Shown piece by piece: positions 1-32,776 of a stretch of DNA of 32,776 nucleotides. Both the position numbers and the translations under genes were made by a program. Every line of letters begins with the position of its first letter. Within the stretch, counting starts at the first letter, position 1. Source of the DNA: Sorangium cellulosum (lineage in GTDB: Bacteria > Myxococcota_A > Polyangia > Polyangiales > Polyangiaceae); contig DYPH01000068.1 of assembly GCA_020720045.1 (NCBI GenBank), positions 1 to 32,776 on the forward strand, written 5' to 3'. A model generated the notes under the pieces. The model did no database searches. It saw nothing but the letters and a program-made list of their open reading frames with translations, and was not told the DNA's origin.

Positions 1-52
1 AGTTGGATCCGCCGTCAACGCGGCGGATCGATGCAACCCACGGGCGGTCTAG

Positions 53-442
53 GGCGTTCAGCTCAGCCTAAACAGAGAGCTGACAAACGTCGAAGGGTGG
101 ACGAAAGGTTACGCGACAACGGGGCCGCAGGTGGAGGCGGTTGTGACCGGCAGGGCTCCGACGCCGACCGCTGCCCACCTCTACGTCTTGACCGCCTCCA
201 ACGGAGAACTCGCGCTCCGTGTTGATGGCGTCCAGGTGGACAAGAAGATCGGCTTCGTGGAGAACAGTTTCGTCGAAAACGGAAACTTGCCGCTCAACTT
301 GGGGGCGTACTCGAGCACGACCAACGCTCAGTTCGGCTTTGTCGGGGCGATGGGAATGTTTGCACTCTACACGCGACCGTTGGCAGTGGCCGACATTGCA
401 GCCGGCGAGACGGCGACGAAGGCGGCGTGGGGGATCCCCTGA
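53..442 (+). pseudogene. C-terminal remnant of a LamG/concanavalin-like domain protein
   Basis: The open frame ends in a pattern typical of the last strands of LamG-like (concanavalin A-like) jelly rolls: a segment reading HLYVLTASNGELALRVDGV, then a glycine-rich strand, a final aromatic strand (MFALYTRPL) and a short helix. The frame is closed by an in-frame TAG at 50-52, just before the recognisable domain. The only conventional start inside is a GTG at 131, which would begin in the middle of the fold. The first half of the domain is therefore either outside the window in another frame (frameshift) or lost. Such domains usually sit in secreted or surface proteins that bind glycans. I call it a broken or 5'-truncated gene. 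The family assignment comes from strand pattern only. Confidence 0.45.
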
Positions 443-445
443 CGT

Positions 446-850
446 TCAGTTCGTTACGAGGAGCGTGGGGCGACCGTTCTTCACCGTCGGTTTGACGGCG
501 GCGACCCCCTCCTCGGCGGCGAACCCCTTGAGATCGTTCTTCTCTTCCATCCACTCGGAAAATCGGCGCCAGACGGCGATGGCGTCTTCGTCAGGGAGGG
601 CGACACCATCGATCTCCACCGCGAGCGTCTTTGCCGGCTTTGCCGCAGTGTCGACGTCCGTTTCGGCGACGCGTGTCGGCGCCTCCACCTTTGGTGCCGG
701 TCTTGGCGCGCTTCGCGTGGGGGCGGTCGTCGGCTTTTGCGCAGGCTTTTTGGCCGGCTTCGCCGAGTGAGCCGGCGGCGGCTTCGGCGCGCTTCGCTTC
801 AACGTCGCGCCACCACCCATGGGCGGCTTCTTCGGGACTTCCGTGCTCAT
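446..850 (-). CDS. Small Lys/Pro/Ala-rich hypothetical protein
   Basis: This encodes 134 residues from the ATG at 850. A longer frame exists, but this start is preferred because it overlaps the stop of the upstream LURP-one-like gene by one base (TGATG), which suggests translational coupling. Roughly residues 1-70 are low-complexity Lys/Pro/Ala, probably disordered. The C-terminal half (from about residue 75) is a compact charged segment containing AVWRRFSEWMEEKN and ending in a short strand-like stretch before VTN. No signal peptide or membrane segment is visible. I do not recognise the family. The coupling implies a role linked to its upstream neighbour. Confidence 0.6.
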   Translation of the reverse strand: MSTEVPKKPPMGGGATLKRSAPKPPPAHSAKPAKKPAQKPTTAPTRSAPRPAPKVEAPTRVAETDVDTAAKPAKTLAVEIDGVALPDEDAIAVWRRFSEWMEEKNDLKGFAAEEGVAAVKPTVKNGRPTLLVTN

Positions 851-1326
851 CAGAAGTTGAAGTGCTGGTAGATCGCAATCGAACAAAGCAGCCCGGCGTG
901 GGGATCGAGGTCGTCGGCGACCTCGAGATCAAAAGCATCCCGAAAGGACTGCTTTCGCTTCACGGAAAACGCCGAGTTCCCGGCTGCGTCTTTGCAGGAA
1001 AATACGTTCCCCATGACGCCGCCATTTGCCGAATACACTTTTTCTCCGACCTCGAGCCGGAAGCGCTTCGTCAAAGAAAGTGCAGGAAAAACGAGCGCAC
1101 AGAGGGTCTTCCCTGCGGGATCAAAGCAGTTGAACGTCGTTTGAAGGAAGTTTCCCTCCATGGTCGCGAGAACCTTTCCCGACTCGCCTTCAGGTCCAAA
1201 GAGCGCGAGCTTTGGCGTCGTCGTCATCACCTTTCCGGTCGCAACGTAGGAGAGCGTATCCCCCTCGCGGATCTCGTACTGAGGGGTAAGAGCGACCAGG
1301 CGTTGAACGACGTTAAAGGTAGGCAT
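850..1326 (-). CDS. LURP-one-related / tubby-like fold protein
   Basis: The protein has 158 residues from an ATG at 1326; an upstream extension of the frame has no domain character and is not used. The sequence has the repeating beta-strand pattern of the LURP-one-related (YxjI-like, tubby C-terminal-like) superfamily: a YEIREGD opening, strands such as EGNFLQTTFNCFDPAGK, a middle strand around FRLEVGEKVYSAN, and a closing FRDAFDLEVADDLDPHAGLLCSIAIYQHF resembling the family's final strand plus hydrophobic helix. Bacterial members are small cytosolic or membrane-associated proteins of mostly unknown role, sometimes likened to phospholipid scramblases. It is divergent from the gene at 1512 and coupled to the small downstream gene. 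The fold call is fairly confident; the function is unknown. Confidence 0.6.
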   Translation of the reverse strand: MPTFNVVQRLVALTPQYEIREGDTLSYVATGKVMTTTPKLALFGPEGESGKVLATMEGNFLQTTFNCFDPAGKTLCALVFPALSLTKRFRLEVGEKVYSANGGVMGNVFSCKDAAGNSAFSVKRKQSFRDAFDLEVADDLDPHAGLLCSIAIYQHFNF

Positions 1327-1511
1327 GCAGGCGACTCTCGACGTGGGGTGGGCGTTTCGCGGACGGAGCGAAGAATACGCGGCGGACTGTTTCCGTTCGA
1401 TCAAAAAGACCGACTGCGGGAACGCCGCGGCTTTCAAAGAATTCGCAGCGGTCGCGAGGATACGCGGATTTCGTTCCGTAGGCACAATTTGCTAAGGCGC
1501 TCGCTGCCCTC

Positions 1512-2186
1512 ATGTCGATCGCCTATTCCGCGGAAGTTGGAAACTACACGCTGTTCCTCGATGACAGCGGCGTTTGCGTTCGGGTCGACAGCTTTCGCGG
1601 TCGCGGGCCCGAGGAAGAGAGCGCGGAAGAGCGCTACCTCGGGGCGCAGTTTGTGGCCGCCCTCGACGTGACCGTCCCCGGCGGTCTCCTCGCGCTGCCG
1701 CAGGTCGGCGCGCAGCTGCTTCTCGGTCGTGTCACCGACGGCCGCATCGCGCTCCTCCGGACGCGGACGGTGACAAAATTCACTGATTTTACAACCGAAA
1801 ACAGCACAGGACGGCGCCCGATCCCGCCACCGCCGCCGAGCGCTTCGCGCCTGCCGCCGCCCCGCCTTCCGTCGGCGCCTCCGCCGGTCCCTTCGGCAAC
1901 GTTCCTCCCTACGGCAAATCGGAGCACGCGCGCGTCGGTGCCGCCCAATCCCTATGCAGCCTCGCGGCCGGCCACGGAGCCGCCGCCGGCGCCAGAAATT
2001 CGGGACTCAACGCCGCCGCCCCGCGGAGCTCCGAAGGCGGAAGATCCGCTACGATCGCAAGTATTTACGCTTGCTCAACTCGCCACGAAAGACGAGCGAC
2101 GCCCCCTCGCGACGGCGCCGCCCCACAAACGGCCGACGATCGCGCCGCGGTCGGACCGCCCACCGCCCCGCCGCGAGGATGAGTAG
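1512..2186 (+). CDS. Proline-rich hypothetical protein
   Basis: This encodes 224 residues from the ATG at 1512. Residues 1-95 form a beta-rich region (YTLFLDDSGVCVRVDSF, then ALPQVGAQLLLGRVTDGRIALLRTRTV). The remaining residues are a Pro/Ala/Arg-rich, probably disordered tail with several PPPP runs and a short possible helix (SQVFTLAQLATKDERR). There is no signal peptide or membrane helix. It points toward the Ser/Thr kinase gene 177 bp downstream. Proline-rich tails like this also appear in that kinase's linker, so a shared signalling role is possible, but this is inference only. Family not recognised. Confidence 0.55.
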   Translation: MSIAYSAEVGNYTLFLDDSGVCVRVDSFRGRGPEEESAEERYLGAQFVAALDVTVPGGLLALPQVGAQLLLGRVTDGRIALLRTRTVTKFTDFTTENSTGRRPIPPPPPSASRLPPPRLPSAPPPVPSATFLPTANRSTRASVPPNPYAASRPATEPPPAPEIRDSTPPPRGAPKAEDPLRSQVFTLAQLATKDERRPLATAPPHKRPTIAPRSDRPPPRREDE

Positions 2187-2363
2187 GACGCGAAACCGTG
2201 ACCGCCGAATCAGCTATTGCCTGAAGCGCGCGGTTTCGGATACCCGTAGAGGCGCATGTCTTGCGCCCCTCGTAGGGGCCGTCGAGCGGCGAGTTTTTGC
2301 GGCGTCGTTGCCGTTTTTGCCACGGAAGCAGTTCGAAGCGAGCCGAAGCCCGGCGCCCCCCTG

Positions 2364-3770
2364 ATGGAAGAGTTCGACAGGACCGGTACCCGCTTCGCGG
2401 GAAAATGGCAGCTTGAACGGCTACTTGGCCGTGGCGGCATGGCGGAGGTCTATGCGGGCACCCACCGCAATGGCCACAAAGTCGCGCTGAAGATCTTGCT
2501 TCCGCGCGCCATGCGCAGCCCGGAGATCCTCGCGCGCTTTCAGCGCGAGGGGTACGTCGGGAACAAGATCAACCATCCTGGCGTCGTCAAAGTCCTCGAC
2601 GACGGCGAGGACGAAAAGGGGGCGCCGTTCCTGGTGCTCGAACTCCTCGAAGGGGGAGCCCTCGACTCCTGGGTCGGGCGCGGCCAGCGGCTCGCAACGG
2701 GGCTGGCGCTTCGTGTGGCCATGCAGGTCGCCGAAGTCCTTGAAGCGGCCCACATGGTCGGCATCCTCCACCGCGACATCAAGCCGTCCAACATCGTCCT
2801 CCTCCCGGATGGGCAGGTAAAGATTCTCGATTTTGGCATTGCCCGCCTCGCGGAGACCGAAGGGGACGGCGAGCAGCTCACCACGGCGGGCGATATTTTG
2901 GGCTCGCCCGGGTACATGGCGCCTGAGCAGGTCACCGGAAACCGCGATGACACGGGCCCCTGGTCCGACCAATTCGCGCTTGGAATGACCGCAATTACGC
3001 TGCTTTCCGGGCGTAAACTTCGCGAATCGCCTTCGGCCGCGCTGCTGTTTGCGATGGTCGCCAACGAGGAGGTCAACGTCCCCTCGGCCCGCGACATGAA
3101 CGTCTCCGAGGCGATCCGTGACGTCTTCGCACGCGCCGTCGCCTTCGACCCTTCCCAGCGCTTCCCCGACCTCAGCAGCTTTCGCCGCGCCCTCGCCGCC
3201 GCCGCCGGCAGCCAGTATGGTCGCCTCGGCACTGACGCCGCCCCTTCGCCAGAAGGCGTGGTCACTCAAGAGGATCCGACCCAGGACGAAGCGATGCGCA
3301 AGTCGCTCGCGCACGCCTTCGCCCTCGACGACCTCGACGAAGACGACGCCGCCACCCTGATGGCGCCCGCGAACTACATGCCCGGCGAACTCCCCGCCGG
3401 CTTCCGTTCTCCGATTTCGGCGCCGCCCCCGGCACCGTCCCCCAATGCGGGGCCGATGCTCCCGCGGAACGCGCCTCCGCCGCCAGCGCCCCCTTCCGGG
3501 CGCCTTCCGGGCATGCTCGCGCAACCTAAACCGATGAATTTCGAGGAGGCGCCGCCCCCGCGACCGCCGTCCCCGTCGTTCGCACAGGTGCCTCCGCCAC
3601 CGGCGATGCGCCCCCCTCAGCGCACAGCCCCCGGCTCCGCGGAAGAGTGGAACCCGGTGTCAACGCGCGCCGCTGCGGCGCCGCCGGCGAAGCCGCTTTG
3701 GCCGTATTTCATCGCCGTCGGTGTGCTTGTCGTCGCGGCAGCAGCGGTCCTCGGGTTCGCCCTCCGCTGA
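2364..3770 (+). CDS. Hanks-type Ser/Thr protein kinase, membrane anchored
   Basis: The protein is a eukaryotic-like Ser/Thr kinase of 468 residues. The glycine loop (LGRGGMAEVY) begins near residue 21, the ATP-binding lysine lies in KVALK near 43, the catalytic loop HRDIKPSN is at 136-143, the DFG motif is near 156-158, and the activation segment ends in GYMAPEQ. A Pro-rich linker (about residues 290-435) leads to one C-terminal transmembrane helix (about 446-466) and a very short tail, so the kinase domain is cytosolic and the protein is tail-anchored without an extracellular sensor. The frame could start at 2256, but that extension is Arg-rich and unrelated to kinases, so I use the ATG at 2364, just before the kinase fold. 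The substrate is unknown. A strong terminator follows. Confidence 0.9.
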   Translation: MEEFDRTGTRFAGKWQLERLLGRGGMAEVYAGTHRNGHKVALKILLPRAMRSPEILARFQREGYVGNKINHPGVVKVLDDGEDEKGAPFLVLELLEGGALDSWVGRGQRLATGLALRVAMQVAEVLEAAHMVGILHRDIKPSNIVLLPDGQVKILDFGIARLAETEGDGEQLTTAGDILGSPGYMAPEQVTGNRDDTGPWSDQFALGMTAITLLSGRKLRESPSAALLFAMVANEEVNVPSARDMNVSEAIRDVFARAVAFDPSQRFPDLSSFRRALAAAAGSQYGRLGTDAAPSPEGVVTQEDPTQDEAMRKSLAHAFALDDLDEDDAATLMAPANYMPGELPAGFRSPISAPPPAPSPNAGPMLPRNAPPPPAPPSGRLPGMLAQPKPMNFEEAPPPRPPSPSFAQVPPPPAMRPPQRTAPGSAEEWNPVSTRAAAAPPAKPLWPYFIAVGVLVVAAAAVLGFALR

Positions 3771-3801
3771 CCTACCCGCTGGCAAGGCGAAGGAAAAGAA
3801 A

Positions 3802-3841
3802 TGCCCGTCCCTGCACCCGCAGGTGGCGGGCAAGCTTTTTT
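3802..3841 (+). terminator. Rho-independent terminator after the kinase gene
   Basis: TGCCCG at 3802-3807 pairs with CGGGCA at 3827-3832, and inside this CCTGC pairs with GCAGG around a 4-base loop. A run of six T follows at 3836-3841. It lies about 30 bp after the kinase stop codon. Confidence 0.85.
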
Positions 3842-3920
3842 ATTTGCTTCATTTTTTATGGATGCTTCCGCGACACGCATTTTTTTCTTTGCGCGTCTCC
3901 GATCGGCGTGTAGACGGAAC

Positions 3921-3932
3921 GGAGACGTCTCC
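3921..3932. promoter_or_regulatory. 12-bp perfect palindrome upstream of the GH104 lipoprotein gene
   Basis: GGAGACGTCTCC is its own reverse complement and lies 34 bp before the ATG at 3967, between the preceding terminator and a clear ribosome binding site (TAGGAG at 3954-3959). The position fits an operator for a dimeric regulator. No regulator is identified. Confidence 0.35.
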
Positions 3933-3966
3933 ACGGCGTCTCTAACATCCTGGTAGGAGTCTCCCG

Positions 3967-4572
3967 ATGCTTCGTCGCCTCTTCCCTGTTCTCGTCGCCC
4001 TCCCCCTCGCCGCTGGCTCCGTTGGGTGCGCCCAAGGGAGTGCCGGGGACGATTTTTCGACCAACGCCGATTTCGAAGCCGACGAGCTTCGCGTCGGGGA
4101 ATCGTGCTCGCCGAGCCGCGCGGTCGGGGTCGTTTCGAAGAAGCGCAAGGCGTTCCTCGACACCATCGCCTACGCGGAAGGTACGCGGAATGCGGGCGGC
4201 GCGGATGGCTACAACGTCCTGTATTCCTTCAAACTTATTTCGGACTGCTCCAGCCATCCGAACAAGACCATCTGCGCGGGGAACTACTGCTCGACGGCGG
4301 CGGGGCGCTACCAGTTCCTCACGCGAACCTGGAAGGGGCTCCGCCTGCCGACGTTCAAGCCGGAAAACCAGGAACGCGGCGCGATGAAGCTCCTGTCCGC
4401 GCGAAGCATCACGCTCCCGGAGACGCGGACGATGACGGCGACCGAGTTCAAAAACGCCATGGATAAGGCCTCCTACGAGTGGGCCTCGCTCCCGCCGGGC
4501 CGCTACGGGCAGCCGCAGAGGAGCCTCAGCTCGCTGCGCACGGTCTACTGCAACGCCGCTGGCGGCTGCTGA
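3967..4572 (+). CDS. GH104-type (lambda R endolysin-like) lytic transglycosylase lipoprotein
   Basis: This encodes 201 residues with a lipoprotein-type signal (hydrophobic stretch ending GSVGC, lipid-anchored Cys near residue 21). From about residue 58 it follows phage lambda R endolysin (glycoside hydrolase family 104): AFLDTIAYAEGT with the presumed catalytic Glu at 71, then GYNVL, a D-x-SSHP segment, the substrate-groove motif STAAGRYQFLTRTW, and the C-terminal YEWASLPPGRYGQ. The known lambda R reaction is non-hydrolytic cleavage of the MurNAc-GlcNAc bond, giving 1,6-anhydro products. Two cysteines in the DCSSHPNKTICAGNYC region suggest disulfides suited to the periplasm. A good ribosome site (TAGGAG) precedes the ATG. 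Without holin or spanin genes nearby, this looks like a domesticated envelope enzyme, for remodelling or predation, not prophage debris. Confidence 0.82.
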   Translation: MLRRLFPVLVALPLAAGSVGCAQGSAGDDFSTNADFEADELRVGESCSPSRAVGVVSKKRKAFLDTIAYAEGTRNAGGADGYNVLYSFKLISDCSSHPNKTICAGNYCSTAAGRYQFLTRTWKGLRLPTFKPENQERGAMKLLSARSITLPETRTMTATEFKNAMDKASYEWASLPPGRYGQPQRSLSSLRTVYCNAAGGC

Positions 4573-4585
4573 AGCGGACCTTCGC

Positions 4586-5353
4586 GTGGTTCGAAACGGA
4601 CGTGCCTACGCCGGGATCGCGATTTTTGTCGCGTTTCTCGGCGTTTTTGCCTGGAGAACTCAGACGGCGCCAAACGCGCGCACGCCGGCGCCTCGTGCGC
4701 CTGCGAGCGAGGAGGTGACGGTTGCCCCAAAAGAACCGCCGACGCCGCCTTCCGCAATAAGCAACGATTTTGGTACGTTACCGAGTACAGACGCGGCGGC
4801 GACCGTCGATGCCGGCGACGACGACGAGAACCCCTTCGCCGACCAGGAGGCGCTGAAGCAGGCGCTGGCCCAAGAGGGACTTGGCGCCCTTCCGAAGCTT
4901 CTCGCCGTCGATGTCGCGAAGGACGGCTACGCAGCCGCGGTTGCCATTGAGGGGCTCGGTGCGCTCGCGGCCGAAGCAACTCCTGGAGATCGTGCCAAAA
5001 TTCGGGGGCGCCTCACGGAGATTTTGCGCAGCGAAGAGAAGCGGTCCGGCGGCGCCGACAATCGTGGGGCGGCCGGGAATGCATCGATGGCGATCGATGC
5101 GCTCCTCGCCGTCGGCGATGGGGACGCCGCGAAAGCACTCGCGAAAGAGCTCGCCGACCCGGCGATCCCGATTCATCACGGAACGACGATCGTCCTCGGC
5201 CTGACGAAGCTCAACGCCGCGGAAGCGCTCCCGGAGATTCGAGATTTTGCCAAGCGGGTCGGCAACGAACGGGCCGACGACGACTTCGAAAAGCAGGTCC
5301 TCGCCGAGGCGACCGAGGCTTGCGACAAGGCGATCGCAGCCTTCGCGAAGTAG
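4586..5353 (+). CDS. Membrane-anchored helical-repeat (HEAT-like) protein
   Basis: The product has 255 residues from a GTG at 4586, 13 bp after the lysozyme-like gene. An N-terminal membrane helix (about residues 9-24, AGIAIFVAFLGVFAW) is followed by an Ala/Pro/Asp-rich linker to about residue 85, then repeated amphipathic helices (LKQALAQEGLGALPKLL, GYAAAVAIEGLGALAAEA, ASMAIDALLAVGDGDAAKAL, GTTIVLGLTKLNAAEALPEI) resembling HEAT/ARM-type repeats. This suggests a periplasm-facing scaffold. The stop is a TAG at 5351-5353; the same frame then stays open to 5899 through a 57-bp tandem repeat, so the natural protein may be longer if TAG is a mutation or is read through. The function is unknown. 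Confidence 0.65.
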   Translation: MVRNGRAYAGIAIFVAFLGVFAWRTQTAPNARTPAPRAPASEEVTVAPKEPPTPPSAISNDFGTLPSTDAAATVDAGDDDENPFADQEALKQALAQEGLGALPKLLAVDVAKDGYAAAVAIEGLGALAAEATPGDRAKIRGRLTEILRSEEKRSGGADNRGAAGNASMAIDALLAVGDGDAAKALAKELADPAIPIHHGTTIVLGLTKLNAAEALPEIRDFAKRVGNERADDDFEKQVLAEATEACDKAIAAFAK

Positions 5354-5359
5354 CTGCTC

Positions 5360-5695
5360 GGAACCGCCGGAGGCGGTGAGGAAACGGCGCGCACACACGG
5401 AGCTGCGCGTCCGCCCGGAACCGCCGGAGGCGGTGAGGAAACGGCGAGCACGGATGCAGATGCGCGTCCGCCCGGAACCGCCGTAGGCGGTGAGGAAACG
5501 GCGAGCACGGATGCAGATGCTCGTCCGCCCGGAACCGCCGTAGGCGGTGAGGAAACGGCGAGCACGGATGCAGATGCTCGTCCGCCCGGAACCGCCGTAG
5601 GCGGTGAGGAAACGGCGAGCACGGATGCAGATGCGCGTCCGCCCGGAACCGCCGTAGGCGGTGAGGAAACGGCGAGCATGGATGCAGACGTGGAT
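5360..5695 (+). repeat. 57-bp minisatellite, six copies
   Basis: Units begin at 5360, 5417, 5474, 5531, 5588 and 5645, each opening GGAACCGCC. Each contains a small hairpin, ACCGCC-NNN-GGCGGT, with core GGA in copies 1-2 and GTA in copies 3-6. Copies 3-6 are nearly identical, pointing to recent expansion. The unit is 19 codons long, so frame is kept. The array begins 7 bp after a stop codon. There are no unique spacers, so it is not a CRISPR array. Confidence 0.95.
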
Positions 5696-5749
5696 CCCGA
5701 CGGCGACGCGACCCTCGTTGGTACCTTCGCCGACTTCGCCGCCGACGCC

Positions 5750-5828
5750 TATGGAAGTGGGCCCGCCGTCCCTCGCGACGCCGCCCCCACCAAATGTGAT
5801 GGCGCTTTTCAACCGCACGCTCCGGTCC
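5750..5828 (-). repeat. Degenerate copy of the dispersed palindromic element
   Basis: Read on the minus strand, this shares TCGCGA, GACGGCGGGCCC and CTTCCA with the two better copies at 6454-6542 and 17082-17157, and has the same inner hairpin position: CCATCA (complement of 5797-5802) pairs with TGGTGG (complement of 5787-5792) around a 4-base loop. The far outer arm (about 5803-5828) has decayed and no longer shows GGGCCCG. The translated peptide VARDGGP is shared by all three copies. Confidence 0.65.
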
Positions 5829-5895
5829 CCGCGCCGCTGATCGTCGCTCGGCCCAGCCTCTTCGCGCGGTTCCTTGGGTGGATCCGGAGCATCTT

Positions 5896-7053
5896 TTGAG
5901 AATCTACCAACGTTTTTCGCTATTTGTGGCGCTACTGGTGCTGGGCGGCTGCCGGAGAAAGCTCGACGGCGTCGGCGGGTGGGCCGCGTCGCAGACGAAC
6001 ACCTGCGCGATCACCGGCGGCAAGATCGTCTGCTGGGGCTCCGATTTCGGAAAAAGCTCCGCGGTGCCCCTCGCCGGCGTCGAGGACGCAGTCGAGATCG
6101 CGAACGACAACAGCACGTTCTACTGGCGCACCGGCGCCGGTGCCGTGTTCGCATTTTCAAGCAATTTCATAAATTTAGAGGCGGGCATCGATCCTCGTCG
6201 CGGCAAGGTCGCGATCGTCCCGATCGTCGGTTCGGGCGCCTACGGGCTGGCCGAAAACGGGGTGTATTTGGTTGCCACGGAGACGACGAACGAACGCCGC
6301 CGCTTCGCCCTCTTGCCAGCACCGCCCGCGCGTCCGACGGTGACCCACTTCGACCCGATTCCGCTCGCCGCAGGGCCACGGAGCCGACCGCGAGCGGTCG
6401 GGGACGGCTATTTGCGCGACGGCGAGCTCGCCATGCCCGACGTGAGGATCGCCCACGGGCCCGACCGTTCGCGACCGTCAACGGATCCCGTGACGGAAGG
6501 GTCGCGAGAGACGGCGGGCCCACTTCGACACGGGCCCGACCGCGTCCTCGCAGGGCGCTTCGTCGACCGCACCGGCGTCAACAGCCACACGCATTTTGTG
6601 TCCGACGAAACGGGCACGGTGTTCGCCTTCCAAGGTCGCAACGCCGGGGAGCACATTCTCCGCGAAATCTCCGAACTTAAAGGGGCCACGTCGGTCGTCG
6701 ACACGGGAGATCTTCGGTGTGCGGTGTTCGCCGGGGAGCTGCGCTGCTCCGGGAATCGACGCGCCCTCGGCGGAGCGACCGCCGACGGAGAAGCGACCTG
6801 GAAGCTCGTCGCGCTCCCCTTCGACGAGCCGATTCGCGAAGTCGGCGTCGGTGTCGGCTGGGTCGGTGGCGGCTACCCGAATGGGGTCACACGTCCCGAC
6901 TCCAGCAAGAAGAGTTTGGAAGTTTCAGGGTTTGTGGTGGCGATCACCGCGAGCGGCGCTTTCTATCAATGGGGCGACAGCGACTACGGCGCCCTGAACG
7001 GCAACCAGGGCTTCGTCAAGGAGCCGATGCTCGTGAAGCTCCGGCGCTTCTGA
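5896..7053 (+). CDS. RCC1/BLIP-II-like repeat lipoprotein
   Basis: This encodes about 385 residues. I choose the TTG at 5896: it has a good ribosome site (GGAG at 5886-5889), overlaps the preceding frame's TGA, and gives an ideal lipoprotein signal ending LVLGGC. A GTG at 5878 is the alternative. RCC1-like blade motifs are recognisable: TNTCAITGGKIVCWGSD near the N-terminus, DLRCAVFAGELRCSGN, and ITASGAFYQWGDSDYG near the end. This fold makes a beta-propeller-like surface, so the mature lipoprotein is probably a binding protein in the envelope. Residues near 187-215 (HGPDRS...RHGPDR) come from an inserted palindromic element, and the blades around it are poorly conserved. A terminator shared with the converging atpG follows. 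Confidence 0.75.
   Translation: MRIYQRFSLFVALLVLGGCRRKLDGVGGWAASQTNTCAITGGKIVCWGSDFGKSSAVPLAGVEDAVEIANDNSTFYWRTGAGAVFAFSSNFINLEAGIDPRRGKVAIVPIVGSGAYGLAENGVYLVATETTNERRRFALLPAPPARPTVTHFDPIPLAAGPRSRPRAVGDGYLRDGELAMPDVRIAHGPDRSRPSTDPVTEGSRETAGPLRHGPDRVLAGRFVDRTGVNSHTHFVSDETGTVFAFQGRNAGEHILREISELKGATSVVDTGDLRCAVFAGELRCSGNRRALGGATADGEATWKLVALPFDEPIREVGVGVGWVGGGYPNGVTRPDSSKKSLEVSGFVVAITASGAFYQWGDSDYGALNGNQGFVKEPMLVKLRRF
6454..6542 (+). mobile_element. Palindromic mini-element inserted in frame, with 14-bp direct repeats
   Basis: A 65-nt imperfect palindrome (6457-6521) has outer arms GGGCCCG/CGGGCCC, middle arms TCGCGA at 6469 and 6502, and an inner stem CCGTCA (6475-6480)/TGACGG (6491-6496). It is followed by CTTCGACA. 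The 14-mer CACGGGCCCGACCG occurs at 6454-6467 and again at 6529-6542, 75 bp apart, like a target duplication. Removing 75 bp (25 codons) would join HGPDR directly to VLAGRF without a frame change. It encodes no protein of its own. Confidence 0.75.
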
Positions 7054-7084
7054 CCGGCGCACCACAAACACGAAAACACGAAAA

Positions 7085-7114
7085 CGCCCTCGAGTTCCAG
7101 GGAACCGGAGGGCG
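7085..7114. terminator. Bidirectional terminator between converging genes
   Basis: CGCCCTC at 7085-7091 pairs with GAGGGCG at 7108-7114, with TTCC/GGAA extending the stem inside. On the plus side CTTTCGTTT follows; on the minus side TTTTCGTGTTTTC follows. It can end both the RCC1 lipoprotein transcript and the atp operon transcript. Confidence 0.75.
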
Positions 7115-7137
7115 CTTTCGTTTCGGGTTCGTCGCGG

Positions 7138-8097
7138 TCAGTCTTTGAGGGACTCGGCGCCGGAGACGATTTCCATGAGCTCCTTCGTGATGCCGGCCTG
7201 ACGGGCGCGGTTGTACACGAGGGTGAGTTTGCCAATCATTTCCTTGGCGTTACGCGTCGCCGAGTCCATCGCGCTCATACGGGCGCCGAGCTCGGAGGCG
7301 TTCGACTCAAGAAGCGCGCGGTAGACGGTGATGTCGACGTACATCGGCACCAGGTGCTCGAGGAGCTCCTTCTTGCCCGGCTCGAAGAGGTACTCGACCT
7401 TCGTGCCTTCCTCGCCCTTCGGGGCCTCGTGATGACGGCCTTTGTTCGTCAGCGGCAGGAGCTGCTCGACGGTCGGCTTCTGGGTCATCGCGCTCTTGAA
7501 CTCGTTGTAAACGAGATAGATCGCGTCGTACTCGCCCCCCAGGTAGCTCTCAACGAGCCAGTCGGTGACGACCTTGACCTTCTGGAGGTCGAGCCCGTCG
7601 TAGACGCGCAGGAAGTCGTGGGCGATGTGCCCCTTTCGGCGGGCGATGTAGTCGCGCCCCTTCTTGCCGACGGTCGCGAAGTGGACGGTCGCGCTGTGGG
7701 TCTCTTCGAGATCCTTCCAGGCGCGCTCGGCGGTCTTCGAGATGCTGGCGTTGAAGCCGCCGCAGAGGCCGCGGTCCGACGAGAGCAGAAGGAAGAGCGC
7801 CTTACGGATGGGGCGCTTGACGAGCAGGGGGTGAAGTTCCTTCCCCTTTTCGCCGACATGGGCCGCCTGCTCGCCGGCTGCCTGCCCTTCCTCGTTGGCC
7901 GAGGTGTGCTCTTCGATCAGGTCGGCGGCCACGTCGTGGACGATGTCCGAGGTCTTGATCGCGTAGGGGCGGAGCTGGGTAATCTTCTGCTGGGCGCGAT
8001 TGAGGCGCGCACCGGCGACCATCTTCATCGCACGCGTGATCTTCTGCGTGGATTTGACGGAGCCGATCCGCTTCCGGATCGTCTTGAGCGACGGCAT
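7138..8097 (-). CDS. atpG: F1F0 ATP synthase gamma subunit
   Basis: AtpG is the central rotor stalk of F1; its two long terminal helices turn inside the alpha/beta hexamer. The N-terminal signature is clear (MPSLKTIRKRIGSVKSTQKI, then TRAMKMVAGARL), as is the GLCGGFNASI core motif and the C-terminal rotor helix (MSAMDSATRNAKEMIGKLTLVYNRARQAGITKELMEIVSGAESL). At 319 residues it is longer than the usual 285-295. A charged Glu/Gly/Ala/His-rich insertion lies near residues 63-85, just before HPLLVKRPIRKAL. The ATG lies 3 bp after the atpA stop. It is the last atp gene here; atpD and atpC, which usually follow, are absent and a terminator comes next. Confidence 0.96.
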   Translation of the reverse strand: MPSLKTIRKRIGSVKSTQKITRAMKMVAGARLNRAQQKITQLRPYAIKTSDIVHDVAADLIEEHTSANEEGQAAGEQAAHVGEKGKELHPLLVKRPIRKALFLLLSSDRGLCGGFNASISKTAERAWKDLEETHSATVHFATVGKKGRDYIARRKGHIAHDFLRVYDGLDLQKVKVVTDWLVESYLGGEYDAIYLVYNEFKSAMTQKPTVEQLLPLTNKGRHHEAPKGEEGTKVEYLFEPGKKELLEHLVPMYVDITVYRALLESNASELGARMSAMDSATRNAKEMIGKLTLVYNRARQAGITKELMEIVSGAESLKD

Positions 8098-8100
8098 GAA

Positions 8101-9747
8101 TCAGCCCCCCTTGCCGAAGGCGGTGCCGAACTCCTTCAGCGCCTCCTTCAGCTTGTCTTCGACGGGCTTCAAGTCCTTGGCTTCCTTGATCTTCGTGAAG
8201 ATTTCCGGGTGCTTGGACTCGATGAACGCAAAGAGCTGGGTCTCGTAGGCGCCGAGCGTCGACTGGGCGAGGGTGTCGAGGTAGCCCTTCGTGCCGGCGT
8301 AGACGATGACGACCTGCTTCTCGAACGGGAGCGGCTTGAACTGCCCCTGCTTGAGGATCTCGACGAGGCGGACGCCACGGTCGAGCATGTCGCGGGTGAC
8401 CTTGTCGAGGTCGGAGGCGAACTGGGAGAAGGCGGCCTTCTCACGGTACTGGGCAAGGTCGAGCTTGAGCGTACCGGCGACCGACTTCATCGCCTTCGTC
8501 TGGGCCGCACCACCGACGCGGGAGACCGAGATACCGACGTTGATCGCCGGACGGACGCCCGAGTAGAAGAGGTCGGTTTCGAGGAAGATCTGGCCGTCGG
8601 TGATCGAGATGACGTTCGTCGGGATGTAGGCCGAGACGTCGCCGGCCTGCGTCTCGATGATCGGGAGCGCGGTGAGCGAGCCGCCCGATTCCGGGTTCTT
8701 GACGATCTCGAAGCCGTCCCCCTTCGCCTTGAGCTCGGTCTTGGCGGTGCCGTGACCCTGCTCACCGACGTGGACCTTCGCGTCGCCGCGATCGGCCCAC
8801 TTCTTCCCCTTTTCGAGGACGACCAGCTCGTCGGCCATCTTCGCAGCGCGCTCGAGGAGGCGGCTGTGGATGTAGAAGACGTCGCCCGGGTAGGCCTCGC
8901 GGCCCGGCGGGCGGCGGAGGAGGAGCGAGAGCTGGCGGTAGGCAACGGCCTGCTTGGAGAGGTCGTCGTAGATGCAGAGGGCGTGGCGGCCCGAGTCGCG
9001 GAAGTACTCGCCCATGGTCACGCCGGTGTACGGCGCGATGTACTGGAGCGGGGCCGACTCGCTGGCGCCGGCGACGATGATCGTCGTGAAGTCCATGGCG
9101 CCGTGCTCGGTGAGCTTCGACACAACGGCGGCGACCGTCGACTGCTTCTGGCCGATGGCGACGTAGAAGCAGTGAACGCCCTGCCCCTTCTGGTTGATGA
9201 TCGCGTCGAGGGCGACGGCGGTCTTGCCGACCTGGCGGTCGCCGATGATGAGCTCACGCTGGCCACGGCCGATCGGGACCATGGCGTCGATCGCCTTGAT
9301 GCCGGTCTGGAGCGGCTCTTTGACCGGCTGGCGCTGGAGGATGCCCGGCGCCTTGATTTCCACGCGGCGCTTGTGGGGGCTCTCGATGGGGCCCTTGCCG
9401 TCGATCGGGAGACCGAGGGCGTTGACGACGCGGCCCATGAGCGCCTCGCCGACGGGGACGTCGAGGATGCGGCCGGTGCGCTTGACTTCGGCCCCTTCCT
9501 TGACGCCGGTCGCGTCGCCGAAGATGGCGGCGCCGACGTTGTCGGTTTCGAGGTTGAGGACGAGGCCCATCAGGCCGCCCGGGAACTCAAGAAGCTCGCC
9601 GGCCATGGCCCCTTCGAGGCCGTAGACGCGGGCGATACCGTCGCCGACCGAGAGGACCGTCCCGGTCTCGTTGGTGAGGGCGGCCTTCTCGTAGTTCTGG
9701 ATCTGCTTCTTGATGATCTGGGAGATCTCTTCGGCGCGAAGCTGCAT
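8101..9747 (-). CDS. atpA: F1F0 ATP synthase alpha subunit
   Basis: AtpA forms the non-catalytic nucleotide sites of the F1 hexamer. The P-loop is GDRQVGKT at 169-176 (Val where most alpha subunits have Thr), followed by the [10 protein letters not shown] region, the [21 protein letters not shown] block from 252, and the family's [14 protein letters not shown] and [16 protein letters not shown]-type segments. At 548 residues it is about 40 longer than normal. The excess is one block at roughly 309-354 (Lys/Gly/Asp-rich, containing [18 protein letters not shown]), inserted between the LLERAAK helix and [18 protein letters not shown]. It is co-oriented with atpG (3-bp gap) and atpH (128-bp gap). 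Confidence 0.97.
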
Positions 9748-9875
9748 GGCGGACCTTGTACTCGGGTGTTTACGACGCGGGGGCGAAAGCGCTGCGTCGG
9801 AAGATCAGGAAGATTGTTGAAAGAAAAGGCGCGCCCGAAGGAAGGGGCGGCCGCGGGGCGACGGAGCCGCCCGAT

Positions 9876-10418
9876 TTAACTGGTGAGGAGGGCGCCCTTG
9901 AGCGACTGGAGGCGCGTACGGAGAGAGCCGTCGAAGACGGTGTCGCCGATGCGGGCCACGACGCCGGCGAGGAGCGATTTGTCCTGCTTGATGTCGAGGG
10001 TCACCTTCTTGCCGGTGACGCGCTCAAGCTCGGCGCGGAGCTTGGCCTGGTAGTCGTCGGAGAGGGGGCCGGCGGTGAGGACTTCCGCGCGGACGAGCCC
10101 CTTCTTCGCGTAGGCGAGTTCCTGCATGCAGGCGTCGATGACCGGGAGCGCGTCGAGGCGGCGGCGATCGGTGAGGAAGAGGGCGGCATTCTTCGAAAGC
10201 GGGCTGATGCCAAGCTTTTCGCCGATTTCGCGGACGATCGCCTTCTTGGCGTCGTAGGCGACGAGCGGGTTCGCGATGGCCTGGCGGAACTCGTCGCTGG
10301 TGCTCCAGGCGGCGGCGAGGGCGTGGAAATCGGCGACGATTTTGTCGCCGGTGCCGCTCTCCTGGCCGAGTTCAAAGATCGCTTTGGCGTAGCGGCGTCC
10401 GATGGCGGTCGAGATCAC
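9876..10418 (-). CDS. atpH: F1F0 ATP synthase delta subunit
   Basis: AtpH is the delta (OSCP-like) subunit that joins the F1 head to the peripheral stalk. At 180 residues it has the normal family length. It begins with the typical RRYAKAIFELGQESG helix, has the LTDRRRLDALPVI central stretch, and ends with the conserved region VTLDIKQDKSLLAGVVARIGDTVFDGSLRTRL. Its ATG overlaps the atpF stop by four bases (ATGA), showing translational coupling. A 128-bp gap to atpA, longer than the other gaps in the operon, holds no open frame that I can support. Confidence 0.96.
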   Translation of the reverse strand: MISTAIGRRYAKAIFELGQESGTGDKIVADFHALAAAWSTSDEFRQAIANPLVAYDAKKAIVREIGEKLGISPLSKNAALFLTDRRRLDALPVIDACMQELAYAKKGLVRAEVLTAGPLSDDYQAKLRAELERVTGKKVTLDIKQDKSLLAGVVARIGDTVFDGSLRTRLQSLKGALLTS

Positions 10419-11188
10419 GCGGCACCTCCTTGGGTGGCGAGAACCGGCTTCTTCGAGAGCTCGGCAAGGAATTCGTTGGCGAGACGGGTGTGGTCTTCCG
10501 CGGTGAGCTTGCTCGCGAGGAGCGCCTCGGCCTCGGTGACGGCCCCTTCCACCGCTTCGCGGGTGAGGTCGAGCTTGAGCTGCTTGGTCTCCTGCTCGAC
10601 GCGGAAATCGGCGTCGCGGCGCATGCGGACCGCCTTCTCCTCGGCCTCTTTGACGATGCGGTCCTTCTCGGCCTTACCGGCCTCGACGAGGGACGCCTTC
10701 GTGGTGGCGAGGTCCTCTTCGAGGTTGTCGAGGGACGCCTGGTACTTCTGGGCGCGCTCCTGGGCGGCCGCCTTCATCTTGGCCGCCTCTTCGATTTCCT
10801 TGGCGACGGCGGCGCGACGCGCCTTGAGCGCTTCGGCGACCGGCTTCTTGCCGAAGGTAACGGCGATGCCGATGAGGATCGCGAAGTTGATCAGCGCCGC
10901 CGCGAACGGGGGCTGCTCTTTGTTCGAGAAATCGGCCCAGTTGATGTCGCCGGGGCCGTGGTGGCCCCCTTCGTGACCGCCATGCTCACCGCCGGCAGCC
11001 CCTTCGTGGCCACCGGAAGCGCCGTGGGGGCTCGGTTCGCCGGGCTCGTGGAGCATCGGCGGAGTCACCTGCTCGCGCCTCACGTCGCCATGCGGCGATC
11101 CGCCGTGCTGGGCGAGGGCCGGCGCGGCGATGAGGACCGGGGCCGCCGCGAGGGCGAAGGTCGCAAAAAGCTTAGAAAAGCGGCTCAT
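10415..11188 (-). CDS. atpF: F1F0 ATP synthase b subunit with signal-like N-terminus and His-rich linker
   Basis: AtpF is the peripheral stalk b subunit. From about residue 83 it is ordinary: one membrane helix (FAAALINFAILIGIAVTFG), then a long charged coiled coil (KARRAAVAKEIEEAAKMKAA and onward) ending in the delta-binding region. Unusually, residues 1-26 resemble a cleavable Sec signal peptide (hydrophobic core ending APALAQ), and residues 27-80 are a Gly/His/Glu-rich linker with about nine histidines that would lie outside the cytoplasm. I chose the ATG at 11188, one base after the atpF' stop codon, over a longer frame because it begins the signal-like helix. It overlaps atpH by four bases. 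Confidence 0.93.
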   Translation of the reverse strand: MSRFSKLFATFALAAAPVLIAAPALAQHGGSPHGDVRREQVTPPMLHEPGEPSPHGASGGHEGAAGGEHGGHEGGHHGPGDINWADFSNKEQPPFAAALINFAILIGIAVTFGKKPVAEALKARRAAVAKEIEEAAKMKAAAQERAQKYQASLDNLEEDLATTKASLVEAGKAEKDRIVKEAEEKAVRMRRDADFRVEQETKQLKLDLTREAVEGAVTEAEALLASKLTAEDHTRLANEFLAELSKKPVLATQGGAA

Positions 11189-11189
11189 T

Positions 11190-11687
11190 TCAGATCTCCC
11201 GTCCGAGGACGCGGGACGCGAGCTCGCGCCCAATCAGCTTGCTCTCGGGGACGAGGGCGGCGCGGGCGATTTCGGCCTCACGGCTCGCAGCGGCGCGCCC
11301 CTCTTCGAGGGTTTTGTCGGTTTCCGTGCGGACTTTGGCGAGGATTTCCCCCTCCGCCTTCGTCCCCTCGGCGCGGAGCTTGTCCCGCTCCGCGTTGGCA
11401 GCGGCGCGCGCCTTCGCCATCTCGGACTCGTACTTCGCGAGCGCCTCAGCCGACTCCTGGTCGAGCTTGCTCCCTTCCGCCTTGGCCCCGTCGGTCCGCT
11501 TCTCGCGCTCCTCAAAGAGGCGGAGCATCGGATCGAAGAGCACCGGCTTCAGGACCAACAAAAGGACCACGAACAGGGCGACCTGGCCGAACACCGTCGG
11601 GTCGAGGTCGATGTCCACGGCGCCTCCCGAGCTCTTGCCACCGAGGAGGAAGAGCGAGCGGGTCGCATCGAAAAGGGGGTCGGACAT
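11190..11687 (-). CDS. atpF': F1F0 ATP synthase b' subunit
   Basis: This is the second b-type stalk subunit, 165 residues. An N-terminal membrane helix (VFGQVALFVVLLLVLKPVLFDPML) carries the family's LKPVL-x-P kink, followed by RLFEEREKRTDGAKAE and a continuous Ala/Glu/Lys coiled coil. It has no signal peptide, unlike the following atpF. Paired b and b' genes replace the b2 homodimer in several bacterial lineages, including delta-type ones. It is the first gene of the operon here; atpB and atpE (a and c subunits) are not adjacent. The start is the ATG at 11687; the frame upstream of it has no family character. Confidence 0.92.
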   Translation of the reverse strand: MSDPLFDATRSLFLLGGKSSGGAVDIDLDPTVFGQVALFVVLLLVLKPVLFDPMLRLFEEREKRTDGAKAEGSKLDQESAEALAKYESEMAKARAAANAERDKLRAEGTKAEGEILAKVRTETDKTLEEGRAAASREAEIARAALVPESKLIGRELASRVLGREI

Positions 11688-11872
11688 AGGATTTTTGCTG
11701 GCGAAAGGGGTGAGCCGAGGCCACCGATTGCGACGGGCCGGTCCATGCACGCCGACCCGCAAAATTGCAGGGAAGGATGGCTTGCAGGACCGCCATTCGC
11801 GCGCGGCCTTATCACTCTCCTTGCGCCATCACAAGACTCCGGGGAGCAATGTTGATGCAGTGCGTTTCCGCG

Positions 11873-11908
11873 AAAAAACTGCGCCCGAAGCGGCTTCGCC
11901 CCGGGCGC
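11873..11908 (-). terminator. Rho-independent terminator after the Sel1-like lipoprotein gene
   Basis: On the minus strand, GCGCCCG (complement of 11902-11908) pairs with CGGGCGC (complement of 11881-11887), with a GCGAAGCCGCTTCG-type inner stem. A run of six T (11873-11878) follows. It separates this gene from the atp operon. Confidence 0.8.
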
Positions 11909-11942
11909 TCACCCCCGATTTCGCGGGCGTTTTTCTGGAGTG

Positions 11943-12536
11943 CTACTTCCCAGCAAGGTGCGTGCAAGCCGGCTCGTCGTGGAGGGTGCACGCTTTTTGG
12001 TAGAGGGACGCGGAGGTCGGCTCGTCGCTCGGCGGCGCGATGTTGCGCTTCTTGCGGTCCTGTTCGATGTCTTCGGTGATCCGCCCGAGGATCCGGCACG
12101 ACTCGGCGTGGTTCGCCGCGCAGGCCCGCGTGAACGACTCCCGGGCGAGCGGCATGAGGGAGGCGTGCTCGTCGCTTGCCTCTTCGTAGTGGGCGGTGAG
12201 GTCGTCGGTCGATCCGGAGACCTTCTCCACCTTCCAGCCCCCCGCGTAGTGGACGTCGACCCCTTTCAGGGCCGCCTTGTAACAGTCGAGGGCGCGCTCG
12301 ATGTGTTCGCAGCGGTACTTGCAGAGTTCGGCGGTGTCGCACTCCCCATCGGGGATCGCCATCATCTCGGCGCGGTCTTTCTCTTCGCGCTCTTCGCGGG
12401 CGGTGTCGTTCGGAAAGAGGATGTGGTTGACCGTCCCGCAGCCGGCGACCGCCGGGAGCGCAGCAAACGCAGCAAACGCCGCGAGCGCGTAGGTGACGGG
12501 GACGAGGACGCGGGCACGACGGGGGGAGTTGTTCAC
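11943..12536 (-). CDS. Sel1-like Cys-rich repeat lipoprotein
   Basis: The protein has 197 residues from a GTG at 12536. This start puts an Arg-rich n-region directly before the hydrophobic segment and a VAGC lipobox; the frame is open to a GTG at 12572, but that adds no sensible signal. The mature part has repeated helix pairs with spaced cysteines (ALDCYKAALKG, ESFTRACAANHAESCRILG, ASLYQKACTLHDEPACTHL), the pattern of Sel1-like/Hcp cysteine-rich repeats in which each unit is held by a disulfide. Such proteins usually mediate protein-protein contacts in the periplasm. It is flanked downstream by a good terminator and lies 98 bp after the HNH gene. Confidence 0.7.
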   Translation of the reverse strand: MNNSPRRARVLVPVTYALAAFAAFAALPAVAGCGTVNHILFPNDTAREEREEKDRAEMMAIPDGECDTAELCKYRCEHIERALDCYKAALKGVDVHYAGGWKVEKVSGSTDDLTAHYEEASDEHASLMPLARESFTRACAANHAESCRILGRITEDIEQDRKKRNIAPPSDEPTSASLYQKACTLHDEPACTHLAGK

Positions 12537-12634
12537 GCCCCGAGAGCTAGCCCGCGACCGGGAGAACCACACCTCAAAGGAAGTAAAAACGAGAGTTTAG
12601 AATCCAGTGTCAGCACTCCGTCCCCGGCTTGGGC

Positions 12635-13315
12635 CTAGGGACGCTGGGCGCACTTCTTCGTCAGGTAATCGAGGGCGACCTGCACAAAGGCCTCAAGGGC
12701 GCCGCTTCGGGGCGTCGCCGCGAGCGCCAGCAGCTTCCGCGGGTCGGCACCACGCGCGAGTTGCCGGCCGAGGCTCTCCTGAACTTCGGCCCGATTGCGC
12801 ATCAGTGTCCGCGCATTCAGGTGGAGGTTGTCGATCATCGCCTGCGCGTCGCGCCGCTGGGCCTCGCTGAGCGTTTCGGTCACCTTGATCTCGCCGGTCT
12901 TCGTGTAGCGAAAGTGGGACTCGAGCTTCACCACGATGCACGGGTGGAGCGGCAACGGTTTGGCGCCGCGGTATTTGTCGCAGTGGTCGTCCCCGTTGGA
13001 CGTGCCTTTGCAGCTCCCGAGGAGGTTCTCCCAGACGAAGGTCTTCGAAGCGTCGACCGACCGAGCCGCGAAGTGCTCGATGGTCATGGTGCTTTCGGCG
13101 AGCTTCGCGAACGCTTCGTCGGTGTCGGTGTCGGGGCCGGTGCTCGGGCCGATCCGCGATTGGCCACGGGGAGTCGCGCGTGGAGCTGCGCGAGCAGCTC
13201 TGGAGGGACCAGCAGGGCTTGTGCGCCTACTGACGGAGCTCCAGTCGGCGCCCGGCGTTTCCCGGTAGCTCTTGAGGCAGCTCGGTTCAGGCTTCGTCTT
13301 TCGTAGCGTCCGCAT
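12635..13315 (-). CDS. PtuB-like HNH nuclease gene with a 69-bp internal inversion
   Basis: The 226-residue frame begins MRTLRKTKPEPSCLKSYRE and continues to PGADW, the typical start of the TIGR02646-type (retron/Septu-associated, PtuB-like) HNH family. It later has MTIEHFAARS, WENLLGSCKG and HCDKYRG, matching the His and second zinc/catalytic parts. Between DWSS and SRIGPS the expected L-x-x-Q...GLCAYC block is missing; instead there is an Arg/Ala/Pro-rich stretch. The missing block is encoded on the plus strand at 13164-13232. Un-inverting those 69 bases gives LREQLWRDQQGLCAYC in frame with both flanks. As it stands the protein lacks its first CxxC and is probably inactive. The start overlaps the ATPase stop by 29 bases, so the two are one operon. 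Confidence 0.8.
   Translation of the reverse strand: MRTLRKTKPEPSCLKSYRETPGADWSSVSRRTSPAGPSRAARAAPRATPRGQSRIGPSTGPDTDTDEAFAKLAESTMTIEHFAARSVDASKTFVWENLLGSCKGTSNGDDHCDKYRGAKPLPLHPCIVVKLESHFRYTKTGEIKVTETLSEAQRRDAQAMIDNLHLNARTLMRNRAEVQESLGRQLARGADPRKLLALAATPRSGALEAFVQVALDYLTKKCAQRP
13164..13232 (+). other. Inverted 23-codon segment inside the HNH nuclease gene
   Basis: The plus strand here reads HGESRVELREQLWRDQQG then LCAY and the first two bases of a Cys codon. Joined to the minus-strand flanks, the codons across both junctions become GTC (Val) and TGC (Cys), giving the CAYC motif. In the present orientation the minus frame also has no stop. No convincing inverted repeats flank the segment; the only similarity is weak (CGATTGG versus CGACTGG, offset by 8 bp). 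An internal hairpin, GAGCTG/CAGCTC, lies at 13183-13200. Confidence 0.75.
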
Positions 13316-14564
13316 CGCCGTCCCCCTCGGCAAACTTCAGGTCCCAGCGGGCCGCCACCACCGCCGCATCGTTCTCCCCAAGTTGGATCGCCAGCGCCGC
13401 GAGACGCCCCCGTGCCTCGGCGAAGTTCCCGGCGTCGATGGCTTCGCCAACGGCGTCGATCGCCTGGCGGGTCGCCTCGGGCCGCGCCGGCACATCGAGC
13501 CGATCGAGGACGCCGTTCGCGTCTTGGCCATGAAGGTGGGGGAGCGGACGCCACCCGTCGGGCAGCTTCGGATCGAGTTCAAGGACCGAGCCGGCCGGCG
13601 CAGCGGCGATGAGGATCGGCGCGTGGGTCGTGACGATAAACTGGAGCTTCGGGAAGGCCTTCTGAAGGTTCGCGAGCACCGTCGCCTGCCAGGCCGGGTG
13701 GAGGTGAAGATCGAGTTCGTCGATCAGCACGACGCCGGGCGTCTGTGCGGCAGCGTCCTCCCCGAAATGGGGATTGAGCGTGTAGGCCCGCCAGAAGAGA
13801 TCGGTCGCAAGGAGAAACAGCGAACGCTGGCCGTCGGAGAGGTGGGAAATCGGTCCCCCTGTTTCGTGCTTGCCGATTGCAAGCATGGGCTCCTCGAAGT
13901 GCGGGCCCCAGTAGGCGATGGCGCTATCTTCAAACAGACTAGAGAGCGGATCTCCGAGACCTACGATGCCTGGCGGAGGGCCCTTTTGTGCCAAGACTCC
14001 GGCGGTCTCTCGGCGCAACCAATCGGAGAATCGGTGAGGATCATTCGCCGACTCAAGCGCCGCCAAGTAGCCGGCGGTTCGCGACAGCGGGCCCTTTTCG
14101 AAGGTGCGACCTTTGCGCTTGGAGAGCCAAAGGCGCCCCGTTGCGTAGTGGGCGACCAGCGGCAGCGTCGTGGACGCGTCGGTGAGAGTTTTCTCCGCGG
14201 TCGTTGCTGCGGCAAAGAGGTCCTTGCCGGTCGTCCTGGTTCGACCGCGCACGTTCGCCAGGGACCTGCTCCACGCCATTTCCTCTCCGCCAGCCAGGAC
14301 CGCGGTCGCCGCGACGCTCACCGGCCAAGCGCGTTCAAACCCGACGAGGCGTGCGTCTTCCTTGACGATCGGGCGGAGGTCGGCGGCGGCGACGTCGCGA
14401 AAACCGCTCAACCAGCCGCCGAGCGCGATCGCGATCCCATCGACGACCGTGCTCTTCCCGGAGCCGTTCCGGCCGACGAGCACCGTCGGTCCGGCCGCGG
14501 GGAACGTCAGCGCGAACTTCTCGAAGCCGCGGAAGTTTTCAAAGGTCAGGCTGGTGAGGCGCAT
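13287..14564 (-). CDS. PtuA-like ABC/SMC-type ATPase (Septu/retron-associated family)
   Basis: The protein has 425 residues from the ATG at 14564. It begins with MRLTSLTFENFRGFE, a typical start for RecF/SMC-like ATPases, then Walker A GRNGSGKS at 31-38, a divergent middle domain, the ABC signature LSDGQRS near 242, Walker B VVLIDELDLHLHP from 278, and the switch histidine in VTTHAP near 314. This architecture next to an HNH gene is that of PtuA with PtuB in Septu anti-phage systems and some retrons. No reverse transcriptase is present. The 44-bp gap to the upstream protease has no visible terminator. The ATPase itself appears intact although its partner gene is rearranged. It is clearly different in sequence from the second cassette's ATPase at 24640. 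Confidence 0.85.
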   Translation of the reverse strand: MRLTSLTFENFRGFEKFALTFPAAGPTVLVGRNGSGKSTVVDGIAIALGGWLSGFRDVAAADLRPIVKEDARLVGFERAWPVSVAATAVLAGGEEMAWSRSLANVRGRTRTTGKDLFAAATTAEKTLTDASTTLPLVAHYATGRLWLSKRKGRTFEKGPLSRTAGYLAALESANDPHRFSDWLRRETAGVLAQKGPPPGIVGLGDPLSSLFEDSAIAYWGPHFEEPMLAIGKHETGGPISHLSDGQRSLFLLATDLFWRAYTLNPHFGEDAAAQTPGVVLIDELDLHLHPAWQATVLANLQKAFPKLQFIVTTHAPILIAAAPAGSVLELDPKLPDGWRPLPHLHGQDANGVLDRLDVPARPEATRQAIDAVGEAIDAGNFAEARGRLAALAIQLGENDAAVVAARWDLKFAEGDGDADATKDEA

Positions 14565-14608
14565 GGGGCGGCGGGGTTTTCTCACAACCGCGGGGAAAGC
14601 GCACGCGC

Positions 14609-17035
14609 TCACCCCCGTCGGCGGCGGGTGATGGCGAGGGCGAGGAGGGCGATCGCGCTTGCGACGGCCCCCTTCGGGGCGCGGCCGGGGGCGTAGGCGC
14701 AGTGGGCGTCTTCGCGGGGATCGGCGGCGGCGGGCGCGGCGGGGGGACCGGCGTCGCGGGGGGCTCCGGCATCAAGGGGCCCCGCCGGGCAGGTCACCTT
14801 TTCGGGGCCGACGCGCTTGTCCTTGCAGTGGACGCCGATCCTCCGGTTCCCGTCGGCGGGATCGGGGAGGCACGCGTCGCCATCCGGCTGATCGGCACAG
14901 AGATTCGGGCAGACGAGCTTCGGCGTGCCGTCGCCAGCGACGCTGCAGGCGGTCCCCGAGGGGCACTGGAACCCGGCGCCCGACTTCCCGCCGACGCACT
15001 GGACTGCACTGAAGGCGCCGTCGTTCCTGCAGTAAAAGCCGTCGGCGTGCCCTTCGCAGAGGGTCGCCGGGAGGCCGCCTTCGGGGAGCGTCGCGGCGCC
15101 GGTGCAGCCGGTGCGGAAGGTCTTCTGGTCCTTGGCGCGGACGAGGCCGACCGCCCCCCACGCGCACAAAAGCGCCTTCTTGGCCCGCGGCGTCGTTGCG
15201 GCGTCGATCAGCTTTCCGGCGGTCTCCAGGAGGGTCTTCGGCAGGCGGGCGCTGAGAGCCTTCGGGGCGAGGAAGGCGGCGGCGTAGGTCTGGCTCATTT
15301 CCTCCCAGGTCGCCGGTTCGGGGACGCTCGCGCCGGTCTCCGGTTCGCTCCCCCCTTGCACGGCGAGCGCGAACGCGTGGTTGCCGATGCCCGAGTTCGA
15401 ATGGGCGCCGGCGTTGTCCTCCCAGAGGACCTTGTTCCCGGCGGTCGGTGTCCCCTGGTAGGCCTCCCCCATCCAGCGCGGCTGCCCAGCGACCCCCTCA
15501 TGCGGGTTCGCGAAATCCCGCAGCGGACGCCCGCCGTCGAAGTTCGCCACCACCGCGAGCGGGGCGTCCGGCGTCTGTTCGTGGTTGTAGATCACGGCGA
15601 AGGCGTCGGCGACGTGCTCGGCGACGGTCCACGTCTGCGGAAGCACCTCGTCGGCCTTGTGCGTCTCTTTCGGGTCGTAGGGCGCGAGCGGGGTGACGGT
15701 GAGCGCGTGGGCGAACTCGTGGACGAGGGTGTCGCGCGTGACGAACCATTTCGATGCCGCCAACCCCCGCTGGACGGGAGCCCGATTCTCCCAGGATTGG
15801 GATGGGATCGGCTTCAACATGCACGGCGGGCGGATCCCAAAGACCTGCACCTTCGCGTTCCACATCGAGCCGTTGCAGCCGTTGTCGAAGAGGCAGACCA
15901 TGATCGGAGCGCCGGCGCCGTTGAACGAGTTCGTCTTGTATTTCTTGTGGAACCACCCCTCCGCTTCGATGAGGTTCGGGTAGGCGTCGACCATCCCCTT
16001 CGCGTGTTCGGCGGTCAACAAGGTGGTGGGGAGCCCGCTCGGGTCCGACGGCGGCGGATCGCTCGTCACCACCATGCCATTGAGCTGGGTGCCGAAGAGG
16101 TCGCCGACCCAGTTCCACTCGTCGCCGGGGGTCGCCCGCGCCTCCTCCTCGGTCAGGGAGCGGCAACGATTGACGGTGAAGCGCGGCGTGCGTGCGTCGT
16201 AGCCGGCGATGCCCGGGAGCGGAAAATTCGGCTTCGTGCGGAGGAAAAACCGGCCGCCGTCTTCATCGACCGGGAAGCTGCGCGTCCCCTCGACGGGCGG
16301 CGAGCCGACCTTCGTCACGCCGACGGCGGTACCAACCTGCATCACGTCGGCGTCGGTGAACCCCTCGAAGCTCGCGACGCCGGTGCGCGCGTTGACGCGG
16401 ACTTGGGCGGGCCCTTTTGCGGTCGTCCCGTCGATCGCGTAGCGGAGCCCGTAGGTCGTTGTTCCGTCGATTTGCTCGACGACGAGCTCGGCGTCGCCGA
16501 CCGGCCCAAAGGAGTCGCCGTCGGGGGTCGTCACCTGCGCCGCGGCGGCGATCGCTTGTGCCGGGGTGATCGTCGCCGGCGGGAGCGGCCCATCGATGGC
16601 CCGGAGGGAGCCGATGACGGCGCGCAGCGAGCCGTCTTTGGCGATGCGAACGAGCAGGTCGGTCTCCAGCACGCGCCCGCCGGAGACGACCTGGCGGAAG
16701 GAGACGTCGGTCGTGCCGTCGGCGGCGACCTCCGTGCCGTTCAGAACGAGCGTCGCCGGATCGCGCACGCCAAAGAGCGCCGGGTGGGCGACGATCAGGT
16801 CGCGGGCGAAGGCGACGAAATCGCCGGTCGCGAAGACCGGGTCGGCGTCGGGGCCGGGGAGCGCCACTTCGACGAGGCCGGTCTGGTCGCCGCGGAGGAG
16901 CATCCACGTGTCGTCTTCAAAGGGCTCGGCGGCGACGGTCGGGCGCGCCGGAGCGCTGCACGCGGGGAGCGAAGCGCCGAGGAGCAGCGCGAGCGAGGGG
17001 GCGAGGACAGCCAGGAGCGCGGGGGTGCGTTTCAT
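14609..17035 (-). CDS. Secreted M4-like (thermolysin family) metalloprotease with MYXO-CTERM-like tail
   Basis: The protein has 808 residues. The lipoprotein-like signal ends LPAC with Cys 26. A long propeptide follows (FTP-type region about 40-150, PepSY-like strands to about 235). The catalytic domain has the zinc motif HEFAH at 439-443, the third-ligand motif E473-x3-D477 (EHVAD), and the downstream His of AHSNSGIGNHAF near 545, as in thermolysin. The Cys-rich region 640-760 resembles small disulfide modules. The end (Cys, then about 17 hydrophobic residues, then RRRR) resembles a MYXO-CTERM sorting signal. The family degrades extracellular protein, which would fit scavenging or predation. 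It is followed by the PtuA-like gene and preceded by a propeptide-only paralogue. Confidence 0.88.
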   Translation of the reverse strand: MKRTPALLAVLAPSLALLLGASLPACSAPARPTVAAEPFEDDTWMLLRGDQTGLVEVALPGPDADPVFATGDFVAFARDLIVAHPALFGVRDPATLVLNGTEVAADGTTDVSFRQVVSGGRVLETDLLVRIAKDGSLRAVIGSLRAIDGPLPPATITPAQAIAAAAQVTTPDGDSFGPVGDAELVVEQIDGTTTYGLRYAIDGTTAKGPAQVRVNARTGVASFEGFTDADVMQVGTAVGVTKVGSPPVEGTRSFPVDEDGGRFFLRTKPNFPLPGIAGYDARTPRFTVNRCRSLTEEEARATPGDEWNWVGDLFGTQLNGMVVTSDPPPSDPSGLPTTLLTAEHAKGMVDAYPNLIEAEGWFHKKYKTNSFNGAGAPIMVCLFDNGCNGSMWNAKVQVFGIRPPCMLKPIPSQSWENRAPVQRGLAASKWFVTRDTLVHEFAHALTVTPLAPYDPKETHKADEVLPQTWTVAEHVADAFAVIYNHEQTPDAPLAVVANFDGGRPLRDFANPHEGVAGQPRWMGEAYQGTPTAGNKVLWEDNAGAHSNSGIGNHAFALAVQGGSEPETGASVPEPATWEEMSQTYAAAFLAPKALSARLPKTLLETAGKLIDAATTPRAKKALLCAWGAVGLVRAKDQKTFRTGCTGAATLPEGGLPATLCEGHADGFYCRNDGAFSAVQCVGGKSGAGFQCPSGTACSVAGDGTPKLVCPNLCADQPDGDACLPDPADGNRRIGVHCKDKRVGPEKVTCPAGPLDAGAPRDAGPPAAPAAADPREDAHCAYAPGRAPKGAVASAIALLALAITRRRRG

Positions 17036-17081
17036 CGGCCCCCGGTCGGCCGCAACGCCGGTTCTGTTGCGGAAAATCGAC

Positions 17082-17157
17082 GGGGGCCCGTCCGTTCGCG
17101 AACGCCAGCGAATTTGCTGGCAGCGGCGTCGCGAGAGACGGCGGGCCCTCTTCCACA
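17082..17157 (+). repeat. Second copy of the dispersed palindromic element
   Basis: Outer arms GGGCCCG (17084-17090) and CGGGCCC (17142-17148) span exactly 65 nt, the same as the copy at 6457-6521. TCGCGA occurs at 17096 and 17129. The inner stem is GCCAGC (17104-17109)/GCTGGC (17116-17121), unlike the inner stem of the other copy but equally well paired. CTTCCACA follows the right arm. It lies in the 178-bp gap between the propeptide lipoprotein and the protease genes. Confidence 0.85.
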
Positions 17158-17213
17158 GGGGCGCGCGAAGAAGTTCTCGGATCCGGCGCTTCGCCGGGAC
17201 GAGACCAACAAGG

Positions 17214-18044
17214 TCACGGACACGGCAGCTGCGGCTCGCCGTAGGTCCCGAGCATGGTGAATTCCGTCGAGCCGGCGAAGCTTGCCTCCCCCGTTCGCGC
17301 GTTCACCCGGGCGGCGGCGGCCCCGTCGGCGGTGGCGCCGTCGACGTTGTAGTTGAGGATGTACTCGGTGCTCCCCTCCTGCTCGACCACAAGCTCGGCA
17401 GAGACGGGGTAGAACTTCCCGCAGGTTTTTGTTTTTACCGCGCGGGCGAGGACGAGCGCCTGCTCGGCGGTGATCGTCGCCGGGGGGACCCGCCGGATCG
17501 CCCGGAGGGAGCCGTTCACCGCGCGCAGCGTGCGGTTCTTCGCGATGCGGACGGTGATCCCGGTTTCGAGCACCCGCCCACCGGCAACAAACTGCGTAAA
17601 GGTGACGTCGGTCGTGCCATCGTCGGCGACGTCGGGGGTCCCGTCGAGCACGAGTTGGGAGGGGTCGCGGATGCCGAACAGGTCGGGCCGGCTCAGGAGG
17701 AGCCTGCGCGAATAGCTCACGAAGTCGCCGCGGACGGCGACGTAGCCGGCATCGGGCCCCGGGAGCGCCGATTCGACCAAGCCGGTCTGTTCGCCGCGGA
17801 GGAGCATCCAGGTCCTCTCGTCAAAGGCCCACCCCGGCCTCTTGGACGCGGCGGTCGGCTCCGGCGGCGGCGGCGGAGGCGGCTCCGAGGCGCGAAAGAC
17901 CATCGCGCGGACTCTCCAGTCGAGGTCGTTCGTTCCGGGGGCGCGGAGCGCAAAGGCAACCTTCTTCGCCGGCGTCCCGGCGGGCGTATACGCGCACGAG
18001 ACCACCAGCACCGCCAACGGGGCAAACGGGGAGAGCCATTTCAT
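17214..18044 (-). CDS. Propeptide-only (FTP-like) lipoprotein, paralogue of the adjacent protease pro-region
   Basis: The product has 276 residues with a lipoprotein signal (LAVLVVSC, Cys near 17) and a Pro-rich linker. From about residue 74 it follows the propeptide of the downstream M4 protease almost residue for residue: TWMLLRGEQTGLVESALPGP against TWMLLRGDQTGLVEVALPGP, then DGTTDVTF, GGRVLETG and LRAVNGSLRAI. It ends just after RVNARTGEASF, where the protease would continue into its mature enzyme. M4 pro-regions act as folding chaperones and inhibitors, so a tethered stand-alone copy could inhibit or fold a protease in trans. That role is inference. It could instead be a gene that lost its catalytic half. 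Confidence 0.75.
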   Translation of the reverse strand: MKWLSPFAPLAVLVVSCAYTPAGTPAKKVAFALRAPGTNDLDWRVRAMVFRASEPPPPPPPEPTAASKRPGWAFDERTWMLLRGEQTGLVESALPGPDAGYVAVRGDFVSYSRRLLLSRPDLFGIRDPSQLVLDGTPDVADDGTTDVTFTQFVAGGRVLETGITVRIAKNRTLRAVNGSLRAIRRVPPATITAEQALVLARAVKTKTCGKFYPVSAELVVEQEGSTEYILNYNVDGATADGAAAARVNARTGEASFAGSTEFTMLGTYGEPQLPCP

Positions 18045-18098
18045 GCCACCCCGTCGGCCACGGAGGCGATCTTGTTCCCGGAAATCGGCACGTCAGCG

Positions 18099-19493
18099 CT
18101 ACGCGAAGAGATCGAGGGCCGTCCGCGCTTCCGGCGAGAGGAACCCTCGATTCTCCAGGTGCTGGACCGTGGCGAGGACGCTGAGCGACGATCGGGCGGC
18201 GAGCGCGCGGGCATCGCCGAGCCCGAACGGGCCGTTTTGGGTCGCTGCGCGCGCGGCGCCGTCGGGGAGGAGGAGCATGGCGGCGAAGGCCCGCGCACGG
18301 GCGGCGGCCGGGGAGCTTTCGGCAGCGCCGTCGATCGCGAGCCCGTCCCCATCCAGCAAGAGGTGTCCGAGGGCGGTCGCATACCGGAACGGAGCCGCCC
18401 CGGAACTCGCGTCTACCGCGATCGCGCCGCCGCGCGCGTCGGAACGCCGGGCGATCAGCGTGAGCCCGCCCGCGGCGAGCGGCCGGACATCAACCTGCTC
18501 TTCACGCAGCCACGCGGCGAGCGGAGGCGCCGGCTCGTCCCCCCAGGCGAGTTCCTCGCGGACCTCCTCGGCGGCGTCGTACCCCGCTTTCCACGGGCGC
18601 ACGCGGGCCGGCCGCGACGGGCGGACCAGGGCGCGGAGCCGCTCGGACATCGGACGGTCGGGCAGGCGTGCCGCCTCAAGGACGACGCGAACCTCCTCCG
18701 GCGACCGCGCCCGTGCGCGCGCGAGGACGCGTGTGGTCTCTGTGTGGGGGAAGTAGAGCCCGTTGCAGGTCGCGAAATCGGCGGCGAGCGCCGAGCGCTG
18801 TCTCGGATCGAGGGCGGCGAAGGTCTCCGCCGGGAGGAGCCACCGCCACCCGGGTTCGCTCACGTCGCGAACCAGCTCGAAGCCAGGCGCCTGCGAAAGA
18901 CGTTCGACGATCGCGGCGCGGACGACGGCCCCTGCGCCTTCGAGGACCTCCGCCACCGGACGGGCGGCGACCGTCACCGCCCCACGGAGCTCCGTGTAGC
19001 GAAGGCCGGGGTGGGAGGTCCCCCACGTTTCGTTGTCCCAGGAGATTTCGAGCTCGTCGCCGGCCCGTCGAAACGCGACGTTCGGCAGGGCGATCGCGAG
19101 GGAGGCGCGGCGGAGCCCGTGAGAATTCCGCCACTCGGAGCGTCGTGCGAACCAGGCACGCTCGTCGGCCGCGTCGAAACACTCCTCGGTTTCGTTGAAC
19201 CAGTCGGACGCGTCGGTAACGGTGCGGGGCGTGAGGAGCGGGAGCGGCTCCTCGTTCACCAGGCGAACTCCGGCGCGCGCAAACCAAGAGAAGACCTCGC
19301 CGAGGTCCCCCTCGACCGCGTCGGTCGTGGTTCCGTCTTCGTGGTGGGTCGCCCGAGTCAGGCAGAGCCCCGCCGCCCACAGCTCGAGGGCCCCCCAAGC
19401 TACCTCGTCGCGCGGACCGGAGCTAAGGGAGACGCGGAGCGCAAACGAAGACGTATCCCCGAACTGCCGTGAAAACCATACGTTGCGATTCAT
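18099..19493 (-). CDS. ImmA/IrrE-like protein with lost metallopeptidase motif
   Basis: The protein has 464 residues from the ATG at 19493, 24 bp after the kinase stop. The N-terminal half (ALELWAAGLCL, the WFARAGVRLVNEEPLP block, LPNVAFRRAGDELEISWDNETWG) resembles a domain I associate with large ImmA/IrrE-type proteins. The C-terminal quarter has the ImmA/IrrE layout: PFRYATALGHLLLD, then a gap, then ARARAFAAMLLLP, then a helical segment ending with LSVLATVQHLENRGFL. In active enzymes the first motif contains HExxH; here the first His and the Glu are replaced (TALGH), so zinc hydrolysis is unlikely. It could act as a sensor or regulator. Assignment is by motif layout and is moderately sure. 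Confidence 0.55.
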   Translation of the reverse strand: MNRNVWFSRQFGDTSSFALRVSLSSGPRDEVAWGALELWAAGLCLTRATHHEDGTTTDAVEGDLGEVFSWFARAGVRLVNEEPLPLLTPRTVTDASDWFNETEECFDAADERAWFARRSEWRNSHGLRRASLAIALPNVAFRRAGDELEISWDNETWGTSHPGLRYTELRGAVTVAARPVAEVLEGAGAVVRAAIVERLSQAPGFELVRDVSEPGWRWLLPAETFAALDPRQRSALAADFATCNGLYFPHTETTRVLARARARSPEEVRVVLEAARLPDRPMSERLRALVRPSRPARVRPWKAGYDAAEEVREELAWGDEPAPPLAAWLREEQVDVRPLAAGGLTLIARRSDARGGAIAVDASSGAAPFRYATALGHLLLDGDGLAIDGAAESSPAAARARAFAAMLLLPDGAARAATQNGPFGLGDARALAARSSLSVLATVQHLENRGFLSPEARTALDLFA

Positions 19494-19517
19494 GGCCCTT
19501 GCTCCGAACGCCCGGCA

Positions 19518-21887
19518 CTACGGCGACGGCATTTGGCGAACGGCGCCCCCGAGGGGTACTTCGCCCTCCGGCGTCTCGCGAAACGGGCTTGATTCAGGGT
19601 CGCCCATCCCTAGCTGTCCTCCACCGTTTCTCCCCCAACAGGTGACCGCTCCGGTCGCCAATAAGACGCACTGGTGACGGAAGTTCACTGACACCGCACG
19701 TGCCCTCCGGCCCCCAAGCGCAACTTCCGCCGGGGTGAGCTGAGGTGTGTCGCGGGGCTCTGGCTTCCCCCAGCACTTCATGGCCCCTGAGTCGAGCACA
19801 GCGCACGTGTTCCCGAGGCCCGCGGCGAGCCCTACCGCGATCCGCCCGGTGCCTAAGGCGAGGTCCTTCGAGGGGGACGTCCGCTCCTCCGTGTCGCCGA
19901 CGCCGAGCTGACCGCTGAAGTTGCCCCCCCAACACTTGACCGCGCCGGTATCCATGATGACGCAGGTGTGGGACGCGCCAGCCGAAATCGCCCGCGCGGT
20001 ACGCCCGGCGCCCAGATCAACCTCGGTTGGTACCAGACTGTCTTCTTTGTCGCCGACACCAAGCTGACCAGATTCGTTGCTTCCCCAGCAGGCGACACCC
20101 CCGGAATCCAACAGCGCGCAGGTGTGGGCCAGCCCGCCGGCAAGCGATTTTGCGAAGTGCCCTTCGCCAAACAGAGCCGCGGCCCCCGGGGCATCGCGCT
20201 GTGCGACGTCGCCGGTTCCAAGCTGACCCTTTTTGTTCTCCCCCCAACAGACGGTCCGGTCGTCCTCAAGTATCGCGCATGTGTGGTAGGTCCCCGAGGC
20301 AAGGGCTCGGGCCCGTTTCCCGCCATCAAAGACGACTTCGGCGGGGGTGGGTCGCTCGCGGGTACTGGACTTGCCGACACCAAGTTGTCCGGCGAAGTTA
20401 TGGCCCCAACAGCTCACTCGCCCCGACGCCATGAGCGCGCAAAAGTGCCCCGTGCCGCCGGTGAGGGCTTCCACACTTGCCCTCGATTCGAAGACGACTT
20501 GCTTGGGGAGGTTCCCGTCGCTTCGGCACTTCATCTCCCCGGTCGTGAGACGGGCACAGCTGTTGTATCCCTCGCCCCAACATTTGACCTCCCCGGTCGT
20601 CAGAAGGGCGCAGCTGTTGTATCCCCCCACCACGAGGGTGGTCGGCTCGGCGGAAAACGGCTCTGAACGTACGATTGGTGCGGACGGTGCGGCGAGAGAG
20701 GGCAGCGAACTCGGGCTAGTAGGCGCGGACGGCTCCGCCGGTTTGCTCCGGCCAGACACGACAAACAACCCGCCGCCGAGGAGCCCAGCAACAGCGACGC
20801 CTGCGATGCTCACGGGTAGAAGTAGCCGACGGGGTTTCCCGGACTGCTGCGCGGGCCGCTCCTGCGCGGGCGTCAATTCCGTCGTCCGGCTTACAACGCC
20901 CATGGAGGAGATGGGCACCGCGAGTTCCGTGCGGGCGCGCGTCGCCGGGCCGTTGTCGGAGATCGGTGCCATCTGGCTCGACGGGGTCGTTCCCAGTGCG
21001 TCGCGTCCTTGCGCGACGGCCGAAAATGCCGCGAAGAACTCCTGCACATTCGCGAAGCGCGCGGACGCGTCCTTCGCGAGGCAGCGCATGATCGCCTGCT
21101 TCATCGCCGGCGGGATGTTCGCGCTCTCCGGATGAATTTCAAACGATTGCGGCGGCGCCGTCATGTGCTGGGTCGCCCATTCCCAGGCGGTGTTTGCCTG
21201 GAAGGGGAGCTTGCCGACGAGCATTTCGTAGGCCATCACGCCGAGCGAATAGAGGTCGCTGCGAGCGTCGATCGGCTTGCCGGTGAACTGCTCGGGGCTC
21301 ATGTAGGGCGGCGTCCCGAGGACCATGCCCTGCTGGGTGAGCTTCGCCTCGTTCGCGTCGGTCTCCGAGGAGCGCTGGGCGATCCCGAAATCGAGAACCT
21401 TCACCCAATCTTTGCGAGCCCCCTTTTCGGAGAGAACGATGTTCTCGGGCTTCAAATCGCGGTGCACGATCCCGCGCCCGTGAGCCTCTTCGAGAGACCC
21501 ACAGACCTGGCGGAGGATGTTGACGGCGCGCTCGGGGCGCAGCGGGCCCGTCTGTTCGAGGATGTCGGCGAGGTTTTGCCCCTGCACGAACTCCATGACG
21601 ATGTAGAGCGTCCCGTCGTCAAGCGAGCCGAAGTCGAAGACCTGGATTGTATTGGGGTCTTCGAGTTCGGCCAGCGTGCTACACTCGCGAAGGAAACGGA
21701 CGCGGATCTTCTCGTCTTGGCAGAGGTGCTGGTGGAGCGTCTTTACGGCGACCTTTCGGGCCGTTGTGCCCATCGTCTGCTCGCCGAGGTACACGCGCCC
21801 CATCCCACCTTCGCCGAGCATCTTCACGATGCTGTATTTGTTGGCAAAGATCGTTCCGACGAAACGTTCCGGTTGGGCCGTGCTCAT
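19518..21887 (-). CDS. Ser/Thr protein kinase with extracytoplasmic RCC1-repeat domain
   Basis: The protein has 789 residues. A complete Hanks kinase domain covers about 18-290 (LGEGGMGRVY loop, Lys 49, HRDLKPEN at 142-149, DFG at 166-168, GTPPYMSPEQ), followed by a Ser/Pro linker, one membrane helix (about 355-378), and an outer domain from about 420 to the end built of RCC1/BLIP-II-type blades (HFCALMASGRVSCWG, HTCAILEDDRTVCWG, HTCALLDSGGVACWG, HTCVIMDTGAVKCWG, NTCAVLDSGAMKCWG, HQCVLLATGAVTCWG). It is a receptor-like kinase whose propeller probably senses a ligand or partner. The first blade is duplicated in miniature (54 bp). It is divergently transcribed from the secreted peptide at 21989 and may head an operon with the ImmA/IrrE-like gene. 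Confidence 0.93.
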   Translation of the reverse strand: MSTAQPERFVGTIFANKYSIVKMLGEGGMGRVYLGEQTMGTTARKVAVKTLHQHLCQDEKIRVRFLRECSTLAELEDPNTIQVFDFGSLDDGTLYIVMEFVQGQNLADILEQTGPLRPERAVNILRQVCGSLEEAHGRGIVHRDLKPENIVLSEKGARKDWVKVLDFGIAQRSSETDANEAKLTQQGMVLGTPPYMSPEQFTGKPIDARSDLYSLGVMAYEMLVGKLPFQANTAWEWATQHMTAPPQSFEIHPESANIPPAMKQAIMRCLAKDASARFANVQEFFAAFSAVAQGRDALGTTPSSQMAPISDNGPATRARTELAVPISSMGVVSRTTELTPAQERPAQQSGKPRRLLLPVSIAGVAVAGLLGGGLFVVSGRSKPAEPSAPTSPSSLPSLAAPSAPIVRSEPFSAEPTTLVVGGYNSCALLTTGEVKCWGEGYNSCARLTTGEMKCRSDGNLPKQVVFESRASVEALTGGTGHFCALMASGRVSCWGHNFAGQLGVGKSSTRERPTPAEVVFDGGKRARALASGTYHTCAILEDDRTVCWGENKKGQLGTGDVAQRDAPGAAALFGEGHFAKSLAGGLAHTCALLDSGGVACWGSNESGQLGVGDKEDSLVPTEVDLGAGRTARAISAGASHTCVIMDTGAVKCWGGNFSGQLGVGDTEERTSPSKDLALGTGRIAVGLAAGLGNTCAVLDSGAMKCWGKPEPRDTPQLTPAEVALGGRRARAVSVNFRHQCVLLATGAVTCWGRNGGGQLGMGDPESSPFRETPEGEVPLGGAVRQMPSP
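20528..20636 (-). repeat. 54-bp tandem duplication in the kinase RCC1 domain
   Basis: Two adjacent 18-codon units encode GYNSCALLTTGEVKCWGE and GYNSCARLTTGEMKCRSD. The matching plus-strand marker GGTCGT occurs at 20541 and 20595, 54 bp apart. A normal blade here is about 50 residues, so the first two units are too short to form full blades. The second unit has also lost the conserved Trp (Arg instead). Confidence 0.8.
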
Positions 21888-21928
21888 GGGGCATTAACAT
21901 CGCACGACGAGAGCCCAAGCAAGAACAA

Positions 21929-21944
21929 TTTGGCCGCCGCCAAA
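21929..21944. promoter_or_regulatory. Inverted repeat in the divergent promoter region
   Basis: TTTGGC-CGCC-GCCAAA is a perfect 6-bp inverted repeat with a 4-bp centre, in the 101-bp gap between the kinase gene and the divergent Cys-rich peptide gene, 45 bp before the ATG at 21989. The position fits an operator serving one or both genes. Confidence 0.4.
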
Positions 21945-21988
21945 TACCGTGCTAACCTCAGGCGCTTACCTGCATCAGGAGGATTGCC

Positions 21989-22297
21989 ATGAAGAAGATT
22001 GTTCAGGGACTCGCAGTGCTTGTTGGGATCGGGGGGTTGTTGTTCGGAGCGGCCTCCCCCGCGGATGCCGAGCCCGGCGCTCCCGACGTTGTCAACGGCA
22101 ACGAGACCCACGAGCAGACGAGTTGCGATCTCTACAAGGCCCGAGAGGTGTGTTGCCCGATTTGGTGCGCCGGGAGGACGAAGAGCAGTTCGGAAGCCAC
22201 GACGGCGGCGCTGAAAGGGTGCGCGAGATCCTACGCCTGTGATTGGGTGGACAGCCCTTCGTACGCGAGCGCTCAGTGCGATAGCGCATGCAAGTGA
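21989..22297 (+). CDS. Small secreted 8-cysteine protein
   Basis: This encodes 102 residues with a strong ribosome site (AGGAGG, 6-7 bp before the ATG) and a clear Sec signal peptide (Lys-Lys n-region, hydrophobic GLAVLVGIGGLLFGA, likely cleavage after ADA near residue 27). The mature part of about 75 residues holds eight cysteines (SC, VCC, WC, GC, AC, QC, AC), enough for four disulfides, in a short helical-looking chain. A strong terminator follows, so this is a single-gene transcript. I do not recognise the family. A secreted toxin-like, signalling or structural peptide are all possible. It is divergent from the receptor kinase, which makes a ligand role tempting but unproven. Confidence 0.8.
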   Translation: MKKIVQGLAVLVGIGGLLFGAASPADAEPGAPDVVNGNETHEQTSCDLYKAREVCCPIWCAGRTKSSSEATTAALKGCARSYACDWVDSPSYASAQCDSACK

Positions 22298-22329
22298 ACC
22301 GCTGAGGGGAACTCGCGGCGAATGCGAAA

Positions 22330-22358
22330 GGCCTCCGGATTCTCTCCGGAGGCCTTTT
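22330..22358 (+). terminator. Rho-independent terminator after the 8-Cys gene
   Basis: GGCCTCCGGA at 22330-22339 pairs perfectly with TCCGGAGGCC at 22345-22354 around a 5-base loop and is followed by TTTTCTTTCT. It lies about 30 bp after the stop codon. Confidence 0.93.
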
Positions 22359-22394
22359 CTTTCTCAATGCGCCATTGATGCGAGCCTGAAAGGC

Positions 22395-22532
22395 TCACCG
22401 CAGGAAGTTGGCTGCCCCACAATGGCAGAACGTATCGGCATCAACCGGCGTTAGCTTTTTGCAGAACTTGCAGCGACTGACGACCACCTGACGCTCCACA
22501 CGGGTCTCGCGCGTCTGCAAGCGGAACGGCAC
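22395..22532 (-). CDS. Possible zinc-ribbon miniprotein
   Basis: This is a 45-residue frame from a GTG at 22532, with GGAAA 5 bp upstream as a plausible ribosome site. The C-terminal half reads SRCKFCKKLTPVDADTFCHC and ends GAANFLR: two C-x2-C/C-x-C knuckles about 14 residues apart, as in small zinc ribbons. The N-terminal half is Arg/Val-rich (RLQTRETRVERQVVV). The frame is closed upstream by a TAG at 22566-22568, so it is either a complete tiny protein or the detached tail of a larger one. It lies downstream of the hypothetical gene at 22966 on the same strand. Confidence 0.5.
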   Translation of the reverse strand: MPFRLQTRETRVERQVVVSRCKFCKKLTPVDADTFCHCGAANFLR

Positions 22533-22636
22533 GGTGTTTCCGGCGATTCGCGCATTTACCGGCGGCTATTCCGAGAGCATCGCGTTCGCCGCGCCGACCT
22601 CAAAAGGCGGCAAGTGCACCGATTGCCTAGTTCCGT

Positions 22637-22966
22637 TTAGCGCTTTCCATTCTGCGCCGCGTACTCATCGGCGTACTCTTTCGACAACGTCTTGTACTCG
22701 TCCTCGTCAATTTCGACCCAGCCGTCCGCATTCTTCGTCGCATATTTGTTCTCGTAAAAGCCTTGCGCCTTCGCTTTAGGATCGCCGTAAAAAGTGTCCG
22801 CGTGCTCTCCGACGGGTCCAGACCATCTTCTCGCTTCGTTCGCACTCACGTCCGTCCGATCGAGAGAAAATGTGTGTTGCGCCGTTTTGCCCTTGCCCGT
22901 CGTCGAACACTCTATGCTCTCGGCCCGAACCGTGCGGTTGGCCGTGTTGTGGTAGAAGCGTTTCAT
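22637..22966 (-). CDS. Small charged hypothetical protein
   Basis: The product has 109 residues from the ATG at 22966. It has no signal peptide or membrane helix. The composition is acidic and basic mixed, with an aromatic beginning (MKRFYHNTANRTV), a central ARRWSGPVGEHADTFYGD and a helical, Tyr/Glu-rich C-terminus (YKTLSKEYADEYAAQNGKR). The lower GC of this stretch compared with its neighbours suggests acquisition by transfer. I do not recognise it. The zinc-ribbon frame follows on the same strand after about 100 bp. Confidence 0.55.
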   Translation of the reverse strand: MKRFYHNTANRTVRAESIECSTTGKGKTAQHTFSLDRTDVSANEARRWSGPVGEHADTFYGDPKAKAQGFYENKYATKNADGWVEIDEDEYKTLSKEYADEYAAQNGKR

Positions 22967-23125
22967 CGCCGGTCAGCGTAGCATGGCGCGCCGAGTGAGG
23001 TCTGCTGTGCGCTCGGGCAGCTACTCTCGGCTGAGCGTCGTTCGCAAGGACGCGCGGGCGAAGAATCTTCGACTCCCAGCAAAATCCCCTTGCAAGCCGG
23101 GGCGGCCTTCGGTGAACCTTTTGGC

Positions 23126-23884
23126 ATGCCGAAAGCCCCTGCAAATCCGCCCGTTGTGTTGATGACTGCCGAGGAGGCGTACGCCTATTTCCTCAAGGAA
23201 GCGCTCGCCATTGATCCTCGCGAGGTCGTGACGGCCCGCGTAGATGTCGCGATCGCCGGGCACAATTTTCGGGGCGCTGCGAGCGCGATTGAGGCGGTTT
23301 GGGACCGCGTAACGAAGGTCTTCGTTGCCCCCGATGTGACCATTGTTCAACAGGCTCGAGCGCTGTCGTTGGCGCTCGAGAAAGCGGACCGTGAGGCCTT
23401 TGATCCCGCCTCCGATGGGAAGATCGCGGCGAAGCTTTCGCGGGTCTACGAAATCCGTACCCTGCTCTTTGCCGCCGCCGACCTTGGGAAGGCCTTCGGC
23501 ATTGTCGACGCCGCCACGGTGAAGCGAATTCGCGCCGGTAGAGGGCCGCTTGATGCCACGCAGGACCTCGCCGATCTCGTCCCCCTCTTCCCAGCGGCGG
23601 TCCGCGCGAAGATCCCGATGGTCGACGAGGCGCTGTTGGCGGAGGCAAGCGCCCTCCACGCCGAGCTGTACCCGCTCTTGAAGCCGAGCGGCGCCAAAGG
23701 GACCAAGAGCACGAGCGACGCCAAAGACCTCCGGAACCGCTTCTTCACGCTCGTCGCCCAGCGCCACGAGAGGCTCTGGATCTACGGCGCCGGCATCTGG
23801 GGGCGCGACGTCGACGACCACGTGAGCGCCCTCGGCGCCCAACAGCGCTCGGCCGCCGCGAGCCCCGCCGAGCCGCCGAAGTAG
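23126..23884 (+). CDS. All-helical hypothetical protein
   Basis: The product has 252 residues from the ATG at 23126; a TTG at 23090 in the same frame is an alternative. The sequence is almost entirely predicted helix, with amphipathic stretches (ARALSLALEKADREAF, AKLSRVYEIRTLLFAAADL, EALLAEASALHAELYPLL), a Lys/Ser-rich loop (AKGTKSTSDAK) and a conserved-looking RNRFFTLVAQRHERLWIYGA near the end. There is no signal or membrane segment. The architecture resembles a four-helix-bundle structural or cytosolic binding protein, but I cannot name a family. A 42-bp minisatellite begins about 78 bp after its stop. Confidence 0.7.
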   Translation: MPKAPANPPVVLMTAEEAYAYFLKEALAIDPREVVTARVDVAIAGHNFRGAASAIEAVWDRVTKVFVAPDVTIVQQARALSLALEKADREAFDPASDGKIAAKLSRVYEIRTLLFAAADLGKAFGIVDAATVKRIRAGRGPLDATQDLADLVPLFPAAVRAKIPMVDEALLAEASALHAELYPLLKPSGAKGTKSTSDAKDLRNRFFTLVAQRHERLWIYGAGIWGRDVDDHVSALGAQQRSAAASPAEPPK

Positions 23885-23961
23885 AGAATAGAGAGCTCTC
23901 GTCCCAAGGCCCTCCGGTTCCCGCCGGGGAGCTTCGTTTTGGGCAACGGAGCCGTTCCCCC

Positions 23962-24235
23962 GAGCCTTCGGAACCGAAATCGGGACGCTCCACCCTTCGC
24001 CCGAGACTTCCGAACCGACGTTCGAAGGCAAAACTCTTCGAGGCGAGACTTCTGAACCGAAATTCGAAGGCGAAACTCTTCGAGGCGAGACTTCCGAACC
24101 GAAATTCGAAGGCAAAACTCTTCGAGGCGAGACTCCCGAACCGAAATTCGAAGGCAAAACTCTTCGAGGCGAGACTCCCGAACCGAAATTCGAAGGCTCC
24201 CCCCTTCCGCCGAGACTTCGGAACCGAACTCGGAC
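23962..24235 (+). repeat. 42-bp minisatellite, five good copies plus degenerate flanks
   Basis: Good units start at 24003, 24045, 24087, 24129 and 24171, each opening GAGACT and containing GAACCGAA with TTCGAA. Degenerate copies begin at 23962 and 24212, each offset by 41 instead of 42 bp. Each unit carries the inverted pair CTTCGA/TCGAAG. The period is 14 codons and no frame is stopped on either strand, so long spurious open frames run through it. There are no spacers, so it is not a CRISPR array. Confidence 0.93.
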
Positions 24236-24639
24236 GGGGGGGCGTCCTTGGTGAGGCCCGAGGCGGCGACCCCCTCCCCTCCTCTCAGACACGAGTGGGG
24301 CAAAGTGCCTCACGACGGCGGGGGGACTTTCGTGGCACCGTCTCAGGTGCTGACGGGCGCCGGAATCGGCGGTGCTTCAGCGTTTGTATGGCTGCTCGCC
24401 GTTTTCTGACCCCCCACGCCGACGAGCACCTGGCTGTTTTTGGAGTGCAGAACCTGTGAGGCCGACAGTGCCCCCCCTTTTCATCGCCTCGCTCGCAGTC
24501 CTTGGGCTCGAGCGGGGCGCTCCTTTGTGGTTTGCCGGCGAAGGCCGGTCTGATCGAGAAGGTCGGCCCCTGAAGATCGCCCTGAACAGCTGGCCAGGAC
24601 GTTCCCCGAGGCGCCGTCTTCGTGCCAACATGCGCGCCG
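24236..24639. other. Intergenic region before the second ATPase-HNH cassette
   Basis: I see no supported gene here. A short plus-strand frame ending at about 24409 has a hydrophobic end (SAFVWLLAVF) but no ribosome site. The region should contain the promoter for the cassette, but I cannot point to convincing -35/-10 boxes. No reverse transcriptase gene or recognisable retron RNA was seen. Confidence 0.4.
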
Positions 24640-25923
24640 ATGCGCATCGACACGTTACGCCTCAAGGATTTCCGCGGCTTCGACACGTTTGAACTCTCGC
24701 TCCACCCTGAGTTCAACCTCCTCGTCGGCGAGAACGGGAGCGGGAAGACCTCGATCCTCGAAGCGCTGACGGTCGCTGCCGGCGCCTTCTTGCTCGGGAT
24801 CCATGGCGAGGACAGTCGCCCCCTTCGCGAGGAGGACATTCGCATCGTCGCGAAGGAGGGCATCTGGGAGCGGCAACCCCAGTGCATCGTCGCCGCCAGC
24901 GGCGAGGTCAAGCACCAGCCCCTTACGTGGAGCCGAGAACTTCGGCCGGGGGGGCGCACCACGAGCAAAAATGCCCACGCGATCAAGAGGATCGCCGCGT
25001 CCCTCGAAGCCGAGGTTCGCCAACACACGCAGGATATCCTTCCGCTGATTTCGTCCTACGGCGTCGGGCGCCTCGTCGACGTCCCGCGTGCGCAGACCAA
25101 GCTCGCCGACGACGACCTGCTCGGCACGACGGCCCTCTCCCGCGTGTACGGGTACCGGACGAGCGTCGACCCCCGCATTCCGGTGAATGAGCTTCTCCGC
25201 TGGTTCAAGACCGAGGAGCTCCGCGCCCTCCAAAAGAAGGAGCGCTCCGCAACCTACGAAGCGGCACGCACCGCGATCCTCGGTTGCATGGACGAGGCGA
25301 CGGATATCGCCTTCGATCTGGATCAGCTCCAGGTCGTCGTGACCTTCGCAAAGACCGGCCAGCGGTTGTTTCCGCATTTGAGCGCGGGGCAGCAGATCAT
25401 GCTCACGCTCGTTGCGGACATCGCGCGGAAAGCGGCGACCCTGAATCGGCACCTCGGAGAACACGTGCTGCGCGAGACTCCGGGTATTGTCCTTATCGAC
25501 GAACTCGATCTCCACCTCCATCCCCGGTGGCAACGTCGCGTCATTGAGGACTTGCGCCGCACGTTCCCGAAGCTTCAGTTTGTCTGTACAACCCACTCCC
25601 CGTTCCTGATTCAGTCGCTCCGCTCCGGCGAGGAGTTGCATGTCCTCGGAGGGCAGCCATTCGCCACGCTTGGGAACAAGTCGATCGACATGATCGCGCG
25701 TGGCATTCAGGGCATTGAGCGGCCGGAAGTGAGCGACCGGTACGCGGCAGAAAAAGCGGCTGCGCGGAGTTACTTGGAACTGCTCGACGAAGCGGCGTTG
25801 GCCCCGGCGGAGAAGCTGGAGGCCTACAAAAACAAGTTGGCGGAAGGCCGCGAACTCTTCGCCGATAACCCCGCCGTCCAAGCGATCCTCGAGATGAAGC
25901 GCGTGGCGAAGCTCGGGGAGTAG
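24640..25923 (+). CDS. PtuA-like ABC/SMC-type ATPase, second cassette
   Basis: The protein has 427 residues from the ATG at 24640; a GTG at 24622 in frame adds six residues without support. It opens with MRIDTLRLKDFRGFD, then Walker A GENGSGKT at 30-37, a middle domain from about 90 to 240, signature LSAGQQ near 247, Walker B IVLIDELDLHLHP from 283, and CTTHSPFLI with the switch His near 319. The C-terminal third (about 335-427) is helical and presumably contacts the nuclease. The next gene, an HNH nuclease, starts 2 bp after the stop. This is the PtuA/PtuB layout of Septu-type defence. It has no reverse transcriptase partner here. All key motifs are intact. Confidence 0.86.
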   Translation: MRIDTLRLKDFRGFDTFELSLHPEFNLLVGENGSGKTSILEALTVAAGAFLLGIHGEDSRPLREEDIRIVAKEGIWERQPQCIVAASGEVKHQPLTWSRELRPGGRTTSKNAHAIKRIAASLEAEVRQHTQDILPLISSYGVGRLVDVPRAQTKLADDDLLGTTALSRVYGYRTSVDPRIPVNELLRWFKTEELRALQKKERSATYEAARTAILGCMDEATDIAFDLDQLQVVVTFAKTGQRLFPHLSAGQQIMLTLVADIARKAATLNRHLGEHVLRETPGIVLIDELDLHLHPRWQRRVIEDLRRTFPKLQFVCTTHSPFLIQSLRSGEELHVLGGQPFATLGNKSIDMIARGIQGIERPEVSDRYAAEKAAARSYLELLDEAALAPAEKLEAYKNKLAEGRELFADNPAVQAILEMKRVAKLGE

Positions 25924-25925
25924 CC

Positions 25926-26651
25926 ATGCGACCGGTTCAAAAGGGAACATCACCCGTCGCTACGCCGCCAGGATTTGCGAACTACGAGGACGCGAAGCCC
26001 GACCTGATTTCGCGGTTAGGGCCCTACTGTTCCTACTGCGAGCGCAAGATTGTCACGATACTCCACGTCGAGCATCTCCAACCGAAGGGGCTCCCGAAGT
26101 ACGCACACCTGGAATTGGCGTGGACGAACTTTCTCCTCGCATGCGTGAATTGCAACTCGACGAAGTTGACCAAAGACGTCCTTTTTGCCGACCTGTATTT
26201 CCCCGATCGGGACAACACATTCGCCGCGTTTATCTACACGCCAGACGGAAAAGTTGCCGGCAACATATCTGCGAATCCAACCATTTCTGCCGCGACGCTT
26301 GCGCTCACGGGATTCGCAAACAAGCGTTCCGTAGCAATCGATACAAATGGCAAAGAGGTTGCGATCGATCGCGGGGCCCAGCGAATGGAAGCGTGGCTGC
26401 TCGCCGAGGAATCGCGTAACGATTTTGCGAGTAATCCAAGTCCTGAACTCCTGCGGTCGACGGTACGGACGGCGGTAGCGTGCGGTCACTTCAGCATCTG
26501 GATGACCGTGTTCGCGGGGGACGTGACCATGAGAAACGCGCTTATCGACGCCTTCCCCGGCACGCGGGCCAGCGGCTGCTTCGACGCCCAAGGTAATCCC
26601 GTTTCCCCGGCGCCCAACCCCGACCGCTTGGCCGACGGTGGCAAAGTTTGA
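25926..26651 (+). CDS. PtuB-like HNH nuclease, second cassette
   Basis: The protein has 241 residues, 2 bp after the ATPase stop. The start (MRPVQKG) and the block Y-x-DAK-x5-SRLGPYCSYCERKI are family hallmarks. Zinc and catalytic motifs are complete: CSYC at 35-38, VEHLQPK with the metal-site His at 50, WTNFLLAC with Asn 68, and CVNCNSTK with the second cysteine pair at 73 and 76. It should cleave nucleic acid when activated, with the ATPase acting as sensor or control. GC content is lower than in adjacent genes, consistent with transfer. It converges with a minus-strand lipoprotein gene one base away. Confidence 0.85.
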   Translation: MRPVQKGTSPVATPPGFANYEDAKPDLISRLGPYCSYCERKIVTILHVEHLQPKGLPKYAHLELAWTNFLLACVNCNSTKLTKDVLFADLYFPDRDNTFAAFIYTPDGKVAGNISANPTISAATLALTGFANKRSVAIDTNGKEVAIDRGAQRMEAWLLAEESRNDFASNPSPELLRSTVRTAVACGHFSIWMTVFAGDVTMRNALIDAFPGTRASGCFDAQGNPVSPAPNPDRLADGGKV

Positions 26652-26652
26652 G

Positions 26653-27918
26653 TTAAGGCACCTGGTCGCGAAGCCACGTCTCCAGGTCGATCTTCACGCG
26701 GAATTCGTTCGGCACCACGCCGATCTTCCCCTCCAGATGCACGCGGACCGCCCCGCCGACGGTGAGGTGATCGGCGGGGGTGACGGTTGCCGTCCCTTCG
26801 AAGCGACTGCTTAAATTCGCAGCGCTTTTTTCGTAGACGAAGGTCGTCCGCCCCGGGAGTTCAAGCTCCAAAGCGCCGACCTCCGCCCGGCCGTTCGCGA
26901 CCGCAAGGGCGAGGGCGAGGCGCATGCGGCCGTTCGCCGGGGCGACGTAGGTCGTCGTCATCCCGCCATGACGAAAACGCCCAAGCACGAGCTCCTGGCG
27001 GTCGGCCAACGCCCCGCCGTCGGTCAAGAAGCCCCGTTCGCCGGCGCTCAAGACGGCCCCCGCAAAGGCCTCGAGAGGATCCCGGCGCTGGGCCTCCGGG
27101 GACGCCCCTTCGGAAGTCCCCAGACTTACCGTTGTTTCCGCCTCTACAGGCGCGCCGGCGTCGCCGGCGGGAGCGGCGGCGTAGAGGGGCGTGCTCCCTT
27201 CGAGGGCCTCGAGGGTGATCGTCCCCCGGCTCCGCGGCGGCAGCGTCGCCACGCCCCGGGTGCCGAGGCCGGAAAAGCGCCGCACCAGGCGCTCGCAGCG
27301 GGATCGCTCCGTCTTTCCGAGCGGTTCACAGCGGATCGCCTCCCCGGTCGTCGCCGCCTCGCAGCCGGTCTTCTCCGCGTAGGCGCGAAGGCCCGTGCAG
27401 GCGACGTAGGCCCCTTCCGCGAGCGCCACGCACAGCGGATCGCGGCCACTTCGCCGGTCATTTTCCTGGGCCAGCGGGCAGAGCGCCCCCTCTTTGCGGA
27501 CGATGGCGACGTCCCGCAGGCACCGGAGGCGCAACGTCGACGATTGGAGCCCTCCGCAACGGGCCGTCTCCCGGGTTTTCAGCGCATCGAGGGCGAGGCA
27601 GGCGTCGTCGACGAGCACCTCGTAGCCGAGCGCGTCGAGGGCATCGCCGAGCACCGGATCTTGCTCTTGGTGGCGGCTCCGGCAGTCTTCAAGCGTCGAA
27701 AACCGCTCGATTTCTTGCGCCAACGGCACCGAAGGGGCTTCGGGAGGGGGCGCCTCCAACGCGGCAATCGACGACGCGACCGCGCGCACCTCCGGCGGCG
27801 GCTCCTGGCGCTGCGCCGGCTTCTTGCAGGCGGTCGCAAGCCCCACCGCCACGGCGGCAACTGCGAAAGATCGCAGCCAAAACGCCGAAAATCGAGGGGC
27901 TAAAGGTGCGCAATGCAT
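26653..27918 (-). CDS. Cys-rich lipoprotein of unknown function
   Basis: The protein has 421 residues from the ATG at 27918. This start is chosen because the signal (FAVAAVAVGLATAC) follows directly; an upstream extension of the frame would bury it. After a Pro/Glu linker, residues about 65-225 carry many cysteines in short helical units (DACLALDALKTRETARC, LRLRCLRDVAIVRKEGALC, DPLCVALAEGAYVACTGL). The C-terminal part (about 310-421) is beta-rich (MTTTYVAPANGRMRLALALAV, ALELELPGRTTFVYE, LTVGGAVRVHLEGKIG) and looks like a separate sandwich domain. No family is recognised. It is divergent from recA, with a 203-bp shared upstream region. Confidence 0.7.
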   Translation of the reverse strand: MHCAPLAPRFSAFWLRSFAVAAVAVGLATACKKPAQRQEPPPEVRAVASSIAALEAPPPEAPSVPLAQEIERFSTLEDCRSRHQEQDPVLGDALDALGYEVLVDDACLALDALKTRETARCGGLQSSTLRLRCLRDVAIVRKEGALCPLAQENDRRSGRDPLCVALAEGAYVACTGLRAYAEKTGCEAATTGEAIRCEPLGKTERSRCERLVRRFSGLGTRGVATLPPRSRGTITLEALEGSTPLYAAAPAGDAGAPVEAETTVSLGTSEGASPEAQRRDPLEAFAGAVLSAGERGFLTDGGALADRQELVLGRFRHGGMTTTYVAPANGRMRLALALAVANGRAEVGALELELPGRTTFVYEKSAANLSSRFEGTATVTPADHLTVGGAVRVHLEGKIGVVPNEFRVKIDLETWLRDQVP

Positions 27919-28037
27919 ACAAATAGGCGGAGCGGCGCCAGCGTTCGGGGAACACCGAAGTTGACTACTGAACAAAAAGACAGTATCACCGAACTCCGCG
28001 CGAGCGTTTACAGCACAGGAACGGCTTCGGCGCTGCA

Positions 28038-28076
28038 CCGGTACCACCCGGACCTAGCCAGGTACATCCCGGTACC
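28038..28076. promoter_or_regulatory. Paired CCGGTACC palindromes upstream of recA
   Basis: Two identical 8-bp palindromes, CCGGTACC at 28038-28045 and 28069-28076, are 31 bp apart centre to centre, about three helical turns. A third GGTAC lies at 28061-28065. They lie 46-84 bp before the recA ATG. The spacing fits cooperative binding of a dimeric regulator, possibly the SOS repressor, but no known LexA box was matched. Confidence 0.35.
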
Positions 28077-28121
28077 TGCCACGCCGCCGACCTGCCGCTT
28101 CCCCGTCCCAGGAGCCCCGCC

Positions 28122-29258
28122 ATGCAAGACCCGAAGGATCGCCTCAAGTCGCTCGAGAACGCCGTCGCCTCCATCGAAAAGGAATACGGCAAGGGCGCCA
28201 TCATGAAGCTCAAGGAGGGGGAGTCCTTCCACCCGGACATCGGCGTCCTCCCGACGGGCAGCATCGGCCTCGACATCGCCCTCGGCATCGGCGGCTACCC
28301 GCGCGGCCGTATCATGGAAATCTTCGGACCGGAGTCGTCGGGCAAGACGACCCTCACCCTCCACGCCATCGCCCAGGCCCAAAAGGCCGGCGGTGTCGCC
28401 GCCTTCATCGACGCCGAGCACGCCCTCGACCCGGCCTACGCCCGCAAACTCGGCGTAAAGACCGACGAACTCCTCGTCTCCCAGCCCGACTTCGGTGAGC
28501 AGGCCCTCGAAATCGCCGACATGCTCGTCCGGTCGAACGCCGTCGATCTCATCGTCGTCGACTCGGTCGCCGCCCTCGTCCCGAAGGCGGAAATCGAAGG
28601 GGACATGGGGGACAGCCACGTCGGTCTCCAGGCCCGTTTGATGAGCCAGGCGCTCCGCAAGCTCACCGCCACCGTCGCCCGCTCGAACTGCCTTTTGATC
28701 TTCATCAACCAGATCCGTATGAAGATCGGCGTCATGTTCGGCAGCCCGGAGACGACGACCGGCGGTAACGCCTTGAAATTCTACTCGTCGGTCCGTCTCG
28801 ACATCCGCCGTATCGGCAGCATCAAAGAGGCGACCGCCGCCGCCACCGGCGGAAAAGGGGAGCCCCAGGTCGTCGGCAACCGGACGCGCGTCAAGGTCGT
28901 GAAGAACAAGATGGCCCCGCCGTTCCGCGAGGTCGAATTCGACATTCTCTACGGCCAGGGCATCAGCCGCGCTGGCGACGTGATCGACCTCGCCTCCGAG
29001 CTCGGCCTCGTCGAAAAGAGCGGCGCCTGGTTCTCCTACCAAGGGGAGCGCATCGGTCAGGGGCGTGAAAACGCAAAGACCTACCTCGAGCAGCACCCGG
29101 AACTGATGGAAAAGCTTGAGAAGTTGATCCTCACCAAGCACAACATCGTCCGCGCCGGCGACAAGCCCGAGCTGGCGGCGAAGCCGGCGGCAGCGGCAAA
29201 AGAGGCGGCAAAAGACGCGCCGAAGGAAGAGAAGAAGGCCGGAAAACCGGCCAACTGA
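28122..29258 (+). CDS. recA: Recombinase A
   Basis: RecA forms filaments on single-stranded DNA, carries out strand exchange and triggers the SOS response. At 378 residues it is slightly long. Walker A GPESSGKT is at 69-76, with conserved [26 protein letters not shown], the L2 loop [22 protein letters not shown] and [12 protein letters not shown] small insertion (about ten residues, Ala/Thr/Gly-rich) follows RRIGSIK where most RecA proteins go straight to the VVGN strand. The C-terminal tail is Lys/Ala/Glu-rich. A good ribosome site (AGGAG at 28110-28114) precedes the ATG. A GGCCGG/CCGGCC hairpin overlaps the stop codon, but no T-run follows it closely. Confidence 0.98.
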
Positions 29259-29290
29259 GGGCAGGCCGCAGCTTCGTATTTTTTAGGGAA

Positions 29291-30391
29291 ATGCGAGCTG
29301 CATTCTCGATGGCCCCACGCGGAAGCTGTCTTAGAGTGCCGCTCGTGCCTGCTCCGTCCCCCCCGGTTCCCCGTGCTCCGCGCGCCTCCCGTCGCCCGTC
29401 GGTGGCGCTGGCGATCGCCGTCTGCCTCGGAACGCTTTGCCTCCCCGCGACCGCCCTCGCCAAAGGGAAGGAGGCGCTGCCACCCGAGGTCGCCAAGGCC
29501 GACCGCGCGGAAAAGAAAGGGGACTGGAACGGCGCGCGGACGGCGCTCCTCGCCGCCTACGAGAAGAAGAAAATCCCGCTGTTGGCCTTCCGCCTCGCCC
29601 AGGTCGACGAGAAGGTCGGCGCCCTCGGCCAGGCCTTCGCCCACTACGACGACGTCCTCCAGGGGGAGCTTCCGACCGGCGCCGACGGCAAGCCGGATCC
29701 GGAAGCGGTCACCCTCCGCGACAAGGCACGGACGGCCCAGTTCCGCCTCCAAGCGACCGGCGCCAAGCTGCGCCTCGTGGCCCGGACCGCTGGGAAGAAC
29801 CCGCAACCGGCCAACCAGCGTTTCTCGATGGTCGTCGACGGCCACCGCTACGTCCTCCACGACGGCGACGCGATCGTTGTCGACCCCGGCCTCCGGACGG
29901 TGAAGGTCTACGGCGCCGACGAAGTCCTGATTCAAGGGGACGACATTTCGATCGCCAATGGGGATGATCACCCGGTGAAAATCACCGTCGCCGAGGCGCA
30001 AGTCGTTCCAGAGGCGCCACCGCCACCAGCCCCCAAAGCCGGGACGTCCACCGGAAAAGTCCTTGGTTACAGCGCACTTGGCCTCGGCGCCGCCGGTCTT
30101 GGAACCGGCATCGTGTTCGGCGTACTCTCCAAGGGGACGCGCAACGACCTTTCGAACATGTGCGTCGCCAATCAATGCCCGGAGAGCGCCCGGAGCACCT
30201 ATTCAAAGGGGACGACCCAGGCGACGGTCTCCACGATCGCCTTCGTCGCCGGCGGCCTCTTTGCGGCGACCGGCGCCCTCCTCCTCGTAACGAGCAGCTC
30301 CTCCGCGAGCGAAGCGCGCCCCGCCCCGCGCGCCGGCCACGTCCACCCGTACGTCACACCAAACTCGGTCGGCTTCCAGGGGGCCTTCTGA
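29291..30391 (+). CDS. Secreted/envelope protein with TPR-like and beta domains and two C-terminal membrane helices
   Basis: The protein has 366 residues from the ATG at 29291 (AGGGAA close upstream). A long basic n-region precedes a signal-like hydrophobic stretch ending in ATALA. Residues about 60-130 have TPR-like helix pairs (KADRAEKKGDWNGARTALL, LAFRLAQVDEKVGALGQAF). A beta-rich stretch follows (KLRLVARTAGKN, FSMVVDGHRYVL) that resembles PEGA-type decorations. After a Pro linker there are two hydrophobic helices (LGYSALGLGAAGLGTGIVFG and STIAFVAGGLFAATGALLLV). This layout is common in myxobacterial envelope proteins of unknown role. Its stop overlaps the next gene's start (TGATG), so the two are coupled. 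Confidence 0.75.
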   Translation: MRAAFSMAPRGSCLRVPLVPAPSPPVPRAPRASRRPSVALAIAVCLGTLCLPATALAKGKEALPPEVAKADRAEKKGDWNGARTALLAAYEKKKIPLLAFRLAQVDEKVGALGQAFAHYDDVLQGELPTGADGKPDPEAVTLRDKARTAQFRLQATGAKLRLVARTAGKNPQPANQRFSMVVDGHRYVLHDGDAIVVDPGLRTVKVYGADEVLIQGDDISIANGDDHPVKITVAEAQVVPEAPPPPAPKAGTSTGKVLGYSALGLGAAGLGTGIVFGVLSKGTRNDLSNMCVANQCPESARSTYSKGTTQATVSTIAFVAGGLFAATGALLLVTSSSSASEARPAPRAGHVHPYVTPNSVGFQGAF

Positions 30392-31605
30392 TGAAGCGCC
30401 ACCAACCTATCGGTCTTGCTCGCGTTTTTCGTCTACTTGGTGGGGTGGCCTTCCTCGGAAGCTTCGCCGCCTGTCAGGCGATCCTCGGCTACGACGACCT
30501 CTCCTTCACGCCGGAGGGCCCCGCCGATGCGACCATCCCCGACGTCTCTGTGCCGGACGTCGCGACCATCGATGCCTTTGCCGACGCCGTCTCCGACGGT
30601 CGCGCCGATGGCGGCGATGCCGCGCCCGTAGATGCGACGGTGGTCGCCGACGGCGGCCCGCAAGCCTGCACGCGGACCTCCTGCGCGACCAACGCCTATT
30701 GCGACGACGCGACCAAGAAATGCGCATGTGATCCGGGGTTTGCGACGAATGGCGGCGACTGTCGCCCCACCGCCCCTGTCGCGCCGGCCACCCACGTCGA
30801 CGCCGACGTCTGCCAGCGGTACGCCGCCACAAGCGCCGACGTCCCCGGCGACGCCTGGACCGGCGCGTCGGTCCCCGCCTGCGACCCGGGCGCTATTTCG
30901 GTGGGAGACGAAGTCGCCGTCCTCCGAAGAGCCCAATTTTTCCGGTGGCTTGTCGGTGTCGCCCCCCTCCCCGTCGACGAAAACCGCGCCCCCGTCTTCC
31001 AGCGCTGCGCGATGGCGGTCGCCAACAACGCCGCCGCCGGCCCCTTCATCCCGGTCGCTGGCGCCTGCCGCACGCCTGATGGCGCCGCCGCCGCCGCCAC
31101 CTCGCTCATCGGCGTCGGACTCGGCGGAAAGCCGGCCGACGCCGTCGATCGCTGGATCCGAGACGCCGATGCCGACCGCTCCCTCGAAGACCGCCGGGCG
31201 CTCCTCTCGCCGGCCCTCGGACCGACGGCCCTCGGCTACTACGCCGGGGGGACCAACGGCGCCGACGGCATCTGCTTCGCCTCAGATTTGCTCGCAAATA
31301 CAGGCGCAAAACCGGACTGGTACGCCTTCCCGCCGCCAGGCCCCTTCCCCGCTGCCTACGCCCAGTGGGGATTCTCCTTCCACGGCCCGAAGAGCGTGCA
31401 AAATCTCCAGCTCCTCGTGACCAAGAAGGGGGGCGCCGCCGTCCCCGTCGACCGCTTCCCGCTCGTGAGCGGCCAGGACGGCTACAACGCCATCTTGTAC
31501 AAGCCGCTCGCGAACTTGGAGGTCGGCGCGACCTACGTCGTCACGGTCACCAACTACGACGCCGCCCCGATCGTCTGGGAGACCAAACCGATCGCCTGCC
31601 CCTAG
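30391..31605 (+). CDS. CAP-like domain lipoprotein with an EGF-like Cys module
   Basis: The protein has 404 residues from the ATG at 30391, which overlaps the stop of the upstream gene by one base (TGATG). A lipoprotein signal ends FAAC. An Asp/Ala/Val-rich linker follows, then a six-cysteine EGF-like module (CTRTSCATNAYC, CACDPGF). From about residue 155 the sequence resembles the CAP (SCP/PR-1) fold: RRAQFFRWLVGVAPLP start, FQRCAMAVANNAA helix, AVDRWIRDAD and RRALLSPALGPTALGYY near the HR-containing motif. A beta-rich C-terminal domain (about 320-404) follows. CAP proteins are extracellular; their bacterial roles are mostly unknown. The CAP call is from pattern and is moderate. It converges with tetR 6 bp away. 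Confidence 0.65.
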   Translation: MKRHQPIGLARVFRLLGGVAFLGSFAACQAILGYDDLSFTPEGPADATIPDVSVPDVATIDAFADAVSDGRADGGDAAPVDATVVADGGPQACTRTSCATNAYCDDATKKCACDPGFATNGGDCRPTAPVAPATHVDADVCQRYAATSADVPGDAWTGASVPACDPGAISVGDEVAVLRRAQFFRWLVGVAPLPVDENRAPVFQRCAMAVANNAAAGPFIPVAGACRTPDGAAAAATSLIGVGLGGKPADAVDRWIRDADADRSLEDRRALLSPALGPTALGYYAGGTNGADGICFASDLLANTGAKPDWYAFPPPGPFPAAYAQWGFSFHGPKSVQNLQLLVTKKGGAAVPVDRFPLVSGQDGYNAILYKPLANLEVGATYVVTVTNYDAAPIVWETKPIACP

Positions 31606-31611
31606 TCGCCC

Positions 31612-32265
31612 TCAACGCACTCCACCGAGCAAGATCGTGAATTCCCTGCGTAGATGGGCGCGCCGGGCGGCGCACTGTGTCGGGTTCAACGTGGCCGCCG
31701 TCGCAAACGGAAGGACGACAATCCCCAAGAGGGTGAGGGCAAGCTGCTTCGCTTGGGCGGCGCTCGCCTCCGTCGCCCCGAGGCCGACGAGCCCAAGGAG
31801 GGCATCGGCAAGCACGGCGAGGTGGGGCTGCCCCTCCCGCACGCCGGCGTCCATGGCGTCCCGAAGGAGCAGGCGCGCGGCGATCGGGTCGAGCTCGAAG
31901 GCATCGGCAAGCGCCTCGGCGAGGCGGTCGCTCCGCACGCTCCGCGGTTCCGTGGCGTCAGCCCCATCAATGGCGGCGAAAAAGCGCGCAAGAACGGTCG
32001 TTCCCGCGTGCTCAACGGCGGCGCCGTACAGAGCTTCCTTTGTTGGAAAATGATAAAAAACCGAAGGCTTATGGACACCCGCTCGCCGTGCAATCGCGTC
32101 GACGCTGGCCCCATGAAAGCCGTGCTCGCCGAACAGGCTCGTCGCCACGCGAAGGACGGTCCGCCGCTGGGTATTGCGATACTTCCGACGCGGTGCCGGC
32201 TCGTTCGGATCGACAGGCCCCTCGCGAAGGAGCCGAAGATTGAGGAAATGAAAACGACGACTCAT
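31612..32265 (-). CDS. TetR/AcrR-family transcriptional regulator
   Basis: The protein has 217 residues. An N-terminal TetR helix-turn-helix starts near residue 30: TVLRVATSLFGEHGFHGASV, DAIARRAGVHKPSVFYHF and PTKEALYGA match the family's TSVDxIA-x-AGV-x-SVFYHF consensus. The remaining residues are a helical ligand-binding domain rich in Ala/Leu with no recognisable ligand motif. The start could be later (near NEPAPRRKYRNTQRR), since the first 20 residues look unstructured. Such proteins usually repress a neighbouring gene or themselves; no operator was identified in the 511 bp upstream. Confidence 0.9.
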   Translation of the reverse strand: MSRRFHFLNLRLLREGPVDPNEPAPRRKYRNTQRRTVLRVATSLFGEHGFHGASVDAIARRAGVHKPSVFYHFPTKEALYGAAVEHAGTTVLARFFAAIDGADATEPRSVRSDRLAEALADAFELDPIAARLLLRDAMDAGVREGQPHLAVLADALLGLVGLGATEASAAQAKQLALTLLGIVVLPFATAATLNPTQCAARRAHLRREFTILLGGVR

Positions 32266-32776
32266 GAGGCACGAGCGGTGAAAGAAAGGTCAGCGTCCTC
32301 CAGGGGGCTGTGAACCTCCGCAAGAGGGGCCTCGTAGGCCGTCACTGGGCAACACAACGACGGTACCGCGCGCATTTTGCGGTCACCTAGCGACAGGACT
32401 CGGGCGGTGTGGAGCATTCGCAAAGTCATCCCCCCTCCGATGGTTCGCATCGACCCTTCAAACGGCTCACAGAAGGCCCCCCATTGGTCCAGAATGGCCC
32501 ATCGTCCCAGCAATCGCGTCCGGCGACGACGTGCATTCCTCGTGGCAAACGAGACCGAGTGGTCCACTTTCCCCGATCAAAAGATGTCTCATCCGTGGCA
32601 AGCGGCGGCAATGGCAAATTAGCGTCTCTGTCGCGAATCTCAGCATTGTGACCATGCGGTAGCCGCTAGCCCCCCTCGACGTCGGCCCGTCGTCTCCGGC
32701 AGTAAAGTGCGAAGGGCGTCTCCCTACGTGCCAACTTGGCGTGAGACAGTTCCCTCTCGAAATCTATGTACCGATG
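32266..32776. other. No supported gene in the last 511 bp
   Basis: Short open frames exist on both strands (longest about 100 codons) but none has family character, a signal peptide or a ribosome site. The part next to 32265 should hold the tetR promoter. A gene running off the right edge cannot be excluded. Confidence 0.4.

What the first reader, a model, noticed from the sequence alone, without database searches (positions are those of the whole stretch)
13164..13232. Precise 69-bp inversion removes the CxxC zinc motif of a PtuB-like nuclease while keeping the frame open
The minus-strand HNH gene has family sequence on both sides of a stretch that does not fit. The plus strand of that stretch reads LREQLWRDQQGLCAYC-like sequence, exactly the missing block. 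Inverting 13164-13232 on paper gives a continuous frame, with both junction codons sensible (GTC and TGC), and restores CAYC followed by QSRI, as in the family. The segment is 23 codons and neither orientation has a stop in the gene's frame, so both orientations give a full-length protein: one with the zinc knuckle, one without. This could be an intragenic on/off inversion, a fixed inactivating event, or an assembly error. No long inverted repeats flank it, which argues against a classical recombinase switch.
Basis: partly seen in the sequence, partly recalled or inferred. Interest (0 to 1): 0.88.

Follow-up and report, generated by a model that had tools for sequence, protein, structure and literature searches.

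The report
Flipped segment in phage-defence nuclease gene
A 69-base piece of a bacterial anti-phage nuclease gene lies backwards in this genome sequence, which very probably breaks the nuclease; it looks like a single recent accident or an assembly mistake rather than a genetic switch.

Summary
In the minus-strand PtuB-like HNH gene (12635-13315) the block 13164-13232 lies reversed. Of 77,155 in-silico inversions of the gene, the best family-profile score is exactly this one (172.5 bits; 119.3 as is). Curated models agree (TIGR02646 65.5 to 93.0 bits). A homology-free coding model, with both flanks required to look coding, ranks it first of 246 genes. The block carries the family's CxxC.

The interpretation weakens in two points. 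Inversion never changes length, and 76.9% of 69-bp inversions here stay open, so frame-keeping is no sign of design. The event is equally 67 bp. No inverted repeat flanks it, and no Ku or Resolvase-family hit was found in the genome. No other homologue tested has its block on the opposite strand.

Best reading: one recent, lossless micro-inversion that inactivated PtuB of a Septu-type pair with intact PtuA. A local assembly error is nearly as likely, since only a 357-contig draft and no reads were available. A reversible switch is unlikely.

The parts
13164..13232 (.). Inverted block; its plus strand carries the sense block HGESRVELREQLWRDQQGLCAYC of the minus-strand gene. Equivalent minimal interval 13165-13231.
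12635..13315 (-). PtuB-like HNH endonuclease gene (226 aa from ATG 13315; an upstream TTG at 13333 is also in frame); C-terminal part matches the family, the N-terminal CxxC block is scrambled by the inversion
13287..14612 (-). PtuA-like AAA_21 ATPase gene, upstream partner, overlapping the ptuB ATG by 29 bases; intact by profile coverage (PDLC00278 positions 1-429 of 436)

Best explanation
A two-gene Septu-type (PtuAB) anti-phage operon has lost its nuclease through one recent, lossless micro-inversion of 67-69 bp inside ptuB. The flipped stretch encodes a helix and the first conserved cysteine pair (CxxC) of the HNH protein. The resulting protein is full length but should not fold its nuclease half, so the system is probably inactive although PtuA is intact. 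The inversion has essentially blunt borders (1 bp of shared end) and looks like an accident, such as a double template switch or a break and rejoining without help from repeats, not a site-specific switch. Shown: the inverted block, its borders, the loss of two family-invariant cysteines, the absence of repeats. Inferred: that the inversion exists in the cells, that it is recent, and that function is lost.
For: The exhaustive inversion scan peaks exactly at the interval. Curated family models rise. A homology-free coding model ranks the segment first of 246 genes when support on both flanks is required. C48 and C51 are among 13 invariant columns of 12 aligned sequences, i.e. the inverted protein and 11 homologues. 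AlphaFold2 gives the as-is protein pLDDT 59.6 and pTM 0.48, with most of residues 1-130 under 50; the homologue L018, with the same 11 relatives as alignment, gives 84.5 and 0.83 and matches solved PtuB structures. These are two different proteins, so this is a comparison and not a controlled test. The flipped block is undamaged when read in the family orientation (GC3 1.00; identity to 11 homologues 38-57%, against 29-42% outside the block), which fits a recent event. No second copy of the block was found in the genome with up to 3 mismatches in 31 bases. In retron-Eco7, PtuA or PtuB alone caused no growth arrest, only both together (passages of PMC11555353), so loss of PtuB should silence the pair.
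Against: No reads were available, and the assembly is a 357-contig draft. All 59 human-chimpanzee micro-inversions of PMC8755829 (passages) are flanked by inverted repeats of 3-75 nt, with two exceptions placed within -5 to +4 nt of the borders; none is here. Ku was not found, so canonical end joining is not an obvious route. The undamaged block fits an assembly error just as well.
Confidence: 0.5

Rival explanations
1. Local assembly or library error: the organism has an intact ptuB, and a short piece was placed in the wrong orientation when the contig was built.
For: Draft of 357 contigs. The block is fully conserved in the family orientation, with no sign of decay. No repeat, Ku or Resolvase-family hit explains a biological inversion. 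Local assembly errors that no read supports are described for metagenome assemblies (passages of PMC7111523). Whether this draft comes from a metagenome is not known.
Against: Two breakpoints with no base lost or gained and no repeats is not what repeat-driven misassembly gives: the flipped segments that PMC7111523 looked for lay between perfect repeats longer than the read-pair span (passages). I know of no standard assembler step that flips 69 bp without overlap or gap (recalled, not tested). No other convincing inversion was seen among 246 genes, though the scan had low sensitivity.
Confidence: 0.43
2. A reversible intragenic switch that turns the nuclease off and on by flipping the CxxC block.
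For: Both orientations are open. Intragenic invertons are a published kind (Chanin et al. 2024, seen only as a reference-list entry; content recalled).
Against: No inverted repeat of 3 bp or more with inner edges within 5 nt of the borders. No Resolvase-family hit in the genome. The four phage-integrase-type hits lie on other contigs. An open frame is expected in 76.9% of such inversions. None of 39 whole-genome-found loci other than the window's own has the block on the opposite strand; these 39 include at least five repeat fetches, and in 5 of them the block was not detected at all.
Confidence: 0.04
3. The present arrangement is the native sequence of a distinct PtuB subfamily without the CxxC.
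For: Only the as-is gene itself. One weak relative, L044, shows no clear block.
Against: The opposite strand carries the family block at E 3e-6 to 5e-6. As-is GC3 of the stretch is 0.435 against 0.819 for the whole gene. Of 18 places over the TIGR02646 cut-off in 177 genomes, 17 start at profile position 22 or less and only this one at 34.
Confidence: 0.01

Closest known systems
PtuB of Septu and type I-A retrons (TIGR02646, NF041761; PDB 8EEA, 9NNB, 9N69)
   Same: C-terminal part of the family profiles, gene order with PtuA, family-invariant cysteines and histidine outside the block; the homologue L018 folds like 9NNB and 8EEA
   Different: The block with the first CxxC is on the other strand. 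I noticed no reverse transcriptase among the window ORFs (not searched by profile), and Rfam gave no match in the window.
Micro-inversions by template switching or microhomology-mediated repair (PMC8755829 and PMC8604942, passages)
   Same: Short pure inversion with an exactly copied segment
   Different: 69 bp against 17-33 bp (human-chimpanzee set) and 2-5 bp (yeast spacer inversions, arms longer than 9 bp); no inverted repeat at the borders here
Intragenic invertons (phase variation; definition recalled)
   Same: Segment inside a coding gene, open in both orientations
   Different: No flanking inverted repeats, no candidate recombinase found on the contig, no evidence of both states

Membership tests
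PtuB / TIGR02646 | Profile score over the curated cut-off | tested here: met
   As is 65.5 bits, cut-off 52.15, but covering only profile positions 34-144
PtuB / TIGR02646 | N-terminal block with CxxC on the sense strand | tested here: not met
   Found on the opposite strand only; the other 17 of 18 places over the cut-off begin at profile position 22 or earlier
Retron Ec78 PtuB equivalog NF041761 | Score over 150 bits | tested here: not met
   82.3 as is, 116.5 with the block inverted in silico
Septu (PtuAB) operon | PtuA-type ATPase gene next to PtuB | tested here: met
   window 13287-14612, PDLC00278 positions 1-429 of 436, E 9.6e-93
Septu (PtuAB) operon | Anti-phage activity | not testable with these tools
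   needs a phage assay
Inverton | Flanking inverted repeats | tested here: not met
   longest edge repeat 2 bp
Inverton | Invertase gene in the genome | tested here: inconclusive
   Resolvase PF00239: 0 of 1 genome; PF00589: 4 places, none on this contig, not classified further
Inverton | Both orientations present | not testable with these tools
   no reads; one copy of the block in the assembly
Template-switch micro-inversion | Inverted repeat of 3 nt or more at the borders | tested here: not met
   control distribution

The most novel reading that the evidence does not exclude
The block flips back and forth in the population by a recombination process that needs no inverted repeats, toggling a costly phage-defence nuclease between an armed and a disarmed full-length form.
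Probability: 0.03. Interest if true: 0.85.

Novelty: new member of a known kind. Interest (0 to 1): 0.32.

Why it matters
If real, it is a clean example of a defence nuclease knocked out by a micro-inversion that leaves length and frame intact. Pseudogene screens that look for stops and frameshifts would miss it. If it is an assembly error, it shows that such errors can sit in a genome scored 100% complete and mislabel a defence system. Either way, testing every inversion of a gene against a family profile finds it objectively and could be run over many genomes.

Tried and rejected
Hairpin or quasi-palindrome at the borders: palindrome scores at the two borders are 4 and 6 in the un-flipped sequence (81% and 18% of 1,500 random positions reach them) and 5 and 7 as is (43% and 6%); the mean is 4.49. 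Flank-to-flank imperfect repeat: score 6, random mean 5.96. Strong fold of the segment: -16.4 against a mean of -13.2, with 20% of 400 random 69-mers as low.

Repeated micro-inversions in this genome: 18 stretches plus the window, 246 genes after dropping 48 of 294 gene calls that the model did not support. With support required on both flanks it ranks first at 30.0 bits; 88 other genes pass 8 bits and 3 others pass 20. I translated 12 candidates, including the two of those ten that do not lie near an ORF end, and judged them by eye only: misplaced starts, ORFs running over an opposite-strand gene or past a break, or low-complexity linkers. None was checked against homologues. Sensitivity was limited: 68% of 149 implanted 69-bp inversions at 8 bits or more, 32% at 20, 19% at 29. 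So other inversions in this genome are not excluded.

A second assembly of the same species: none found. The only other same-genus genome held gave one 41-base hit and not the locus. The first genome-contig scan confirmed no relative among 27 pattern matches, and the tool says that records very near the window's genome may be left out. The second scan used a pattern made of the block itself, so its 80 loci cannot testify to the block's presence and are counted apart. Of the 34 whole-genome-found loci with the block on the same strand, at least five are second fetches of the same place. Loci with no C-terminal hit at E 1e-3 were left out of that count, and the 18 stretches were not examined in it. 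The homologues behind the profile were found with the in-silico inverted protein (two are paralogues of the same genome); the curated models are free of that bias. Metagenome scans were capped at zero. PMC12318543 is not held.

Full report
What is there. The window is contig C122 of a 6,340,530-base, 357-contig draft. Among the best-matching named relatives of its PtuB are records of Sorangium cellulosum (L070) and Polyangium fumosum (L074). Minus-strand ORF 12635-13333 (ATG at 13315, 226 aa) follows a PtuA-like ATPase gene, 13287-14612. NCBIfam models see only its C-terminal part: TIGR02646 from profile position 34 of 144, NF041761 from 57 of 218.

Is the inversion real in the sequence? Inverting 13164-13232 gives the family block HGESRVELREQLWRDQQGLCAYC between SSV and QSRI. 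The alignment with 23 homologues shows the same block in the same place; L018 reads SSVHG across the first junction. To remove choice, I scanned every inversion of 21-150 bp in the gene: 77,155 intervals, 53,487 distinct proteins scored with a profile that does not contain the window gene. The top is exactly 13164-13232 (172.5 bits), then 166.3; the gene as it stands scores 119.3 and the best non-overlapping inversion 127.9. That profile's members were found with the inverted protein as query, so the independent check is with curated models: TIGR02646 65.5 to 93.0, NF041761 82.3 to 116.5, PDLC00322 83.8 to 133.4. A codon-position model trained on this genome, blind to homology, gives 30.0 bits for 13154-13231 and ranks it first of 246 genes when both flanks must look forward-coding; without that condition it is 11th. 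GC at third positions of the stretch is 0.435 as is and 1.00 inverted.

What is not remarkable. Inversions keep length, so the downstream frame is always kept; only stops inside matter, and 76.9% of 69-bp inversions in this gene have none (57,626 of 77,155 over all lengths). The end bases are complementary, so 67 and 69 bp are the same event. 'Both orientations open' is therefore expected.

Consequence for the protein. In 12 aligned sequences (the inverted protein and 11 homologues), 13 columns are invariant, among them C48 and C51 (in the block) and H81, C102 and C112 (outside it). That these cysteines bind zinc is recalled from HNH enzymes and not shown by a call. AlphaFold2 gives the as-is protein pLDDT 59.6 and pTM 0.48, with the first 130 residues mostly under 50. 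The homologue L018, with the same 11 relatives as alignment, gives 84.5 and 0.83, and its solved matches are led by retron Ec78 PtuB (9nnb, E 9.1e-11) and include E. coli Septu PtuB (8eea, E 1.5e-9). In retron-Eco7 only PtuA and PtuB together stop growth (passages of PMC11555353). The likely result is an inactive defence pair.

Where else does it occur? In 177 genomes of the order, 18 places pass the TIGR02646 cut-off (one of them only with its neighbours in the frame); 17 start at profile position 22 or less and only this one at 34. With separate profiles for the block and for the rest, the loci found by whole-genome search (the window's own five fetches apart) have the block on the same strand in 34, on the opposite strand in 0, and not detected in 5. 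Of those five, one is cut by a contig end, one shows an RGLCAFC block below threshold, two have a CMYC variant and one shows no clear block. The 34 include at least five repeated places. The 80 loci found with the block as search pattern are on the same strand by construction and are not evidence.

How could it arise? The longest exact inverted repeat with inner edges within 5 nt of the borders is 2 bp and the shared end is 1 bp, no more than at random positions. The micro-inversions of PMC8755829 have repeats of 3-75 nt there, with two exceptions in placement (passages), and yeast spacer inversions have arms longer than 9 bp (PMC8604942, passages). Ku was not found, nor Resolvase-family proteins; four phage-integrase-type genes lie on other contigs. 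So no machinery for a programmed flip was found, and the usual accidental route lacks its signature. That leaves a rare repeat-independent accident or an assembly mistake. The block is undamaged in family orientation, which both predict. Local assembly errors are described for metagenome assemblies (PMC7111523, passages), but a lossless two-breakpoint flip without repeats is not a form I saw in the passages I read there or in PMC9661791 (passages). I put 0.50 on a real recent lesion, 0.43 on an artefact and 0.04 on a switch.

Verdict. The biology, if real, is an inactivated Septu-type operon in which a micro-inversion hides the lesion from stop-codon screens. Reads decide.

Noticed in passing
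window 24622-26651 (+): A second PtuA-like and PtuB-like pair about 10 kb away on the other strand; its PtuB keeps YCSYCERK in the forward frame (PDLC00315 E 4.3e-71).
   Followed up: partly
G000 contigs C336, C103, C132, C334, C248 and C122: The genome has at least eight TIGR02646 matches, three over the cut-off; the second PtuB-like gene of the window is not among them.
   Followed up: no
window 5359-5688 and 24002-24197: Two high-identity tandem arrays (57-bp unit x 5.8, 42-bp unit x 4.7), apparently between genes.
   Followed up: no
window 17214-18044 (-): ORF that by eye (translations) resembles only the N-terminal part of its neighbour 14609-17035, which has M4-peptidase and propeptide matches; possibly a truncated duplicate.
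   Followed up: no
L044 1579-1824 (G006:C429): A PtuB relative whose C-terminal part is clear but whose CxxC block was not detected on either strand.
   Followed up: partly
L033 (G175:C429): A PtuB relative with in-frame stops shortly before RGLCAFC, probably a pseudogene.
   Followed up: partly
L052 16802-18649: A long ORF whose last part turns arginine- and serine-rich, as if read past a frame break; one opposite-strand reading of 18191-18340 has no stop.
   Followed up: no
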